Below, piece after piece: positions 1 through 64,000 of a stretch of DNA of 64,000 nt. The notes below the pieces were generated by a model. That model had not been told where the DNA came from. It saw only the letters and a program-made list of their open reading frames with translations, and ran no database searches. This DNA comes from Hypericibacter terrae (GTDB lineage: Bacteria; Pseudomonadota; Alphaproteobacteria; Dongiales; Dongiaceae). The position numbers were made by a program, and so were the translations under genes. The stretch covers positions 4,577,570-4,641,569 of the forward strand of contig NZ_CP042906.1 in NCBI RefSeq assembly GCF_008728855.1, written 5' to 3'. Every line of letters starts with the position of its first letter. The stretch's first letter is position 1.

Positions 1-2436
1 CTCGACACGCGCATCTATAACGGCCACACCACCACCAGCGATGCGCTCTGGGCCGGATTGCCGGTCGTCGCGCTCGGGGGCCGGCATTTCGCCAGCCGCG
101 TTTCGGCCAGCCTGCTGCGCGCCATCGGCCTGCCCGAGCTGGTGACGAGCAGCCTCGCCGGTTATCGCGAGCTGGCGCTGCGCCTGGCGCGCGATCCGGG
201 CCGGCTCGCGGCCCTGCGCAGCAAGCTCGCGACCTGTCGCTCGACGATGCCGCTTTTCGACAGCCAGCGCTTTGCCCGCGGTCTCGAGGGCGCCTATGGC
301 GCGATGATGGAGCGCCATCGCCGCGGCCTGCGGCCGGCCGCTATCGCCGTGACCATCGGCGAGGACGGCAAGGCCGGCGCCCGCTTCGACGAAGGTGCGA
401 TCCCGGCGCGCACCGCCGACGCGCTCGATCTCGTCGCCAAGGCGGCACCCCTTTATCAATCGCGGCGCTACGACCAGGCGATCGCCGCGTTGGACCAGGC
501 GCTGGTCTGCGATCCGACCTTCGTCGAGGCCCGGCTGCAGCGCGGCGTGGTCCAGGCCGCCAAGGGGGACCGCGCGGCGGCGCTCGAAAGCTTCGAGGCA
601 GCGCGCGCCGAACGGCCCGATCATCCGGCGATCGCGGCGAGGCTGGGGGCGCTCCTGATCGATCTCGAACGCGAGGACGAGGCCGAGCGTCTGCTCGATG
701 CCGCGATCGAGCGCGACCCCAACGATATCGACGCGCTGGTCGAGCGCTCGCGCCTCTCACGCCAGAAGGGCCTGCTGGCCGAGTCACTCGTCTTTGCGGA
801 TCGGGCGCTCGCCCTCAATCCCGATTATCCGCCGGCCCTCACCGCCCGCGGCGGGGCGCTGATGCCGCTGGGACGCGCCGCCGAGGCCGTGGCGCCGCTG
901 CAGGCCGCCATCGAGCGCGACCCCGCCCAGCGCGATGCGCATCGGCTGCTCGGCAACATCATGCGGTCGGAACGCAAGACGTCGCTGGCGATCGAATATT
1001 ACCGCCGCGCGCTCGCGGTCGATCCCAACGACGAGACCACGACCGCCGCCTACGCGCTCGAGCTGGCCTATATGGCCGACTGGGACCGGCTCGGCGAGAT
1101 CAAGGCGCGATTGCGCGCGCAAGTGACCCGCGCCCTGGCGAAAGGCCAGCGCCTCGGCATCACGCCTTTTGCGATCCTTGCCTTCGCCGAGGAACCCGAG
1201 ATCTGCGCCGCCGTCGCGCGTTCCTGGGCGGAGGCAATGGAACGGCGCATGGCGCCCTACAAGCAGAAATTCCCCGCCGTCGCGCGGCCCGGGCCCGAGG
1301 GCCGGATCCGGGTGGGTTATCTCTCCGGCGATTTCTCCGCCCATGCCACGATGCAATTGATGCGCGGGCTGATGCGCCGGCACGACCGGACGCAAGTCGA
1401 AGTCTTCGCCTATGCCACCAATGCCGATGACGGCAGCGACTATCGGAAGAACGCGCAGAGCGAGCCCGATCGTTTCCGCGATCTCTCGGCGCTCGACCCC
1501 GGCAGCGCCGCGCAGGCGATCGCCAAGGACGGCGTCGACATCCTGGTCGACCTCAAGGGCTGGACCAGCGGCGCCAGGCTCGAGATTCCGGCGCTGCGGC
1601 CGGCGCCGGTGCAGGCGACCTGGCTGGGGTTTCCCGGCACCACCGGCGCGCGCTTCTTCGACTATGTGCTGGGCGATGCCGTCGTGACGCCGCCCGAAGC
1701 GCAGCGCCATTTCACGGAACAGATCGTCCGCCTGCCCGGCTCCTACCAGGTCAATGACCGGGAACGCCCGATCTGGGCCGAGCCCACCAGCCGCGCGGCG
1801 CAGGGCCTGCCGGAAAAGGCGCTGGTGCTGGCGAGCTTCAACCAGGGTTACAAGATCGAACCCGTCATGTTCGGGCTCTGGATGGAGTTGCTGCAGGCCT
1901 TGCCGGATGCCGTGCTGTGGCTCTGGCGCAGCAATGAGGGCATCGAACCCAACCTGAAGAAGGAAGCCGCCGCACGTAACGTCGATCCGGCGCGGCTGAT
2001 CTTCGCCGATCGCGCCACGACGCAGCGTCATCTGCGCCGGCTCGGCCTCGCCGACCTGGCGCTCGATCCGCGCATCGTCAACGGCCACACCACCACCAGC
2101 GACGCGCTCTGGGCCGGCCTGCCGGTGGTGACCCTCGAGGGCGCCTATTTTCCCGCCCGCGTCTCCGCCAGCCTGCTGCGCGCGGTGGGGCTGCCGGAGC
2201 TGGTCGCGCACAGCCTCGATCAATATCGCGAGATCGTGCTGCGCTATGGCCGTGACGCCTATGCCCTCGCGTCACTGAAGGCGAAGCTCGCCGCCAACCG
2301 CCTGACGACCCCGCTCTTCGATACCGACGGCTTCGCGCGTAAGCTCGAGGGGGCCTATCGCCTCATCTGGCGGCGCCATTGCGCCGGCCTGAAGCCAGCC
2401 CCCATCGACGTTCCGGAGATCAAGCCTCCGGACTGA
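1..2436 (+). CDS. TPR / O-GlcNAc transferase-like protein (GT41) with two catalytic modules, 5' partial
   Basis: The frame is open from base 1, so the N-terminus lies outside the window. Bases 1-360 already encode the end of a GT41 (OGT/SPINDLY-like) catalytic domain, with GHTTTSDALWAGLPVV followed by SASLLRAIGLPELV. Bases ~430-1050 then encode several TPR units. Bases ~1300-2400 encode a second full catalytic domain with IRVGYLSGDFSAHA, PVQATWLGFPGTTG and again GHTTTSDALWAGLPVV near 2085. The two C-terminal segments can be aligned without gaps over about 110 residues, so the protein is TPR-OGT-TPR-OGT or similar, unlike the usual single-catalytic-domain family member. GT41 enzymes transfer a sugar from a UDP-sugar to Ser/Thr of proteins; bacterial members are often linked to surface or flagellar glycosylation. 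The target is unknown here. It ends 30 bases before the next gene. Confidence 0.9.
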   Translation, partial: LDTRIYNGHTTTSDALWAGLPVVALGGRHFASRVSASLLRAIGLPELVTSSLAGYRELALRLARDPGRLAALRSKLATCRSTMPLFDSQRFARGLEGAYGAMMERHRRGLRPAAIAVTIGEDGKAGARFDEGAIPARTADALDLVAKAAPLYQSRRYDQAIAALDQALVCDPTFVEARLQRGVVQAAKGDRAAALESFEAARAERPDHPAIAARLGALLIDLEREDEAERLLDAAIERDPNDIDALVERSRLSRQKGLLAESLVFADRALALNPDYPPALTARGGALMPLGRAAEAVAPLQAAIERDPAQRDAHRLLGNIMRSERKTSLAIEYYRRALAVDPNDETTTAAYALELAYMADWDRLGEIKARLRAQVTRALAKGQRLGITPFAILAFAEEPEICAAVARSWAEAMERRMAPYKQKFPAVARPGPEGRIRVGYLSGDFSAHATMQLMRGLMRRHDRTQVEVFAYATNADDGSDYRKNAQSEPDRFRDLSALDPGSAAQAIAKDGVDILVDLKGWTSGARLEIPALRPAPVQATWLGFPGTTGARFFDYVLGDAVVTPPEAQRHFTEQIVRLPGSYQVNDRERPIWAEPTSRAAQGLPEKALVLASFNQGYKIEPVMFGLWMELLQALPDAVLWLWRSNEGIEPNLKKEAAARNVDPARLIFADRATTQRHLRRLGLADLALDPRIVNGHTTTSDALWAGLPVVTLEGAYFPARVSASLLRAVGLPELVAHSLDQYREIVLRYGRDAYALASLKAKLAANRLTTPLFDTDGFARKLEGAYRLIWRRHCAGLKPAPIDVPEIKPPD

Positions 2437-2466
2437 TCGCCCCCCGCGCAAAGGAGACCCGGTCCC

Positions 2467-2895
2467 ATGCACTACCGCAACAGCCGCTTCGGCAGCTTCG
2501 CCAATTGGACCGCGCGGGCTTCGGGCCATCCTGCAGCCTTCATGACGGCCTGCTCGGTCATCGTCGTCTGGGCGGTCACGGGCCCGGTCTTCGCCTGGTC
2601 CGACACCTGGCAGCTGGTCATCAACACCGGAACCACCATCGTGACCTTCCTGATGGTGTTCCTGATCCAGAACACGCAGAACCGCGACTCGCATGCGGTG
2701 CAGCTCAAGCTCGACGAGCTGATCCGGGCGGTCGAGGGTGCGCACAACGCACTCCTGGACATCGAGGAGTTGAACGACGAGGAACTGTCGCATCTGCGCA
2801 AGCGCTATGCCGTGCTCGCCGCCCGTGCCCGCGAAGAGATCAAGCAGGGCCGCCGCGATACCGATAACCGGGAACTCGAAGAGGATCAGCCCTGA
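2467..2895 (+). CDS. Low-affinity iron permease family protein
   Basis: This 142-aa protein matches the low-affinity Fe permease family (PF04120). Two hydrophobic segments span about residues 20-42 (AAFMTACSVIVVWAVTGPVF) and 49-68 (LVINTGTTIVTFLMVFLIQ). They are followed by the family hallmark QNTQNRDSHAVQLKLDELI and an acidic, coiled-coil-prone tail. The family is named after fungal Fet4, but direct iron transport by the short bacterial members is poorly established. An AAAGGAG ribosome site lies about 10 bases before ATG 2467. It follows the glycosyltransferase by 30 bases and may be co-transcribed. Its 3' end overlaps the convergent LysR gene by 10 bases. Confidence 0.85.
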   Translation: MHYRNSRFGSFANWTARASGHPAAFMTACSVIVVWAVTGPVFAWSDTWQLVINTGTTIVTFLMVFLIQNTQNRDSHAVQLKLDELIRAVEGAHNALLDIEELNDEELSHLRKRYAVLAARAREEIKQGRRDTDNRELEEDQP

Positions 2896-3791
2896 CGGCG
2901 CGCCGTCGCGGCTTCTTCCAGCACCCAGGTCCGGAAGGCGACCGCGGCGGCGGTCGAGGGGCGGCCTTCGGCCGAGACCAGATAGAAGGCTTCGTCGGTC
3001 GGCAATCTGATGCGGAACGGCTCGATCAGCCGGCCGGCGGCGATGCGCTCGGCGGCATAGCAGGTCCGGCCCAGCGCCACGCCGACGCCGCGCTCGGCCA
3101 GATCGAGCGCAGCCAGCCCCAGATCGAACTCGAGACCGCTGGCCCCGTCGATCTTGTCGGTCAGGCCCGCCTTGGCCAGCCATTCCGGCCAGCCGTCGCG
3201 AAAGCCGAACACATGGAGCAAGGTGCGGCGCCCCAGATCCTCGGGCCGCGTCATCCGCTGCGGGCCATTCGCCCAATCCGGACTGCAGACCGGGAAGAGC
3301 TCGTCCCAGGTGATCCGGTCGGACTTCAGCCCCGACCAGCGCCCGGTGCCGTAGCGGATCTCGAGATCGACCGCCGGGTCCGGATAGTCGGCCGCCCAGA
3401 TCGAGCTGGTCAGTCGGAATTCGATATCGGGATGGCGCGCCCGAAACCGTGCGAGCCGCGGCACCAGCCAGAGGGCGGCGAAGCTCGTCGTGGCGCGCAC
3501 CATCAGCCGAACGCGCGCCAGATCGCCGAAGATCTCGGCCGTGCCGTTGGCGATCTGGGTGAAGGCGTCGCCAAGCAGGGGCAGCAGCGCGTCGCCGGCC
3601 TCGGTCAGACGCAAGCCCCGGGGCAGGCGGTGGAACAGAGGCCGCCCGAGATGGCTTTCGAGCAGCCTGACCTGCTGGCTGACGGCCGATTGGGTGATGC
3701 CGAGCTCGCGCGCCGCTGCGGTGAAACTCATCGTCGTCGCGGCGACCTCGAAAGTTCGTAACCAATTGAGCGGCGGTAGTTTTTTCACCAT
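2886..3791 (-). CDS. LysR-family transcriptional regulator (GcvA-like)
   Basis: A 301-aa LysR regulator. The N-terminal winged helix-turn-helix is clear (FTAAARELGITQSAVSQQVR at about residues 24-43, then LLESHLGRPLFHR). It resembles the GcvA subgroup, which often begins with PPLNWLRTFEVAA as here. The C-terminal effector-binding domain covers about residues 92-290. It is divergent from the MttB-family methyltransferase with about 260 bases between the two starts, the usual arrangement for a LysR protein controlling its neighbour and itself. That target is inferred. No specific effector can be read from the sequence. Confidence 0.92.
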   Translation of the reverse strand: MVKKLPPLNWLRTFEVAATTMSFTAAARELGITQSAVSQQVRLLESHLGRPLFHRLPRGLRLTEAGDALLPLLGDAFTQIANGTAEIFGDLARVRLMVRATTSFAALWLVPRLARFRARHPDIEFRLTSSIWAADYPDPAVDLEIRYGTGRWSGLKSDRITWDELFPVCSPDWANGPQRMTRPEDLGRRTLLHVFGFRDGWPEWLAKAGLTDKIDGASGLEFDLGLAALDLAERGVGVALGRTCYAAERIAAGRLIEPFRIRLPTDEAFYLVSAEGRPSTAAAVAFRTWVLEEAATARRQG

Positions 3792-4050
3792 GAATAAATG
3801 ACCTATTAGCCAGTCTTGGTCTAAGAGCGAACTTTAGTCGTTTGTCGCCCTGGGCGCAAAGCCCCATGATCCAGAGCGAGATCGAGGCCGGCCCCCGAGG
3901 ACGGGGCTTCGCAGGCTTGGAACCACAAAACTGAAGCAGACCCGAACGATCATCTGACAAGGGCGCCCCGGTCTCGGGCTGCCCTTTATGTTTGCGCGGG
4001 TCTCGAGGGAACTCGGGAGGACCCGCCGCCCCAGGAGCGAGAGAGCGATC

Positions 4051-5628
4051 ATGAGCGAGACGGAATCGAGAGCGGGACGGCGCGGCGGCCGCGAGGCGCG
4101 GCGCGCGATGCGGGCAGCCCCCCTGGCGGACAATCAGCGTCCGGTCTGGCCGGGTCTCGAAGGCGGCCGCTACAAGCCGCTGACCGACGCCGACATCCAG
4201 AAGATCCATCACGCCGCGCTCGACGTGCTCGAGAATATCGGCATGGCCGATGCGATCCCGAGCGGCATCGAGGTCATGACCAAGGTCGGCGCGAAACTTC
4301 AGAGCAATGGCCGCCTGACCTTCCCGCGCGCCCTCATCGAAGACACGCTCGCCAAGGCCGCGCGCAAGTTCCCGCTCTATGCGCAGGATCCGCGCTACGA
4401 CATGGAGCCCTGGGGCAGCAAGGTCTATTTCGGCACCGCCGGCGCCGCCGTCCATATCGTCGATCCGATCACCGGCGACTATCGCGAGTCCACGACGAAG
4501 GATCTCTACGACATCGCGCGCATCGTCGACACGCTGGACCATATCCATTTCTTCCAGCGCGCGATCGTCTGCCGCGAGCTGACCGATCCGTTCGAGATGG
4601 ATTTCAACACCTGCTATGCCAGCGTCTTCGGCACCACCAAGCATGTCGGCACCAGCTGGGTGGCGCCCGAGCAGCTCGAAGCGTCGCTGCAGATGCTGCA
4701 TGCGATTGCGGGCGGCGAGGACAAGTGGCGCGAGCGCCCGTTCGTCAGCCAGTCGAACTGTTTCGTCGTGCCGCCGCTGAAATTCGCGGCCGATGCCTGC
4801 CGCTGCCTGGAGGTTGCCGTGCGCGGCGGCATGCCGGTGCTGCTGCTCTCCGCCGGCCAGGCCGGCGCGACGGCGCCCGCCTCGCTCGCCGGCGCCATCG
4901 TGCAGGAAGTGGCCGAGGTACTGGCCGGTCTCGTCTATGTCAACGCGATCAAGCCGGGCGCGCCCGCGATCTTCGGCACCTGGTGCTTCGTCTCGGACCT
5001 GCGCACCGGCGCCATGTCGGGCGGCAGCCCGGAACAGGCGCTGCTCTCGGCCGGAGCCGCGCAGATGGGCCAGTTCTACGACCTGACCGCCGGCACCGCC
5101 TCGGGCATGACGGACTCGAAAATTCCGGATGCCCAGGCCGGTTACGAGAAGGCCTATAACCACGCGCTGGTCGGCAATGCCGGCGCCAACCTCATTTACG
5201 AGTCGGCCGGCATGCATGCCAGCCTCTTGGGCTATTGCCTGGAGAGCCTGCTGATCGACAACGACATCATCGGCGCCGTGCAGCGCACGATCAAAGGCAT
5301 CGAGGTCACCGACGAATCGATCGCGATGGAGACCATCCGCCAGACCTGCCTCGAGGGCCCGGGCCATTATCTCGGGGCCGATCAGACCCTGCGGCTGATG
5401 CAGACGGAATATGTCTATCCGCTGGTCGGCGACCGCACCACGCCCAAGGAATGGGTCGAGCAGGGTCGCCCGGGGATCGTCGATCGCGCGATCCGCAAGA
5501 CGCGCCAGATCCTCACGAACCATTTCCCGGCGCATATCTCGATGGCCGTGGACGATTCGATCCGCGAGCGCTTCCCGGTGCGCCTGCCCCGCGAGGCGAT
5601 GCGCAAGACGGCCGCGGCGGCGGAGTGA
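4051..5628 (+). CDS. Trimethylamine methyltransferase (MttB) superfamily protein, non-pyrrolysine
   Basis: A 525-aa MttB-superfamily corrinoid methyltransferase. Supporting segments are FGTAGAAVHIVDP, TKHVGTSWVAPEQLEASLQM, FVSQSNCFVVPPLKFAADA and LTAGTASGMTDSKIPDAQAG. True MttB carries pyrrolysine from an in-frame amber; this frame has no internal TAG, so it belongs to the larger non-Pyl group, whose characterised members demethylate quaternary amines such as glycine betaine. ATG 4051 is preferred over the upstream in-frame ATG 3988 because CAGGAGCGAG precedes it and the extra 21 residues look non-coding. No corrinoid protein or reactivase is nearby, so the methyl acceptor is unknown. The divergent LysR gene is its likely regulator. 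Confidence 0.85.
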   Translation: MSETESRAGRRGGREARRAMRAAPLADNQRPVWPGLEGGRYKPLTDADIQKIHHAALDVLENIGMADAIPSGIEVMTKVGAKLQSNGRLTFPRALIEDTLAKAARKFPLYAQDPRYDMEPWGSKVYFGTAGAAVHIVDPITGDYRESTTKDLYDIARIVDTLDHIHFFQRAIVCRELTDPFEMDFNTCYASVFGTTKHVGTSWVAPEQLEASLQMLHAIAGGEDKWRERPFVSQSNCFVVPPLKFAADACRCLEVAVRGGMPVLLLSAGQAGATAPASLAGAIVQEVAEVLAGLVYVNAIKPGAPAIFGTWCFVSDLRTGAMSGGSPEQALLSAGAAQMGQFYDLTAGTASGMTDSKIPDAQAGYEKAYNHALVGNAGANLIYESAGMHASLLGYCLESLLIDNDIIGAVQRTIKGIEVTDESIAMETIRQTCLEGPGHYLGADQTLRLMQTEYVYPLVGDRTTPKEWVEQGRPGIVDRAIRKTRQILTNHFPAHISMAVDDSIRERFPVRLPREAMRKTAAAAE

Positions 5629-5642
5629 GGCTGGCGATAAGA

Positions 5643-5782
5643 CATCCCCTCCCCCGGAACGGGGGAGGGCGAGGGAGGGGGCTGCTCGGTCCGTGAAGCC
5701 GCCGTCTCACCGATCTACGCGATATCTCCTACCGAGACGTCCCCCTCCCTGACCCTCCCCCTCAAGGGGGAGGAGATCGACG
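5643..5782. repeat. Inverted pair of GC-rich REP-like elements
   Basis: Two copies of a C-run/G-run palindromic unit face each other. The left copy contains CCCTCCCCC..GGGGGAGGG and ends GGGGGCTGCTCGGT; the right copy begins ACCGAGACGTCCCCCTCCC and ends CTCCCCCTCAAGGGGGAG. Related copies lie at 31392-31440 and 40063-40110. They sit between convergent genes. Confidence 0.75.
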
Positions 5783-5785
5783 GAG

Positions 5786-7522
5786 TCAGCGCTTCAGGCT
5801 GCGATTGGCGGAAGCGCCGCGCGAGACATGCGCGGCGTCGAGCGGGACCACGCCGACCGGCTCCGGGATTTCCGGCGAGACCGCGTTGCCCGCCAGATAG
5901 TCGAAGCCGGCCGCGATCGCGGCGATGGCGAGCGGTTGCGTGTTGATCCCCAGCACATAGCATTTGAGGCCGGCCGAGCGCGCGGCCTTGCCGAAATCGG
6001 CGAGGCCCCGCATCGCCCGCGCATGCGGCCAGGCATGCTCGCGCAGATCGCCGCCGACCGTGCGGGCGCCCGCGGCCAGCACGCGGCTGAAATCGGTGTG
6101 ATCGAGCGGCAGCCGCAGCACGACCTCGCGGCTCGCGCGCCGCAGGCCCGCGACCAGCGCCGGCAGCATTGCCCAATCGCCGGCATAGGCATCGAGAATG
6201 TCGAGCAGGATGAGCTGGCGCATCGGCACCGGCGCCGCCGTCAGCAGCGCCAGCAGCTGCGCGCGAGCCACCGGCAGATCCAGGACCGCGCGATGGATCG
6301 GCAGGGAGAGGATCGCCTTGGTGCCCTGGCGCAACATGGATGCCAGGTCGGCCAAGGCCTTCTTCGCCACTAGCAGATCGACCGCGACCACCACCTCGGG
6401 ATCGTCCTCCCAGGCCATCAGTTCGTTCACCGAGAGCTGCGCCTGGTCCACCAGGAAGCGGAGATTGAGTCCGTAGGAGGTGATCGCCTGGGTTTCGCGA
6501 TGCCAGATCGGCTGATAGCGGAAGGTGGCACCCCGCAATTGCGACACGATCAGGTCGCGCTCCGATCCGCCGGGCGTGCCGAAAGGCGCCGCGACGGGAA
6601 CGGTCATGCCGCTGGCGGCCGCCTCGATCTGGCGCAGGGTTTCCTGCCGGCGGGCGCTCTCGGCGATCTGGCGCTGCATCTCGGCGCCGTCGAAGATCAC
6701 GTGTTCGGCAGTCGGCCCCGCCTGCTGCCAATCGCCGACCGTGGCGCCCAGTGTCTTGATGAGATCGTTGAGCGCGCGCGGACTGATCTTGATCGGCACG
6801 CTGCGCGGCCCCTCGCCGGCCGCAAGGTCGCGCGGCAGCCGCACCTCGCGCCATTCGGGATCCGGCCGGGCCTTCGGCGCGGCGGTTTCGGAGGCATGGC
6901 CATGCTCCGTCACGGCCGGTGCCGCATCCAGCATCGAGGTCAGGGTGGCGAGCGGGTCGATCGGATCGAGCGTGACGCTGCCGTCGACCCGCACCGTGGC
7001 GGTCGCCAGCTTCATCGCTCCCAGATCGCGCTCGACGCCGAAGAGCTTCTGCTTGATCTCCGCGGCGATGAGGCTGCAGACCGCGGCCGCCCGCTCGCCG
7101 TCATGCGTGCCGAACAGCAGCACGAAATGCGCTTCGTCGAGCCGGATGAAGGCGTCGCGCGGCCCCAGCCTGGTCTTCAGGACGGACGCGATCGTGACCG
7201 CGACGCGGTCGGCGATCTCGTGCCAGCGCGGACCGAACTCGCGTTTCAGTTCGTCGAGATTGATCAGCTTGACCCGGCCGGCGGAGATGGCGCTGCCATA
7301 GCTCGCGAGCGTGGTGAGGCGCTGGCCGAATTCGACGCGCGTAAAGGCTTCGACGGCGGCCGACGCGTCGTCGGTGGCGGCCTGGCTCTGGCTTGGAAGC
7401 AGATCGCCGGCGGCGAGCACCGGGTCCGCCGGCGCAGCCTCGCCCGCCGGCAGGGCGCCAGCCGTCGCGGGCTGCCCGCCGATCCCGAGCATCGAGGCGA
7501 TGTTACCCCAGAGACGTGCCAT
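5786..7522 (-). CDS. Degenerate GGDEF/EAL-domain protein
   Basis: A 578-aa protein. Residues ~35-175 resemble a GGDEF domain, but the signature position reads FIRLDEAHFVLLFG instead of RxGGDEF, so diguanylate cyclase activity is unlikely. Residues ~320-565 resemble an EAL phosphodiesterase fold (FRYQPIWHRETQAITSYGL, then ILSLPIHRAVLDLPVARAQ). The EAL triplet is replaced and the metal-binding acids are not apparent. A linker with low-complexity Ala/Pro separates the two. It is probably a non-catalytic c-di-GMP effector or scaffold; this is inference. I chose ATG 7522 (MARLWGNIASMLG) over the more upstream start because the preceding 26 residues look non-coding and GAGGAC lies just before it. 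Confidence 0.75.
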   Translation of the reverse strand: MARLWGNIASMLGIGGQPATAGALPAGEAAPADPVLAAGDLLPSQSQAATDDASAAVEAFTRVEFGQRLTTLASYGSAISAGRVKLINLDELKREFGPRWHEIADRVAVTIASVLKTRLGPRDAFIRLDEAHFVLLFGTHDGERAAAVCSLIAAEIKQKLFGVERDLGAMKLATATVRVDGSVTLDPIDPLATLTSMLDAAPAVTEHGHASETAAPKARPDPEWREVRLPRDLAAGEGPRSVPIKISPRALNDLIKTLGATVGDWQQAGPTAEHVIFDGAEMQRQIAESARRQETLRQIEAAASGMTVPVAAPFGTPGGSERDLIVSQLRGATFRYQPIWHRETQAITSYGLNLRFLVDQAQLSVNELMAWEDDPEVVVAVDLLVAKKALADLASMLRQGTKAILSLPIHRAVLDLPVARAQLLALLTAAPVPMRQLILLDILDAYAGDWAMLPALVAGLRRASREVVLRLPLDHTDFSRVLAAGARTVGGDLREHAWPHARAMRGLADFGKAARSAGLKCYVLGINTQPLAIAAIAAGFDYLAGNAVSPEIPEPVGVVPLDAAHVSRGASANRSLKR

Positions 7523-7660
7523 GGTCCTCGCGCGGCCTGGTCGACGGAGCGCCGGCAGAGCACACCGGTCCTGTTGCGGAAACCCGATCGGTGTCCGCAA
7601 GGCCGATCCAACGCCAGGAAGGTGAATGGCAGATTAAGGGGTCGGGAGGTGGCGCCGAAT

Positions 7661-8857
7661 TTACGCGCGAACAGACAGTTCCGGGCGAGATTCACGTACG
7701 GTTTGTGTGGCTTTGAGCTCGCGATTCCGCCGCGCGACGCTGCCGGCCTCGGGCGCCGTCTCCTGGCCCGCGACCGGGATCGCCGCGCGGATCATGGACT
7801 GGAACTGCTGCACCCGGACTTCCTTGGCCGAGAGGATTCCGCTGCGATAGCCGCTGGAGCCCAGCCCCGCCTGCACGCCTTCCACCAGGCCCTTGTCCTC
7901 GGCGCCAACCAGACGGTTGATGCGCTGGTTGAGCCAGCGCGCCGCCTTCATTTCGCGCCGCGCATCCGGCAGCGCATAGGCCCGCGAGCGCGCGATGCAG
8001 CGACCCGGCGACAGCGGCAGGATCTGAAAGTAATCGATCTGGTCGGGATAGATGTCGAAGGCGAGGCTGGGGAACATGCTGTAATAGAGCCAGGCGCGCC
8101 GGCGATCCTCCGGCAGATGCTCGACCGGCGGCAGCAGCTTCAGGTAATGGCGTTCGCTCCAGCTGGGCGACGGGCGGTCGATCAGGCGGCCGCCGCCATG
8201 CGAGACGCCGAGCGGCTTCACCTCATAGCGATAGGTGGTCCCGTAAAGCCGCTGCAGGCCGGGATGGCCCACCGGCACATGATAGGCCTCGGAGTTGTTC
8301 TCGACCGCGACCTTCCAGTCGGCGGCGATCGGCGTATGGCTGTGCGGTCCCAACGGTTCCATCTCGGCGATGCGGTAGAAGCCCAGCGCCTCGCGATAGG
8401 GCTCGAACTGCTCGGCGATCGAGGGGCCGTCGCCACCGAAGCGGATGAAGACCAGGCCCAGAAAGATTTCCATCTCGACCGGCCGCAGCCCGTACTCGCT
8501 CTTGTCGAGGCCCGGGAAGCTGTCCTCGCTCGGCACGCCCATCAGCCGGCCGTCGAGATCGTAGAGGAAACCGTGATAGCGGCAGCGCACCGCGCGCCCG
8601 CAATTGCCCTGGTCGCCCTCGAGCAGCCGGAAGGCGCGATGGCGGCAGACATTGTGGAAGGCCTGCAGCCGGCCCTGTTTGTCGCGGAGCACGATGGCGC
8701 TTTCGCCCAAGAGATCGAAGCGCAGGAAATCCCCCGGCTGCTTCAGCTCGTTCACATGGCCGACCAGCTGCCAGGTCCTGCGAAAGATCGCCTCGCACTC
8801 GAGTGCGAAGAACTCGTCATTGGCGTAGATCCAGGCCGGCAGGGTGATGGGGATCAT
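7661..8857 (-). CDS. Rieske-type aromatic ring-hydroxylating oxygenase, alpha subunit
   Basis: A 398-aa oxygenase alpha subunit. The Rieske [2Fe-2S] ligands are C71-x-H73 (NVCRHRAF) and C92-x2-H95 (RCRYHGFLYD). The mononuclear iron site follows in ENNSEAYHVPVGHPG, giving H193 and H198. The acidic residue before the first His is the bridging position that couples Rieske and iron centres of neighbouring subunits. Such enzymes dihydroxylate or demethylate substrates using electrons from a reductase; related ones act on choline-like or aromatic compounds. No beta subunit, ferredoxin or reductase is adjacent, so the substrate cannot be assigned. The last ~45 residues are polar and look less conserved. 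It is followed on the opposite side by a TetR gene on the same strand. Confidence 0.9.
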   Translation of the reverse strand: MIPITLPAWIYANDEFFALECEAIFRRTWQLVGHVNELKQPGDFLRFDLLGESAIVLRDKQGRLQAFHNVCRHRAFRLLEGDQGNCGRAVRCRYHGFLYDLDGRLMGVPSEDSFPGLDKSEYGLRPVEMEIFLGLVFIRFGGDGPSIAEQFEPYREALGFYRIAEMEPLGPHSHTPIAADWKVAVENNSEAYHVPVGHPGLQRLYGTTYRYEVKPLGVSHGGGRLIDRPSPSWSERHYLKLLPPVEHLPEDRRRAWLYYSMFPSLAFDIYPDQIDYFQILPLSPGRCIARSRAYALPDARREMKAARWLNQRINRLVGAEDKGLVEGVQAGLGSSGYRSGILSAKEVRVQQFQSMIRAAIPVAGQETAPEAGSVARRNRELKATQTVRESRPELSVRA

Positions 8858-9001
8858 GGCGACACTTCGAGCGGGTGGGACCGAAGCCCGAGTGTAGTGA
8901 CAATCGCCTTCGCCGCGCCAGGGCGCAGGGGTGGGCTCCGTCGAAGCCTGTCCTGGTACAATAGGGCGGGGAGCGGCCGGCGCCCCACCCCGCTCCGAAA
9001 C

Positions 9002-9607
9002 CTATTGCCGGATCGGACTCGCCCGGATGCCGTCGAGAACGATATCGACGAGGCTGTTGATCGCGCCGTCGTCGCCCAGCCCGCTCTTCAGGATCAGCCG
9101 CAGATAGAGCGGGCCATAGAGCGCGTCGCAGACGGTCTCCACGTCGAGGCCGGGGCGCAATTCGCCATTGGCCATACCGCGCTCGATCAGCCGGGCGGCC
9201 GACAGGCGCCTCGGCTTGAGATAACCGTCGATGAAGGCCTTCTTGGTCTCCGGATCGCTCTGCGCCTCGGCGATGATGCCGGCGACGAGCCGCCCCGCCC
9301 GGCCGCGCAGCAGCCTGGCCAGGAGCTTCACCTGCATCCGCAGATCGGCGACGGCCGATTCGGTCTCCGGAAAAGCGCTGCGCTTCTCGGCGATCGCGAG
9401 AAAGGCCTCGATCACCAGCGCGCCCTTGCTCGGCCACCAGCGATAGATCGTGGTCTTGGCGGCCCCCGAGCGCCGGGCGACGGCCTCGATGGTGAAGGGC
9501 TGGTCCTCGCCCTCCTCGAACATCTCGTAGGCGGCGCGAAGGATGGACTGGCGGGTGTCCTGGCAGCGCGGGCGGCCCGGTCCGCGGTCTTCGGCGAGAT
9601 TCGACAT
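9002..9607 (-). CDS. TetR/AcrR-family regulator, probable repressor of the emrAB-like operon
   Basis: A 201-aa TetR-type regulator. The N-terminal HTH is visible as SILRAAYEMFEEG, FTIEAVARRSGAAKTTIYRW, and a C-terminal ligand-binding domain follows. It is divergent from the small ORF-EmrA-EmrB operon with 147 bases between starts. That gap contains two palindromic boxes suited to a TetR dimer (see 9642-9721). Repression of the pump and of its own gene is therefore inferred. The stretch 8858-9001 downstream contains no gene. Confidence 0.9.
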   Translation of the reverse strand: MSNLAEDRGPGRPRCQDTRQSILRAAYEMFEEGEDQPFTIEAVARRSGAAKTTIYRWWPSKGALVIEAFLAIAEKRSAFPETESAVADLRMQVKLLARLLRGRAGRLVAGIIAEAQSDPETKKAFIDGYLKPRRLSAARLIERGMANGELRPGLDVETVCDALYGPLYLRLILKSGLGDDGAINSLVDIVLDGIRASPIRQ

Positions 9608-9641
9608 CAGGGTCTCCTTCTCCTCACGCTCCTTAAATAGG

Positions 9642-9721
9642 ATACGGTGCGTTGCGTTTTTTGCAACGCTGTCCTGCCTTGTTTTGCCACATTTTCTGTT
9701 TAGATACGTACCGTAGCGTAT
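9642..9721. promoter_or_regulatory. Candidate TetR operators between the tetR gene and the efflux operon
   Basis: Two features lie between the divergent starts. ATACG (9704-9708) and CGTAT (9717-9721) form an inverted repeat around TACCGTAG. A related half-site ATACGGT occurs at 9642-9648, next to a perfect 7-bp inverted repeat GCGTTGC (9649-9655) / GCAACGC (9663-9669). The shared ATACG..ACCGT words suggest one dimeric repressor contacts both sides. Footprinting data would be required to confirm this. Confidence 0.55.
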
Positions 9722-9754
9722 TTAACGAATGACGGGAATGGCAGGGAGATTGTC

Positions 9755-9946
9755 ATGAGCGAGTGGAGCACCGAACCGTCCCTGGATGAGTTGCTGGAAG
9801 ATCCGGCCACCAAGCTGGTGATGTCGGGCGACCATGTAAAGGAATCGGCGCTGCGCTGCCTTTTGGCCCGGATGAGCTGGGTGGTGGGACAGCGCCGGCA
9901 CGGCGCGACGGCCGGCCCTGCCCCGGCGCCCTGTTCCGAATGGTGA
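9755..9946 (+). CDS. Small conserved-looking protein, first gene of the efflux operon
   Basis: A 63-aa ORF with a good ribosome site (AGGGAG, 6 bases before ATG 9755). It reads SLDELLEDPATKLVMSGDHV then ESALRCLLARM, a pattern of short alphaproteobacterial proteins of the type DPxVxxxMxxDGVxxxxLRxLL found in various contexts; this resemblance is from memory. Its stop codon overlaps the start of the EmrA-like gene, so the two are translationally coupled. No function is assigned. Confidence 0.6.
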   Translation: MSEWSTEPSLDELLEDPATKLVMSGDHVKESALRCLLARMSWVVGQRRHGATAGPAPAPCSEW

Positions 9947-11076
9947 CGACCATGAGGATGACAAAACCGTCACTCAAGCGCCTGATCCGGCGCGGCGCCA
10001 TCGGCGCCGGGGTGGCGGGGCTCCTGGTCGCGGGCGGGGTTTATGGCTACGGCTACTGGACCACCGGCCGCTTCCTGGAGAGCACGAACGACGCCTATGT
10101 GCAGGCGGATTACACCATCATCGCACCGAAGGTCTCCGGCTACATCGCCGAGGTGATGGTGGACGACAACCAGCCGGTCAAGACGGGCCAGGTGCTGGCG
10201 AAGATCGACGACCGCGATTTCAGCACCGCGCTCGCCCAGGCCCAGGCGGATGTCGAGGCGGCCGAGGCCTCGATCCGCAATATCGACGCGCAGCTCGCCC
10301 TGCAGGAAGCGACCGTCGACCAGGCGAGCGCCGACATCGCCTCGGCCGAGGCCGGCGTCACGTTCGCCAAGCAGGACCATTCGCGCTATCAGGACCTGAT
10401 GAAGACCGGCTACGGCACGGTACAGCGGGCCCAGCTGGCGAATGCCGACCTGCAGCAGCAGACGGCCCTGCTGCAGCATGACCGCGCGGCGCTGGTCGCC
10501 GCCCAGAAGCAGATCGAGGTCCTGAAGACCCAGCGCAGCGAGGCCGACGCCCAGCTCGCCCACAATCAGGCGGTCGCGCAGCAGGCGACGCTCAATCTCT
10601 CCTACACCACCATCACCGCGCCCATCGACGGCGTGGTCGGCGCGCGCAGCCTGCGCACGGGGCAATATGTCCAGGCCGGCACGCAGCTCATGGCGCTGGT
10701 CCCGCTGCAGGCCAGCTATGTCGTGGCGAATTTCAAGGAGACCCAGCTGACCGAGATGCGCGACGGGCAGCCCGCGACCATCGAGGTCGACAGCTTCCCA
10801 GGCGCCCTCATTCATGGCCGCATCGACAGCCTGGCGCCGGCGAGCGGCCTCGAATTCAGCCTGCTCCCGCCCGACAACGCCACCGGCAACTTCACCAAGA
10901 TCGTGCAGCGCATCCCCGTGAAGATCGTGCTCGATAGCAACGATCCGCTGGTCGGTCTGCTGCGCGTCGGCATGTCGGTCGAGGCCTCGATCGACACCAA
11001 GGCGACGGTGATGGCCGAGGCTCAGTCGCGGGCGCAGGTCGCCGAACGGGTCGAGCCACCGGTGGCCGAGCCCTGA
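9940..11076 (+). CDS. emrA: EmrA-like periplasmic adaptor (HlyD family) of an MFS efflux pump
   Basis: A 378-aa membrane-fusion protein. One N-terminal membrane anchor (GAGVAGLLVAGGVYGYGYW, about residues 22-40) precedes the biotinyl-lipoyl-like half STNDAYVQADYTIIAPKVSG. A long alpha-helical hairpin rich in Ala/Gln (residues ~85-215) follows, then the second lipoyl half ITAPIDGVVGARSLRTGQYV. It would bridge the inner-membrane EmrB-like transporter and an outer-membrane channel. ATG codons at 9940, 9952 and 9958 are all possible starts. The first overlaps the preceding small ORF. It lies 26 bases upstream of the transporter gene. Confidence 0.92.
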   Translation: MVTTMRMTKPSLKRLIRRGAIGAGVAGLLVAGGVYGYGYWTTGRFLESTNDAYVQADYTIIAPKVSGYIAEVMVDDNQPVKTGQVLAKIDDRDFSTALAQAQADVEAAEASIRNIDAQLALQEATVDQASADIASAEAGVTFAKQDHSRYQDLMKTGYGTVQRAQLANADLQQQTALLQHDRAALVAAQKQIEVLKTQRSEADAQLAHNQAVAQQATLNLSYTTITAPIDGVVGARSLRTGQYVQAGTQLMALVPLQASYVVANFKETQLTEMRDGQPATIEVDSFPGALIHGRIDSLAPASGLEFSLLPPDNATGNFTKIVQRIPVKIVLDSNDPLVGLLRVGMSVEASIDTKATVMAEAQSRAQVAERVEPPVAEP

Positions 11077-11102
11077 TCGGCTCGGGCGTCGGAACCCGCG
11101 TC

Positions 11103-12734
11103 ATGTCAGCCGTCGAACCCCTCCCGTCCTTCCGCCGGATCGCCCCGGCGATCCCTCGGCCCCTGCCCGCCAGCAACGAGAACGCCGAGCCGAAGGTCTC
11201 GACCAAGACCTGGCTCGCCGTCATCGGCTCGGCGCTCGGCGCTTTCCTGGCCGTTCTCAACATCCAGGTCGTGAACTCGGCGCTGGCCGACGTGCAGGGT
11301 GCGATCGGCGCCGGGATCGACGATGGCGGCTGGATCTCCACCGCCTATCTGATCGCCGAGATCATCGTCATCCCGCTCAGCGGCTGGCTCTCGCGGGTGT
11401 TTTCGACCCGCACCTACCTGCTGACCAACACCTTCCTGTTTCTGCTGTTCTCGGCCGCCTGCGCCATGGCGCAGAACCTGGGGCAGATGATCGTGCTGCG
11501 GGCGCTCCAGGGCTTCGCCGGCGGGGTGCTGATCCCGATGGCCTTCACCATCATCATCACCATGCTGCCGCGCTCGAAACAGCCGATCGGCATGGCGCTG
11601 TTCGCCGTCTCGGCGGTGTTCGCGCCGGCGATCGGCCCCACCATCGGCGGCTATCTCAACGAGAATTTCGGCTGGCACTACATCTTCTACGTCAATCTGG
11701 TGCCGGGCGTCGTGATGCTGGCGATGCTCTGGTTCTCGCTCGAACGCGAACCGATGCAGCTCGGGCTGCTCAAGCAGGGCGACTGGCTCGGCGTCGCCAC
11801 CATGGCGATCGGGTTGGGCGCGCTCCAGACCGTGCTCGAGGAAGGCAACAAGGACGACTGGTTCGGCTCGACCTTCATCCTCCGGCTCTCGGTGGTCGCC
11901 GCGATCGCGCTCTCGGCCTTCCTCTGGATCGAGCTCACCGTCAAGAAGCCGCTGCTCCATCTGCGCCTGCTGCTGCGGCGCAATTTCGGGCTGGCGACGC
12001 TCGCCACCATGCTGGTGGGCATGGTGCTCTACGGCTCGGTCTTCGTGCTCTCGCTCTATCTCTCGCAGTTGCAGGGCTACAATGCCGAGCAAATCGGCGA
12101 GGTCCTGGCCTGGGTCGGGCTGCCCCAGCTCCTGCTGATTCCGCTGGTGCCGAAGCTGACCAAATGGATCGATGCCCGCCTGCTGGTCGGGATCGGGCTG
12201 GCGCTCTTCGCCGGCAGCAACTTCATCAACATCCATCTGACGACCGACGTCGCCGGACCCGAGCTGCTGCTGCCCAACGTGGTGCGCGCGATCGGCCAGG
12301 CCATCTCGCTGGCACCCCTGTCCGCGATCGCCGTCGGCGGGATCGAGCGCCAGTTCGCCGGTTCGGCCTCGGCCATCTTCAACATGACCCGCAATCTCGG
12401 CGGCGCCATCGGCATCGCCCTGCTGCAGACCTTCCTGACCAACCGCGAGAAGTTCCATTCGGAGATCATCACCAGCGCGGTCTCGCTGTTCGATCCCGCC
12501 ACGCGCCAGCGCCTGGCGGATCTGACCCAGTATTTCCTCGCCCACGGCATCTCCGATCGCGCGGTCGCGTGGCAGAACGCCGTCGTCGCCGTCGGCCGCG
12601 ACGTGCATCAGCAGGCCTCTATCATGGGCTACAGCGACGCCTTCTATCTGCAGGGCGCGATCCTGGTCCTGGCGCTGCTCACCATCCCCTTCCTGAAGAA
12701 GGCCCAGGTCGGCAGCGGCGGCGAGGCGCATTGA
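11103..12734 (+). CDS. emrB: EmrB-like DHA2-family MFS multidrug exporter
   Basis: A 543-aa transporter with about 14 hydrophobic segments, as expected for DHA2 drug:H+ antiporters. The segment LAVLNIQVVNSALADVQGAI in TM1 corresponds to the family's conserved FMxxLDxTIVNVALP region, with Asp replaced by Asn. GDWLGVATMAIGLGALQTVLEEG matches the central loop and TM entry. The 40 N-terminal residues are a polar cytoplasmic extension. With the EmrA-like protein it would export hydrophobic toxic compounds across both membranes. No outer-membrane TolC-type gene is present in the window. Regulation by the divergent TetR is inferred. Confidence 0.93.
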   Translation: MSAVEPLPSFRRIAPAIPRPLPASNENAEPKVSTKTWLAVIGSALGAFLAVLNIQVVNSALADVQGAIGAGIDDGGWISTAYLIAEIIVIPLSGWLSRVFSTRTYLLTNTFLFLLFSAACAMAQNLGQMIVLRALQGFAGGVLIPMAFTIIITMLPRSKQPIGMALFAVSAVFAPAIGPTIGGYLNENFGWHYIFYVNLVPGVVMLAMLWFSLEREPMQLGLLKQGDWLGVATMAIGLGALQTVLEEGNKDDWFGSTFILRLSVVAAIALSAFLWIELTVKKPLLHLRLLLRRNFGLATLATMLVGMVLYGSVFVLSLYLSQLQGYNAEQIGEVLAWVGLPQLLLIPLVPKLTKWIDARLLVGIGLALFAGSNFINIHLTTDVAGPELLLPNVVRAIGQAISLAPLSAIAVGGIERQFAGSASAIFNMTRNLGGAIGIALLQTFLTNREKFHSEIITSAVSLFDPATRQRLADLTQYFLAHGISDRAVAWQNAVVAVGRDVHQQASIMGYSDAFYLQGAILVLALLTIPFLKKAQVGSGGEAH

Positions 12735-12948
12735 CTTGATGCTCCAGGCGCCGGCCGAGAAAGCCGTTTCATTCTAGCCAGGGACGGTTTCATCGCGAAT
12801 CTTCATCCGCGGCGCCGATTCCCGGTCACGGCGGGTATGGCCCCCTCGCCCATCCGGACCGAACGCTATGGACAACAAGCGGCGACGGCGCGAGCCTTCG
12901 GCTCCGGATCCCTTCTCATCGTTTCATCCTGACCCCACGGGAAAGATC

Positions 12949-14232
12949 ATGCGCAGCTCTTCCAGCCCCGATGTCTGGCTCGCCGCCGGCGTTCGCACCC
13001 CCTTCTCGAAGGTCGACGGCGCGCTCGCCTCGCTCGACGCGATCGGGCTCTCGGTGCCCGTGGTCAAGCATATGGTCGCCCAGCTCGGCGGTGCCTTGCC
13101 GGATTTCACGGTCTGGGGCGCGGTCGTGCCGAACCTCACCTGGAGCAATCTCGCGCGCGAGGTGCTGATGGATGCCGGCCTGCCGCCGACCATCCCCGCC
13201 TTCTCGACCATCATGGCCTGCGCCACCAGCATGATCGGCGCCTTCGAGGCGGCCGGCATGATCGATGGCCGCGGCCGCAACCTGGCGCTGGTGGGCGGCG
13301 TCGACAGCCTCAGCCGGATCCAGTTCGGCCTCGGCCAGAAACTCTCGGACTGGATGCGCCAGTTCCAGCAGGCGCGCTCGCTGGGCCAGAAGATTTCGCA
13401 TCTGACCGATCTCAAGCTCGGCGATGTGCGGCTCTATATCCCGGGCATCGCCAACCGCACCACGGGCCTGAGCATGGGCGAGCATACCGAGATCACCGCC
13501 AAGGAGTGGCAGATCGGCCGCGCCGACCAGGATCTCTGGGCGCTCGAAAGCCACAAACGCTCGGTCGCGGGCTGGGAGCGCGGCTTCTTCGACGATCTCG
13601 TCATTCCAGTGGGTGCGGTCAAGCGCGACACCATCCCGCGCAAGGAAACCTCGCTCGAGAAGCTCGCCAGGCTGTCGCCGGCCTTCGACCGGACCAGCGG
13701 GAAGGGCAGCCTCACCGCGGGCAATTCCTCGCCGCTCACTGACGGCGCCGCGGGCCTCTGGGTCGCGTCGGAAAGGGGCCTCGCCAAACTGCCACCCGGC
13801 ACCCCGAAAGCGAAGCTGATCGACTGGGAGATCACCTCGGTCGATTTCCGCGTCGAGGGGCTGTTGATGGCGCCGGCCTTCGCCATCCCGCGGCTGCTGG
13901 CGCGCCACGGGCTTATCTATGCCGACATCCATCTCTGGGAAATCCACGAGGCCTTCGCGGCGCAGCTCCTGTTCCATCTCAAGGCGCTCGAGAGCCCCGA
14001 GTTCCTCAAGACCAAGGCCGGCGTCGAGCCCAAGTTCGGCGCCTTCCCGCGCGAGCGCCTCAATCCCAACGGCGGCAGCGTCGCCATCGGCCATCCCTTC
14101 GGCGCCACTGGCGCGCGGATCCTGAGCCAAGCCGTCAAGGAACTGTCAAAACATCCCGCGGGCGAGCGCGCCATCGTCAGCATCTGCACCGATGGCGGCC
14201 AGGGCGCGGTGGCGCTAATCGAGGCGGCATAG
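12949..14232 (+). CDS. Acetyl-CoA acyltransferase / thiolase
   Basis: A 427-aa thiolase. The nucleophilic Cys is C91 in STIMACATSMIGAFEAAG. The other catalytic motifs are EIHEAFAAQ, NPNGGSVAIGHPFGATG (His) and SICTDGGQG (second Cys). The family condenses or cleaves acyl-CoA with CoA in beta-oxidation or biosynthesis. It stands alone here, without a hydratase or dehydrogenase partner. I chose ATG 12949, preceded by GGGAAAG; an in-frame start at 12868 would add a Pro-rich 27-residue leader of non-coding appearance. A rearranged, decayed copy of this gene lies at 15862-16141. Confidence 0.9.
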   Translation: MRSSSSPDVWLAAGVRTPFSKVDGALASLDAIGLSVPVVKHMVAQLGGALPDFTVWGAVVPNLTWSNLAREVLMDAGLPPTIPAFSTIMACATSMIGAFEAAGMIDGRGRNLALVGGVDSLSRIQFGLGQKLSDWMRQFQQARSLGQKISHLTDLKLGDVRLYIPGIANRTTGLSMGEHTEITAKEWQIGRADQDLWALESHKRSVAGWERGFFDDLVIPVGAVKRDTIPRKETSLEKLARLSPAFDRTSGKGSLTAGNSSPLTDGAAGLWVASERGLAKLPPGTPKAKLIDWEITSVDFRVEGLLMAPAFAIPRLLARHGLIYADIHLWEIHEAFAAQLLFHLKALESPEFLKTKAGVEPKFGAFPRERLNPNGGSVAIGHPFGATGARILSQAVKELSKHPAGERAIVSICTDGGQGAVALIEAA

Positions 14233-14320
14233 ATTCGCGGATAGCTGCGGTGGCTCTTTCGCGCTAAGGTCGCGGGATTTAGCCAATGCTAATCTGTTAG
14301 AGACGTGACCTCCTAAGGCG

Positions 14321-14920
14321 TTACGTCGGCAGCTTGCCATCATGGATGGGTGCGACCGCTGCAATCGCTTCCTCCGCCATGCCCTCAAAGGCCTCGATTG
14401 CCTCGCTAACGGAATTGATCGCCATCGCGCTGTGAGGCGACTGATTCGCGGCAATGCGGTCACGAATCCTCTCGAGCTCTAAATTGTATCGATCCACTCG
14501 CCCGACCAACGCTTGTACGGCGCTCGCAGGTTCGTCTCCCAGCAAATAAATTTGGTGCACACTCCCATTGAGAACAGAAGGCACAACTACAATCAAAGCC
14601 GGAATCGCTTCACGAAGCTGAGCCGGAGAAATCTGCTGCCCCTGGAGTTGTTGCAAGTTGTGATTCACGCGCCGCAGTGTGTCTCTGATACCTGCCAGCG
14701 CTGGATAGATAGCGATCGCCAAACTACGCGCTTTGAGTCGAGTCTCGACCTTACGGTTGTCCAGTTCCTTTGCGTGCTGCCACCAGGGCACCGCAATCGC
14801 GACGGCAATGGCGATCAAAGTTCCGATCGCCTGGACCCAGGCTGCGAGATCTTCGCGGCTTGTGATCCAAGTAAGCCCCGCACCGAGCCAATCCAGCACG
14901 GTGCAAACGATGTGAAGCAT
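14321..14920 (-). CDS. Hypothetical membrane-anchored protein, second gene of an accessory operon
   Basis: This 199-aa protein has one strong membrane segment near the N-terminus (AIGTLIAIAVAIAVPWW, about residues 31-47), followed by a polar helical domain without known motifs. It begins 15 bases after the stop of the upstream small membrane protein (14936-15451) and is probably co-expressed with it. Base composition is less GC-rich than the flanking core genes, consistent with recent acquisition. The layout, one short TM plus a cytoplasmic helical domain paired with a small polytopic protein, recalls many uncharacterised island operons. No function is assigned. Confidence 0.7.
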   Translation of the reverse strand: MLHIVCTVLDWLGAGLTWITSREDLAAWVQAIGTLIAIAVAIAVPWWQHAKELDNRKVETRLKARSLAIAIYPALAGIRDTLRRVNHNLQQLQGQQISPAQLREAIPALIVVVPSVLNGSVHQIYLLGDEPASAVQALVGRVDRYNLELERIRDRIAANQSPHSAMAINSVSEAIEAFEGMAEEAIAAVAPIHDGKLPT

Positions 14921-14935
14921 GCGCGCGTTCCAGGA

Positions 14936-15451
14936 TCAGGGAGCTGGCTGAAAGAGTCGCGTTGCTTCGAGCGCTCTCAACCCATCGCAAGCTCCCACGG
15001 CAAAGCTGAGCACACCAGCGACGGCAGCAATCAACGCGAGCACGTGGAAAAACCCACCAACCCAGCGAAATCGCTTCTTCAATGTGTCGCCGTCGCGCAT
15101 GTCCGCACCGCTATAGAACTGCTGGGTGATGTAACTCAGCATCGCGCAGATGATGGCCGCCAAAATACCTTGTGCAAAGGTAGAAACGCCGGCGAGAGCG
15201 CCTTCGGTCAGTTTCTCATACCCTGGTTTGCCCCAAAACGGCCCGACAAAGATGAGAACTGCACCTGCAGCTGCGCTGTTAGCCAGAATGATGCCCTTTA
15301 TCGCCATGCCGGCAAAATCAATGATCGCCGTGTTATGTGCAACGTACATCGCGATCTTCGCCTCGTAGAGGCGCCAATCGTGTTCAGTTCTTTCCTGTCG
15401 TATCATCATCTCACGCTTGTGGTCCGCCTGCGTCCTGACCTCGTCGGTCAT
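14936..15451 (-). CDS. Small polytopic membrane protein of unknown function
   Basis: A 171-aa protein beginning MTDEVRTQADHK. A charged N-terminal region of about 45 residues is followed by three hydrophobic segments: GIILANSAAAGAVLIFVGPF, TFAQGILAAIICAMLSYIT and FFHVLALIAAVAGVLSFAVG. ATG 15451 is supported by a GGGGGGAAUC-type site and replaces a much longer frame whose upstream part looks non-coding. It forms an operon with the gene at 14321-14920. I do not recognise the family. A role in an island-borne stress or defence function is possible, but nothing in the sequence proves it. Confidence 0.65.
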   Translation of the reverse strand: MTDEVRTQADHKREMMIRQERTEHDWRLYEAKIAMYVAHNTAIIDFAGMAIKGIILANSAAAGAVLIFVGPFWGKPGYEKLTEGALAGVSTFAQGILAAIICAMLSYITQQFYSGADMRDGDTLKKRFRWVGGFFHVLALIAAVAGVLSFAVGACDGLRALEATRLFQPAP

Positions 15452-15550
15452 AGTGATTCCCCCCGGTTTCAATCCCAGCGACATGATGCCCGCCCTGATT
15501 GAAGGCGACAACCGGCGTCGGATTGGCTGTGCCGCTAAAGGGTTAACGGC

Positions 15551-15844
15551 ATGACCGACATCCCGACCATCTTCTCGGCGCCGACGGTCCGCGCGCTGAT
15601 CGGTGGCCGCAAGACCAAGACGAAATGGTTGGTTTGGCAGCGCTGCCCAAAGGGTGCCCACAAGCCCTACGACGACGCCCGGCATTAGCCGTCGCTCTGG
15701 CAGAAGGTGAAGCCCGGCGACTGGCTATGGGTCAGAGAAGCATGGTGTCCGGCCAATTCCGAAAATGGCCCGCCGCTGCTGTTTAAGGCGAAACTGCATC
15801 GTCGCTATCTCGTGGCTGAAGGGTATCCCTTAGATCATGGCTGA
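15551..15844 (+). pseudogene. Phage-type small protein remnant interrupted by an amber codon
   Basis: Translation from ATG 15551 gives TDIPTIFSAPTVRALIGGRK and, after an in-frame TAG at 15686-15688, SLWQKVKPGDWLWVREAWCP up to a TGA at 15842. These segments together resemble short phage or prophage proteins that begin by listing a substrate region and contain a PGDxLWVREAW motif. Both halves are in the same frame, so a single nonsense mutation separates them. It probably is a decayed prophage gene. Confidence 0.6.
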
Positions 15845-15861
15845 TTTCCTGCTGGACGTGG

Positions 15862-16141
15862 CGCATGGGCAGCACGGGCGAGCGTACCGAGATCACGGCC
15901 AAGGATTGGCAGATCGGCCGCCGCGCAGGATCAAGGGGCGCTCGAAAGCCATAAGCGCTCGGGCGCGGGCTGGGAGCGCAGCTCCTTCGACGATCTCGTG
16001 ATTCCGGTCGGCGCGACCGGCGCCCGGATCCTGAGCCAGGCCATCAAGGAACTGTCACAGCACCCCGCAGGCGAGCGCGCGATCGTCAGCACCTGCACCG
16101 ATGGCGGCCCGGACGGCGTGGCGCTGATCGAGACGGTGTAA
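15862..16141 (+). pseudogene. Decayed, internally deleted thiolase copy
   Basis: Bases 15862 to about 16008 resemble bases ~13468-13615 of the intact thiolase (GAGATCACSGCCAAGG, GGCAGATCGGCCGC, GGGCGCTCGAAAGCC). Bases ~16014-16141 resemble its last ~125 bases (GCCCGGATCCTGAGCCA, ATCGTCAGC.TCTGCACC-like, stop). About 490 bases between the two parts are missing. Small indels break the frame, so it is non-functional. It lies on the far side of the accessory operon from the intact gene. Confidence 0.8.
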
Positions 16142-16332
16142 CCAAACGCTGCACGTCAAGCTCTTGGCGTTGAAGATAGCAGCAAAATCAGTGTTGCTAG
16201 ATTCCGCCCGAACGGCATGCTTGCGCCAAGTGGCGCTTTGACGCGAATGGTGCGATCCGCCATCGCCTCGCGCAACTTCGACACTGCGATAACCCGCGGG
16301 TGCATCACGCGACATGAAAGGAATAGACGCAC

Positions 16333-18150
16333 TTGGAACGAAAAATAACTCAACTCGGAAATGCGCTCGTTATTGAGAAGGGTAGATATACGCTAACAAA
16401 TCTGCTGTCAGACAAGGCTGTAACTGAGTTTTTCGATCTCAAGGAAAAACTATTTTTCTTTCGAGGAATCGGGATCACAACTCGCAAACGAGACTTTACC
16501 CCAACCGTACTCAAGGCGCTCGCTGACTTCCTCAGTATTGATCGAAAGATCCGCCTGCAAATCTATAGAGCGTTTGGGCGTCCCGTACCAACAATGAACA
16601 AGACCGGTAGCCTTGGCACGCAGCTTCGTAGCGAATGGAAACATTTCGATAGATATTTCGGGCCTGACGTGCCCGCCACGATCGAGGAAATAAAAACTCG
16701 TTATCGCAAAGCGGCTTTGGTTCTGCACCCCGATACGGGCGGCACAGATGAGGGCATGATACAGTTGAATTTAGCCTATAGAAGAATTCACGATGCCATT
16801 CTTCGAAGGCAGATTTCTGATCAAGCGAGTTCAATTACAGCCAATCATGAGTTTTCTCGCGAATCATGGTGGCCTGGTAATGTGATCGAATATCCGCATA
16901 CCCCGACCGACTTCGATACATTGCTGTTGGTCGCGGCAATTGACATCGCGGAAGATATTCTTGCCGAAGATATCTACGCGAGCTTTGCACTGGAACTCGA
17001 TATCTCACAGATCCTAAAATGGGAGCAAAGAAGACAAATTTTTCAAGAAGAATCCATATCGCATGTTATCAGAACGGCACTTACAGCCCGGAAAGCACTC
17101 GGCGATCTTGAGCGTTACGATCAAGTCGAATGCCTAACCCGACGGATCGCCGACTGGATTGAGCGTTTTACCGAGCTCATCGCCCGAAATCATATCAGGA
17201 GTGCTGTCCTGGGGAGGGGCGTAACAAGCAGAGTACAGATGATGGAGCAGATTCTTGCGACAAGAGGCGCAGGCAGTCTGCTTGGGCAATATTGGCGCCA
17301 GCGTCTCAAAGATTATCAAGCCCAGCTTCAGGCTAAGCCCACCGCTTCTCAGCGTCGATTTGTACTAAATCACTCACTTCAAGCCGAAAATGCTTTGCGG
17401 CGCGGCTTTATTTCCAATGTACGCTATCGGAACGCAATCGTACGATTTCACGTCAAAACCACTCACAGAAAAGAAGCAGCCACGTGGCTCGACCGATGGC
17501 TCCTATCTACTGGTGGTTTCAAAAGCCTCGACCTCGATCCGTTTATCGCGGACGAGGAAGTTATGGGCCGTTATGTCATAGAATCTCCAGGTGCTTATAC
17601 GTCCGGTAATTGGCTCCTTTGGTCCGCAGACGCCTGTAGAGAGTATGGGAAGGCGTTTTATCGACATCCAACTGTGGAGTTGGTCGCTAAGTATGGCCGA
17701 GCGCGCCTCTGGCTTACACTTGCGTCCGTCATACGTAGACGGAGGCGAGGATGGAGCAATAGCCACCTTCATTGGCTTGCTGGGGAGACCGGCGTTATCG
17801 AGAAGATCGGTATAGCCGTAAAAGAGGGCGACCTCGGCAAGCACGCATCAGAACTAAAGTTCTTCCTTGAATTCCTGATTCGAGCATCCAAAGAACGTAA
17901 AGAGCGATTGTCGATTCTTGATTCACTCGGTGATGAAGATTTTCGCGATAAGGTGCCGCCAGAGCTGTTTCCCAAACGACACTCTGTAAAGTCGCCAAAA
18001 TGGCGATCCATTAACGGCTTCAAGCCAGACCCATCGGAGATCGATCGTATCACTCCAAGTAGCGGGTACTACCGCGATGCGATGCGCTCCTTGGAAGATC
18101 TAAAGTCTTTTGTTGCAACAGGACACTGGCTAAAAAAGAGAACCCCATGA
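16333..18150 (+). CDS. J-domain-containing protein of unknown function (island gene)
   Basis: A 605-aa protein in clearly AT-richer sequence than its surroundings. A J-domain-like segment lies at about residues 103-157: HFDRYFG, IKTRYRKAALVLHPDTGG, then LNLAYRRIHDAIL. The HPD motif needed to stimulate Hsp70 ATPase is at residues 132-134. The other ~450 residues are helical, rich in Arg/Lys/Glu, with no recognised motif. J domains at an internal position in otherwise unknown proteins occur in phage and genomic-island proteins. The start is TTG 16333, with AAAGGA about 9 bases upstream; no in-frame ATG is better placed. The gene is monocistronic and lies next to a tRNA gene. Confidence 0.7.
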   Translation: MERKITQLGNALVIEKGRYTLTNLLSDKAVTEFFDLKEKLFFFRGIGITTRKRDFTPTVLKALADFLSIDRKIRLQIYRAFGRPVPTMNKTGSLGTQLRSEWKHFDRYFGPDVPATIEEIKTRYRKAALVLHPDTGGTDEGMIQLNLAYRRIHDAILRRQISDQASSITANHEFSRESWWPGNVIEYPHTPTDFDTLLLVAAIDIAEDILAEDIYASFALELDISQILKWEQRRQIFQEESISHVIRTALTARKALGDLERYDQVECLTRRIADWIERFTELIARNHIRSAVLGRGVTSRVQMMEQILATRGAGSLLGQYWRQRLKDYQAQLQAKPTASQRRFVLNHSLQAENALRRGFISNVRYRNAIVRFHVKTTHRKEAATWLDRWLLSTGGFKSLDLDPFIADEEVMGRYVIESPGAYTSGNWLLWSADACREYGKAFYRHPTVELVAKYGRARLWLTLASVIRRRRRGWSNSHLHWLAGETGVIEKIGIAVKEGDLGKHASELKFFLEFLIRASKERKERLSILDSLGDEDFRDKVPPELFPKRHSVKSPKWRSINGFKPDPSEIDRITPSSGYYRDAMRSLEDLKSFVATGHWLKKRTP

Positions 18151-18283
18151 CAAATGCCATAGCGTTGCGTTGGCCAAAATCGCGGCGGCTGTCATGATCC
18201 GCCATTTACGTGCACCACGGTAAACGCCAGCACCGATCTCGATGCTCACGCCAGATAAAGTAAATGAACTTTTGAGAGAAAAG

Positions 18284-18358
18284 TGGTGGGCGCGACAGGG
18301 ATTGAACCTGTGACCCCTACCATGTCAAGGTAGTGCTCTCCCGCTGAGCTACGCGCCC
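18284..18358 (-). tRNA. tRNA-Val (anticodon GAC)
   Basis: The reverse strand folds as a complete tRNA: acceptor GGGCGCG / CGCGCCC, D arm GCTC..GAGC, anticodon stem CTACC / GGTAG around loop TTGACAT (anticodon GAC, Val), T arm ACAGG TTCAATC CCTGT, and an encoded CCA. Its 3' end faces the accessory island at 14.2-18.2 kb, the side on which integrating elements usually insert. Confidence 0.95.
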
Positions 18359-18532
18359 ATTCACTGTCCGGAGCCGTCCGGGCCGAAGGCTTTCACCTGT
18401 GCGGTCCGGCGGGATCGAGGTCCGACCCCGGAAAAGAGGCGTGGCATTACCATCCCCCGGGCCCGCTTGGCAAGTCCCGGGGAGGAGGCCGCGAACGGCC
18501 TCAGGCGGCGAGGCCCCCGAGGCCGCAAGGCC

Positions 18533-18892
18533 TCAAGCCGCAAGAATCGAATCGACCTCGGCCACCAGATCGCGCAGATGGAACGGCTTGGACAGGACGC
18601 GGGGCGCCCCCGGCAGCCCGTCGCGCTGGCGCAGGGCCACGGCGGCGAAGCCGGTGATGAACAGCACCTTCAATTCGGGGTCGCGCGCCGAGGCGCGGCG
18701 CGCCAGCTCGATGCCGTCGATGCCGGGCATGACGACGTCGGCCAGCAGCAGGTCGAAGACATTGCCGTCGAGCTTCGACTCCGCCTCGCTGCCATCGGGT
18801 GCGGCCTCGACCCAATGGCCCGCACGGCGCAGGGCCTTCGCGAGAAACTCGCGCAGCGAATCGTCATCTTCGGCCAACAGAATGCGCGCCAT
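18533..18892 (-). CDS. cpdR: CpdR-type single-domain response regulator
   Basis: A 119-aa stand-alone receiver domain beginning MARILLAEDDDSLREFLAKA. It has the acidic pocket (EDD at 8-10), the phospho-acceptor D52 in LLLADVVMPG, the conserved Thr (FITG) and the switch Lys (LSKPFHL). No output domain follows. In Caulobacter, unphosphorylated CpdR loads ClpXP to degrade cell-cycle proteins such as PdeA and CtrA; the CckA-ChpT relay phosphorylates it. Synteny with N-formylglutamate amidohydrolase, seen here divergently, is common for alphaproteobacterial cpdR. ATG 18892 is preferred over a start 19 residues upstream because of the family start and TTGGAG before it. Confidence 0.88.
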   Translation of the reverse strand: MARILLAEDDDSLREFLAKALRRAGHWVEAAPDGSEAESKLDGNVFDLLLADVVMPGIDGIELARRASARDPELKVLFITGFAAVALRQRDGLPGAPRVLSKPFHLRDLVAEVDSILAA

Positions 18893-19212
18893 TGGAACTC
18901 CAACCCCCGGGATCGGGGTTGTCCAGGATAGGCACCAAGCCTGAAGCAATGGTTAGCATATCCCGGTCATGAGTGGCCAACCCCTTGAGCTGTGCTCCTT
19001 TTCGGGCGATTGCCCGAGTTTTCGGCGATTGCGGCAAATTGGCCCAGGGCGCGAGGCGGCCAGCGCGCGGGCTGGGCTCGGAGGACGCCATCAGCCATCC
19101 CGGCGGGCGGCCAGACCCCGACCGTACCTGCGAGCGGACGTCCGGCGAACCCTGTCGGGAGCGCCCACGCAAACCATGGCAGGCGGCGGATTTTTCGACT
19201 AAATCACAGTCT

Positions 19213-20130
19213 ATGAAACCCGCACCCGCGAGCGCCAAGCCGGCCAGCCCGCTTCCCGCCCATCGGAAGTCCGGCGAGGCCGTGATCGAGATCATGGCGC
19301 CAGGCGCGCAGACCGTGCCGCTCGTGTTCTCCTCGCCGCATAGCGGTCGCGATTATCCGGCGGAGTTCCTCGCCCTGTCGCGGCTCGATCCGCTGACCCT
19401 GCGCCGCTCCGAGGACTCTTACGTGGACGAGCTGTTCGCGGCCGCAGCGGAGCATGGCGCGCCTTTGCTGCGCGCGCTGTTCCCGCGCGTCTTCGTCGAC
19501 CCCAACCGCGAAGCCCTCGAACTCGATCCGGCGATGTTCTCCGATCCGCTGCCCGCCAATGCGAACACCAACTCGCCGCGGGTCGCGGCCGGCCTCGGCA
19601 GCATCGCGCGGGTGGTGGCGAGCGGCGAGGAGATCTATGCGCGGAAATTGCCGCTGGCCGAGGCCGAGGCCCGGCTCGACCGCTACTGGTATCCCTATCA
19701 CGCGGCGCTCGAGGATTTGCTGGCGGCCTCGCGCCGGCGCTTCGGGCACGTCCTGCTGATCGATTGCCACTCGATGCCGTCGGTCGGCGGGCCGATGGAG
19801 CGCGATGCCGGCGACCGGCGGCTCGATTTCGTGCTGGGCGACTGCCATGGCCGGTCCTGCGCGCCGGCGCTCACCGATCGCGTCGAAGCGATCCTCCAGG
19901 CCGACGGCTTCCGCGTCGAGCGCAACGCGCCCTATGCCGGCGGCTACGTGACCCAGCATTACGGACGTCCCGCCGAGGGAGTCCACACGCTGCAGATCGA
20001 GGTCAATCGCGCGCTCTACATGAACGAAGCCACTTACGAACGGCGCCCCGGCTTCGCCGGCCTCCAGCGTGCGATCGGCCAGCTGATCGCGCAACTCGCC
20101 CAGCTCGAGCGGACGGCCTTCGCGGCATGA
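19213..20130 (+). CDS. N-formylglutamate amidohydrolase family protein
   Basis: A 305-aa member of the FGase family (PF05013). Key segments are LVFSSPHSGRDYP, RRSEDSYVDELF, FPRVFVDPNREALELDPAMF, VLLIDCHSMPS and HTLQIEVNRALYMNE. The His and Glu residues in SSPHSG, IDCHSMP and IEVNR are probable metal ligands. The family hydrolyses N-formyl-L-glutamate to formate and glutamate at the end of one histidine pathway, but no other hut gene is nearby, so the physiological substrate is open. ATG 19213 avoids an 80-residue upstream extension of non-coding appearance. The stop overlaps the start of the acetyltransferase gene (ATGA). Confidence 0.88.
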   Translation: MKPAPASAKPASPLPAHRKSGEAVIEIMAPGAQTVPLVFSSPHSGRDYPAEFLALSRLDPLTLRRSEDSYVDELFAAAAEHGAPLLRALFPRVFVDPNREALELDPAMFSDPLPANANTNSPRVAAGLGSIARVVASGEEIYARKLPLAEAEARLDRYWYPYHAALEDLLAASRRRFGHVLLIDCHSMPSVGGPMERDAGDRRLDFVLGDCHGRSCAPALTDRVEAILQADGFRVERNAPYAGGYVTQHYGRPAEGVHTLQIEVNRALYMNEATYERRPGFAGLQRAIGQLIAQLAQLERTAFAA

Positions 20131-20681
20131 GCGGCGTCGAGACGGTTCCCTCGCCCTCCATCCTGGTGCGCGATGCGCGGCCCGAGGACATGCCGGTGCT
20201 GCAGGCGATCTATGCCCATCATGTGCTGAACAGCGTTGGCACCTTCGAGGAGGTGCCGCCCGATCTGGCCGAGATGAACCGCCGGCGCGAGGAGATCCAG
20301 GCGCGGGGCTTTCCCTATGTCGCGGCGGAGCGCGACGGCTTGGTCAAGGGCTATGCCTATTGCAACAGCTTCCGGCCGCGCTCGGCCTATCGCTTCACGG
20401 TCGAGGATTCGGTCTATGTCGCGCCCGACGCCGTCGGCCAGGGCTTCGGCCGCGCCGCCATGCGCGAGGTCATCCGGCGCGCGACCGTGCTCGGCATGCG
20501 CCAGATGGTGGCGGTCATCGGCGATTCCGCCAACAGCGCCTCGATCCATATGCATGAGACCCTCGGCTTCAGCCGCCAGGCGGTGTTGCGCGCGGTGGGC
20601 TTCAAGCTCGGCCGCTGGGTCGATGCCGTGATCATGCAGCTGGCGCTGGGCGGTGGCGACGACACCCCGCCGGTGCGCTAG
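20127..20681 (+). CDS. GNAT N-acetyltransferase (phosphinothricin acetyltransferase-like)
   Basis: A 184-aa GNAT enzyme of the Pat/Bar/YncA type. It shows IRDARPEDMPVLQAIYAHH-like start (VRDARPEDMPVLQAIYAHHV), VNSVGTFE-like segment NSVGTFEEVPP, the acetyl-CoA loop VGQGFGRAAM and the end VGFKLGRWVDAVIMQ. Related enzymes acetylate phosphinothricin, methionine sulfone/sulfoximine or similar amino acids. The ATG overlaps the preceding stop codon, so expression with the amidohydrolase is coupled. Substrate is unproven. Confidence 0.88.
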   Translation: MSGVETVPSPSILVRDARPEDMPVLQAIYAHHVLNSVGTFEEVPPDLAEMNRRREEIQARGFPYVAAERDGLVKGYAYCNSFRPRSAYRFTVEDSVYVAPDAVGQGFGRAAMREVIRRATVLGMRQMVAVIGDSANSASIHMHETLGFSRQAVLRAVGFKLGRWVDAVIMQLALGGGDDTPPVR

Positions 20682-20750
20682 GCGGGCTGTCCCGCTTCCC
20701 GTCGCCCCTCTCTGCCCACAGCCCTGCCAGGGCGGCCCGGCCAAAACCCC

Positions 20751-20780
20751 AAAAAAAGGGCCGTGCGGTTCGCACGGCCC
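20751..20780 (-). terminator. Rho-independent terminator on the minus strand
   Basis: A perfect 10-bp stem (GGGCCGTGCG at 20758-20767 and its complement at 20771-20780) with a 3-base loop. On the minus strand it is followed by seven T residues (A run at 20751-20757 on the plus strand). The orientation serves a transcript coming from the right, the candidate sRNA, not the plus-strand acetyltransferase gene. Confidence 0.85.
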
Positions 20781-20859
20781 AAGTTCTGGGAGGAAACGCC
20801 CATGAGGCGTTCATGCGAGAAAAGGCGCTGTCAGGGGGACAGGACAGCCTTATCTCGCA
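20751..20859 (-). ncRNA. Candidate small regulatory RNA (three hairpins, C-rich loops)
   Basis: The minus strand contains, in order, a long stem-loop at 20858-20815 (outer stem GCGAGA / TCTCGC, inner GGCTGTC / GACAGC, loop CTGTCCCCCT), a second hairpin at 20811-20795 (AACGCC / GGCGTT), a single-stranded TTCCTCCCAGAACTT segment and a rho-independent terminator at 20780-20751. C-rich loops and an exposed CCTCCC are typical of alphaproteobacterial trans-acting sRNAs that pair with ribosome binding sites. A sigma70-like promoter lies immediately upstream. No coding gene is available to own the terminator. The transcript would be about 109 nt. I cannot assign it to an Rfam family. Confidence 0.65.
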
Positions 20860-20865
20860 ACGCAA

Positions 20866-20894
20866 CATATGCCCCCGGGCGGCCTGGAAATCAA
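20866..20894 (-). promoter_or_regulatory. Predicted sigma70-type promoter of the candidate sRNA
   Basis: On the minus strand TTGATT (20894-20889) and CATATG (20871-20866) are separated by 17 bases. The expected start, 6-8 bases further, falls at the first base of the long hairpin. The -10 is a weak match. Confidence 0.45.
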
Positions 20895-21115
20895 TGGTCG
20901 AATTGTGAAAATAATGTGTTGATTTCCCATGAGATGCGACGTTCGGACGCACACATAGATTTGATTGTGCGGTGCAACAGAAATGCTTTCTTCCAAGGGT
21001 TTGGGGAGGCCCCGGCCGCGTTGACGGGCTGGAAACCCATTTCTGGCATAGCTCTTGCTCTGCCTTCGCCGAGGCCCCTTGGGGGACCCGACGAAACGGA
21101 CGACCGAGGACTGCG

Positions 21116-21877
21116 ATGCCAGCGCCCACCGCCGACCGCCGGACCGCCTGGAGGAGCGCCGTTGCGCTGAGCCTGATGCTCGCCTTGGCGGTGCTCACGC
21201 GTCCCGCCGCCGCCAGCCAGGCTCCCACCGCTCCCGATACCGCGGCCGAAACCGCGCCTGACAGCCCGGCCGACACGGCCGGCCTGCCCTCCGACGACTG
21301 GAAGCTCTGCTCGACGGAGATCAGCAAGATCGAGGCGGCTGAGCAGATCCCGAGCCTCCTGCTCCATGCCATTTCCAAGATCGAATCCGGCCGCACCTCG
21401 CCCGAGGGCACGGCAAGAATTGCCTGGCCCTGGACCGTGATGGCCGAGGGACAGGGGCGCTATTTGCCGACTAAGGCCGCGGCCATCGCCGAGGTGAAGA
21501 AGCTGCGCAAGCGCGGCGTGAAGAGCATCGATGTCGGCTGCATGCAGGTGAATCTCATGTATCACGCCGATGCCTTCGACAGCATCGAGGACGCCTTCGA
21601 TCCGGCCCAAAACGTCGCCTATGCGGCGCAGTTCCTGAAGGCGCTGAAGGACGAGCTCCATTCCTGGATCAAGGCGGTCGGCAGCTACCATTCCCGCACG
21701 CCGGCCTATTTCGCGGTCTACCGTTCCAAGGTGTTCGCCGCCTGGCGCCAGGAGCAGAAGGACCAGCGCACGCAGGTGCGCGACGAGCTGGTCGCCGCCA
21801 AGGAAGGCCGCATCGAGAACCTCGCCTTCCGCCATGCCGGCCCGGTTGCGGCGCTGATCGCGGCGTTCAACGAATAG
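21116..21877 (+). CDS. Lytic transglycosylase SLT-domain protein
   Basis: A 253-aa secreted protein. The signal peptide is visible (AVALSLMLALAVLTRPAAA, cleavage after about residue 34) and is followed by a short Pro/Ala/Thr linker. The SLT-like domain has LLLHAISKIESGR (catalytic Glu in the ES motif), SIDVGCMQVNLMYHADAF and SYHSRTPAYFAVYRSKVF. Such enzymes cleave peptidoglycan to 1,6-anhydromuropeptides in the periplasm, either in wall turnover or to open space for secretion or flagellar machines. GAGGA precedes ATG 21116. An earlier in-frame start would destroy the signal peptide position. Confidence 0.88.
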   Translation: MPAPTADRRTAWRSAVALSLMLALAVLTRPAAASQAPTAPDTAAETAPDSPADTAGLPSDDWKLCSTEISKIEAAEQIPSLLLHAISKIESGRTSPEGTARIAWPWTVMAEGQGRYLPTKAAAIAEVKKLRKRGVKSIDVGCMQVNLMYHADAFDSIEDAFDPAQNVAYAAQFLKALKDELHSWIKAVGSYHSRTPAYFAVYRSKVFAAWRQEQKDQRTQVRDELVAAKEGRIENLAFRHAGPVAALIAAFNE

Positions 21878-21942
21878 GCGCGGCCGCTCTCGCGATAGAC
21901 GCGCATTCGGCCGCGTTATTTCCCTTCTTCCCTTCCCTTTCT

Positions 21943-22122
21943 TCCCCTCCCCCCTTGAGGGGGAGGCTGGGGTGGGGGTGGATGCCGGACTCACTTTGAC
22001 AAAGCTCTTCTTCGTTCTCCCGATCGCTTCGCGTCTAAGGCAGATCGGAGCCAGGCCGATACCGACCGCGCTCTACGAGTACCCCCCACCCTAACCTCCC
22101 CCTCAAGGGGGGAGGGGTTTAG
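21943..22122. repeat. Inverted pair of GC-rich REP-like elements
   Basis: The left element reads CTCCCCCCTTGAGGGGGAGG then CTGGGGTGGGGGT; the right element is its inverted counterpart, ACCCCCCACCCTAACC then TCCCCCTCAAGGGGGGAG. About 105 unrelated bases separate them. The same pair arrangement recurs at 26232-26389. This fills most of the 369-base gap between the transglycosylase and the aminotransferase. Confidence 0.8.
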
Positions 22123-22246
22123 GAAGAGGGGAGCGGCATGAGATCGAGGGGCAGAAGAAAGACAAAGCGGGCCCGTAAGAATTTGTGCCTCGCGTCATCG
22201 GGCGCGCGAGCTTGCGCCCGCGCGCGCTTCGCCCTAGCGTCGCGCC

Positions 22247-23431
22247 ATGTCCATCGATCTCGCCAGGGCCCGGGCCGATACGCCGGCGGTTGCGCGCCTG
22301 CTTCATTTCAACAATGCGGGCGCGGGGCTGATGCCCGCCCCCGTGCTCGAAACCGTCATCGAGCATCTCCATCTCGAGGCCGAGATCGGCGGCTACGAGG
22401 CCGCCGCGATGGCGGCGGCACGCCATGAGCGCGTCTACGATTCGATCGCGACGCTCCTGAACTGCCATCGCGACGAGGTGGCGCTGGTCGAGAACGCCAC
22501 CGTCGCCTGGCAGCTCGCCTTCCATTCGCTGCAGCTCGAGGCCGGCGACCGCATCCTCACCGGCGAAGCCGAGTATGCGAGCAACTATATCAGCTTCCTC
22601 CAGGTCGCCCGGGCCCGCGGCGTCGCGGTGGCGGTGGTGCCGAGCGACGAGGACGGCGCGCTCTCGGTCGCGGCCCTGGAGCGGATGATCGGCCCCGAGG
22701 TCAAGCTCATCGCCGTCACCCATGTGCCGACCAATGGCGGGCTGGTCAATCCGGCGGCGGCCATCGGCAGGCTCGCCCGCGCCCACCGGATTCCGTTCCT
22801 GCTCGATGCCTGCCAGTCGGTCGGGCAGTTGCCGATCGATGTCGATGCGATCGGCTGCGACATGCTCTCGGCGACGGGCCGCAAATATCTGCGCGGGCCT
22901 CGCGGCACCGGCTTCCTCTATGTGCGCCGCGCGCTGCTCGAGCGGCTGGAGCCGCCCTTCATCGATCTCCAGGGTGCGACCTGGGTCGCGCCGGACCGCT
23001 ACGAGCTCAGGCCCGACGCCCGGCGTTTCGAGAACTGGGAGAATTATTTCGCGGGCCAGCTCGGGCTCGGGGCCGCCATCGACTATGCGCTGGCCTGGGG
23101 CCTGCATGCGATCGCCGCGCGCATCGTTCCCCTGGCGGAGTCGCTCCGCAGCAGGCTCGGCGCCATTCCGGGCGTGACCTTGCGCGATCTGGGCACGCAG
23201 CGCTGCGGCATCGTCAGTTTCACCGTGGCCGGACAGGAGGCGCGCGACCTCGTCGCCGGCCTGCGCCGGCAGCATATCAACATCTCGGCCTCGGGCCCGT
23301 CATCGACGCTGCTCGACGCGCTCGCCCGCAAGCTCCCCGATCTGCTCCGCGCCTCGGTGCATTACTACAACAGCGAGGCCGAGGTGGACCGCTTCGCCGG
23401 CGCGATCGAGAAGATCGCGAAGGCGAGCTAA
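22247..23431 (+). CDS. Class V aminotransferase-fold PLP enzyme
   Basis: A 394-aa fold-type I PLP enzyme of the class V group (cysteine desulfurase / isopenicillin N epimerase-like). It shows LHFNNAGAGLMP, VENATVAWQLAFHSL, THVPTNGGLVNP, LLDACQSVGQLPIDV and the PLP-lysine segment LSATGRKYLRGPRGTGFLY. The mobile loop with a catalytic Cys expected of a cysteine desulfurase is not evident, so a different reaction such as lyase, epimerase or aminotransferase is likely. It is preceded by REP-like repeats and followed by a strong hairpin. No pathway partner adjoins it. Confidence 0.87.
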   Translation: MSIDLARARADTPAVARLLHFNNAGAGLMPAPVLETVIEHLHLEAEIGGYEAAAMAAARHERVYDSIATLLNCHRDEVALVENATVAWQLAFHSLQLEAGDRILTGEAEYASNYISFLQVARARGVAVAVVPSDEDGALSVAALERMIGPEVKLIAVTHVPTNGGLVNPAAAIGRLARAHRIPFLLDACQSVGQLPIDVDAIGCDMLSATGRKYLRGPRGTGFLYVRRALLERLEPPFIDLQGATWVAPDRYELRPDARRFENWENYFAGQLGLGAAIDYALAWGLHAIAARIVPLAESLRSRLGAIPGVTLRDLGTQRCGIVSFTVAGQEARDLVAGLRRQHINISASGPSSTLLDALARKLPDLLRASVHYYNSEAEVDRFAGAIEKIAKAS

Positions 23432-23484
23432 GGCGGACGTTGCTTCGCTCTTCATCGTAAAGCCGGAATTCTCAAAAAGAATCC

Positions 23485-23522
23485 TTCCTCTCCCCCTCCT
23501 GCCTTCAGGAGGGGGAGAGGAA
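23485..23522. terminator. Strong hairpin between convergent genes, likely bidirectional terminator
   Basis: A perfect 17-bp stem (TTCCTCTCCCCCTCCTG and its complement) with loop CCTT lies 54 bases after the aminotransferase stop and 10 bases before the end of the convergent lipoprotein gene. It lacks long T runs, so it may act by structure alone or be a shortened REP-like element. Confidence 0.6.
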
Positions 23523-23532
23523 AGAACATGGT

Positions 23533-24030
23533 TCAGTTCTGCTGCTGCGCCTGCGCTTGAGCCTGTTTGCAGCGGGCGGCGTCGACGAAGGCCTGGTTGA
23601 TGGTGATGCCGTCGCGGACCGAGCTGAGATAGAGATCGATCCAGGCGTCGTCCTTGCCCATCGAGTGATATTCGTCGCGCGTGGCCTGCTCGTTGGCGAG
23701 GATGTTCTTGTATTCCTGCACATAGCGCTCGCCCGCGGCGATCGAATGATCGAAGCCGCCGCCGGCCGCGATCATGTCGTCGACCGGCTTGGTGAAGGTC
23801 CGCTCCAGATGCTCGGAGCCGATGAAGGCCGCCAACTGGTCGTAGGGCGTCACCAGCTTGGCCTTGGCCGCGGAGAGATTCTCGGGGCAGCTCTGGGGCG
23901 GCGGGGGTGTCGGCGCCGGGGCGGGCTCGGAGGTGGCGCAGGCGGCGAGGAAGGCCGACAGAAAGAGCGCGGCCAGCCGCAGCCCGACCGGGACCGGCTT
24001 CCGCGCCGGCTGCGCGATGGTCATGCTCAT
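23533..24030 (-). CDS. Hypothetical lipoprotein
   Basis: A 165-aa protein with a lipoprotein signal: positively charged N-terminus, LAALFLSAFLAAC with lipobox Cys at about residue 31, then a Pro-rich stretch (APAPTPPPPQ). The mature part is helical and ends in a Gln/Ala run (KQAQAQAQQQN). It would be anchored in the membrane facing the periplasm. It follows dgcA by 29 bases on the same strand and may be co-transcribed with the dgcN-dgcA pair, though no functional link is known. No family recognised. Confidence 0.75.
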   Translation of the reverse strand: MSMTIAQPARKPVPVGLRLAALFLSAFLAACATSEPAPAPTPPPPQSCPENLSAAKAKLVTPYDQLAAFIGSEHLERTFTKPVDDMIAAGGGFDHSIAAGERYVQEYKNILANEQATRDEYHSMGKDDAWIDLYLSSVRDGITINQAFVDAARCKQAQAQAQQQN

Positions 24031-24059
24031 GCTCGTTCCCTTCCTGCCTGCCGTCGATC

Positions 24060-25040
24060 TCAGCCCCAGAGCGCCGCCGCGGGCGGCGACACAAGGCTGC
24101 CATGGTAATCCAGGCCCGGCACGCGGTCCTTCGCCAGCAGCAGCGGCCCGTCGAGATCGACCCAGCGCGCACCTTGCCCGACCAGCAAGGCCGGCGCCAT
24201 GGAAAGCGAGGTGCCGACCATGCAGCCGACCATGATCGCGAGCCCGGCCTCGCGCGCGGCGGCCGCCAGCGCCAGCGCCTCGGTCAGTCCGCCGGCCTTG
24301 TCGAGCTTGATGTTGACGGCCTCGTATTTCTTCGCGAGCCCGGCGAGGCTCGCCCGGTCATGACAGGATTCGTCGGCGCAGACCGGCACCGGATGCGGCA
24401 GGTTCGCCAGCTCGTCGTCGGCGCCCGCCGGCAGGGGCTGCTCGATCAGCTCGACATCGAGGTCGCGCAGCTTCGGGCTGAGCTCGGTGAAGATCGCCGG
24501 CGTCCAGGCCTCGTTGGCATCGACGACGAGCCGCGCCCGGGGCGCGCCCTCGCGCACCGCCCGCACGCGCTCGAGATCGCCGGGGCCGGAAAGCTTCAGC
24601 TTCAGCAGCGGGCGAGCGGAAGCGGCCCGCGCCGCCGCTCCCATCTCCTCGACACTGCCGAGCGAGAGCGTATAGGCGGTCTCGAGCGCCTGGGGCGCCG
24701 GCAGTCCCGCCAGATCCCAGACACGCCGACCCGCGCGCTTGGCCTCCAGGTCCCACAGCGCGCAATCGAGCGCGTTGCGCGCGGCGCCGGGCTTCATGCC
24801 CCGCTGCAGCGCGCCGCGATCGGGATCGCGCTCGAGGGTCCAGCGCTGCGCGTCGATCTCGGCCACCACGCTCTCGAGGCTCTCGCCATAGCGCGCATAG
24901 GGCACGCATTCGCCGCGCCCCGCATGCCCGCCGTCCTGGATCATGGCGACCACCACGCGCGCCTCGGTCTTCGAGCCGCGCGAGATGGTGAAACGCCCGG
25001 CGAGCGGCCAGGTTTCGACCACGGTTTCGAGCTTGGCCAT
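24060..25040 (-). CDS. dgcA: N-acetyl-D-glutamate racemase DgcA (enolase superfamily)
   Basis: A 326-aa enolase-superfamily enzyme of the dipeptide epimerase subgroup. The catalytic set is readable: K147-x-K149 (LLKLKL), metal ligands D174 (VVDANEAW), E200 (ELIEQPLP) and D223 (VCADESCH), and a Lys on the opposite face at K245 (VNIKLDKAGG). DgcA racemises N-acetyl-D-glutamate to the L form in a D-glutamate degradation route in which DgcN makes the N-acetyl derivative. The assignment rests on the adjacent DUF1611 gene; on sequence alone an L-Ala-D/L-Glu epimerase would be equally acceptable. Only 5 bases separate it from dgcN. Confidence 0.85.
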   Translation of the reverse strand: MAKLETVVETWPLAGRFTISRGSKTEARVVVAMIQDGGHAGRGECVPYARYGESLESVVAEIDAQRWTLERDPDRGALQRGMKPGAARNALDCALWDLEAKRAGRRVWDLAGLPAPQALETAYTLSLGSVEEMGAAARAASARPLLKLKLSGPGDLERVRAVREGAPRARLVVDANEAWTPAIFTELSPKLRDLDVELIEQPLPAGADDELANLPHPVPVCADESCHDRASLAGLAKKYEAVNIKLDKAGGLTEALALAAAAREAGLAIMVGCMVGTSLSMAPALLVGQGARWVDLDGPLLLAKDRVPGLDYHGSLVSPPAAALWG

Positions 25041-25045
25041 GAGGC

Positions 25046-26047
25046 TCAGGCGCTGAGCTGGTCGACGAGGGGGCCCACACCGGTGCGCAGCGGGTCGACC
25101 GCCGGCAGCGAGAACTTCGCCGCGATCTCCTTGAGGTAGCTGTCGGCCGCCGCGGCGTCGAGCGCCGAGGTGTTGATCGAGAACCCGACCAGCTTCACAT
25201 GCGGATTGGTCAGCTTCGCCGCGGCGATATTGGCGTCGATGCAGGTCTGGAGGTCGGGCAGCTTGTAATGCGGCAGCCCGCGCATATGGGCACGGGTCGG
25301 CTCGTGGCACATCACCAGCGCGTCGGGCTGGGCGCCATGCAGCAGCCCCAGCGACACGCCGGCATAGGAAGCGTGGAACAGCGAGCCCTGTCCCTCGATC
25401 AGATCCCAATGGTCGGCATCGTTCTCGGGCGACAGCCATTCGACCGCGCCGGACACGAAATCCGAGACCACCGCGTCGATCGAGACGCCGTCGCCGGCGA
25501 TGAAGATGCCGGTCTGGCCGGTGGCGCGGAAATCGGCCTTGAGGTTGCGCCGCTTCATCTCCTTCTCGAGGGCCAGCGTCGTGTACATCTTGCCGATCGA
25601 GCAGTCGGTGCCGACCGCGAGCAGCCGCTTGCCGCGGCGCTTCTTGCCGGTGCCGACCGCGAAGTCGCGGGTCGGATGGCGCACATCGGCGAGCTGGCGG
25701 CCCCACTTGTCGGCTGCGGCCTTCAGCGCCGGCACGTCGGAGAGCCGCTTATGCAGCCCGCTCGCCAGATCCATGCCGCGCTCGAGCGCCTCGACCAGCG
25801 GCGGGATCCAGCTCTCGTCCAGCAGGCCGCCGCGATTGGCGACGCCGACGATCACGGTCTTGATCCCGGCCTTCTCGGCCTCGGCCATCGTCATGTCCTT
25901 GAGGCCGAGGTCGGCCTTGCAGCCCGGCAGGCGCAGCTGCCCCAGGCACCAGTCCGGACGCCAATGAACGATGCCCTGGGCGGTCTTGGCCGCGAGCTGA
26001 TCGGGCGCGGTCCCGAGGAACATCAGATAAGGCCGCCGCAATGACAT
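25046..26047 (-). CDS. dgcN: N-acetyltransferase DgcN (DUF1611 family)
   Basis: A 333-aa DUF1611 protein. A P-loop-like segment, VGTDCSIGKM (residues ~145-154), begins the C-terminal domain; further conserved stretches are FRATGQTGIFIAGDGVSIDA, LIEGQGSLFHASYAGVSLGL and VMCHEPTRAHMRG. DgcN acetylates D-glutamate, and the product is racemised by DgcA. The two genes form a tight operon with dgcN first. Peptidoglycan or environmental D-amino acids would be the source. The DUF1611 family also includes archaeal and other uncharacterised members, so I give this with the neighbour as support. Confidence 0.85.
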   Translation of the reverse strand: MSLRRPYLMFLGTAPDQLAAKTAQGIVHWRPDWCLGQLRLPGCKADLGLKDMTMAEAEKAGIKTVIVGVANRGGLLDESWIPPLVEALERGMDLASGLHKRLSDVPALKAAADKWGRQLADVRHPTRDFAVGTGKKRRGKRLLAVGTDCSIGKMYTTLALEKEMKRRNLKADFRATGQTGIFIAGDGVSIDAVVSDFVSGAVEWLSPENDADHWDLIEGQGSLFHASYAGVSLGLLHGAQPDALVMCHEPTRAHMRGLPHYKLPDLQTCIDANIAAAKLTNPHVKLVGFSINTSALDAAAADSYLKEIAAKFSLPAVDPLRTGVGPLVDQLSA

Positions 26048-26498
26048 GGCTCAGAAACTCCGTCGACGATGCGCGGGTTCCCGGCATACCCGGAGATCCC
26101 GCGAGGCTGTGGCGAATGGCGGTGATCCTACCCAAGCCGCCGCAGGCTGTCGGCAGGGAAAATGGACGCGGGGTGGGACGAGGCGTGATGACGGCGTCCG
26201 TCCATGTGTCCTGGTCCACACCAATACTGAATCCCCTCCCCCCTTGAGGGGGAGGTTAGGGTGGGGGGTGGCAGACGCTCGGTGTTGGGAGCTTCCTCTT
26301 CATATCGCCGAAGCAATGGCGCCGAATTGCTTAGACGGAGTCTGTGGCTACCCCCCACTCCAGCCTCCCCCTCAAGGGGGGAGGTGAAAAAAGAATAGGG
26401 GGAGCGAACTGAGGAGTATCACCAAACACAACGCTTCGGCCGCATCCCCGCCCCCGCTATAGTCGGCCCGCTCTTCGCCCGGTCCTCGCGGAAGCCTG
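26048..26498. other. 451-base intergenic region between divergent genes
   Basis: No protein gene is supported. The centre carries an inverted pair of GC-rich repeat elements (26232-26389). Promoters for the dgcN operon and for the MATE gene must lie in the flanks, but I cannot point to convincing -35/-10 boxes. Confidence 0.6.
26232..26389. repeat. Inverted pair of GC-rich REP-like elements
   Basis: Left copy CTCCCCCCTTGAGGGGGAGG then TTAGGGTGGGGGGT; right copy ACCCCCCACTCCAGCC then TCCCCCTCAAGGGGGGAG, which is the inverted form of the same ~34-base unit. About 85 bases of unrelated sequence lie between, as in the pair at 21943-22122. Confidence 0.8.
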
Positions 26499-27833
26499 AT
26501 GTCCCCATCTCGTGCCGACCCCACCGGCCGCCATCGTCGCGTCTGGCGGCTGGCGGCGCCGATCATCCTCTCCGGGCTCTCCGTGCCGCTCCTGGGCGCG
26601 GTCGATACCGCCGTGGTGGGGCGCCTGCCCGATGCCGCCTATATCGGCGGCGTCGCGGTGGGTGCCATGATCTTCGACTTCCTCTATTGGGGCTTCGGCT
26701 TTCTGCGGATGGCGACCTCGGGCTTCACCGCCCAGGCGCAAGGGGCCGGCGACGCGATCGAGACCGGTGCCGCGCTGGATCGCAGCCTGATGCTCGCCTT
26801 CGCGCTGGGGCTCGCCATCCTGCTGCTGCAAATGCCGGCGGGCCTGCTGGCCTTCTCGCTGCTGCATGGCAGCCCGGCGGTCGAGAGCCAGGCGCATCTC
26901 TATTTCACCATCCGGGTCTGGAGTGCGCCGGCAACGCTCGGCGTCTATGCGCTGCTGGGCTGGCTGCTCGGACTCCAGCGCACCGGCCTGGTGCTGCTGG
27001 TCGAACTGGCGCTGAACTCGATCAACATCCTGCTCGATCTCCTGTTCGTGCTGGGCTTCGGTTGGGGTGTCGCCGGCGTCGCGACCGCCTCGGTCCTGGC
27101 CGAATATGCGGCGCTCGCGGTGGGACTGGGCCTCGCCTTCCGGCTCGGCCATCGTTTCGCCTGGTGGCCGGCACGGGGCCGGCTGTTCGCGCGCGAGCGC
27201 ATGACGGCGCTGCTCCGCGTCAACGGCAATGTCTTCATCCGCACGCTGTCGCTGGTGTTCGCCGTCGCCCTCTTCACCGCGATCGGGGCCCGGCTCGGCG
27301 ACGCGACCCTGGCCGCCAACGCGATCCTGATGAACTTCTTCGCCTTCGTCTCCTACGGGCTCGACGGCTTCGCCAACACCGCCCAGACCCTGGTCGGGGC
27401 CGCGACCGGCGCCGGCAGCCGCCGGGACTATCGAGCGGCGATCCGGGACACGACGCTCTGGGCCCTGATCCTGGCGGCCGGCGCGTCACTGGTCCTGGCG
27501 CTGCTGGGACCCTGGCTGATCGAGCTTTACAGCGTGAACGCTCTGGTCCAGAGCACCGCCAAGACCTATCTGCCCTGGATGATCGCCATGCCGCTCTTGT
27601 CGGTCTGGTGCTTCCAGCTCGACGGCATCTTCATCGGCGCCACCCGCAGCCGGGAAATGCGCAACGGGATGCTCCTGGCGCTGCTGGGCGAGCTGGTCGC
27701 CCTGTGGATTCTGGTCCCCTTGTGGGGCAACAACGGCCTGTGGTTGTCTATGACCCTCTTCGTCACCCTGCGCGGCCTCACCCTGGGCGTCTGGCTGCCG
27801 CGCATCGAGCGCTCCCTGCCGGCGGACGCCTGA
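26499..27833 (+). CDS. MATE-family efflux transporter (DinF-like)
   Basis: A 444-aa transporter with about 12 hydrophobic segments. Family features are APIILSGLSVPLLGAVDTAV (TM1, with the Asp that belongs to the proton-coupling cluster), the repeated second half starting VNGNVFIRTLSLVFAVALFT, and FGWGVAGVATASVLAEY. DinF-type MATE proteins exchange H+ or Na+ for cationic drugs or oxidised compounds. It is separated by 20 bases from yajQ downstream and may be in one operon. Substrate cannot be predicted. Confidence 0.9.
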   Translation: MSPSRADPTGRHRRVWRLAAPIILSGLSVPLLGAVDTAVVGRLPDAAYIGGVAVGAMIFDFLYWGFGFLRMATSGFTAQAQGAGDAIETGAALDRSLMLAFALGLAILLLQMPAGLLAFSLLHGSPAVESQAHLYFTIRVWSAPATLGVYALLGWLLGLQRTGLVLLVELALNSINILLDLLFVLGFGWGVAGVATASVLAEYAALAVGLGLAFRLGHRFAWWPARGRLFARERMTALLRVNGNVFIRTLSLVFAVALFTAIGARLGDATLAANAILMNFFAFVSYGLDGFANTAQTLVGAATGAGSRRDYRAAIRDTTLWALILAAGASLVLALLGPWLIELYSVNALVQSTAKTYLPWMIAMPLLSVWCFQLDGIFIGATRSREMRNGMLLALLGELVALWILVPLWGNNGLWLSMTLFVTLRGLTLGVWLPRIERSLPADA

Positions 27834-27853
27834 ACCGGATCGAACCAGACCCC

Positions 27854-28339
27854 ATGCCCTCCTTCGACATCGTCTCCAAGACCGAGATCGCCGAGGTCGA
27901 CAATGCCCTCAACGGCATGACCCGCGAGATCACCACGCGCTTCGACTTCAAGGGCTCGAAATCGACCGTCGAGCGCAAGGAGAACGTGATCACGATCTTC
28001 GCCGACGACGATCTCAAGCTGAAGCAGATGCAGGAATTGCTGAAGGGGCATATCACGAGGCGCAAGCTCGATGCCGCCTGCCTCGAGTTCAAGGATCCGG
28101 AGAAGGCCACCGGCAATGCCATGCGCCAGCTGGTCAACGTCAAGCAGGGGATCGACCAGACCTTGGCGAAGAAGATCGTCAAGGCGCTCAAGGACAGCAA
28201 GATGAAGGTCCAGGCCTCGATCCAGGGCGACGAGCTCCGGGTCACGGGCAAGAAGCGCGACGATCTGCAGGAGGCGATCCAGCTGGTGAAGAGCCTCAAG
28301 CTCGAGCAGCCGCTGCAATATGTGAATTTCCGCGAATAA
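27854..28339 (+). CDS. yajQ: YajQ-family nucleotide-binding protein
   Basis: A 161-aa cytosolic protein matching YajQ (PF04461) over its entire length: MPSFDIVSKTEIAEVDNAL, TRFDFKGSKSTVERKEN, DRAC-like DAACLEFKDPE, VNVKQGIDQTLAKKIVK and the end LQYVNFRE. Xanthomonas homologues bind c-di-GMP and act as effectors; the E. coli protein binds RNA or nucleotides. The family is near-universal in proteobacteria. The start ATG 27854 gives the usual length. Confidence 0.95.
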   Translation: MPSFDIVSKTEIAEVDNALNGMTREITTRFDFKGSKSTVERKENVITIFADDDLKLKQMQELLKGHITRRKLDAACLEFKDPEKATGNAMRQLVNVKQGIDQTLAKKIVKALKDSKMKVQASIQGDELRVTGKKRDDLQEAIQLVKSLKLEQPLQYVNFRE

Positions 28340-28364
28340 ACTTTCACTCGAGGATAGACGCGAC

Positions 28365-28712
28365 ATGCCGCCGAAGAAGAATCCGCTGGGCCTCAACGCG
28401 CTGCAGCTCAAGACCCTGGTGCTGCTGCAGGCCCTCGCCAAGCTCGACGACTACAGCAAGCCGGGCGAGACCGAGGGGGAGCGCACCATCACGGCGCTGC
28501 CCCATGCCCATGGCGATCATTTCCATCTGGGCGAGGCGACGGTGCGTGCCAGCGACGCCACCGGCCTCAACAACCAGGCGGTCTGGACCGTGCTGGAACG
28601 AAAAGGCCTGGCCAAGACCAACTTCCCGCAATCGGCCACCATCACTGTCGAAGGCCTCGCCTATGACACCGGCATCGCCGACGAGATCCTGCATCACCAC
28701 GCCCATCACTGA
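28365..28712 (+). CDS. Hypothetical protein with a His-rich C-terminus
   Basis: A 115-aa protein beginning MPPKKNPLGLNALQLKTLVL and ending EILHHHAHH. Central segments are PHAHGDHFHLGEATVRASDA and AVWTVLERKGLAK, which look like a small winged-helix fold, together with His-rich ends that could bind metal. It lies 25 bases after yajQ, and its stop codon overlaps the next start (TGATG), so it is part of the same operon. No family recognised. Confidence 0.75.
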   Translation: MPPKKNPLGLNALQLKTLVLLQALAKLDDYSKPGETEGERTITALPHAHGDHFHLGEATVRASDATGLNNQAVWTVLERKGLAKTNFPQSATITVEGLAYDTGIADEILHHHAHH

Positions 28713-29356
28713 TGGACAGCTCCGGCAGCGGCGCGTTCGATCCCGCGGCCTACCTCGCGGATCTCTCCGTGCTGCTGCCGCATGCCCGGGGCCATGCGAC
28801 GCCCTGGGCGCTGACCGCGGGCCTCGTCGCCATCCTGCGCGCCCATCTCGCCGGCCTGGGGCCTGACTACAGGATCGACGGCGAGATCGCGATTCATCGA
28901 CAGGCGGCGATCGAGCCGCATGCCGTGATCAAGCCGCCCTGCGTCGTCGGGCCTGGCTGTTTCGTCGGTTCCTTTGCCTATCTGCGCGGCGGTGTGTTCC
29001 TCGCCGACGGAGCGGCCGTCGGCCCGTCGGTCGAGGTCAAATCCTCGATCCTGCTGAAAGGCGCCAAGATCGCGCATCTGAGCTTCGTCGGCGATTCGCT
29101 CATCGGCAGCGGCGTCAATATCGAGGCCGGCGCCATGCTCGCCAATCACCGCAACGAGCGCGCGGAGAAGGAAATCAGCGTCGCGATCGACGGCGTGAAG
29201 CGGCGCACGGGCGTCGAGAAATTTGGCGCGCTGGTCGGCGACCGCAGCCGCATCGGCGCCAATGCGGTGCTGGCACCGGGGACGATCCTCGCGCCTGACA
29301 GCATCGTGGCGCGGCTGGCGCTGGTGGATCAGGACGATGGCGCGCCGGCCCGCTAG
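28712..29356 (+). CDS. Left-handed beta-helix (hexapeptide-repeat) transferase-like protein
   Basis: A 214-aa protein. The centre (residues ~50-200) has hexapeptide-repeat character of the LpxA/GlmU C-terminal type: IEPHAVIKPPCVVGPGCFVG, AAVGPSVEVKSSILLKGAKI, SFVGDSLIGSGVNIEAGAML, SRIGANAVLAPGTILAPDSI. The sequence ANHRNERA resembles the NLKNA/ALxN catalytic region of GlmU-type uridyl/acetyltransferases, but the uridyltransferase half is missing. It overlaps the upstream gene and probably acts on a nucleotide-sugar or related acceptor. Exact activity unknown. Confidence 0.75.
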   Translation: MDSSGSGAFDPAAYLADLSVLLPHARGHATPWALTAGLVAILRAHLAGLGPDYRIDGEIAIHRQAAIEPHAVIKPPCVVGPGCFVGSFAYLRGGVFLADGAAVGPSVEVKSSILLKGAKIAHLSFVGDSLIGSGVNIEAGAMLANHRNERAEKEISVAIDGVKRRTGVEKFGALVGDRSRIGANAVLAPGTILAPDSIVARLALVDQDDGAPAR

Positions 29357-29398
29357 GCTCCTGCCCGGGGCGCCCTCCATTCGCGGGCTTGCCGGGCC

Positions 29399-30358
29399 GT
29401 GAGCGTGAAGCGCTTCGCCGCCGGCATTCTCCTGCTCGCCATTTCGCTTTCCGGATGGGGATCCTATCGCTGGGCGACCGACGTGCCGGTGGCGGATCCC
29501 AACTATCTGCCCTGCCCCGATCTCGACTGGATGGCCGCCGAAGCGTCGGGCGGCGCCTCGGGTCCCTTGCCGCAAACCATGCCGACCGATTGGCTCCGCA
29601 GCCGGCCGATCGCGCATCGGGGCCTGCATGACGAGAGCAAGGGCGTTGTCGAGAATTCGCTGTCGGCCTTCCGCGCCGCCGCCGATGCCGGCTACCCGAT
29701 CGAGCTCGACGTCCAGCTCTCGCGCGACGGCGAAGCGATGGTGTTCCACGATCCCTTCCTCGACCGGATGACCGGCGTGAAGGGTCGCGTCTGCGATTTC
29801 ACCGCGGCCGAACTGGGCCGGCTCCGTCTCGGCGGCACCGCGGACCCCCTGCCGACCCTGGCGCAGGTGTTCGACGCGGTCGGCGGGCGGGTGCCGATCC
29901 TGATCGAGACCAAGCGGCTCGACTATCCGGTCGGCCCGCTCGAAGAACGGGTGGCGCGCCTCATCGTGGCCTATGGCCGGCCCGTGGCGATCCACTCCTT
30001 CAGCCCCGATTCGCTGGGGTGGTTTGCCGAGCATCTGCCGACGGTGCCGCGCGGGCAGATCGCGATGGATTACGCCCATGCCGGCACGTCGCAGGAATAC
30101 ACCTCGCGCGGCGATGTCATGCTGTCGGGCCTGCACAAATGGGCCCTCACCAACCTGCTGCGATTCAGGACCGCCCGGCCCGACTTCGTGTCCTATGACC
30201 TGGACGATCTGCCGAGCGCCGCGACCACGGTCGCGCGCTGGCTGGGCCTGCCGATCGTCGCCTGGACCGTCAACTCGCCCGAGGCGGCGTCGCGCGCGCG
30301 GCAACTCGCCGACAACATCATCTTCGAGACGATCCGCCCGGCGGCGCCCGCCCCCTGA
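29399..30358 (+). CDS. Glycerophosphodiester phosphodiesterase
   Basis: A 319-aa protein. A signal-anchor (FAAGILLLAISLSGWGSY) is followed by the GDPD domain: RPIAHRGLHDESKG (first His), IELDVQLSRDGEAMVFHDP (Glu/Asp metal ligands and second His), and a C-terminal VAWTVNSPEAASRA. It hydrolyses glycerophosphodiesters to glycerol-3-phosphate and an alcohol, most likely in the periplasm. Start is GTG 29399. The 42-base gap after the beta-helix gene keeps it in the same transcription unit in all likelihood. Confidence 0.9.
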   Translation: MSVKRFAAGILLLAISLSGWGSYRWATDVPVADPNYLPCPDLDWMAAEASGGASGPLPQTMPTDWLRSRPIAHRGLHDESKGVVENSLSAFRAAADAGYPIELDVQLSRDGEAMVFHDPFLDRMTGVKGRVCDFTAAELGRLRLGGTADPLPTLAQVFDAVGGRVPILIETKRLDYPVGPLEERVARLIVAYGRPVAIHSFSPDSLGWFAEHLPTVPRGQIAMDYAHAGTSQEYTSRGDVMLSGLHKWALTNLLRFRTARPDFVSYDLDDLPSAATTVARWLGLPIVAWTVNSPEAASRARQLADNIIFETIRPAAPAP

Positions 30359-30366
30359 GGCGTCCG

Positions 30367-31239
30367 CTACTGCGCCGCCTTCGCGGAGTCGCCGCCGGCC
30401 ATGTAGCCGTCGAGCCAGGGTGTGCGATAGCCGTCCTGGCGCCACAGGATCGGGAAGAAGCTCTCATCCATGGCGAGATCGCCGACGCGCTTGTAGCGGT
30501 TGTAGATGTAACTGATCCCCTTCGCGTCGAACTTCGCTTCCGACGACATGCAATGGGTGACGGCCGAGCGCCGCGGCTTGGCCGCGCGGTTGGTGTCGGA
30601 GCCGTGCCAGGTGCCGCCGTGATGAAAGGCGCAGCCGCCGGGCGGCACTTCGACCGGCACCAGGTCGAGCTTCTCGATGCCGACCGAGGCGGCGGCCTCG
30701 CGCAGCTCGCGGCGGTAATCGTCGGGCGCATGGAATTGCTTGATCGGCGGCGAGACCGGCCATTTGTGCGAGCCGCGCACATATTCGATGGTGCCGCCCG
30801 CGGCCGAGGTGGCGTCGAGCGCCATCCAGCAGGTCAGCATGAAGGGCGGGTCGATCCAGTCCGCATAGCTGTTGTCCTGATGGAAGCCCAGCGGCTTGGC
30901 GCCGGGTGGTTTCCAGATGACGTTGTCCTGGACCACGCGCGCGCCGGGCCAGCCCGCGAGCTCGGCGCAGAGGCGCCCGACCTCGGCGCGCAGCACCAGG
31001 CTCGCGAAAACGCGGTCCGACTTCCAGCCATTGCAGATCTGCCGGGTGCGATCGGCCGGATCGCGACCCTCGCGCCAGTTCCATTCGTCGGGATAGAGCC
31101 CGGTCTCGAACTGCCCGCGGAACAAGGGCTCGAACCGCTCGACCACGCGGGCGACCTGCGCCGGCTCGACGAAGCGGTCGAGGATCAGGAACCCGTCCTC
31201 CGCGAAGCGGCGGCGCTGGTCGTCGGTGAGCTGGATCAT
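30367..31239 (-). CDS. Phytanoyl-CoA dioxygenase (PhyH) family protein
   Basis: A 290-aa Fe(II)/2-oxoglutarate-dependent oxygenase. The facial triad is readable: HxD in GFHQDNSYADW, and the distal His in AFHHGGTWHGSDTN with the 2OG-binding Arg in AAKPRRSAVTH. The N-terminus LTDDQRRRFAEDGFLILDRF is typical of the family. Bacterial PhyH proteins hydroxylate varied small molecules, so the substrate is unknown. It is convergent with the glycerophosphodiesterase, only 8 bases between stops, and is alone on its strand here. Confidence 0.9.
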   Translation of the reverse strand: MIQLTDDQRRRFAEDGFLILDRFVEPAQVARVVERFEPLFRGQFETGLYPDEWNWREGRDPADRTRQICNGWKSDRVFASLVLRAEVGRLCAELAGWPGARVVQDNVIWKPPGAKPLGFHQDNSYADWIDPPFMLTCWMALDATSAAGGTIEYVRGSHKWPVSPPIKQFHAPDDYRRELREAAASVGIEKLDLVPVEVPPGGCAFHHGGTWHGSDTNRAAKPRRSAVTHCMSSEAKFDAKGISYIYNRYKRVGDLAMDESFFPILWRQDGYRTPWLDGYMAGGDSAKAAQ

Positions 31240-31344
31240 GCGCGGGGTCCCCTTGCGCTGTGATTCAATCGATCCTTGCGCAGCTTGCGCTGGCTCGCTG
31301 CGCGGGCCCGCCGTTTTCTGGCTTTCAGCCGACGCTCTCGTTCT

Positions 31345-31441
31345 GTCCCTTCCCCCGTCTGCGGAGGAAGGCTAGGAAGGGGGAAGTCGCGATACCGAGC
31401 AGCCCCCTCCCTGACCCTCCCCCACGAAGCGGGGGAGGGGA
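31345..31441. repeat. GC-rich REP-like elements
   Basis: The right copy begins ACCGAGCAGCCCCCTCCCTG and ends CCCCCACGAAGCGGGGGAGG; it is close to the copies at 5720-5782 and 40063-40110. A more diverged G-rich copy lies just left of it. They occupy the gap between two genes on the same strand (the phytanoyl-CoA dioxygenase start and the nitrile hydratase operon end). Confidence 0.7.
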
Positions 31442-31450
31442 TAATGAGCC

Positions 31451-31711
31451 TCACCCCGCCAGCTCCAGCTCCCGTACCAGCCGCTCCGCCGCCGCGAGCC
31501 AGCATTCGTAGTAATGCTCCGGGTCGTCGCCGTCGCGGGCGACCTCCTCGATCAGGCGGCGCTGGAACTCAGGCCAGGGGAAGCGGCCCTGCTCCGCGAG
31601 CGCCACCACCAGCGCGAAGACCCGGGCCTGCCAGGGGGCGGTGAAGCGCGGGCCCTCGCCGTCGCCAGGCAGCGAGGCCAGGAGCGATTTGAGATCGGGC
31701 GCGGCGCTCAT
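31451..31711 (-). CDS. Nitrile hydratase accessory protein
   Basis: An 86-aa protein. After MSAAPDLKSLLASLPGDGEG it shows FTAPWQARVFALVVALAEQG, then FPWPEFQRRLIEEV and YYECWLAAAERLV, the pattern of the small nitrile hydratase accessory/maturation family (TIGR03889), which resembles an NHase beta N-terminal domain. It acts as activator or metallochaperone for cobalt insertion into the alpha subunit. ATG 31711 overlaps the beta-subunit stop (ATGA), so translation is coupled; the longer frame upstream is a shadow of the beta gene. Confidence 0.87.
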   Translation of the reverse strand: MSAAPDLKSLLASLPGDGEGPRFTAPWQARVFALVVALAEQGRFPWPEFQRRLIEEVARDGDDPEHYYECWLAAAERLVRELELAG

Positions 31712-32352
31712 GCCGGTTCCAGATAATCTTCCCAGAGATCGACATAGAGGCTGTCGCCGGCCGGCGCCTCGCGGCCCCATAAGATCTGCTGCGAGAAGCG
31801 CACCGTGTAGCAATGCTGCGGCTTGTGGCCCTTGCCTTCCGAATTCCAGTCGGGAAAGCCGAACACGCCGAGATCGGTATGGATCACACCTTCATGGCCG
31901 CGCACATAGCGCGGCAGCCGCGTGTGATGCTTCGGATGGATGTTGCGCGCGCGGACCCTGGCGCCGACGACGAACCGCGCCGTCGCTTCCTTGTCGTCGC
32001 GCCGCGTCGGGAAGCCGCCTTTGATCGCATCCGCCACCGCCTCGGCCTCGATCGGCGCGCCGGGCGTGACCGGCAGCGTCACCGTGCCGCCGGGGATGAT
32101 CCCGCGTTCCTTCATCAGCGATTCCAGCGCGATCAGCCATTTCTCGTAATAGGACGACCGCAGATAGTCCGCGGGCGGGATCCGCTCGATCTCGCGGCGC
32201 AGGTGATCGTCGCTGTAGGGCACGGCGAACGGCACCGCCAGCGAGAGCGCCAGCATGCGCCGCTCCCAGTCGGCATGGAACACGGGCTCGTTCGCCTCGC
32301 GCTCGACCCGGCCGAAGCCGTCCATCCCGCCCATGTCGTGGATGCCGTCCAT
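31708..32352 (-). CDS. nthB: Nitrile hydratase subunit beta
   Basis: A 214-aa NHase beta subunit: MDGIHDMGGMDGFGRVEREA at the start, YYEKWLIALESLMKERG, ARFVVGARVRARNIHPKHHT and HRLPRY-like TRLPRYVRGHEGVIHTDLGV, then CYTVRFSQQILWG. It pairs with the alpha subunit to form the alpha-beta unit with the cobalt site at the interface; a pair of Arg residues in this subunit usually stabilises the oxidised cysteines. Ten bases separate it from alpha. Cytosolic enzyme, converting nitriles to amides. Confidence 0.93.
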   Translation of the reverse strand: MDGIHDMGGMDGFGRVEREANEPVFHADWERRMLALSLAVPFAVPYSDDHLRREIERIPPADYLRSSYYEKWLIALESLMKERGIIPGGTVTLPVTPGAPIEAEAVADAIKGGFPTRRDDKEATARFVVGARVRARNIHPKHHTRLPRYVRGHEGVIHTDLGVFGFPDWNSEGKGHKPQHCYTVRFSQQILWGREAPAGDSLYVDLWEDYLEPA

Positions 32353-32361
32353 CTCGCGCTC

Positions 32362-33006
32362 CTAAACGGCCGCCGTGCCGACCATGCCGTCGCGCGTCAC
32401 GAGCGCGGCCAGCGCGGCCTCGGAGAGATTGTCGGTTCCGGCCGGGCGCCGCGGCAGCACCATGTAGCGGATTTCGGCGCTCGAATCCCACACGCGCACC
32501 TCGGTGCCTGGCGGAATCTCGAGCCCGAATTCCTGGAGCACGCCGCGCGGTTCCTTGACCACGCGCGAGCGATAGGCGGCGCTCTTGTACCAGACGGGCG
32601 GGAGGCCCAGCACCGGCCAGGGATAGCAGGAGCAGAGCGTGCAGACGATCACGTTATGGACCCGCTCGGTGTTCTCGACCGCGACCATGTTCTCGCCCTG
32701 CAGGCCGCTGAGGCCCAGCTCGCGGATCGCGGCGGTGGCGTCGGTCAGCAGGCGCTGCTTGAAAGCAGGATCGGTCCAGGCGCGGGCGACGACGCGGGCC
32801 CCGTTCTTCGGCCCGATCCGGGTCTCATATTCCTCGACGAAGCGATCGAGCGCCGCCGGATCGACCAGTCCTTTCTCGACCAGCAGGGTTTCCAGCGTCT
32901 TGACGCGCAGCGCCAGGCCCTTCTCTTCCGCGTCGTGGTCGTGATCGTGGTGATGATCCTGCTTGGGATCCTTGCCGTCGGCGCTCATGGTTTCACCCGC
33001 CGCCAT
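32362..33006 (-). CDS. nthA: Nitrile hydratase subunit alpha (cobalt type)
   Basis: A 214-aa alpha subunit. The metal-binding motif is [10 protein letters not shown]; Thr in CTLCSC is characteristic of cobalt-type enzymes, whereas iron-type have Ser. The cysteines are normally oxidised to sulfinic/sulfenic acids on maturation. The N-terminus carries a His/Asp run (HHHDHDHD), which could bind metal. Two starts are possible, ATG 33006 and ATG 32988 ([10 protein letters not shown]); the second agrees better with usual family N-termini. The order alpha-beta-accessory forms a compact operon, divergent from an amidase 111 bases away, giving a nitrile to amide to acid route. Confidence 0.93.
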
Positions 33007-33117
33007 CCCCTGCTGTTGCCGGGCAAACTATAGGGGGCCCGTACCCGCCTTGGCAATTCGGCGGCGCCCCCTTAGGCTCTGGGCGCCCGCATTCGCGATC
33101 AAGGAACCCCACCCCTC

Positions 33118-34530
33118 ATGGCCGATCTCGATCTCTGCTTCACGCCCGCAACCGAGCTGGCGCAGCGCATCCGCGACGGAAAGCTCTCCCCGATGCGTGT
33201 CGTCGAGAACAGTCTCTCGCGCATCGCCGAGGTCAACCCCACGCTCAACTGCTTCTGCTTCACCTATCCCGACGAGGCGATCGCGAAGGCGAAACAGGCC
33301 GAGCATGCGGTCAAGCGCGGCGACAAGCTGGGGCCGCTGCATGGCGTGCCGATCGCGATCAAGGACCTGACGCCGACCAAGGGCAAGCGCACCACGCTCG
33401 GATCCTATTGCTTCGAGAACTGGGTGCCGGACTACAACGCCACCATCGTGGAGCGGTTCGAGGCGGCGGGCGCCATCATGGTCGGCAAGACCACCACGCC
33501 GGAATTCGCCTATTCGAGCTTCACGGAGAGCCCGCTCTGGGGCATCACCCGCAACCCCTGGAATCCCGAACGCACGCCGGGCGGCAGCTCGGGCGGCTCG
33601 GGTGCCGCCGTCTCGTCGGGCTGTGTGCCGTTGGCGGAAGGCACCGACATGGGCGGCTCGGTGCGCATCCCGGCCGCCTGGTGCGGCCTCGTCGGCCTGA
33701 AACCCAGCCTCGGCCGCATCCCGCTCGATCTGCTGCCCAGCGTCTTCGACAACATCTCGCATTTCGGGCCGCTCGCCCGCACCGTCGAGGATGCCCGGCT
33801 GTTCCTGAAAGTGGCGCAGGGCCCCGACAATCGCGACATCCAGTCGAACGGCACGCCGCTCGATCTGGAAGGGCCGGTCGAGCGCTCGGTCGAGGGCATG
33901 CGGCTCGCGATCGACATGGATCTCTCGATCTATGCCGTCGATCCCGAGGTCGAGCGGCTGGTGACGGAAGCCGTGAAGGCGCTGCGCAAGGCGGGCGCCG
34001 TGGTCGAGGAGGTCTCGCTGCCCTGGAGCCGGCGCGTGGCCGATGCCTGGACCGAGCTCTGGCAGGTCTTCATGGCCGCCTATTTCGGCCATTTCCTCGA
34101 GACGCACCGCGCCAAGATGGATCCGCTGGTGGTGGCCCTGATCGAGGCCGGCAACAAGATGTCGGCGCCGCATTACAAGCGCATCGAGATCGAGCGCACC
34201 GAGCAATGGCGCGCCTTCTATCCGATCCTGGAAAAATACGACGCGTTCCTCTGCCCCACCATGTCGCGCGAGGCGCCGCCGGTGCGCGAGGACGACACCC
34301 TGTACTACAAGGATTGGGGCGACGGCCGGTACCACGGGCTCGACATGACGGCGCAGTTCAACTCGATCGCACCCTGCCCCGCGCTGTCGGTCCCGGCCGG
34401 CTGGACCCAGGGCGGCTTGCCGGTGGGCCTGCAGATCGTGGGTCCGCGCTGGCGCGACGACATCGTCCTGCAGATCGGCGCCGCGCTCGAGCAGGCGCGG
34501 CCCTGGGCCGCGAAGCGACCGCCGATCTGA
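33118..34530 (+). CDS. Amidase signature family hydrolase
   Basis: A 470-aa amidase. The Ser-cisSer-Lys triad is readable: K82 in VPIAIKDLT, the cis-Ser within GGSSGGSG (residues 155-162) and the nucleophile S181 in GTDMGGSVRIPA. It hydrolyses amides to carboxylate and ammonia. Its position, divergent from the nitrile hydratase operon, suggests it removes the amide products. GatA-type tRNA amidotransferase is unlikely because gatB/gatC are absent and the C-terminal region differs. It starts at ATG 33118. Confidence 0.92.
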   Translation: MADLDLCFTPATELAQRIRDGKLSPMRVVENSLSRIAEVNPTLNCFCFTYPDEAIAKAKQAEHAVKRGDKLGPLHGVPIAIKDLTPTKGKRTTLGSYCFENWVPDYNATIVERFEAAGAIMVGKTTTPEFAYSSFTESPLWGITRNPWNPERTPGGSSGGSGAAVSSGCVPLAEGTDMGGSVRIPAAWCGLVGLKPSLGRIPLDLLPSVFDNISHFGPLARTVEDARLFLKVAQGPDNRDIQSNGTPLDLEGPVERSVEGMRLAIDMDLSIYAVDPEVERLVTEAVKALRKAGAVVEEVSLPWSRRVADAWTELWQVFMAAYFGHFLETHRAKMDPLVVALIEAGNKMSAPHYKRIEIERTEQWRAFYPILEKYDAFLCPTMSREAPPVREDDTLYYKDWGDGRYHGLDMTAQFNSIAPCPALSVPAGWTQGGLPVGLQIVGPRWRDDIVLQIGAALEQARPWAAKRPPI

Positions 34531-34903
34531 CGCCGCGGCGGCCCTCCCCCTGCTCCCTCCCGCAAGGGAAGGGGGTGAGTTCTTTCTTGTTTTCTTCACC
34601 CCCTCCCCCGACGGCGAAGCCGTCGAGCGGGAGGGGGTAGGGGGAGGGCGGTCGCCACAACGCGCCCTGCCGCTGCAATTGCCCGTCATTCGGGGCGTTA
34701 ACACTTGGCGCGGGAGGGCCGCCCGTCACGCCATTGCTACAGCCTGGCCGAGGGTTTCGCCGGTTCGCAGGATGAACCGCCCTTCACAGTCGGGGCCGAC
34801 GCCCCACATAATAAGAGACGTGGCCCTCATGCTTCGGCGCGGGCCCGGAATCGCTCAATGAATGGACTGCCCCACTCGTCTCAAATCCGACCGGAGGGCC
34901 GCC
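34531..34903. other. 373-base intergenic region
   Basis: Bases 34540-34651 are GC-rich REP-like repeats. The rest is leader sequence for the CBS-domain gene, and I see no gene or clear promoter box in it. Confidence 0.6.
34540..34651. repeat. GC-rich REP-like elements, inverted pair
   Basis: The left copy is GCCCTCCCCCTGCTCCCTCC..GGGAAGGGGG; the right copy, after about 25 bases, runs CCCCCTCCCCCGACGG..GAGGGGGTAGGGGGAGGGC. The two are approximately inverted. They follow the amidase stop within 10 bases and may also act in transcript 3'-end stability. Confidence 0.7.
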
Positions 34904-35338
34904 ATGAATGTCGAGATGATTCTCAAGACCAAGGGCCGCAATGTCGTCACCATGACGCCCGGCGCGACCCTGGCAACCGCCGCGAAGGAACTGCAGCAGC
35001 GGGGCATCGGCGCGGTCGTGGTGCTCGACGATCAGGGCGGCGTGAGCGGCATCCTCTCCGAGCGCGACATCGTCCACACCCTCGCCAAGGCCGGGCCCGA
35101 CAGCCTGTCGCATCCGGTTTCCGAGGTGATGACGCGGCGCCTTCACACCTGCAAGCTGACCGACACGATCAACGACCTGATGGCCCTCATGACCGCGCAG
35201 CGGATCCGCCACCTGCCGGTGGTCGAGCAGGGCCGGCTCGTCGGCATCGTCAGCATCGGCGACGTCGTGAAGTACCGGCTCGAGGAGATCGAGTACGAGG
35301 CCGGCGCCTTGCGCGAATATGTGGCGACCGCGGGATAG
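34904..35338 (+). CDS. CBS-domain protein
   Basis: A 144-aa protein made of two tandem CBS motifs: residues ~5-65 (GRNVVTMTPGATLATAAKEL to GVSGILSERDIV) and ~75-130 (VMTRRLHTCKLTDTINDLMA to GRLVGIVSIGDVVKYRLEEI). Such stand-alone CBS pairs bind adenosine nucleotides and sense energy status. GGAGGG lies 6 bases before ATG 34904, and MNVEMILKTKG agrees with family starts. Monocistronic, convergent with the DsbA-like gene. No partner is nearby. Confidence 0.9.
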   Translation: MNVEMILKTKGRNVVTMTPGATLATAAKELQQRGIGAVVVLDDQGGVSGILSERDIVHTLAKAGPDSLSHPVSEVMTRRLHTCKLTDTINDLMALMTAQRIRHLPVVEQGRLVGIVSIGDVVKYRLEEIEYEAGALREYVATAG

Positions 35339-35380
35339 ACGGCGCCTCGCTTCGCAAGGCTTCCGAGCCGGGAGGACCGC

Positions 35381-35923
35381 TCAACGCGCTGTGGCGGCGT
35401 TGCGTGCTGTGGCCTCGATCGCGTCCTCCATGTCGGCATAGTCGTAGTCGCCGTCATAGCGCCGGCCGTTGATGAAGAAGCCGGGCGTTCCGTTGACGCC
35501 GCTGCGCACCCCGCCCATGAAATCCTGCTCGACCTTTGCCTTGTACTGGCCCTTGGCCAGGGCCTGCTCGAGCGCCGGCGCCGACAGGGCCAGGCTGCCC
35601 GCCAGGGTGAAGAGCAGCGGCAATCCCAGGCGGTCCTGATTGTCGAAGATCCCGTCATGCATTTCCCAGAACCGCTTATGCGCGGCGGCAAACTCCGCGG
35701 CTTCGGCGGCCGGCGCCGCCAGGGGGTGAACCTCAGTCAAGGGGAAGTGACGGAAGACGAAGCGTAGTTTGGCGCCGAAATGGCGCTGCAGCCTTTTGAC
35801 GACCGGGTGCGCCGCCGCGCAATGAGGGCATTGGAAATCGCCATACTCGACCAGCGTCACGAGGGCGTCCTCGGATCCTTCGATATGGTCGAGCGACGTG
35901 ACGGGAACGCGCAGGGTGGCCAT
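35381..35923 (-). CDS. DsbA-family thioredoxin-fold oxidoreductase
   Basis: A 180-aa thioredoxin-fold protein with the CPHC active site at C32-C35 (VEYGDFQCPHCAAAHP). The DsbA-type helical insertion and the cis-Pro loop GVNGTPGFFINGRRYDG are clear. No signal peptide precedes MATLRVPVTSLD, so it is cytosolic; family members of this kind act on peroxide-stressed thiols or accompany antiporters. It is 2 bases downstream of the peroxiredoxin gene, with AGGAGG before ATG 35923. The two probably form one redox operon, the oxidoreductase perhaps re-reducing the peroxiredoxin. Confidence 0.9.
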   Translation of the reverse strand: MATLRVPVTSLDHIEGSEDALVTLVEYGDFQCPHCAAAHPVVKRLQRHFGAKLRFVFRHFPLTEVHPLAAPAAEAAEFAAAHKRFWEMHDGIFDNQDRLGLPLLFTLAGSLALSAPALEQALAKGQYKAKVEQDFMGGVRSGVNGTPGFFINGRRYDGDYDYADMEDAIEATARNAATAR

Positions 35924-35925
35924 CG

Positions 35926-36402
35926 TCAGCCTCCTTTGGTGGGCATCCGCTCCAGCGCGTCGAGGATTCCATCGGCGCCCGGATTGACGGCAATCGGCGA
36001 GCAATAGCTCCAGAAGATCACGCCCTTCTCGTCGATGACGAAGAGCGCGCGCTCGGCGACGCCGTCGCCGGCGCGATAGGCGCCGTAGGATTTCGCGACC
36101 GCGCCCTTGGGCTCGAAGTCGGCGAGCAGCGGGAAGTGCAGATTGCGGGTCTCGGCGAAGGCGCGGTGACACCAGGCGCCGTCGACGGAGATCCCGAGCG
36201 GCTCGGCGCCCAGCTTGCGAAACTCCGGCAACACCTGGTTATAGAGCGCCATCTGGTCGCCGCAGACCGGGCTCCAATCGGCGGGATAGAAGGCCAGGAC
36301 CACGCGGCGGCCCCGAAACTCGGTCAGCGACAATGTCTGATCGGGCGTGACAGGAAGCGTGAAGTCCGGCGCCTTGGTGCCGGCGGCCAGGATGGTTGCC
36401 AT
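35926..36402 (-). CDS. Peroxiredoxin (AhpC/TSA-type redoxin)
   Basis: A 158-aa peroxiredoxin. The peroxidatic Cys is C47 in FYPADWSPVCGDQ; the usual Thr of PxxxTxxC is replaced by Ser. The surrounding fold is standard (DFTLPVTPDQTLSLTEFRGR, LGISVDGAWCHRAFAE, RALFVIDEKGVIFWSY). C79 and C133 could serve as resolving cysteines. It reduces peroxides with a thiol donor, plausibly the DsbA-like protein next to it. GGAGGAC precedes ATG 36402; the longer frame upstream is non-coding. Confidence 0.9.
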   Translation of the reverse strand: MATILAAGTKAPDFTLPVTPDQTLSLTEFRGRRVVLAFYPADWSPVCGDQMALYNQVLPEFRKLGAEPLGISVDGAWCHRAFAETRNLHFPLLADFEPKGAVAKSYGAYRAGDGVAERALFVIDEKGVIFWSYCSPIAVNPGADGILDALERMPTKGG

Positions 36403-36771
36403 GGAGTCCTCCCCGTCGTTCGATCGCCGTCGCGAGCAGGCAGCCCGGAGCGTCCAGCGCCAACCTTTCATCCGGCAACCCCGGCGGCTTGAACGAATCG
36501 GTCGAGATCGACCGAATGGCGGGGCCGGTTGGGCCGGGAAGCCACCCGTGAGCGTCATCGGACCCCATTCACAGTCCTCGCTCGGCCCCGGACCGATGGG
36601 CGCAACACCCCGTCGCGGAAACCGCGGCGGCCCGGCCAAGCGCCGGAGCTTCGGCATCGTCCCCGGCATCGCACCCCCCAGGGCCGGTCCCCTGTCCGAC
36701 GAGGCTTGACGATATTTTAATTGGATGTATAATCCAGCCAATTTATTCTACTATGCAGATCGACCGGCACC
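36403..36771. other. 369-base intergenic region between divergent genes
   Basis: No protein gene is supported. Its right end holds the strong promoter and operator of the TetR-MBL operon (36706-36743). The left end is leader for the peroxiredoxin gene. Confidence 0.6.
36706..36743 (+). promoter_or_regulatory. Sigma70-type promoter with overlapping inverted repeat, upstream of TetR
   Basis: TTGACG (36706-36711) and TATAAT (36728-36733), a perfect -10, are separated by 16 bases. An inverted repeat AATTGG (36719-36724) / CCAATT (36738-36743) brackets the -10, the location expected for a repressor site. Autoregulation by the downstream TetR is inferred. Confidence 0.65.
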
Positions 36772-37437
36772 ATGTCGCCACGCCGCTATCGCCTGGGCCG
36801 CCGCGCCGAGGCCAAGGCCGACACCCGCGAGCGCATCGTTGCCGCTGCGGTGGCGTTGCATCGCAAGAAGGGCACGATCGCGACCCGCTATGCCGATCTG
36901 GCCAGGCAGGCCGGCGTCTCGCTTCAGACCGTCCATAATCACTTCCCGACCCTCGGTGCGCTGCTGCCCGCCTGCACCGGCATGGTCGCCGCCACCGCGC
37001 CGCAAGTGACGGCGGCGCTCTTCGAGCCGCTTCAGGCGCCGGAAGACCGGCTCGACGCCCTGATGACGGCACTCTTCGCCCAGCATGCGCATTTCGAGCC
37101 CTGGATGCGCTGGGCGGTGCATGAGGCGCGCGCGGTTCCTGAGCTGGAGGCCGGCATCCGCCGATGGCGCGACGATCTCGCGGCTTTGCTGGCCAAGGCC
37201 GTGGCCCCCGGCTTCGCCGGCAAGCCGCCGGCCGAGATGGTGGCCTTGCTCGCCACCTTGCTCGATATCGAGAGCTGGCTGCGGCTTCAAAGCCAGTCGG
37301 CCCTGAGCGCGAAGGCCGCGAACGCCGCCTTGCGTCACGGCGCCATCACATGGCTCCGGCAGTATCTCGCCGCCGCTCCATCGCAAGTCAGGCCCGGAAC
37401 GCGCGCCGCCGCATCGACCAGGGGAGACCGGTCATGA
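36772..37437 (+). CDS. TetR/AcrR-family regulator
   Basis: A 221-aa regulator: a basic N-terminus (MSPRRYRLGRRAEAKADTRE), the HTH (IVAAAVALHRKKG, then ATRYADLARQAGVSLQTVHN) and a large helical C-terminal domain. It is the first gene of a two-gene operon, its stop overlapping the MBL-protein start (ATGA). The promoter upstream carries an inverted repeat over the -10, suggesting it represses itself and the MBL gene. The ligand is unknown. Confidence 0.88.
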   Translation: MSPRRYRLGRRAEAKADTRERIVAAAVALHRKKGTIATRYADLARQAGVSLQTVHNHFPTLGALLPACTGMVAATAPQVTAALFEPLQAPEDRLDALMTALFAQHAHFEPWMRWAVHEARAVPELEAGIRRWRDDLAALLAKAVAPGFAGKPPAEMVALLATLLDIESWLRLQSQSALSAKAANAALRHGAITWLRQYLAAAPSQVRPGTRAAASTRGDRS

Positions 37438-38165
37438 CCGTCACCGACAAGGATACGGGCACCAACATCGCGGAGATCGCCGACGGCATCTTCCGCATCA
37501 ACACGCCGATTCCGCCCAGCGCCTTTCCGGGCGGGTTCTCCTTCAACCAGTATCTGATCCTCGACGACGAGCCCCTGCTGTTCCATACCGGCCCGCGCGC
37601 GCTCCTGGCGCCGATCACGGACGCCATCGCGGCGGTCATGCCGATCGAGAAGCTGCGCCATGTCGCCTTCTCCCATGTCGAGGCGGACGAGTGCGGCACG
37701 CTCAATCAGCTGCTGGCGCTGGCGCCGCAGGCCCAGCCGCTCTGCGGGCAGATCGCGGCGATGGTGTCGATCGGCGATCTCGCCGACCGGCCGCCGATCG
37801 CGCTCCATGACGGCGAGACGCGCTCGCTGGGCCGGCACCGGGTGCGCTGGCTGGATGCGCCCCACCTGCCCCATGGCTGGGAATGCGGCTATCTGTTCGA
37901 GGAGACCAGCGCCACGCTGCTCTGCGGCGATCTCTTCACCCAGCCCGGCATCGGCGCCGATCCCTTGACCGGCGGCGACATCCTCGGCCCCAGCGACGCC
38001 TTCCGCCGCCAGATGGAGTATTTCTCGCATTCGCCCCAGACCGCGAGCCTGCTGGCGAAACTGGCCGCCACCCGGCCGCAGCGGCTGGCCTGCATGCATG
38101 GCAGCGCCTGGGAGGGCGACGGGGCGGCGATGCTGGATAGCTTGCGGCAAAGCCTGGGTCACTGA
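37434..38165 (+). CDS. Diiron-type MBL-fold protein (flavodiiron N-domain-like)
   Basis: A 243-aa metallo-beta-lactamase-fold protein. The metal motif is H81-x-E83-x-D85 (SHVEADECGTLNQLL), with H144/H147 (APHLPHGWE) and D166 (LLCGDLFTQPG) and a final His in ACMHGSAW. Glu at the second position is characteristic of the oxygen-binding diiron domain of flavodiiron proteins, whereas zinc hydrolases have His. The flavodoxin domain is missing. It could reduce O2 or NO, or it could be a non-reducing relative; which is not decided by the sequence. Start overlaps the TetR stop. Confidence 0.85.
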   Translation: MTVTDKDTGTNIAEIADGIFRINTPIPPSAFPGGFSFNQYLILDDEPLLFHTGPRALLAPITDAIAAVMPIEKLRHVAFSHVEADECGTLNQLLALAPQAQPLCGQIAAMVSIGDLADRPPIALHDGETRSLGRHRVRWLDAPHLPHGWECGYLFEETSATLLCGDLFTQPGIGADPLTGGDILGPSDAFRRQMEYFSHSPQTASLLAKLAATRPQRLACMHGSAWEGDGAAMLDSLRQSLGH

Positions 38166-38302
38166 GGACCGGGCCCTGGCTTTCGCGGCCCCGGCTTTCG
38201 CGGCACCGGCGCCCGGGGTTGCCGCCGCCCCCGGGCCGGGCTATGCCAGGGCCCTTGTCTCACCGGCCCCCTGTGGCCTTCCCGGAGCCTCGAGAGCCTT
38301 TC

Positions 38303-39979
38303 ATGACCGATGGCGGCAATACGCGGACGGGCGGCCAGATCCTGGTCGATCAGCTCGCGATCCATGGCGTCTCCCATGTCTTCTGCGTGCCGGGCGAGAG
38401 CTATCTCGCGGCCCTCGACGCCTTCCACGACCAGCAGCAGATCCGCCTCTTCGCCTGCCGCCAGGAAGGCGGCGCCGCCAACATGGCCGAGGCCTTCGGC
38501 AAGCTGACCGGCAAGCCCGGCATCTGCTTCGTCACCCGCGGCCCCGGCGCCACCAACGCCTCGATCGGCGTTCATACCGCTTTCCAGGATTCGACGCCGA
38601 TGATCCTTTTCATCGGCCAGGTGGCGCGCGATCAGGTCGAGCGCGAGGCGTTCCAGGAAATCGACTTCCGGCGCATGTTCGGGCCGATGGCGAAATGGGT
38701 CGCCGAGATCGACGATGCGCGGCGCATCCCCGAGCTTGTGAGCCAAGCCTTTCACCGTGCCGTCAATGGCAGGCCGGGCCCGGTCGTCATCGCGCTCCCT
38801 GAGGACATGCTGACCGACCGCGTCGCCGCGGCCGATGCCGGACCCTACAAGCCGGTGCAAGCCCATCCCGGCGCCGACGAGATCGCGCAGTTGCGGGGGC
38901 TTCTGGCGGCGGCCAAGCGGCCCTTCGTCATCCTGGGCGGGGGCGGCTGGAACGCGCAGGCCGTCGCCGACATCAAGAGCTTCGCCGAAGCCAACGACCT
39001 GCCGGTCGGCTGCTCCTTCCGCTGCCAGGACCTGTTCGACAACCGCCACCGCAATTATGCGGGCGATGTCGGCATCGGCATCAATCCCGCGCTCGCCAGG
39101 CGCATCAAGGACAGCGACCTGCTGCTCGTCATCGGTGCGCGGCTGGGGGAGATGACCACCAGCGGCTATACGCTGATCGACATCCCGGTGCCGAAGCAGA
39201 AGCTGATCCATGTGCATCCGGGTGCCGAGGAGCTCGGCCGCGTCTATCAGGCGGCGCTACCGATCAACAGCGGCATGCCGCAGATCGCGGCCGCGCTGAA
39301 GGCGATGACGCCGATCGATCCGACGAGCCGGGCCGCCTGGGTCCAGGCGATGCGCGCCGACTATCTGACCTGGACCCAGGCGCCGAAAAATGCCGGCGAG
39401 CTGCAGATGGGCGAGGTGGTGGCCTGGCTCAACGAGCATCTGCCCGAGGACACGATTCTCTGCAACGGCGCCGGCAATTACGCGACCTGGCTCCATCGCT
39501 TCTTCCGCTATCGGGGATTCCGCACCCAGCTGGCCCCCACCAACGGCGCCATGGGCTACGGCTTCCCCGCGGCCATCGCGGCCAAGGCGACGGAGCCGAA
39601 GCGCACCGTGGTCTGCTTCGCCGGCGACGGCTGTTTCCTCATGACCGGCCAGGAGCTCGCGACCGCCGTGCAGTACGAACTGCCGGTCATCACCGTGGTG
39701 GTGAATAACGGGATGTACGGCACCATCCGCATGCATCAGGAGCGCCATTATCCCGGCCGCGTGACCGCGACCGACCTGGTCAATCCCGATTTCGCGGCGC
39801 TGGCGCGGGCCTATGGCGCCCATGGCGAGACGGTCACGCGCACCGAGGAGTTCGTCCCCGCCTTCGAGCGCGCGAAGGCCTCGGGCAAGCCGGCGCTGAT
39901 CGAACTCAAGATCGATCCCGAGGTGCTGACGGTGAGCCAGACGCTGTCGCAGATCCGCGCGGCGGCACTTAAGAAGTAG
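38303..39979 (+). CDS. Thiamine-diphosphate enzyme (acetolactate synthase-like large subunit)
   Basis: A 558-aa ThDP-dependent enzyme. The N-terminal Pyr domain has the activating Glu in VPGESYLAALDAF and ACRQEGGAANMAEAFGK, the middle domain carries LVIGARLGEMTTSGY, and the C-terminal PP domain has the ThDP motif CFAGDGCFLMTGQELATAVQ ending NN (VVVNNGMYGTIRMHQE). The closest named types are acetolactate synthase and related benzoylformate or oxalyl-CoA-like enzymes; no small regulatory subunit follows. A start at 38303 (TTTCATGACC) gives MTDGGNTRTGGQILVDQLAI, typical of the family. The upstream frame is a non-coding extension. Confidence 0.9.
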   Translation: MTDGGNTRTGGQILVDQLAIHGVSHVFCVPGESYLAALDAFHDQQQIRLFACRQEGGAANMAEAFGKLTGKPGICFVTRGPGATNASIGVHTAFQDSTPMILFIGQVARDQVEREAFQEIDFRRMFGPMAKWVAEIDDARRIPELVSQAFHRAVNGRPGPVVIALPEDMLTDRVAAADAGPYKPVQAHPGADEIAQLRGLLAAAKRPFVILGGGGWNAQAVADIKSFAEANDLPVGCSFRCQDLFDNRHRNYAGDVGIGINPALARRIKDSDLLLVIGARLGEMTTSGYTLIDIPVPKQKLIHVHPGAEELGRVYQAALPINSGMPQIAAALKAMTPIDPTSRAAWVQAMRADYLTWTQAPKNAGELQMGEVVAWLNEHLPEDTILCNGAGNYATWLHRFFRYRGFRTQLAPTNGAMGYGFPAAIAAKATEPKRTVVCFAGDGCFLMTGQELATAVQYELPVITVVVNNGMYGTIRMHQERHYPGRVTATDLVNPDFAALARAYGAHGETVTRTEEFVPAFERAKASGKPALIELKIDPEVLTVSQTLSQIRAAALKK

Positions 39980-40025
39980 AAGCGGACGCGCTGCGCGCGG
40001 ACTCTCCTTGTCTCCTCTCTCACTT

Positions 40026-40110
40026 CTGGGAGAGGGCCAGGGAGAGGGTGGACGCGATGCCGATATCGAGCGGCCCCCTCCCTTACCCTCCCCCTCAAGG
40101 GGGGAGGGGA
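40026..40110. repeat. GC-rich REP-like elements
   Basis: The right copy starts TATCGAGCGGCCCCCTCCCT and ends CCCCCTCAAGGGGGGAGGGG. It matches the family copies at 5720-5782 and 31392-31440. A degraded G-rich copy (GAGAGGGCCAGGGAGAGGGT) lies to its left. It occupies the gap before the dimethylformamidase genes. Confidence 0.7.
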
Positions 40111-40198
40111 CCTGTTACTCACAGCCGCGCGTTGACCGCCCGCGCGTTTCCCTCTGTAATCCCTCGCACCCTTCCCGCCTCGAGGAACCCTTCCGCCC

Positions 40199-40513
40199 AT
40201 GTTGCCGATCGACCCCGCCCGCAAGGATCTCGTCGAAGAGTTCCGGCGGCAACCCTTCGGAGTGCATAGCCCCGATCTCCAGCTCATCCTCAACCGGCTG
40301 CGGGCCGAGCCCCTGGCGGGGCGCTACACGCTGATCACGACCCGGCCGAAGCGCGAATGGATGATCGCGACCCTGTCGGGCGAGCGCGGGAAGCCGCCGG
40401 AGCTCGTCTCCGAGACGCGCTACACCGACCCCGCCGCGGCCGAGTGGGAGATCTTCAAGCTGCGCTGGCTGCGCGCGACCGGCGAGACGCTGACCGGCGA
40501 GGTCGGATCGTGA
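40199..40513 (+). CDS. N,N-dimethylformamidase small-subunit-like protein
   Basis: A 104-aa protein directly preceding and overlapping the large subunit gene (stop TGA inside GTGA). It reads PARKDLVEEFRRQPFGVHSP, then RLRAEPLAGRYTLITTRPKR and AEWEIFKLRWLRAT. Known DMFase is an alpha2beta4-type enzyme in which a ~130-aa small subunit accompanies the ~760-aa large one; position and size here agree, though this is somewhat shorter. Assignment rests mainly on context, since I cannot run an alignment. Confidence 0.7.
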   Translation: MLPIDPARKDLVEEFRRQPFGVHSPDLQLILNRLRAEPLAGRYTLITTRPKREWMIATLSGERGKPPELVSETRYTDPAAAEWEIFKLRWLRATGETLTGEVGS

Positions 40514-42789
40514 CGCGCGACGCCAAGGGCCTGCCGACCCGGACTCTCGTCGGCTATGCGGACCGCTGGGCGGCAGCACCGGGCGACACGCTTTCGTTCA
40601 TGACCTCGAGTTTCGGGCCGGAGCGCTATCGCGCCGAGCTGGTGCGGCTCGCGGGCGACGTCTCGGCCCCCGGCCATAACGAGCGCGTCGTCGCGAACGA
40701 CGCCAATCGCGATTATCCGGCGCGCCGGCAGGAGATCCATGCCGGCTCCTACGCCGAGATCGCGGACAGCGCCGTGCTGCAGCGGCTCAAGAGCTTCACC
40801 GTCGCCCTCTTCGCCTGGCCGACGACGCCGGGCCGCGGCCGCCAGGCGCTCGTCGGCAAATGGGACGAGGCGAAGCGCGCGGGCTTCCTGCTCGCGATCG
40901 GCGCCGACGGCACGCTGACGCTCGAGCTGGGCGACCGGGAAGGCCGCACCGCCACGATCTCGACCAAGGCGAAGCTCCTGGCGCGCGAATGGTACTGGCT
41001 TTCGGCCAGCTACGACACGGTGAGCGGCGCCGTCACCCTGCAGCAGCAGCCCCTCGCCCACTATGCCAAGGCGACGGACCGCGCCGCGGTCGCGACCGAC
41101 ATCCATCTGGGGGCGCTCGCCATCGACAATGGCCGCCCGCTTACCTTCGCAGGCCTGGTCGAGACCGCGAGCGACCGCCGGCCGCGCGCCATCGCCCGCT
41201 ATAACGGCAAGATCGAGGCGCCGCGGCTGGCTTCGCGGGCACTCGACCCCGCGGAGACCGAGCAACTGCAGGGCCAGGATCTGCCGGCGAAACTGCGGCC
41301 GAGCCTGATCGGCTTCTGGGATTTCTCGCGCGGCATCTCGTCGACCCGCATCGAGGACCTTTCCGATGCGCGCCATCACGGGCTCGTCCGCAACCTGCCG
41401 ACCCGCGCGATGAAGGGCCACAACTGGGACGGCACCGTGCGCGACTGGACCCTGGCGCCCGAGCATTACGGCGCGATCCATTTCCACGAGAACGACCTCT
41501 ATGACGCCGGCTGGCAGAAGGATTTCGACCTGACGCTGCCCGCGGATCTGCCGAGCGGCATCTATGCGATGCGGCTGACGGCGGGCGAGGAGATCGAGCG
41601 CGTTCCCTTCTTCGTGCGCGCCAGGCCGGACGCCGCAGCAGGCAAGCCGCGCGCTTTGTTCCTGGTCCCGACCTGCAGCTACATGGCCTACATCAACGAA
41701 CGGCAGAGCTTCGACGGGGCGCTCGGCGAGCAGGGCGCGGGCCATGTTCCGGGTCTGGGCGCGGAAGACCTCTTCCTCAACCAGCACCGGGAATATGCCT
41801 ATTCCTTCTACGACACGCATGAGGACGGCTCGGGCGTGTCGATCTCCTCACGGCTGCGGCCAACTTTGAATGTGCGCCCCGGCCATTCGACCAGCTGGGT
41901 CGGACCCGGCGGCGCCGGGCCCTGGCAGTTCGCGGCCGATCTCGACATCCTCGGATGGCTGGAGAGCCAGGGTTTCGATTATGACATCGCCACCGACGAG
42001 GATCTCCATCGCGAGGGGCTGAACCTGCTGTCGCGCTATCCGGTGGTGCTGACCGGATCGCATCCCGAATATCACTCGACCCGGATGCTGGATGCGCTGC
42101 AGGGCTATCTGCAGCGCGGCGGGCGGCTCATGTATCTGGGCGCCAACGGCTTCTACTGGCGCATCGCCTTCCATTCCGAACTGCCGGGTGTGATCGAGCT
42201 GCGGCGCACCGAGGACGGCGTGCGCGACTGGCAGGCCGAGCCCGGCGAATATGTGATGAGCTTCTCGGGCGAATATGGCGGCCTGTGGCGGCGCATCGGC
42301 CGGCCGCCGCAGATGCTGGCCGGCGTCGGCTTCGCCGCCCAGGGCTTCGACGTCTCCTCCTATTACCGCCGCCGCCCCGGCAGCTTCGATCCGCGCGCGG
42401 CCTTCATCTTCGAAGGCATCGGCAAGGACGAGAAGATCGGCGATTTCGGGCGCGTCGGCGGCGGGGCCGCGGGCCTCGAGCTCGATGCGGTCGACCGGCT
42501 GCTGGGCTCGCCGCCGCATACGCTGCTGCTGGCGGCTTCCGAAAATCATTCCAATGTCTATCTGATGGTGCCCGAGGAGGTGACCAGCACGATCCCGGCG
42601 GTCTCGGGCGTCGATTGCGCGGGCGTGCGCGCCGAACTCGCCTTCTTCGAGACGCCCCAGGGCGGCGCCGTGTTCTCCACCGGCTCGATCGCCTGGGCGG
42701 GCGCGCTCAATCACGAAGCCGGCCGGAACAATGTCTCGCGCATTACCGGTAATGTGCTGAAAAGGTTCCTCGATCCGGCGGGGTTCTGA
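40510..42789 (+). CDS. N,N-dimethylformamidase large subunit
   Basis: A 759-aa protein of the DMFase beta-subunit family, about the expected 760. The N-terminal third contains a lectin-like beta domain (LVGKWDEAKRAGFLLAIGAD, WYWLSASYDTVSGAVTLQQQ). The C-terminal half shows RALFLVPTCSYMAYINERQ, YAYSFYDTHEDGSGVSISSR, FDYDIATDEDLHREGLNLLS, LTGSHPEYHST and LMYLGANGFYWRIAFHSE. In the characterised Paracoccus enzyme the mononuclear iron is held by two Tyr and one carboxylate; several Tyr and Glu/Asp candidates are present. It hydrolyses DMF to dimethylamine and formate. GTG 40510 overlaps the small-subunit stop. Confidence 0.9.
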   Translation: MTRDAKGLPTRTLVGYADRWAAAPGDTLSFMTSSFGPERYRAELVRLAGDVSAPGHNERVVANDANRDYPARRQEIHAGSYAEIADSAVLQRLKSFTVALFAWPTTPGRGRQALVGKWDEAKRAGFLLAIGADGTLTLELGDREGRTATISTKAKLLAREWYWLSASYDTVSGAVTLQQQPLAHYAKATDRAAVATDIHLGALAIDNGRPLTFAGLVETASDRRPRAIARYNGKIEAPRLASRALDPAETEQLQGQDLPAKLRPSLIGFWDFSRGISSTRIEDLSDARHHGLVRNLPTRAMKGHNWDGTVRDWTLAPEHYGAIHFHENDLYDAGWQKDFDLTLPADLPSGIYAMRLTAGEEIERVPFFVRARPDAAAGKPRALFLVPTCSYMAYINERQSFDGALGEQGAGHVPGLGAEDLFLNQHREYAYSFYDTHEDGSGVSISSRLRPTLNVRPGHSTSWVGPGGAGPWQFAADLDILGWLESQGFDYDIATDEDLHREGLNLLSRYPVVLTGSHPEYHSTRMLDALQGYLQRGGRLMYLGANGFYWRIAFHSELPGVIELRRTEDGVRDWQAEPGEYVMSFSGEYGGLWRRIGRPPQMLAGVGFAAQGFDVSSYYRRRPGSFDPRAAFIFEGIGKDEKIGDFGRVGGGAAGLELDAVDRLLGSPPHTLLLAASENHSNVYLMVPEEVTSTIPAVSGVDCAGVRAELAFFETPQGGAVFSTGSIAWAGALNHEAGRNNVSRITGNVLKRFLDPAGF

Positions 42790-42831
42790 AAAAGGATCCG
42801 CGCAGGATAAGAATCACAGCGTCCCCTCCCC

Positions 42832-42953
42832 GCGGTGCTCTCGCTGACGCTCGGCACCGCTGCCCCTCCCGCAAGGGGAGGGGCCGTGAAGCTCTCGACA
42901 ACTCAGAAGACTCACGCCCCCTCCCCTTGCGGGAGGGGGTAGGGGGAGGGGTT
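42832..42953. repeat. GC-rich REP-like elements, inverted pair
   Basis: Right copy: CCCCCTCCCCTTGCGGGAGG then GGGTAGGGGGAGGGG. Left copy: GTCCCCTCCCCGCGGTGCTC and, after it, GCCCCTCCCGCAAGGGGAGG. These form inverted relatives of one another and resemble the pair at 34540-34651. They lie between the DMFase and SulP genes. Confidence 0.7.
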
Positions 42954-43011
42954 TGCCGCAAACCATGACGGTCCATGCTAATGTGACTCCGGCCCGCGAC
43001 CGAGGTCCCGC

Positions 43012-44703
43012 ATGCAGCTCGAGACGATCTTTCCGATCTGGGCCGATCTGCGCGGCTACCGCCGCGACTGGCTCTCCCACGACATCACGGCGGGGCTCGG
43101 CATCGCCGCCATTGCCATCCCGATCGGCATCGCCTATCCGGCGATCGCGGGATTGCCGCCGGCGACGGGCCTTTATTCCACCATCTTTCCGCTCGTCGCC
43201 TTCGCCCTGTTCGGCTCCTCGCGGCAGCTCATCGTCGGCCCCGACACCGCCGCCTGCACCGTCCTCGCCTCCTCGCTGATCCAGCTCGGCGCGAGCACCA
43301 CCGACCAGCGCGTCGCGCTGGCCACCAGTTTTGCCGTGCTCGTGGGCATCCTCTGTCTGGTGGCGGCCCGATTGCGCCTGGGCTTCATCGCCAATTTCCT
43401 GTCGCGCCCGATCCTCGTCGGCTATCTCTGCGGCGTCGCGCTGTCGCTCTTCGCCGGTCAGATCGGACGCGTCACGGGCGTGGCGATGACCGCCCATGGT
43501 TTTCTCCGGCCCTTCATCGAGCTGGCGCAGCGGATCGGGGAAATCCATGGCCCGACGCTGGCCCTGGGCGTAGGACTCTTCCTGCTCCTGCGGATCATGC
43601 GGCGCTTCACGCCGCGTCTCCCGGGGCCGCTCGTCGCCGTCGCCGTGGCGATCCTGCTGTCCTGGCTGCTGGAGCTGCAAGGTCATGGCATCGCGTTGGT
43701 CGGCAGCATCCCGACCGGGCTCCCGGCCATGTCGCTGCCGCGTCTGCGCGACATGGCCTCCGAAGATGTCGCCCTCAGCACCGTCGGCATTCTCCTGGTC
43801 AGTTTCAGCAGCGGCATCGTCACGGCGCGGAGCTTCGCGGCGCGCAATCGCTACCGCGTCGATGCGGACCGCGCCCTGGTCGGATTCGGCGCCGCCAATA
43901 TCGCGTCCGGCCTGTTCGGCGGCTTCCCGGTCACGGGGGCGGACTCGCGAACCGCGGTCAACGAGGCGCTGGGCGGCAAGACCCAGCTGGCTGGGCTGGT
44001 CGCCGCCCTGGCACTCGGCTTCTCCCTCTTCTTTCTGACCGACCTTCTCGCCTATCTGCCGCACGCGGCACTGGGCGCGGTGCTCGCCTCGGCGGCCGTC
44101 GACCTGTTCGACGTCCGCGCGCTGTGGCAGATCTGGCGCATCAATCGCATCGAGTTCGTCTTCGCGCTCCTCGCCATCCTGGGCGTGATCCTTTTCGGCG
44201 TGCTCGAGGGCGTGCTGGTGGCCATCTTCGCGACGCTGATCTGGCTGATCGGCGCCGCCGCCCAGCCGCGCGACGCCCTGCTCGGCCGGATCGCGGGCCG
44301 TGACGGCTTCTACAAGCTCCATCGCTATCCGGACGCCGAGCCGATCCCGGGGCTCACCGTCTATCTGCTCGAAGGGCCGATCGTGTTCTTCAACGCCGAT
44401 CGCCTGCAGAACCGGATCCGGTGGATCGTGGACCGCCTCCCGGTCGCCACGCAGTATTTCGTCCTCGACGCCGGCGCCATCAACTATGTGGATGGAACCG
44501 GCGCCATCGCGCTCAGCGAAATCGCCGACGAACTCCTGCGGCGCGGCATCAAGTTCGCCGTGGTGGACCTGCACCACAAGCCCCGGCAGCTCCTCAAGCG
44601 CGCGGGCTTCTTCGTCCAGATCGGCCGCGACCATGTATTCGACCGGCTCGAGGATGCGGTGGCGGCGCTGGCGCCCGGTGGGACGTCCGCTCCCGCGAGC
44701 TGA
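43012..44703 (+). CDS. SulP-family anion transporter with STAS domain
   Basis: A 563-aa SulP/SLC26-type transporter. About 10-14 membrane segments span residues 20-420 (ITAGLGIAAIAIPIGIAYPA, LPPATGLYSTIFPLV, GGFPVTGADSRTAVNEALGG). The C-terminal STAS domain covers residues ~435-550 and includes FVLDAGAINYVDGTGAIALSE. Such proteins take up sulfate, bicarbonate, C4-dicarboxylates or other anions; the substrate is not readable. It is convergent with the acyl-CoA dehydrogenase, 9 bases between stops. Confidence 0.92.
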   Translation: MQLETIFPIWADLRGYRRDWLSHDITAGLGIAAIAIPIGIAYPAIAGLPPATGLYSTIFPLVAFALFGSSRQLIVGPDTAACTVLASSLIQLGASTTDQRVALATSFAVLVGILCLVAARLRLGFIANFLSRPILVGYLCGVALSLFAGQIGRVTGVAMTAHGFLRPFIELAQRIGEIHGPTLALGVGLFLLLRIMRRFTPRLPGPLVAVAVAILLSWLLELQGHGIALVGSIPTGLPAMSLPRLRDMASEDVALSTVGILLVSFSSGIVTARSFAARNRYRVDADRALVGFGAANIASGLFGGFPVTGADSRTAVNEALGGKTQLAGLVAALALGFSLFFLTDLLAYLPHAALGAVLASAAVDLFDVRALWQIWRINRIEFVFALLAILGVILFGVLEGVLVAIFATLIWLIGAAAQPRDALLGRIAGRDGFYKLHRYPDAEPIPGLTVYLLEGPIVFFNADRLQNRIRWIVDRLPVATQYFVLDAGAINYVDGTGAIALSEIADELLRRGIKFAVVDLHHKPRQLLKRAGFFVQIGRDHVFDRLEDAVAALAPGGTSAPAS

Positions 44704-44712
44704 CGGCGTCGG

Positions 44713-45912
44713 CTAACCCCACTTCCAGAAATCGTTCCCCGCCTTCGTCAACTCCTGCGACAGCACCATGCGATGGACCTCGGAGGCGCCGTCCACCAGC
44801 CGCGCCTGGCGGGCATAGCGGTAGATCCATTCGAGGATCGTGTCCTTGGAATAGCCTCTGGCGCCGCAGAGCTGGATCGCGGTGTCGACCGATTTGTGCA
44901 GGACGTCGGCGACGGCGACCTTGGCCATCGAGACTTCCTTGCGCGCCTTGCCGGTCCGCTCCAGCGTCCAGGCGGCATGCATGGTGAGGAGCCGGCCGAT
45001 CTGGATTTCCATGGCGGCACCGCCCAGCATCATCTGCACCGATTCGTGATCCTTGAGCGCGGCGCCGAAGGCCTGGCGCTCGGCGACATAGCCGGCGGCG
45101 ATCTCCAGCGCACGCTTGGACAGGCCCAGCCAGCGCATGCAATGGGTGAGACGCGCGGTCGAGAGGCGGATCTGCGTCGCCTTCAGCCCCTCCCCCACCT
45201 CCATGAGGCGGTTCTCGTCGGGAATCTCGAGCCCGTCATACTCGATCTCGCAATGGCCGCCATGTTCCTCCGGCCCCATGATCGGGATGCGGCGCAGGAT
45301 GCGCCAGCCCGGATCCTTCGCGTGATGCAGGAAGGCGGTGAGGCCGCGGCGCGCATCGTCGGAGGTGCGCGCGATCAGGATGAAATGCTCGGCCCCTTGG
45401 GCGCCGGTGATGAACCATTTGCGCCCCCGCACGATCCAGCGGTCGCCCTTCTTCTCGGCCCGCGTCAGCATCATGCCGCCGGGATCGGAGCCCGAGCCCG
45501 GCGCCGGCTCGGTCATGACGAAGGAGGAGCGCAGCCTGCCTTCGACGATCGGTCTTAGCCATTTTTCCTGCTGGTCGGGCCGCGCGACCTTTTCCAGGAG
45601 GATCATGTTGCCATCGTCGGGGGCGGCGCAGTTGAAGGCGACGGCGCCGAAGATCGAGCGCCCCATCTCCTCGTAGCAGGCGGCCATGCCGGTGACCGGC
45701 AGGCCCTGGCCGCCCAGCCGCCTCGGCATCTGCAGCGCCCAGAGACCCTCCGCGCGCGCCTTCTGGCGCAAGCTCGCCAGCCGGTCCTCGCGGACGTTCT
45801 CATGCGCGTCATAGGCGCTGGGATCAGCCTCGACCGGGATGATGTGATCCTCGACGAAGGCACGGATGCGGCGGCGGTAATCCTCGATCTCGGGGCTGAG
45901 GGCGAAATCCAT
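44713..45912 (-). CDS. Acyl-CoA dehydrogenase family protein
   Basis: A 399-aa flavoprotein of the acyl-CoA dehydrogenase family. Segments include SSFVMTEPAPGSGSDP (substrate/FAD loop), GRKWFITGAQGAEHFILIAR, RLTHCMRWLGLSKRALEIAA, YVAERQAFGAALKDHESVQM and the C-terminal LCGARGYSKDTILEWIYRYA, which is the region of the active-site acid and FAD contact. It oxidises an acyl-CoA to the 2-enoyl-CoA and passes electrons to ETF. ATG 45912 (MDFALSPEIEDYR) is the family-like start; a longer upstream frame overlaps the divergent methyltransferase promoter. Confidence 0.92.
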   Translation of the reverse strand: MDFALSPEIEDYRRRIRAFVEDHIIPVEADPSAYDAHENVREDRLASLRQKARAEGLWALQMPRRLGGQGLPVTGMAACYEEMGRSIFGAVAFNCAAPDDGNMILLEKVARPDQQEKWLRPIVEGRLRSSFVMTEPAPGSGSDPGGMMLTRAEKKGDRWIVRGRKWFITGAQGAEHFILIARTSDDARRGLTAFLHHAKDPGWRILRRIPIMGPEEHGGHCEIEYDGLEIPDENRLMEVGEGLKATQIRLSTARLTHCMRWLGLSKRALEIAAGYVAERQAFGAALKDHESVQMMLGGAAMEIQIGRLLTMHAAWTLERTGKARKEVSMAKVAVADVLHKSVDTAIQLCGARGYSKDTILEWIYRYARQARLVDGASEVHRMVLSQELTKAGNDFWKWG

Positions 45913-46021
45913 CGATAGGGGTCCTTGGGCAGAAGGGGCGCGGATGATAGCAAGCTGGCCTGGTCGGATCGACCTGCCTAATCTGCTCTTCTCTGCCGTG
46001 GAAACCCTCGAGAGCGACCGC

Positions 46022-46828
46022 ATGACCATGGATCGCGACGCTGCCATCGATCCGGGGCGGACCATCGATTGGAGCCGCACCAGCGCCGACTATGCGCAGC
46101 ACCGCCCCGGCCCGCCCGACAGCTTCTTCGCCAGGCTGCAGGCCCTGGGCGTCGGGCTTCCGGGGCAGCGCATCCTCGATCTCGGCACCGGCACCGGGCT
46201 GATCGCGCGGCGCCTGGCGAAGCAAGGCGCCAAGGTCGCCGGCATCGATATCGCAACCGGACAGCTGGCCCAGGCCCGGCGCGCGGCGGAAGCCGAAGGC
46301 CTCGCGATCGATTTCCGCGAGGCGCCGGCCGAGGATCCGCCCTTCTCCGATGGCAGCTTCGACGCGGTCACGGCCAATCAATGCTGGCTCTATTTCGACA
46401 AGGCGCGTCTCCTGCCGAGGCTGCGCCGCCTCCTCGCGCAGGGCGGCCTCATTGCGGTCAGCCATTTCTCCTGGCTGCCGCGTCGCGATCCGATCGCGGC
46501 CGCGACCGAGGCGATCGTGCTGAAGCACAACCCGGCCTGGACCGGCAAGGACTGGGACGGCGAGGTGCCGGTGCCGCCGGCCTGGATGACGCCGGATCTC
46601 GAAGTCCGCGGCTTCTTCGTCTATGACGAGGCGATTCCCTTCACGGCGGAGAGTTGGCGCGGCCGCATCCGCGCCTGCCGCGGCGTCGGCGCCTCGCTCG
46701 AGCCCGAGGCTGTCGCCGCCGTGGATCGCGACCTGGCGCAATGGCTGGCGGCCCATGCCGGCGAGCGCTTTACCGTGCTGCACCGGCCGGACGCGACGAT
46801 CCTGGGTTTCCGGGAGCCCGCGGTCTGA
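46022..46828 (+). CDS. Class I SAM-dependent methyltransferase
   Basis: A 268-aa class I methyltransferase. Motif I is ILDLGTGTGLIARRLAKQG, followed by VAGIDIATGQLAQARRAAEA, the motif after it IDFREAPAEDPPFSDGSFDA and NQCWLYFD. This resembles the Methyltransf_11 group (small molecules or ubiquinone/menaquinone-type). ATG 46022 and ATG 46028 both are usable. It is divergent from the acyl-CoA dehydrogenase with 109 bases between starts, and its end is 15 bases from the end of the convergent giant adhesin gene. Confidence 0.88.
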   Translation: MTMDRDAAIDPGRTIDWSRTSADYAQHRPGPPDSFFARLQALGVGLPGQRILDLGTGTGLIARRLAKQGAKVAGIDIATGQLAQARRAAEAEGLAIDFREAPAEDPPFSDGSFDAVTANQCWLYFDKARLLPRLRRLLAQGGLIAVSHFSWLPRRDPIAAATEAIVLKHNPAWTGKDWDGEVPVPPAWMTPDLEVRGFFVYDEAIPFTAESWRGRIRACRGVGASLEPEAVAAVDRDLAQWLAAHAGERFTVLHRPDATILGFREPAV

Positions 46829-46843
46829 AGGAATTCGTCGCGA

Positions 46844-49800
46844 TCAGAGCGTACCGACCGCGACATCGCCCGCATCGAGGATGCCGCTCGTAACCTGGAC
46901 GGTTGCGATCTGCACCTCGAAGCCGTTGCCGGTATTGCCGTCGGTATTGACCCAGAGTTCGTTGCCGTTCTGGAACTGATAGCCGCTGTTGATCCCGCGA
47001 TCGACGGTCGCGGTGCCGAGCGCGTCGAACAATCCGTCCAGATCGATCTGGTCCTGATCGTCAGCGTTGAAACCCTGGATCACATCCGTCCCGGAGATTG
47101 CGCCGTCACGATACTCGACGCGATCGGCCGAGGAATCGAAGGCGCCCAGATCGACAAGGTCGCTGCCGTCGCCCGGTGCGATGACGTTGGCGCCGCTGCC
47201 ACCCTGGATGGTGTCATCGCCCGCACCACCGAGGATCGTGTCGTCGCCCTCCAGCCCATTCAAGACATTCGCGACGGCACTGCCCTGGATATAGTCGGTC
47301 TGATGCGAGCCGCGGACATCTTCGATCGAGACCAGCGTGTCGATCCCGCCGCCGCTGTCGATCGCCGTCCCGGCTGCCAGTGTATCCAATCCAACGATGA
47401 TGGCAGCATCGCTCAGATTGACCGTCACGCCACCGGCTTCCAAATGGTAGCGGACCTCGTCAGTGCCGCCGCCGCCATCGAGCAGGTCGTTGCCAGCGTC
47501 GCCGCGCAGGGTGTCGTCACCGCCGCCAGCGTAGAGGACGTCGTCGCCGTCATTGCCGCTCATCCAGTCGCCGCCGACGATCGTATCGCCGCCGAGATCG
47601 ACCAGGTTGCTGCTGCCATAGATCGTGTCGTCGCCGGCTCCCCCGCTCATGAGATCCCGGTAGCTTCCTTCGACGGTCTCCGTTTCCGCCGCCGTCGCCG
47701 CTCCGCCGCCGGAGATCACGTCGTCGGTCGCCGTCGTGAAGTCGCCGGTGATAAGCTCGCTCCAGGCTCCTTGCGCGCCGCCGATCAGGCCGGTCGGCGT
47801 GAAGATGATAGAGATCGACGGGTCATTGCCGTACCACAGATTGTCGGCGCCCAAATCGGCCTCGACATGAGCGATGCCATGGCCGGAGCCCGCATATTGA
47901 TCCTCGATCCGGACCGAGCCATCGAGAGCCCAGTCATAGGTGGAATCGGCAACGCCCGCGATCCAGAGATCGTTGCCGTCGCGCCACCAATCGATGTCAT
48001 AGACATAGCTGTCCGGATCGAACTGAAGAACATCCGCTCCGTCCGCGTCGACGATGATGTCGTCGCCCTCGCCGGGGGCGCGGACGAACCAGTCGGCTCC
48101 CGCGCCGCCAAGCAGCAGATCGGCGCCGCCGCCGCCCAGGATCGTGTCGCTATCGCCACCGCCCGTCAGCGTATCATCGCCGAAGCCGCCCTGGAGCCGG
48201 TTGATGCCGCCGTCGCCCACCACATTGTCGTTGTAGTCCGAGCCGACGATCCCTTCGATCGAGACATAGGTATCCGTGCCGCCATAGCCATCGGCGCCGG
48301 CACCGCCGGCGATGATGCTCGCCACCACATCGCCAGGCGCCTGGTCGTAATAGACGAGATCGAAGCCGCCTTCCCCGTTCAGGATGTCGTTGCCGGCCCG
48401 GCCTTGCAGGATGTCGTCGCCCTCGCCCGCCAGAATGGTGTCGTCCCCACCCTCGCCGACCAGCCAGTCATGACCCCATCCGGCAACGATGCTGTCGTCG
48501 CCGTCGCCGGCCCAGACATTGTCGTAATACCCGCCATTCCCGAGGATCGTGTCGCTGCCGTCGGTCCCCGGCAAGAGCTCGGCATAAGCGCCCTGGTCGG
48601 TGCCGACCAATCCGCCCGGAGTCACGAAGACAGTATAGTCGAGGCCGGTCTGATCGAGATCGTTGTACCAGGCGTTGTTCCAGTAACCGAGATCGATCGA
48701 GAAGCCATCGATGGCGGCGCCGGCATACTGGTCCCTGACGGTGACCGAGCCGGTTTCGCCGAAGTCGTAGTTGCCGTCGACCGCGCTGCCGATGACCAGA
48801 TCGTCGCCGACGCGCTGGTAGTGGAAGTCGTAGTAGAACGGCCCTCCGGTGAAGGCGACGGTGTCTCCCGCCGTTGCATTCTCGATGGTGTCGAAACCGT
48901 CGTCGAGGTAGCCGGAATGGAGATAGACATCGGCGCCGGCGCCGCCATCCGAGAGATCGTTGCCCGCGCCACCGACCAGTGTGTCGCCGCCGCCCCCGCC
49001 CCCGAGGGTATCGTCTCCGCCGCGCCCCTCGAGCCGGTTGTTGACAGTGTTGCCGGTGAGGTTGTCGGCCTGCTCCGAACCGCGCAGGCCCTCGATGCTT
49101 ACATAGCTGTCGATGCCGCCATAACCATCGTTGCTGGCGCCACCGGTTAGAAGGTTGGCGACGACACCGACAGTGGCGCGGTTGTAATAGACGAAATCGA
49201 AGCCGTTGCCGCCGATGAGAAGGTCGGCGCCTTCGCGGCCTTGCAGGATGTCGTCGCCATTGCCGCCATTGACGGTATCGTCGCCCTGGCTTCCGACCAG
49301 CCAGTCATTGCCCCAGCCGGCGACAATGCTGTCGTTGCCGCCATAGCCGAAAATCTCGTCGTGATACCCGCCATTGCCAAGCAGCGTCTCGCCGCCGCCG
49401 GTGCCTTGCAGAATCTCGGCATAATCGCCCTGGTCGGTACCCGTCAACCCGGCAGGCGTCAAGACGGTCACGTTGCCGCTGCCGACGACGCTGGGGTCGT
49501 TGTAGAAGATCGCGTCGTCATAGCCGAGATTGATCGTGAAGCGGTCGATCGCCGCCCCGGCATAGTGGTTCTTGATCGTGACAGACCCCGTATCGGCAAA
49601 ATCGTAATTGCTGTCGACGGCGCTGCCGATGACCAGATCGTTGCCGATGCGGTCGTAGTTGAGATCGAAGAAACCGGAACCGGTGAAGATCACGGCATCG
49701 CCCGCGGTGGCATTCGCGATCGTGTCAAAGCCGTCGGTCATGAACCCCGAGTGGAAATAGAGATCGGCGCCACCACCACCGTCGATACTGTCATTCCCTT

Positions 49801-52800
49801 CGCCGCCGATCAGCGTGTCGCCGCCGCCGCCGCCGGCCAGAGTGTCGTTGCCATTGCGGCCCTCGAGCCAGTTGCCGTTGCCATCGCCGGCCAGATTGTC
49901 GTCATGTGTCGAACCGATCAGCCCCTCGATACCGGTGAAGCTGTCGGTACCGCCCTGCCCGTCGTCGCTGGCGCCGCCGGCCGCCAGGCTGGCTGTCACG
50001 CCGGCCGTGGCACGGTGATACCAGACCAGATCGAAGCCGTTCCCGCCGATGAGGACGTCGTTGCCGTCGCGGCCCTGCAGATTGTCGTCGCCATTGCCGC
50101 CGTCGATCGTGTCGTTGTCCGCATTGCCGACCAGCCAGTCATTGCCGTCGCCGGCCACAATGCTGTCGTCACCCCCGCCGCCATAGATCTCGTCGTGATA
50201 GCCGCCATTGCCGAGGATGACGTCGGCGGCGGCCGAGCCTTGCAGAATCTCGGCGAAGGCCCCTTGATCGCTGCCGATGAGTCCACCGGGTGTCACGAAA
50301 ACCGCATAGTCGAGCCCGGTCAGGCTGGTGTCATTGTAGTAGGCGTTGTTGAGGAAACCGAGATCGATGGTGAATTTTTCGATCGGAGAACCGGCATAGT
50401 GATCCTTGATGGTCACCGAGCCCGTATCTGCGAAATCATAGTTGTCGTCGATGGCGCTGCCGATGACGAGATCGTTGCCCACGCGATCGAAATTGACGTC
50501 GAAGAAGAAGGGCCCTCCGGTGAAGGTGACGACATCGCCCGCAGTCGCGTTCTCAATGGTGTCGAAACCGTCGCTCAGATACCCGGAATGATAGTAGAGA
50601 TCGGCGTCCGGCCCACCATCGAGCCCGTCATTGCCGCTGCCACCGATCAGTGTGTCGGCACCGGGGCCACCTTGAAGCGTGTCGTCGCCCGCCAAGCCCT
50701 GAATCCAATCATCCCCGTCATGGCCCTGGATGCTGTTGGCGTTGGCGGTTCCCCGCAACACTTCGCTCCCCGTTACGCCACCCGGAATCTCGGTGGTCAC
50801 GGTGCCGGTTTCGATCGATCCCGGGGAGGCGCCCGAGATCACCACGCTGAAATCCTCAGTATTCTCGGGCTCCGTATCCGCGATCGCGTGGACCGTCAGA
50901 GTCTGCAGGGTCGCTCCGCCGCCGGTGAAAGTGAGCACCGTGGTCACGGCGTCGAAATCCACCCCCGAAACCGCGTCCGACGCGCCCCCGGGCGCCAATC
51001 CTGTCGCCACCGTGATCGAGGCAGTCACGCCCGTTGCCAGCGCCGCCCCGGCATAGCTGACCGTATAGCTGGCGTCGACACCCTCATTGACCTGGGCTGA
51101 TCCGGTAATCGCCCAGGCGAGGTTTGTGCCGTCATCGTCGATGATGTCTGTGGTCACCGTGCCGACGGCCACGGTGCCGATCGAAACCACACCGAGCGCG
51201 ACCTGATAATCCTCATTGGGCTCCACCACGGTGTCGTTGTTTGTGTGGACCGTCAGCGTCTGAGCTGTGGTGCCGCCACCGGCGAAGGTCAGGACAGTGT
51301 TGACATTGTTATAGTCGCTACCGCCGGTCGCATTCGGAGCGCCGCCTGCCGCGGTTCCGGTCTGCACCGTGACGAAGGCTGTTTGACCGGCGGCCAGCGT
51401 TGCGCCGCTATAAGCGACCGTGTAGGTGCCATCCGCCCCCTCGGTCAGCTGCGTCGTACCCGTGATCGACCACTGCAGGCTCGAAGCATCATTGTCGAGA
51501 ATGTTGGTCGTTGCCGTCGGCTGGGCGATGGATCCCGAGCTCTGGCCCGAGAGCTGGACCTGGTAATCCTCGGTGCTCTCGACCTGGGTGTCATTCTGGG
51601 TATGCACCGACACCGTCTGGGCCGTCGACCCGCCGCCGGTGAAGGTCAGGACCTGGGCGACCGAAGTATAGTCCGTGCCCGCCGTCGCATCGGGGGTGCC
51701 GTTTCCGGTGCTGCTACCCGTCGCCACCATGACGGTCGCGCTCTGGCCCAGGGCCAGCGTTGCGCCGCTGTAGGCGACTGTGTAGGTGCCATCCGCCCCC
51801 TCGGTCAGCTGCGTCGTACCCGTGATCGACCACTGCAGGCTCGAAGCATCATTGTCGAGGATGTTGGTGGTTACCGTCGCATTGACGATGGTCCCCGAGC
51901 TCTGGCCCGAGAGCTGGACCTGGTAATCCTCGGTGCTCTCGACCTGGGTGTCATTCTGGGTATGCACCGACACCGTCTGGGCCGTCGACCCGCCGCCGGT
52001 GAAGGTCAGCACCTGAGTGAGGGAGGTGAAATCCACGCCCGCCGTCGCATCGGGAGTCCCGTTTCCGGTGCTGCTACCCGTTCCCACCGTGATGGTCGCC
52101 GTCTGGCCAACGGCCAGTGTTGCGCCCGTGTAGCTCACCGTGTAGGTGCCATCCGCACCCTCGGTCAGCTGCGTCGTGCCGGTCACCGACCACTGCAGCC
52201 CCGAAGCGTCATTGTCGAGTATGTTGGTCGTCGCCGTTGGCTGGGCGATGGCCCCCGAACTCTGGCCCGAGAGCTGGACCTGGTAGTCCTCGGTTCCTTC
52301 GACCTGGGTGTCGTCCTGGGTGTGCACCGACACCGTCTGCGCCGTCGCCCCGCCGCCGGTGAAGGTCAGCACCTGAATGAGCGAGGTGTAGTCCACGCCC
52401 GCCGTCGCATCCGGAGCGCCACCAGCCGCCGTGCCCGTCGCCACCGTGATTGTCGCGGTCTGGCCGGCATCCAGCGTCACGCCCGTGTAGCTCACCGTGT
52501 AGGTGCCATCCGCACCCTCGGCCAGCTGCGTCGTGCCGGTGATCGTCCACTGCAGGTTCGAAGCATCGTTGTCGACGAGATTGGTCGTCGCCGTTGGTTG
52601 GGCGATAGTCCCCGAACCCTGGCCCGAGATCTGGACCTGGTAGTCCTCGGTGCCCTCGACCTGGGTGTCATCCTGGGTATGGACCGCCACCGTCTGCGCC
52701 GTCGCCCCGCCGCCGGTGAAGGTCAGCACCTGAGTGAGCGAGGTGTAGTCCACGCCCGCCGTCGCATCCGGAGCACCACCAGCCGCGGTTTCGGTCGCCA

Positions 52801-55800
52801 CCGTGACGGTCGCCGTCTGGCCCACGGCCAGTGTTGCGCCCGTGTAGCTCACCGTGTAGGCGCCATCGGCCCCCTCGGTCAGCTGCGTCGTACCCGTCAT
52901 CGACCACTGCAACCCCGACGCGTCATTGTCGAGGATGTTGGTCGCCGCCGTTGGCTGGGCGATAGTCCCCGAACTCTGGCCCGAGAGCTGGACCTGGTAG
53001 TCCTCGGTGCTCTCGACCTGGGTGTCGTCCTGGGTATGCACCAATACCGTCTGGGTCGTCGGCCCACCGCCGGTGAAGGTCAGGACCTGGGTGAGCGAGG
53101 TGTAGTCCGCGCCCGCCGTCGCATCCGAGGCACCGCCCGCCGCGGTTCCAGTCGCCACCGTGATGGTCGCGCTCTGGCCCACGGCCAGCGTTGCGCCGCT
53201 GTAGCCAACCGTGTAGATCGCGTCCGCCGCTTCATTGACCTGGCTCTGGCCGGTCAGGCTCCAGAGCAGGTTTGAGGCATCGTCATCGACGATCGCGGTG
53301 ACGGCGGTCCCCGACACGACCAAGCCGCTCGATGGCCCGCTGATCGCGACCTGATAGTCTTCGGTGCCTTCGACCAGACTGTCGCCGCTGGTATGCAGGG
53401 CGAGCGTCTGGGCTGTCGGATCGCCACCCGTGAATGTCAGGACGAGATTGACGGCGGTGTAGTCGCTCCCGCTGATTGCATCCGGCGTCGCGCCCGCGGC
53501 AATGCCGGTTTCGATCGTGACGACGGCCGTCTGGCCCGGCGCCAGCCCCGCGCCCGCATAACCCACCGTATAGACAGCATCGCCGCCTTCATCGACCGCG
53601 CTTGCGCCCGTGAGCGACCACAGCAGGCCGCCACCGTCATTGTCGACGATATCCGTGCCGGCCGTGCCGACGGCGATGGCGCCCGCGGAGGGACCGGAGA
53701 GCTGGACGCTGTAATCCGCCGTGCCTTCGACCACGGTGTCGTCGCTGGTCTGAACCGAGACGGTCTGCGCGGTCGGTCCTCCCCCGCTGAAGGTCAGAAC
53801 GACATCGAGGGCGGTGTAGTCGGTTCCGGAGACTGCGTCGGGAGTGCCGGCGTTGGTTCCCGGTCCGGTCGCGACCGTGACGACCACGCTCTGCCCCGGC
53901 GTCAGGACGGCGCCCGCATAGCTCACCGTGTAGCTGGCGACATTGCCTTCGACGACCTGCGCCTGCCCCGCGATCGACCAGGCGAGGTTCGACGCATCAT
54001 CATCGACGATTTCGGTGAAGACCGTAGCCGTCGCCACGCTCCCGGCGGAAACCGAACCCAGAGTGACCTGATAGCCCTCCGTTCCCTCGAGCAGCGTATC
54101 CTGAAGGGTCGTCACGTTGACGGTCTGATTCAGCGGGCCACCGCCGGTGAAGGTCAGGACGAATCCATCGCGGCTGGCGAAATCGACAGCTTCCGTCGCC
54201 GCGCCGCTGCCGGTCTGAAGGGTCGCGAAGGCCGACTGACCCGGCGCCAAAGCGGCGCCGCCATAGCTCACCGTATAGACAGCGGTGGCGCCCTCCCCGA
54301 CCTGTGTCGCTCCGGAAAGAGTCCAGACCAAACTCGACGCGTCATTGTCGAGGATGTTGGTGGCGGCAGTCGCAGCCACGATGGAGCCGCTCGACACCGG
54401 GCCGATCGTGACCTGATAATCCTCGGTGCCCTCGACCAGCGTGTCGTCGACCGTATGTACGGTCAGCGTCTGGGCCGTGGCGCCGCCGGCGGTAAAGGTG
54501 AGGACAATGTTCGCATTGTTGTAGTCGCTGCCGCCGATGGCATTCGGGGCGCCGCCCCCGGCCGCGCCGGTCTGCACCGTCACCGAGGCGGTCTGGCCGG
54601 GAGCCAGGGCAGCGCCCGAATAACCCACCGTATAGGTGGCGTCGGCGCCCTCATCGACCTGGGTCTGACCGACGATCGACCAACTCAGGTTCGACGCGTC
54701 GTCGTCGAGGATGACGGTGCTCACGGTCCCGCTAGCCACAGTGCCATGTGAAGGACCGGAGAGCTGGACGGCGTAATCTTCGCTGCTTTCGACCAATGTG
54801 TCGTCGACCGTCGCCAGGGACAGAGTCTGTGCGGTCGGACCGCCTCCGGTAAAGGTCAAGATCATGTTGACGGTGGCATAGTCGCTGCCACCGATGGCAT
54901 CGGGCGATCCGCTCGGCGCCGCTCCGGTCGCGACCGTGATCGTTTCTGTCACCCCGGGCAACAAGGTGGCGCCGCTATAACTCACCGTATAAACGGCATT
55001 GGCGCCTTCACTGAGCTGGCTCTGCCCCGAGATGCTCCAATGCAGATTGGTGACGTCACCGGCCTCCGGATTCTGATCCGCCACCGCGATGGTGAAGTTC
55101 TGGGTCGAGGGGGACGTTCCGCTGCTCGAAGCCTGGACCGTGATGACATGGCTGGTCGCGGACTCGAAATCCAAGAGCGCGCCGTTCGCCACCGTCACCA
55201 CGCCGCTGGTCGGATCGATTGCGAAACGTCCGCCGGCATCGTCCGTCAGGCTGTAGGTGACGGTATCGCCATCCGGATCGATCGCCAGGGCCGTCACCCC
55301 GACGATAGCGCCGTTGGCGGCATTCTCTGCGACTTGATTGTCGGCGGGGTTGGCATCGGTCGGCACCCCCGGCGGCTCGTTGACGTCTGCAACCCCGATG
55401 GTAAACGTCTGCTCCGAGGCGGCGCCGAACGGATCCGCCGCGTGTACCGTGATGTCGTGACTGGCTGCTGCCTCATGATCGAGCAAGGCGCCGTTGGCGA
55501 CGGTGACGACACCCGTCGCGGAATCGATCGCGAATCGGCCGCCCGCGTTGTTGGTCAAGGAATAGGTGACGGAGCCGCCATTGGGGTCCGTGGCTTGTGC
55601 CGTGAGGGCGACCGTCGTGCCGTTGGCCGCATTCTCTGCGACGCTGTTGGCATCCGCGTCGGAATCGACGGGTGTACTGGGCGGAAGATCGGCGATGGTG
55701 ACGGTGAAGCTCCGTGCGACCGTGTCGGAGCCGTTGGTCGCTTGCGCCGTGATGCTGTGGCTGGTCGCGGCCTCGGAATTCAGGAGCGCGCCGTCGGCCA

Positions 55801-57316
55801 CCGTGACCACGCCGGTGTTGGGATTGATCGCGAAGCGCCCGCCGGCGTCGTCGGTCAAACTGTAAGTGACCGTCCCCGTCAATTGCGGCGCGTTCACCGT
55901 GATGCCGACCGGCGCACCCGTCGCCGCGGCCTCGGCGATTTGGTCGCCCGTTCCGTTGGTATCGACCAGATCCGGCGGCGGCGGGGGTGGCTCGTTCTGG
56001 TCCGGTGGCGACGGAGGCGGCAGAACCTCGAACTGCGGGCCGGACGGCGATCCGGCGGTCGGCGGCAGCGAGCCGCCGGAACCGCTGCCACCACCACCCA
56101 AGGCACCCCCGCCCGCGCTGCCGGAGCCGGGGCCTTCGTCCGTTCCCGAGAGCGCACCCGTCTCGCCCTCGGGCGCCACGCCCGTGGGCGAGAAGAAAGC
56201 GAAATTGCCGCTGCCGCTGTCGCCCGCGACATTGCCGCTGCCCTCGCTCCCTGGCGAGCCCGCCGCCGTCTCGAACTGGGAGGCCTGCGCCGCCCCCTGG
56301 TCGCCGGGCTGGTCGTTCTCGCCCTTCTGCTGCTCTTGCGGCTGCTCTTGATGCGGCTGGTTGTTGTCGGGACTGGTCAGGGTGTGGGTGATGCTGGGTA
56401 CCACGCTTTGAATGGTGCCGACGCTCTTCAGCAGGGTGTCGCCGGGCTGCACCGAGAGGGACGGTGGGCTGTTCGGCGAAGTGAAGTCGATCGTCGAGCC
56501 GGCTTCGGACAGCTTGTAGGAATGGCCCGTATTGTCAGTAAAGGTGATGGATTCCTGCTCGGGGTCGTTGTCTTGCACGACCCAGGCTTTGACCGCGCCC
56601 TCCGGCGTTACGTCGCCGCCACCCGTCGTTCCACGGATGCCGATACTGCCAGCCGGAGTGGTGATCACCATGCCATCGCCGGATGCGGGCGCTATCGCAC
56701 CGGTGATGAACACAAAGGCGCCGGTGACAACGGAGATCCCAAGTCCGTTGTCGCTCCCCGCAGGGTCATAGATCAGCTTGTCGATCGCTATTCGCCCGTT
56801 GTCGGCCAACGCGAAGGTGGTCTTGTCTACGAACTGGATGTTGATGGCGCTGCCGTCGCCGGTCTCGACGATGTCGTTGAGATAGATCGGGCTGCCGACG
56901 GCGAGCGGTCCGGTCACACCATTGGGATGCGTGACAGTTGCGCTGCCGGTGATGGCATGGACCTCGCCGATCGGATCGCCGAGGCCGCTCGTCTCGGTGC
57001 CTTGCGCCAATTGCGTCGGAACGGAAGGTGCCGACAGCAGCCCGACGAGCCAACCGGGAACAAGCGCACCGTCGAAACTCACCAGCTCGACGGGTTGCGC
57101 GGCGGAGAAGTAGTGCTGAATGAGGACCGTCTCGCCATTAGCGAGATGAACCACGAGATCGTCGCCCAAGTGGACGAAGTCGGCGTGCAGCAAGGCCTCT
57201 GCCGGCCAGGGCAGCTTGCCGTCGAAACTACGGGCATCGAGAACGAGCGAAGCGGATTCTCGCGCATCGTCGCTTGATGTCAGGCCATTATCGCCAGACG
57301 TTCCCTCGGTAAGCAT
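46844..57316 (-). CDS. Giant RTX/Calx-beta/cadherin-like adhesin with FecR domain (3490 aa)
   Basis: A 3490-aa type I secreted adhesin. From the N-terminus: a FecR-like domain (~115-210, TTPAGSIGIRGTTGGG), a low-complexity Gly/Pro/Glu region, three cadherin-like repeats (~455-750, TYSLTDDAGGRFAI), twelve Calx-beta-like repeats of ~118 aa (~755-2180, each ending D-D/N-DAS), and RTX nonapeptides (~2185-3400, GGxGxDxxx) in four larger ~280-aa modules. It ends with a type I secretion C-terminal target region. Ca2+-loaded RTX repeats fold after export through an ABC/MFP/TolC channel, none of which is in the window. It probably stays on the cell surface for biofilm or host contact. AAGGGGAAG precedes ATG 57316. 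Confidence 0.92.
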   Translation of the reverse strand: MLTEGTSGDNGLTSSDDARESASLVLDARSFDGKLPWPAEALLHADFVHLGDDLVVHLANGETVLIQHYFSAAQPVELVSFDGALVPGWLVGLLSAPSVPTQLAQGTETSGLGDPIGEVHAITGSATVTHPNGVTGPLAVGSPIYLNDIVETGDGSAINIQFVDKTTFALADNGRIAIDKLIYDPAGSDNGLGISVVTGAFVFITGAIAPASGDGMVITTPAGSIGIRGTTGGGDVTPEGAVKAWVVQDNDPEQESITFTDNTGHSYKLSEAGSTIDFTSPNSPPSLSVQPGDTLLKSVGTIQSVVPSITHTLTSPDNNQPHQEQPQEQQKGENDQPGDQGAAQASQFETAAGSPGSEGSGNVAGDSGSGNFAFFSPTGVAPEGETGALSGTDEGPGSGSAGGGALGGGGSGSGGSLPPTAGSPSGPQFEVLPPPSPPDQNEPPPPPPDLVDTNGTGDQIAEAAATGAPVGITVNAPQLTGTVTYSLTDDAGGRFAINPNTGVVTVADGALLNSEAATSHSITAQATNGSDTVARSFTVTIADLPPSTPVDSDADANSVAENAANGTTVALTAQATDPNGGSVTYSLTNNAGGRFAIDSATGVVTVANGALLDHEAAASHDITVHAADPFGAASEQTFTIGVADVNEPPGVPTDANPADNQVAENAANGAIVGVTALAIDPDGDTVTYSLTDDAGGRFAIDPTSGVVTVANGALLDFESATSHVITVQASSSGTSPSTQNFTIAVADQNPEAGDVTNLHWSISGQSQLSEGANAVYTVSYSGATLLPGVTETITVATGAAPSGSPDAIGGSDYATVNMILTFTGGGPTAQTLSLATVDDTLVESSEDYAVQLSGPSHGTVASGTVSTVILDDDASNLSWSIVGQTQVDEGADATYTVGYSGAALAPGQTASVTVQTGAAGGGAPNAIGGSDYNNANIVLTFTAGGATAQTLTVHTVDDTLVEGTEDYQVTIGPVSSGSIVAATAATNILDNDASSLVWTLSGATQVGEGATAVYTVSYGGAALAPGQSAFATLQTGSGAATEAVDFASRDGFVLTFTGGGPLNQTVNVTTLQDTLLEGTEGYQVTLGSVSAGSVATATVFTEIVDDDASNLAWSIAGQAQVVEGNVASYTVSYAGAVLTPGQSVVVTVATGPGTNAGTPDAVSGTDYTALDVVLTFSGGGPTAQTVSVQTSDDTVVEGTADYSVQLSGPSAGAIAVGTAGTDIVDNDGGGLLWSLTGASAVDEGGDAVYTVGYAGAGLAPGQTAVVTIETGIAAGATPDAISGSDYTAVNLVLTFTGGDPTAQTLALHTSGDSLVEGTEDYQVAISGPSSGLVVSGTAVTAIVDDDASNLLWSLTGQSQVNEAADAIYTVGYSGATLAVGQSATITVATGTAAGGASDATAGADYTSLTQVLTFTGGGPTTQTVLVHTQDDTQVESTEDYQVQLSGQSSGTIAQPTAATNILDNDASGLQWSMTGTTQLTEGADGAYTVSYTGATLAVGQTATVTVATETAAGGAPDATAGVDYTSLTQVLTFTGGGATAQTVAVHTQDDTQVEGTEDYQVQISGQGSGTIAQPTATTNLVDNDASNLQWTITGTTQLAEGADGTYTVSYTGVTLDAGQTATITVATGTAAGGAPDATAGVDYTSLIQVLTFTGGGATAQTVSVHTQDDTQVEGTEDYQVQLSGQSSGAIAQPTATTNILDNDASGLQWSVTGTTQLTEGADGTYTVSYTGATLAVGQTATITVGTGSSTGNGTPDATAGVDFTSLTQVLTFTGGGSTAQTVSVHTQNDTQVESTEDYQVQLSGQSSGTIVNATVTTNILDNDASSLQWSITGTTQLTEGADGTYTVAYSGATLALGQSATVMVATGSSTGNGTPDATAGTDYTSVAQVLTFTGGGSTAQTVSVHTQNDTQVESTEDYQVQLSGQSSGSIAQPTATTNILDNDASSLQWSITGTTQLTEGADGTYTVAYSGATLAAGQTAFVTVQTGTAAGGAPNATGGSDYNNVNTVLTFAGGGTTAQTLTVHTNNDTVVEPNEDYQVALGVVSIGTVAVGTVTTDIIDDDGTNLAWAITGSAQVNEGVDASYTVSYAGAALATGVTASITVATGLAPGGASDAVSGVDFDAVTTVLTFTGGGATLQTLTVHAIADTEPENTEDFSVVISGASPGSIETGTVTTEIPGGVTGSEVLRGTANANSIQGHDGDDWIQGLAGDDTLQGGPGADTLIGGSGNDGLDGGPDADLYYHSGYLSDGFDTIENATAGDVVTFTGGPFFFDVNFDRVGNDLVIGSAIDDNYDFADTGSVTIKDHYAGSPIEKFTIDLGFLNNAYYNDTSLTGLDYAVFVTPGGLIGSDQGAFAEILQGSAAADVILGNGGYHDEIYGGGGDDSIVAGDGNDWLVGNADNDTIDGGNGDDNLQGRDGNDVLIGGNGFDLVWYHRATAGVTASLAAGGASDDGQGGTDSFTGIEGLIGSTHDDNLAGDGNGNWLEGRNGNDTLAGGGGGDTLIGGEGNDSIDGGGGADLYFHSGFMTDGFDTIANATAGDAVIFTGSGFFDLNYDRIGNDLVIGSAVDSNYDFADTGSVTIKNHYAGAAIDRFTINLGYDDAIFYNDPSVVGSGNVTVLTPAGLTGTDQGDYAEILQGTGGGETLLGNGGYHDEIFGYGGNDSIVAGWGNDWLVGSQGDDTVNGGNGDDILQGREGADLLIGGNGFDFVYYNRATVGVVANLLTGGASNDGYGGIDSYVSIEGLRGSEQADNLTGNTVNNRLEGRGGDDTLGGGGGGDTLVGGAGNDLSDGGAGADVYLHSGYLDDGFDTIENATAGDTVAFTGGPFYYDFHYQRVGDDLVIGSAVDGNYDFGETGSVTVRDQYAGAAIDGFSIDLGYWNNAWYNDLDQTGLDYTVFVTPGGLVGTDQGAYAELLPGTDGSDTILGNGGYYDNVWAGDGDDSIVAGWGHDWLVGEGGDDTILAGEGDDILQGRAGNDILNGEGGFDLVYYDQAPGDVVASIIAGGAGADGYGGTDTYVSIEGIVGSDYNDNVVGDGGINRLQGGFGDDTLTGGGDSDTILGGGGADLLLGGAGADWFVRAPGEGDDIIVDADGADVLQFDPDSYVYDIDWWRDGNDLWIAGVADSTYDWALDGSVRIEDQYAGSGHGIAHVEADLGADNLWYGNDPSISIIFTPTGLIGGAQGAWSELITGDFTTATDDVISGGGAATAAETETVEGSYRDLMSGGAGDDTIYGSSNLVDLGGDTIVGGDWMSGNDGDDVLYAGGGDDTLRGDAGNDLLDGGGGTDEVRYHLEAGGVTVNLSDAAIIVGLDTLAAGTAIDSGGGIDTLVSIEDVRGSHQTDYIQGSAVANVLNGLEGDDTILGGAGDDTIQGGSGANVIAPGDGSDLVDLGAFDSSADRVEYRDGAISGTDVIQGFNADDQDQIDLDGLFDALGTATVDRGINSGYQFQNGNELWVNTDGNTGNGFEVQIATVQVTSGILDAGDVAVGTL

Positions 57317-57839
57317 CTTCCCCTTCCGAGGGCCTTCCCATGGATCAGTTTCTTATTTCAAATTGCACTCGCTCACAGGCCGGCCCACCTCTGTTGATTC
57401 ATTCCCTTGCATGTCGACCCCTGGTTCCGGCGCAGCGTGACCCCTCTGTCATCGGCGCGGCCTCATCAATGATCGATCGGGAGAATAATGACCCGGTTTT
57501 TCGCCTTTACATTGATAGGATATCAATCCGTGCCCGCCCCACAAGGCTCGAAATATCCTTAATGCGCGATCGCTTCGCTGCTTCGTCGAGCAGGATGCCG
57601 GACGATTCCCCGGGTTGCCGTCATCGCCAAAATGGAGGAGGCACCGGAGAATTCTGGCCCGCAAAGGACAATGAGGCTGCCAGGGCCTGTGCCTCCGCGC
57701 ACAAGAAACCCTGCTGAATCAGGATGATCGCCCGAACCGTCACGGCTATGATCGACATAGGCGCCGAGCCCTGTCACAAAGCCGCCGCACGATCGGGATC
57801 ACAATCACCGCTTTTTGTCGTCAGAGGACGAATCGAATC
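57317..57839. other. 523-base intergenic region between divergent genes
   Basis: No protein gene is supported; short ORFs here have no ribosome site and no recognisable product. It is the upstream region of the adhesin gene on one side and of the ureidoglycolate lyase-like gene on the other. A 7-bp perfect inverted repeat lies at 57511-57527. Confidence 0.6.
57511..57527. promoter_or_regulatory. Perfect inverted repeat upstream of the adhesin gene
   Basis: ATTGATA (57511-57517) and TATCAAT (57521-57527) around GGA, about 195 bases before the adhesin start and 310 before the divergent gene, in a locally AT-richer stretch. This could be a dimeric regulator site. No adjacent regulator gene is present. 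Confidence 0.4.
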
Positions 57840-58493
57840 ATGGATGTTCCAAGCCTGGAGATCGCCTACCGCCCCTCGACCGAGGCTCGGCGCTTCGTCG
57901 AAGTGCCGCTCGTTGTCGCCACGCCCCAAACCCTTCAGGGTTATGGCAACCTCGTTGACGATTTCGACGCCCAGAAGATCGAGATCGTGCGTTGGCCCGC
58001 TTTGGGCCGCCGGCCGGTGGACACCAATTCGGGCGACCAGGGCGGCACCACCGAGGGGCTGTTCGAGTTCTGGTGGAAGGAAGGCGCGCTTCATGCCCGC
58101 AACGAGGCGGTCGGCGACAGCTACCTGTTCGGCTGGAGCGATTTTCCCGATGTCATCAAGGAACGACGCAACTCGCCACGCGAGCGCGCCCTCATCTGGC
58201 GCGCCAACTACCATCCCGATGGCGGGCAGCTTTTCTTCCCGCTCGACAACCAGCCCTTCATCGCGCCCCTGGCACTGCCCGGCGACGATGTGACGCCGGA
58301 GAAATTCGTCGCCTTCTGGTGCGACGGCTCGCGAGGGCTCTATATCCATCCGAACATCTGGCATGCCGCCGTCGTGCCGCTGGCCGACCATGCGCGCTTC
58401 CGCGACCGGCAGGGCAAGGTCCATGCCCGCATCTCGGTCGATTTCGTCAAGGAGTTCGGCTGCTTCCTGGCGGCCCCGATGCGCCATCCCTGA
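57840..58493 (+). CDS. Ureidoglycolate lyase family protein
   Basis: A 217-aa protein of the ureidoglycolate lyase/AllA-like family (PF04115). Characteristic segments are GDQGGTTEGLFEFWWKEGAL, HARNEAVGDSYLFGWSDFP, RANYHPDGGQLFFPLDNQPF and SRGLYIHPNIWHAAVVPLAD, with a Glu-His-rich metal/carboxylate site. It would release urea from ureidoglycolate in purine/allantoin breakdown, but no allantoinase or uricase is adjacent. The same fold acts on other substrates in many alphaproteobacteria, so the exact reaction is uncertain. Confidence 0.85.
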   Translation: MDVPSLEIAYRPSTEARRFVEVPLVVATPQTLQGYGNLVDDFDAQKIEIVRWPALGRRPVDTNSGDQGGTTEGLFEFWWKEGALHARNEAVGDSYLFGWSDFPDVIKERRNSPRERALIWRANYHPDGGQLFFPLDNQPFIAPLALPGDDVTPEKFVAFWCDGSRGLYIHPNIWHAAVVPLADHARFRDRQGKVHARISVDFVKEFGCFLAAPMRHP

Positions 58494-58712
58494 GGCGGGT
58501 GCCGGCAGGCCATAACCCGGCATCATCGAATTCATCGCCGCTTCGCATTGGCCGCGCGCCACCGGTTGCGACATCTTCAGGGGCAAGGACGCCGAGACAA
58601 CAGCGATCGACGTCGCCCCCGCCGCCAATCATCCCCCTCTTGGCGGCCGATCCGATGCCGGCGGGCTCTCCCTTCCCGCCGGCATCGCCCCCTTCAAGGG
58701 GCACCGGTCTCG

Positions 58713-59561
58713 TCAGGGATACCAAGTCGCGTGGCAGGCGTCGGCGTGGAACCGCTCCCTGAGCTTCGGCGCGCGCACATTCTCGTGCTGGTATTCGCAT
58801 TCCTGCCTGCAGGCATCGTTCGTGCAGGCAGACTGGCATTGCTGCGATTCCACGAAGCTCTTGTTGTAGAGGCGCTCGAAGGTCAGGCGCTCCATGTCGG
58901 AGCAATCGATCGGCGTTCGATCGATCACGCTCTCAGGCGGCGCCGCGGGCGCCGTTGACGGGGGCGCCGGCGCCTCGTCATAGGGCGGCGTCACGATCAT
59001 TGGTGCCAACGGCAACGCCGTCGTCACCGGCTCCGCAGGGTCGGGCGCAAGGGCGGGCGACGGTGACGGCTCCGCCGGCGTCGGCGAGGTCATCTCCGGC
59101 AACGGCTGGGACGTTGTCGGCGCCGCGGGCAACGAGGTTTCGGCCGGCGCTGCCGGGGCCGGCGGCGGCTGCGCCGGCGTCGCCGGCGTCAACGTCGACA
59201 GCGGCTGGGACATGGTGGGAGGCGCCGGCAGCGAGACTTCGGCCGGCGCTGCCGGCGCCGGGGTGGTCACGCCCTCCGGATGCGCATTCTGCTCCTGCGT
59301 GAGCGCGTCGCGTGCCTGCCAGTCGAGGCCTTGCGGGCAATCGCCATAGTCGTACCAGACACCGACCTCGCAGCGGAGCATGCGACCGCGATAGCAGAGC
59401 AGCGTGCCATGCTCCCATTGATTGATGCGGGTCACGCCGTTCTCGATCTCGACCAGGGGGCGAGTCAGATAGGGGCATTCCGAGTCAGCCTCTGCCGGGC
59501 TCACGCCCCCGGGAGAAAGGGCGAGGGCGCCGATCAGCCAGAACGCACGACGAAACTTCAT
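58713..59561 (-). CDS. Hypothetical secreted protein, Pro/Ala-rich with Cys-rich C-terminus
   Basis: A 282-aa protein. A signal peptide (FRRAFWLIGALALSPGG..AEA) is followed by a Cys-containing domain (LLCYRGRMLRCEVGVWYDYG then DCPQGLDW). A ~110-residue linker of Pro/Ala/Thr repeats (APAAPAEVSLPAPPTMSQPL, repeated with variation) follows, then a Cys-rich end (SQQCQSACTNDACRQECEYQ) with probable disulfides. ATG 59561 with GAGGCGAC just before it; the longer upstream frame is unlikely. It follows the flagellin-protease gene on the same strand after 187 bases that include a candidate terminator. No family recognised; an envelope or secreted role is inferred. Confidence 0.8.
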   Translation of the reverse strand: MKFRRAFWLIGALALSPGGVSPAEADSECPYLTRPLVEIENGVTRINQWEHGTLLCYRGRMLRCEVGVWYDYGDCPQGLDWQARDALTQEQNAHPEGVTTPAPAAPAEVSLPAPPTMSQPLSTLTPATPAQPPPAPAAPAETSLPAAPTTSQPLPEMTSPTPAEPSPSPALAPDPAEPVTTALPLAPMIVTPPYDEAPAPPSTAPAAPPESVIDRTPIDCSDMERLTFERLYNKSFVESQQCQSACTNDACRQECEYQHENVRAPKLRERFHADACHATWYP

Positions 59562-59693
59562 GTCGCCTCGAGATACCAAAGCCAAGCTGCGGACGCCCGC
59601 CATGAGCGGGCCCGCCACAAGAGGATAAAGCCGAAACGGGGGTCGCCAAGGGGCGCGGACGCGGCCGGACACCGCCGGCTGCCGCTGCCCGGG

Positions 59694-59720
59694 AAAAGCC
59701 ACCGGGCGCGTCAGGCCCGG
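59694..59720 (-). terminator. Candidate terminator after the flagellin-protease gene
   Basis: On the minus strand CCGGGC / GCCCGG (59720-59702) forms a hairpin followed by TGGC and TTTT. It lies 29 bases after the stop codon. The stem is only 6 bp and the T run short, so this is moderate. Confidence 0.5.
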
Positions 59721-59748
59721 ATCGGAGGCTCGCGCCCCGGTCTCGCGC

Positions 59749-61827
59749 CTACTGTAGCAGGTTCAGCAGATCGTGCTGGCGCATATTGCCCTGGACCGAC
59801 ATCGCGACGCCGACCTGGACCAGCACCTTGCGCGAGGTCGCCACGATCATCTCGGACGCCATGTCCAGATCGAGCAGCGCGCTACGGGCCGCTTCGCTGT
59901 TCTCGACCGTGGTCGCGATGTTGGCGGCGGCGAAATCCAGCCGGTTGAGCGAGGAGCCGAGGCCCGCCCGCGCCTTCACCAGCCGGTCCATCGCGGTGTC
60001 GAGGGCATCGATCGCGCCGGTCGCGTTGGCGAGGCTGTCGACCGTGCTCAGATGAAGGCCCAGATTGTAGCTGCTGATGGCATCGAGCGCGACGCCGATG
60101 CGGTCGGAGCTGCCGGTGTCGCTGGCGACCTTGATCGAGTAGTTGCGGTTGGTGGGCGCATTGATGCTGCTATAGACCGTGGTCGGATCGAGCAGGTTGG
60201 CGACGACGGTCCCCTTGCCACCGCTGTTGACGGTCATGTCGCCGCCGGCGCCGATGCCGATGTCGATCTGGATCTGCGGCAGGCTGGCGCGGGCGAGATC
60301 GACGATGCCCTGGCCCCAGGTCTTGTCGGCTCCCGCCTGCCCCATATCGCGGGCGGTCGAGGTGATGAGATTGGTGATCTCCTTGCCGCTCAGATTGGGG
60401 AACAGGCTTTCCAGCACCGCGGCGGCACCGGCGACCAGGGGCGCCGCCATCGAGGTGCCCGACATGTAAGCGAGGCCGCCGCCGACATAGGTCGAGAGGA
60501 TGTTGACGCCCGGCGCATCGACGGTCGCATCCTTGGCGATGCCGGCGAGGTTCGAGAAGCTCGCCATGTGATCGAGGAAGTCGGTGGCGCCCACCGCCAG
60601 CATCGAGCCGTCGGCATTGGGGTCGATCGCATATTGCGCCGGCCAGAGCGGGCTCTCGCCCGAGGAATTGCCCGAGGAGGAGATGACCACCACGCCCGCC
60701 GCGACCGCGGCTGCGATGGCGGTGTTCTCGGCCGCGCTCGGCGCGGTGCCGCCGAGGCTCATATTGATGATCTTGGCGCCCTGGGCGACGGCGTAGTTGA
60801 TGGCGGAGGCCACATCGTTGGGATTGATGCCGCCGCCGCTCGCGGTCTGGATCACCTTGATCGGCAGGATCTTGGCCTGGAAGGCCACGCCTTGCGTACC
60901 GGCACCGTCATTGACCGCGGCGATGATGCCTGCGACATGCGTGCCATGGCCACCCTCGGCGGCGTTGTCGTCCATCGGATTGGCGTCGCCGTCGGCGATG
61001 TCGGTACCGGCGAGGAGGTTGGCCGCGAGCTGGCTATGGCCGGTATCGACGCCGCTGTCGATCACCGCCACGGTGATGCCGTTGCCCGACCCGCTGGTAC
61101 CGTAGGCAGCAGCCCGCGCATAGGCAGTCGAGGCATGGATGATGCCGAGCCCGCCCGAGATCCTGTATTCCGCATCCTCGAAGGCGGCGGCGCTGCCGGC
61201 GCCGGCGATGGTGCCGAGCGCGTTGCCGTCCTGGTCGGAGACGCTGACGATCAGCCGGTCGGTCACGCCGCTGCCGTCATTCTCATAACTGATGCGGCCG
61301 AGATCGAGATCGGTCTGGGTGAAGCTGTCGCCCAGGGCGAGGGCCACGCCGTCGCGCTTGACGACGCCATGCGCGACATCGCCGCGCAGCGTGTAGGTCG
61401 CGCCGGCATAGCCGACCAGGGTCTGGCCGTTGAACTCGGTCGCGCCGGAGATCCGGTCGATCTCGTCGCGCAGCGCCACATATTCGGTGTTGATCATCGC
61501 CCGCTCGGTGCCCGAGAGCTGGCCCGAGGAGGACTGCACCGCGAGCGACTTCATGCGGTCGATGATCGAGGTGACCTTCGCCATGGCGCCGTCGGCGATC
61601 TGCACCATCGAGGCGGCCTGCCCGGCATTCACGCCCGCCTGGCGCAGCGCCTGGACTTTGGAATTGATGCGCGAGCCGATGGCCATGGCGGCGGCATCGT
61701 CCTTCGCGGAAACGACCCGCGAGCCGGAGGAGAGCCGGGCGACCGAATTGGTGAGGGCCGCGTCGCTTGCCGCCAATTGGCGATTCGCGATCTGCGATGC
61801 GAAATTGAAGGTAACCGTGAGGGCCAT
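59749..61827 (-). CDS. Flagellin with inserted subtilisin-like (S8) serine protease domain
   Basis: A 692-aa chimera. Residues 1-~165 are a flagellin N-terminal domain (MALTVTFNFASQIANRQLAA, then VARLSSGSRVVSAKDDAAAM and DEIDRISGATEFNGQTLV). Residues ~605-692 are the flagellin C-terminal domain ending NMRQHDLLNLLQ. Between them, residues ~228-520 are an S8 domain: D257 (VAVIDSG), H294 (GGHGTHVAG), oxyanion N387 (SSSGNSSG) and nucleophile S459 (YMSGTSMAAP). All catalytic residues are intact. There is no signal peptide, consistent with export through the flagellar apparatus. The start ATG 61827 has GGAG 7 bases upstream. An assembled filament would carry proteases on its surface; that is inference. 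No other flagellar gene lies in the window. Confidence 0.92.
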   Translation of the reverse strand: MALTVTFNFASQIANRQLAASDAALTNSVARLSSGSRVVSAKDDAAAMAIGSRINSKVQALRQAGVNAGQAASMVQIADGAMAKVTSIIDRMKSLAVQSSSGQLSGTERAMINTEYVALRDEIDRISGATEFNGQTLVGYAGATYTLRGDVAHGVVKRDGVALALGDSFTQTDLDLGRISYENDGSGVTDRLIVSVSDQDGNALGTIAGAGSAAAFEDAEYRISGGLGIIHASTAYARAAAYGTSGSGNGITVAVIDSGVDTGHSQLAANLLAGTDIADGDANPMDDNAAEGGHGTHVAGIIAAVNDGAGTQGVAFQAKILPIKVIQTASGGGINPNDVASAINYAVAQGAKIINMSLGGTAPSAAENTAIAAAVAAGVVVISSSGNSSGESPLWPAQYAIDPNADGSMLAVGATDFLDHMASFSNLAGIAKDATVDAPGVNILSTYVGGGLAYMSGTSMAAPLVAGAAAVLESLFPNLSGKEITNLITSTARDMGQAGADKTWGQGIVDLARASLPQIQIDIGIGAGGDMTVNSGGKGTVVANLLDPTTVYSSINAPTNRNYSIKVASDTGSSDRIGVALDAISSYNLGLHLSTVDSLANATGAIDALDTAMDRLVKARAGLGSSLNRLDFAAANIATTVENSEAARSALLDLDMASEMIVATSRKVLVQVGVAMSVQGNMRQHDLLNLLQ

Positions 61828-62020
61828 GGCGGCCGTCTCCAACTACTTGTCAGAGGTTCAACCCGTGTCATTCCCGCGCCTACTTGGCCCGGGGAGGCAG
61901 AAGCTAGTGGCGAACCGCCAACAAAAGGTTGACGATCCTCCATCTTCGGGGGCGGCGGCGCGCCCGGGGAATGAAGTAATCTCTTCCTAATCATAAGTTC
62001 CGAGGGAATCCGCCCCCGCG

Positions 62021-63454
62021 ATGCCCATCCTGTATGCGACCCATACATCCCCTGGCTATATGGATCCGCCGCGCCTGTCGGCCGACCAAGTGGTCTGCGG
62101 TCCGGCACGCCCCGATCGGAGCGACGGCGATCGGGTGGTCTCGCTCCAGACGGCGCTCGGCAGCTACGACCTCGCCGCGGTCGTCGACCGCCTGCCGGCC
62201 GCGCAGCGTCCCGATCTGGTGGTGGTGCGGGCAGATGCGACGCGGCGCAACCGGCCCGGCAATCTCGCCGGCGTCCAGGCGCGGCGCGTGCTCCTGATCG
62301 GCGACACTCATCATGGCCGCGCGCCGATCGCGGGCCTCATCCGCTATGCGAAATCCGAGCCCTTCGATCTGATCCTGCTCGACTACACCCGCCAGCATGG
62401 CCATTTCTTCCTCGAAGCGGGCTTGCGCCCGGTCCACTGGCTGCCCGCCTTCGCCATCGATCCGCCGCCCGTGACCGGCCTGCCGGAGCCGCGCCGCGGC
62501 CTGACCTTCCTCGGCCAGCTGGGCGATCATCACCGGCAGCGGCGGCTGATGATCGACCGGCTCATCGAGGCGGGCCTCACGCCCGAGCTCTTCATGGCGA
62601 AGGGAGCGGCGGGCCAAAATCTTCATGCCGCCTCGACCGTCGCCTTCAATTGCAGCCTCAATGGCGATCTGAACCAGCGGGTGATCGAGGTGCTGGCGGC
62701 GGGCGGCTGCCTCTTGACCGACCGGCTGGCGCCGCAGGCGGGGCTCGAGCTGCTGTTCGAGCCCGGGCGTCATCTTCGGCTCTATGACGGGCCGGAAGAT
62801 CTCGTGTCCCAGGCGAAAGCGCTGCTCGCCGATCCGGCGCAGGCCGCCGCGATCGCCGCTTCGGGCAAAGCCCGCTACGACGAGGCTTACAGCCGTGGGC
62901 CGGTCATGGCGGAGTTTGCCGCCCTGCTCGAAGGGCGCGACGGGCGCCCGGCCCATGCGCTCGCGCGGGATCCGCGCTGTGCCAAGCCCGCGCCTGTCGC
63001 TCCCGAAGCCCTCGAGGCGCGCCTCGCGCTCTATCAGGGGCTGCAGGAGCTGCATCGGTTGGAGCCCGCCTTGTCGGTGCTGTTTGCCGGCGAGGCCGAT
63101 CCCGACAGGGTTTCCGACGCGGTCGACCTGCCGCGCCTCGCGGTCTCGGTCGAGCCGGGGCTGGGCGCCTCGGCGCGAGAGGCGATCGGACGGCTGACGG
63201 CACCGGGACAGGTGACGACGCAGGCGGCGGAAGGCCGGCGCTGGGATGTGATCGTGGCCTCGAGCGCCTGGCTCGCGGCGGCCGGCGGCAACGCCTTCCT
63301 GGCGCGGCGGCCCCGCGCGCTGGCGCTGACGGATCGCCTGGCCGATCCGCGCGCGCCCGGCGACGCCCCCGCCGGCTTCACGCCCTGGCGGTCCTTCCCG
63401 GGGCTGCTGCTGTCGCCCGAGCTCGTGCCGGTCGCGCGCGCGAAACCCGACTGA
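62021..63454 (+). CDS. Glycosyltransferase (Glyco_trans_1_2 / CgeB-like)
   Basis: A 477-aa GT-B-type enzyme. The recognisable part is the C-terminal segment RRGLTFLGQLGDHHRQRRLM, FNCSLNGDLNQRVIEVLAAG, GCLLTDRLAP and ELLFEPGRHLRLYDGPEDLV, typical of the Glyco_trans_1_2 domain found in spore- and flagellin-modifying enzymes. The last ~110 residues look like a separate, diverged region. It is divergent from the flagellin-protease gene with 193 bases between starts, so modification of that filament is a fair guess. The ribosome site before ATG 62021 is weak. Confidence 0.8.
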   Translation: MPILYATHTSPGYMDPPRLSADQVVCGPARPDRSDGDRVVSLQTALGSYDLAAVVDRLPAAQRPDLVVVRADATRRNRPGNLAGVQARRVLLIGDTHHGRAPIAGLIRYAKSEPFDLILLDYTRQHGHFFLEAGLRPVHWLPAFAIDPPPVTGLPEPRRGLTFLGQLGDHHRQRRLMIDRLIEAGLTPELFMAKGAAGQNLHAASTVAFNCSLNGDLNQRVIEVLAAGGCLLTDRLAPQAGLELLFEPGRHLRLYDGPEDLVSQAKALLADPAQAAAIAASGKARYDEAYSRGPVMAEFAALLEGRDGRPAHALARDPRCAKPAPVAPEALEARLALYQGLQELHRLEPALSVLFAGEADPDRVSDAVDLPRLAVSVEPGLGASAREAIGRLTAPGQVTTQAAEGRRWDVIVASSAWLAAAGGNAFLARRPRALALTDRLADPRAPGDAPAGFTPWRSFPGLLLSPELVPVARAKPD

Positions 63455-63834
63455 CGCCGGCGCGGCCCCTCCCGAAGCCGTGACCCGCGCCGCGACGCCG
63501 GTGCGGAAATTTCCCGGCGGCATGAATTTACTCTTGCGCAACAGGTCGAATGGCATTATTTGCCGCGACGGACGTAGTTCGCACGTGCCTATGGCCCCTC
63601 GTGGTTATGCAACGACGAAAACGCGGCCTCTTATTGGTTGAGCGGCATCGGTGATGCCGGTTCCGATTGGGACGTGATTTGTTGTTCGCCGCCTGGGGGC
63701 CCTCTCCCAAAACGGCAAGGACGGTCTGAACGCCTCTGGGAGCCTCTTCCGGCTCCGGAGCGGCGGCGCTGCCGGCCCTTCGCAAGGTCCAGCCGCGCAG
63801 GATCATGAGTTCCGGTTTCAGGGAGTGAAGGACG
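63455..63834. other. 380-base intergenic region
   Basis: No gene supported; frames found here are short or on the wrong strand and lack ribosome sites. A short hairpin GGCATC / GATGCC at about 63645-63658 is the only structure I noticed. Confidence 0.55.
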
Positions 63835-64000
63835 ATGCGCCTCTTCTTTTTCGGCAGCCTGATGGATGCGGACCTGCTGCGGCTGGTGCTCGACCGCGAC
63901 ACCGGCGACATCGCGCATGCGCCGGCCGAGATCCTCGGCTATGAGCGCCGCCGCGCGAAGAACGAATCCTTTCCGATCATCGTGCCGACGCCGGGCGGCC
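63835..64000 (+). CDS. Gamma-glutamylcyclotransferase-like protein, 3' truncated by the window
   Basis: The open frame from ATG 63835 gives MRLFFFGSLMDADLLRLVLD, then ILGYERRRAKNESFPIIVPT, running off the right edge. The start FFFGSLMD resembles the YGSL substrate-loop region of the gamma-glutamylcyclotransferase/AIG2-like fold. GGGAGTGAAGG precedes the start. Only about 55 residues are visible, so the family call is tentative. Confidence 0.6.
   Translation, partial: MRLFFFGSLMDADLLRLVLDRDTGDIAHAPAEILGYERRRAKNESFPIIVPTPGG

What the first reader, a model, noticed from the sequence alone, without database searches (positions are those of the whole stretch)
59749..61827. Flagellin carrying a complete subtilisin (S8) protease in its variable region
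Flagellin N- and C-terminal domains flank a full S8 peptidase with intact D257, H294, N387 and S459. Known proteolytic flagella (flagellinolysin) carry an unrelated metallopeptidase in the same place. A serine-protease version would be an independent invention of an enzymatically active filament. The reading frame is continuous, the junctions are in linker regions, and the gene has its own ribosome site, so it is not a gene-fusion error in appearance. This is the best candidate for an undescribed system here.
Basis: partly seen in the sequence, partly recalled or inferred. Interest (0 to 1): 0.95.

Follow-up and report, generated by a model that had tools for sequence, protein, structure and literature searches.

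The report
Flagellin with a built-in subtilisin protease
A bacterial gene (likely from a soil species) encodes a flagellin, the protein that builds the swimming filament, with a complete subtilisin-type protein-cutting enzyme in its middle; 51 database proteins, this one included, combine the two and keep the enzyme's key residues wherever the sequence covers them, so these flagella are predicted to be serine-protease counterparts of the known metalloprotease flagella.

The parts
59749..61827 (-). S8-flagellin gene, 692 aa
   Evidence: ORF and translation; Pfam architecture
61836..61840 (-). Shine-Dalgarno-like GGAGA, 8 nt before the ATG
   Evidence: sequence; the block up to the ATG is conserved in H. 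adhaerens, there as GGGGG
61417..61806 (-). Flagellin_N (D0/D1 N-terminal helices), residues 8-137
   Evidence: Pfam PF00669 E 2.6e-31; predicted helices 2-99 and 106-129
61228..61395 (-). cadherin-like (Cadherin_3) module, residues 145-200
   Evidence: Pfam PF16184 E 6.4e-5, below cut-off here; matched in 42 of 42 full-length members at E<=1e-3
60277..61176 (-). subtilisin fold, residues 218-517
61057..61059 (-). catalytic Asp D257
   Evidence: D in 48 of 48 covered rows of 51
60946..60948 (-). catalytic His H294
   Evidence: H in 49 of 49 covered rows of 51
60667..60669 (-). oxyanion-hole Asn N387
   Evidence: N in 51 of 51
60451..60453 (-). catalytic Ser S459 in SGTSMA
   Evidence: S in 51 of 51
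60013..60282 (-). beta-rich connector, residues 516-605, evolving fast
   Evidence: dN/dS 0.72 against 0.21 for the S8 core; strands between 518 and 582 in the model
59755..60012 (-). Flagellin_C (D1/D0 C-terminal helix), residues 606-691
   Evidence: Pfam PF00700 E 1.4e-13; helix 599-691

Best explanation
This is a flagellin in which one ancestral insertion likely placed a subtilisin without a detectable I9 propeptide, together with a cadherin-like module, into the outer variable region; the protein is predicted to be exported unfolded through the flagellum and built in as a minor subunit that displays active serine protease on the filament surface. Shown: the architecture, the intact catalytic residues in every family member that covers them, purifying selection on the S8 core, the predicted complete subtilisin fold, and a flagellar export gene with ordinary flagellins in the host. 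Inferred: export and polymerisation (from the conserved D0/D1 helices); outward display (from the insertion point, where D2/D3 lie in other flagellins, recalled); catalysis (from the residues and fold). Mechanistic proposal: a classical subtilisin matures by cutting off its I9 propeptide just before the catalytic domain (recalled), and in a flagellin that cut would sever the N-terminal stem. No I9 domain is detected here, in the 42 full-length members, or in five alphaproteobacterial S8 relatives tested, so this S8 lineage would fold into an active enzyme inside an intact flagellin chain after leaving the export channel. The substrate is unknown; general extracellular protein digestion close to the cell is my guess.
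For: Pfam architecture, repeated in 42 of 42 full-length members. Catalytic residues kept in all covered members, although distant members are down to about 42-51% identity. dN/dS window vs H. adhaerens (own Nei-Gojobori script): Flagellin_N 0.12, S8 core 0.21, Flagellin_C 0.10. Model pLDDT 83.6; S8 region matches mature subtilisins from their residue 1 to about 275. Of 101 D0/D1 columns at least 95% conserved in 117 ordinary flagellins, P0001 keeps 87; the family median is 86%, range 75-94%, plain flagellins going down to 73%. S8 domains fall on one side of a branch, SH-aLRT 98 (27 of 51 sampled); flagellin halves do not reject one clade, p-AU 0.65. Zero cysteines in all 51, as in 106 of 107 plain flagellins, whereas 28 of 91 near S8 proteins are Cys-free throughout. 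Host has FlhA, two ordinary flagellins, FliS, FliD, FlaG and a hook-type gene. No I9 domain by Pfam.
Against: No experiment. The gene is not in the flagellar locus and its neighbours differ between lineages. It lacks the sigma-54-like site seen at the two ordinary flagellins, so co-expression with the filament is not shown. Fourteen of 101 strongly conserved D0/D1 positions are changed, eight in the N part and six in the C part, so polymerisation might be altered. One of four S8-flagellin genomes (G394, 130 contigs) shows no FlhA and one rod-type hit only, though it has one further flagellin. Many other S8 domains are Cys-free too (34 of 85; 50 of 91), so the domain-level Cys signal is modest. 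Absence of I9 does not exclude another kind of propeptide: 8 of 120 listed S8 hits carry PF22148, which I recall as a propeptide-like domain, though none of the 42 full-length S8-flagellins matches it. The orientation of S8 to the stem was not measured (no PAE or coordinates given).
Confidence: 0.68

Rival explanations
1. The flagellin ends serve mainly as a flagellar export ticket: the protein leaves through the flagellum and is released as a soluble or self-cleaved protease without lasting assembly into the filament.
For: The gene is unlinked to the flagellar locus and lacks the sigma-54-like site of the ordinary flagellins; six conserved C-terminal positions are changed; the connector 516-605 evolves fast, as a cleavable linker might.
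Against: Both D0/D1 halves, not only one export region, are under strong constraint (dN/dS 0.12 and 0.10), and a family median of 86% of strongly conserved flagellin positions is kept.
Confidence: 0.15
2. The S8 domain is a catalytically silent outer domain used for filament stiffness, adhesion or antigenic variation.
For: Outer flagellin domains are often structural or binding modules (recalled); no activity was measured.
Against: Catalytic residues and oxyanion Asn invariant in all covered rows of 51; the full mature-subtilisin fold is predicted.
Confidence: 0.07
3. The protease acts on the filament itself, trimming co-polymerised ordinary flagellins or shedding filament in response to a signal.
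For: Minor autocatalytic activity is reported for flagellinolysin filaments (PMC5595980, passage).
Against: Nothing in the calls points to a filament substrate; purely inferential.
Confidence: 0.06
4. A rarely or never expressed orphan gene, kept by chance in Hypericibacter.
For: Rare: full-length in 3 of 385 genomes of the class sample and 2 of 17 in the order; no known promoter type recognised.
Against: Purifying selection, a deep family with no catalytic loss seen, conserved upstream blocks between two species.
Confidence: 0.04

Closest known systems
Flagellinolysin (gluzincin metallopeptidase flagellin, Eckhard et al. 2017, PMC5595980; Hylemonella gracilis 2020, PMC7643111)
   Same: A peptidase in the flagellin variable region between D0/D1 halves; conserved catalytic motif across a family; in C. 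haemolyticum a less abundant subunit beside an ordinary structural flagellin, with active filaments (section 6 and passages of PMC5595980).
   Different: Metallopeptidase with HExxH, most common in Firmicutes and Beta/Gammaproteobacteria and scattered by lateral transfer. Here an S8 serine protease of an unrelated fold, members placed so far in Alphaproteobacteria, no HExxH, one S8 branch.
Free-standing subtilases of Alphaproteobacteria (L100-L103, L064) and their relatives
   Same: Same S8 domain with a similar leader (F..AEY....GL..I.A..AY...G.G) before the catalytic Asp, no I9 domain by Pfam; nearest S8 loci found by the genome searches.
   Different: No flagellin parts; 766-891 aa with a long C-terminal part without Pfam match, autotransporter-like only by eye; two cysteines in the S8 domain in these five. 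Four of the five were scanned with NCBIfam: T7SS mycosin and autotransporter peptidase EprS models match below their cut-offs.
Mature subtilisins (Savinase, BPN', thermitase)
   Same: Fold over residues 218-517, 36-40% identity in the top rows, catalytic residues.
   Different: Classical subtilisins carry an I9 propeptide and a Sec signal (recalled); no I9 is detected here.
Ordinary flagellins of the same genome (3.907 and 3.912 Mb)
   Same: D0/D1 helices.
   Different: Open frames of 409-440 aa, no enzyme domain in the one scanned; sit in the flagellar locus with sigma-54-like sites.

Membership tests
Bacterial flagellin | Flagellin_N and Flagellin_C domains over curated cut-offs at the two ends | tested here: met
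   109 and 51.4 bits against 26.6 and 23
Bacterial flagellin | Conserved D0/D1 core positions and helices | tested here: met
   87 of 101 conserved columns kept; helices 2-99, 106-129, 599-691
Bacterial flagellin | Genome encodes flagellar export machinery | tested here: met
   FlhA in G000; across the four S8-flagellin genomes 3 of 4, G394 none found
Bacterial flagellin | Assembles into filaments | not testable with these tools
   needs filament proteomics
Peptidase family S8 (subtilase) | Asp/His/Ser residues and oxyanion Asn in S8 motifs | tested here: met
   D257, H294, N387, S459; invariant where covered in 51
Peptidase family S8 (subtilase) | Complete subtilisin fold | tested here: met
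Peptidase family S8 (subtilase) | Serine-protease activity | not testable with these tools
   bench assay needed
Flagellinolysin (metallopeptidase flagellin) | Peptidase domain in the flagellin variable region | tested here: met
   S8 between Flagellin_N and Flagellin_C
Flagellinolysin (metallopeptidase flagellin) | Zinc-binding HExxH gluzincin motif | tested here: not met
   no HExxH in the 692-aa sequence (by eye); Pfam finds only S8 and the cadherin-like module between the flagellin ends
Flagellinolysin (metallopeptidase flagellin) | Filament-associated proteolysis | not testable with these tools
   bench assay needed

The most novel reading that the evidence does not exclude
Alphaproteobacteria invented the enzymatic flagellum a second time: a subtilisin lineage that needs no I9-propeptide cleavage was dropped into a flagellin, so the enzyme switches on simply by folding after flagellar export, and the filament becomes a long rotating array of serine protease.
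Probability: 0.55. Interest if true: 0.85.

Novelty: new variant of a known kind. Interest (0 to 1): 0.7.

Why it matters
In the papers I saw, only metallopeptidase flagella have been shown to be enzymatic. An S8 version would show that enzymatic filaments arose more than once with unrelated enzymes, would give a simple rule for which proteases can be grafted onto a filament (no propeptide cut in the chain), and would offer a filament enzyme that serine-protease inhibitors such as PMSF should switch off. A named species (Hypericibacter adhaerens, with an 86% identical protein) carries it, so it can be tested directly.

Tried and rejected
Gene-fusion or assembly error: rejected, because 51 distinct proteins have the S8 + flagellin combination. 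Genomic linkage to flagellar genes: looked for and not found in the stretches scanned from H. adhaerens, G230 and G394. Known promoter: no sigma-54-like site. Best mismatches and simple dinucleotide-block shuffles that reach them: window gene 4 (958 of 1000), H. adhaerens 3 (428), G230 3 (300), G394 4 (907); ordinary flagellins 2 (50) and 1 (3). Sigma-28-like sites all had 5 or more of 16 mismatches (6 in the window gene); both consensus motifs are recalled. Cysteine loss as proof of flagellar export: weakened when I widened the comparison from the five nearest S8 loci (2 Cys each) to 85 and 91 other S8 domains, of which 34 and 50 are Cys-free. Saturation of the family at 47: suggested, but the S8-only search found four more (P0157, P0159, P0165, P0166), so 51 is a lower bound; candidate lists were capped near 8000 and only the best 120 listed in all three searches. 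First flagellin-half tree (FastTree, 42 S8 and 117 plain) and the quick tree (42 S8 and 56 of 117 plain) broke the S8 group by one long-branch plain flagellin (L061); the AU test did not reject one clade. Of 95 S8 ORFs in loci only the best 50 were printed; there the flagellin motif showed only in loci of the four known genes. Class and phylum genome searches scored at most two candidates per genome, so misses are possible. The PDB, VIA-align and viral lists filled with subtilisin-type matches and say little on the flagellin or cadherin-like parts. A possible role of the divergent glycosyltransferase (62021-63454): conserved in H. adhaerens (70% identity), no tblastn match in the fetched flagellar-locus or G230/G394 stretches, so left as speculation.

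Full report
What is there. The finding is confirmed at the stated coordinates. The minus-strand ORF starts at ATG 61827 behind a GGAGA and ends at 59749, 692 aa. Pfam finds Flagellin_N (8-137), Peptidase_S8 over the full 288-position model (248-507) and Flagellin_C (606-691), all above the curated cut-offs, plus a Cadherin_3 match (145-200) slightly below its own. Sequence search of solved structures gives subtilisins (best a Savinase variant, 1ndu, E 4e-39, residues 239-512) and flagellins (9lrz, E 4.3e-35, best stretch 5-138) for the respective parts.

Which organism. The window lies in a 5,894,118-base single-contig genome. The nearest named proteins are 97% (a partial Hypericibacter MAG protein) and 86% (H. 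adhaerens FRZ61_40810, named hypothetical protein by one source and Flagellin by another) identical, and G014, in the same genus as the window's genome, has the contig length of the H. adhaerens record. So the host is a Hypericibacter species (Alphaproteobacteria, Rhodospirillales, Dongiaceae; lineage). This is an inference; that it is a soil organism is recalled.

A family, not a one-off. A single-protein search lists 47 proteins, the window's included, with S8 and at least one flagellin end. A profile search lists the same 47. A search with the S8 part alone adds four. The count of 51 is a lower bound, since candidate lists were capped. Alignment A1 holds 42 of them; P0007, P0008, P0013, P0046 and P0047 were left out as shorter, and the last four came later. 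All 42 match Flagellin_N, Cadherin_3, Peptidase_S8 and Flagellin_C at E<=1e-3. Over the 51, D257 is kept in 48 of 48 covered rows, H294 in 49 of 49, N387 in 51 of 51 and S459 in 51 of 51; the missing cells belong to P0013, P0046 and P0157. In whole genomes full-length copies occur in 2 of 17 genomes of the order, both one genus, in 3 of 385 of a class sample (own, G230 and G394, the last two one genus of another family), in 2 of 11 of G230's order and in 1 of 398 of a phylum sample, the window's own genome. G230 has the 3' end of a second copy, cut by a contig end.

Origin. In a tree of S8 domains with 65 near non-flagellin S8 domains, the 27 S8-flagellins sampled lie on one side of a branch (SH-aLRT 98); a wider tree with all 42 gave 77. 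The flagellin halves need two label changes because of one long-branch plain flagellin, and one clade is not rejected (p-AU 0.65). This fits one insertion followed by joint descent. Near the branch are free-standing subtilases, several alphaproteobacterial, that share a leader of the type F..AEY....GL..I.A..AY...G.G ahead of the catalytic Asp. The window protein and the four relatives scanned (L100, L101, L102, L064) match the NCBIfam models for T7SS mycosin and for autotransporter peptidase EprS, all below the cut-offs. No I9 propeptide is reported by Pfam in the window protein, in the 42, or in the five alphaproteobacterial relatives scanned. Eight of the 120 hits listed carry PF22148, which I recall as another propeptide-like domain, so propeptide-bearing cousins may exist.

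Context. The genome has a regular flagellar locus around 3.86-3.93 Mb with two ordinary flagellins, FlaG, FliD, FliS, rod and hook-type genes and FlhA. The S8-flagellin stands about 0.7 Mb away beside a divergent glycosyltransferase and a Pro-rich orphan, both with counterparts in H. adhaerens; in G230 and G394 the scanned neighbours are amidohydrolase and IspA genes and others. The ordinary flagellins have sigma-54-like sites (2 and 1 mismatches); the S8-flagellin has none. FlhA was found in 3 of 4 S8-flagellin genomes; the fourth (G394, 130 contigs) has one further flagellin but only one rod-type hit. The two S8-only genomes tested (G067, G377) show no FlhA.

How it most likely works. I commit to a co-polymerised minor subunit with active subtilisin on the filament surface, as in flagellinolysin, where the metallopeptidase flagellin is the second most abundant filament protein beside a structural flagellin and sheared filaments cleave peptides (PMC5595980, section 6 and passages). 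The step special to this system is inferred: a classical subtilisin cleaves itself between I9 propeptide and catalytic domain (recalled), which in this position would cut the flagellin's stem, and the lineage that was inserted shows no I9 domain, so the chain can stay whole. Activity, incorporation and substrate are untested.

Comparison and novelty. It is a flagellin and an S8 domain by every sequence feature tested here. It is not a flagellinolysin, since the zinc motif is absent, although it is predicted to work like one. In the listings of open-access full-text searches I saw no paper on an S8 or subtilisin flagellin (searches found no paper with all terms, one search listed 15 of 223 and 15 of 18). 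PMC5595980's Table 1 (top ten of 61 domain types) lists gluzincin, M26 and sialidase among others, not S8; its supplement was not available, and subscription papers are mostly not covered. PMC7643111 was seen in listings, in the start of its abstract and in a term search without hits. I therefore call it a new variant of a known kind.

Noticed in passing
46844-57316 (-): A 3490-aa putative adhesin with 12 Calx-beta, 3 cadherin and 10 RTX stretches and a weak BapA prefix. In H. adhaerens (L107) only a methyltransferase gene lies between the acyl-CoA dehydrogenase and the ureidoglycolate-lyase-like gene, while in the window the adhesin lies between such genes, so it looks like a roughly 10.5 kb gain or loss.
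   Followed up: partly
62021-63454 (+): Glyco_trans_1_2 glycosyltransferase divergent from the S8-flagellin, 70% identical and in the same place in H. adhaerens; might modify the flagellin, untested.
   Followed up: partly
58713-59702 (-): Pro/Ala-rich 329-aa orphan without Pfam match downstream of the S8-flagellin; two stretches (43-166, 265-329) are conserved in H. adhaerens.
   Followed up: no
L108 11569-13065 (own genome near 3.897 Mb): A C-methyltransferase (Methyltransf_13/14, sugar-type by recall) between the FlgL-like gene and the flagellins, a hint that the ordinary flagellins may be glycosylated.
   Followed up: no
P0020, P0028, P0034, P0039, P0044 and relatives (809-815 aa): A subgroup of S8-flagellins carries about 100 extra residues inside the S8 domain between the catalytic Asp and His; not analysed.
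   Followed up: no
L110 7117-7851 (G230 contig 124): The 3' end of a second S8-flagellin in the same genome as L098, cut off by the contig end.
   Followed up: no
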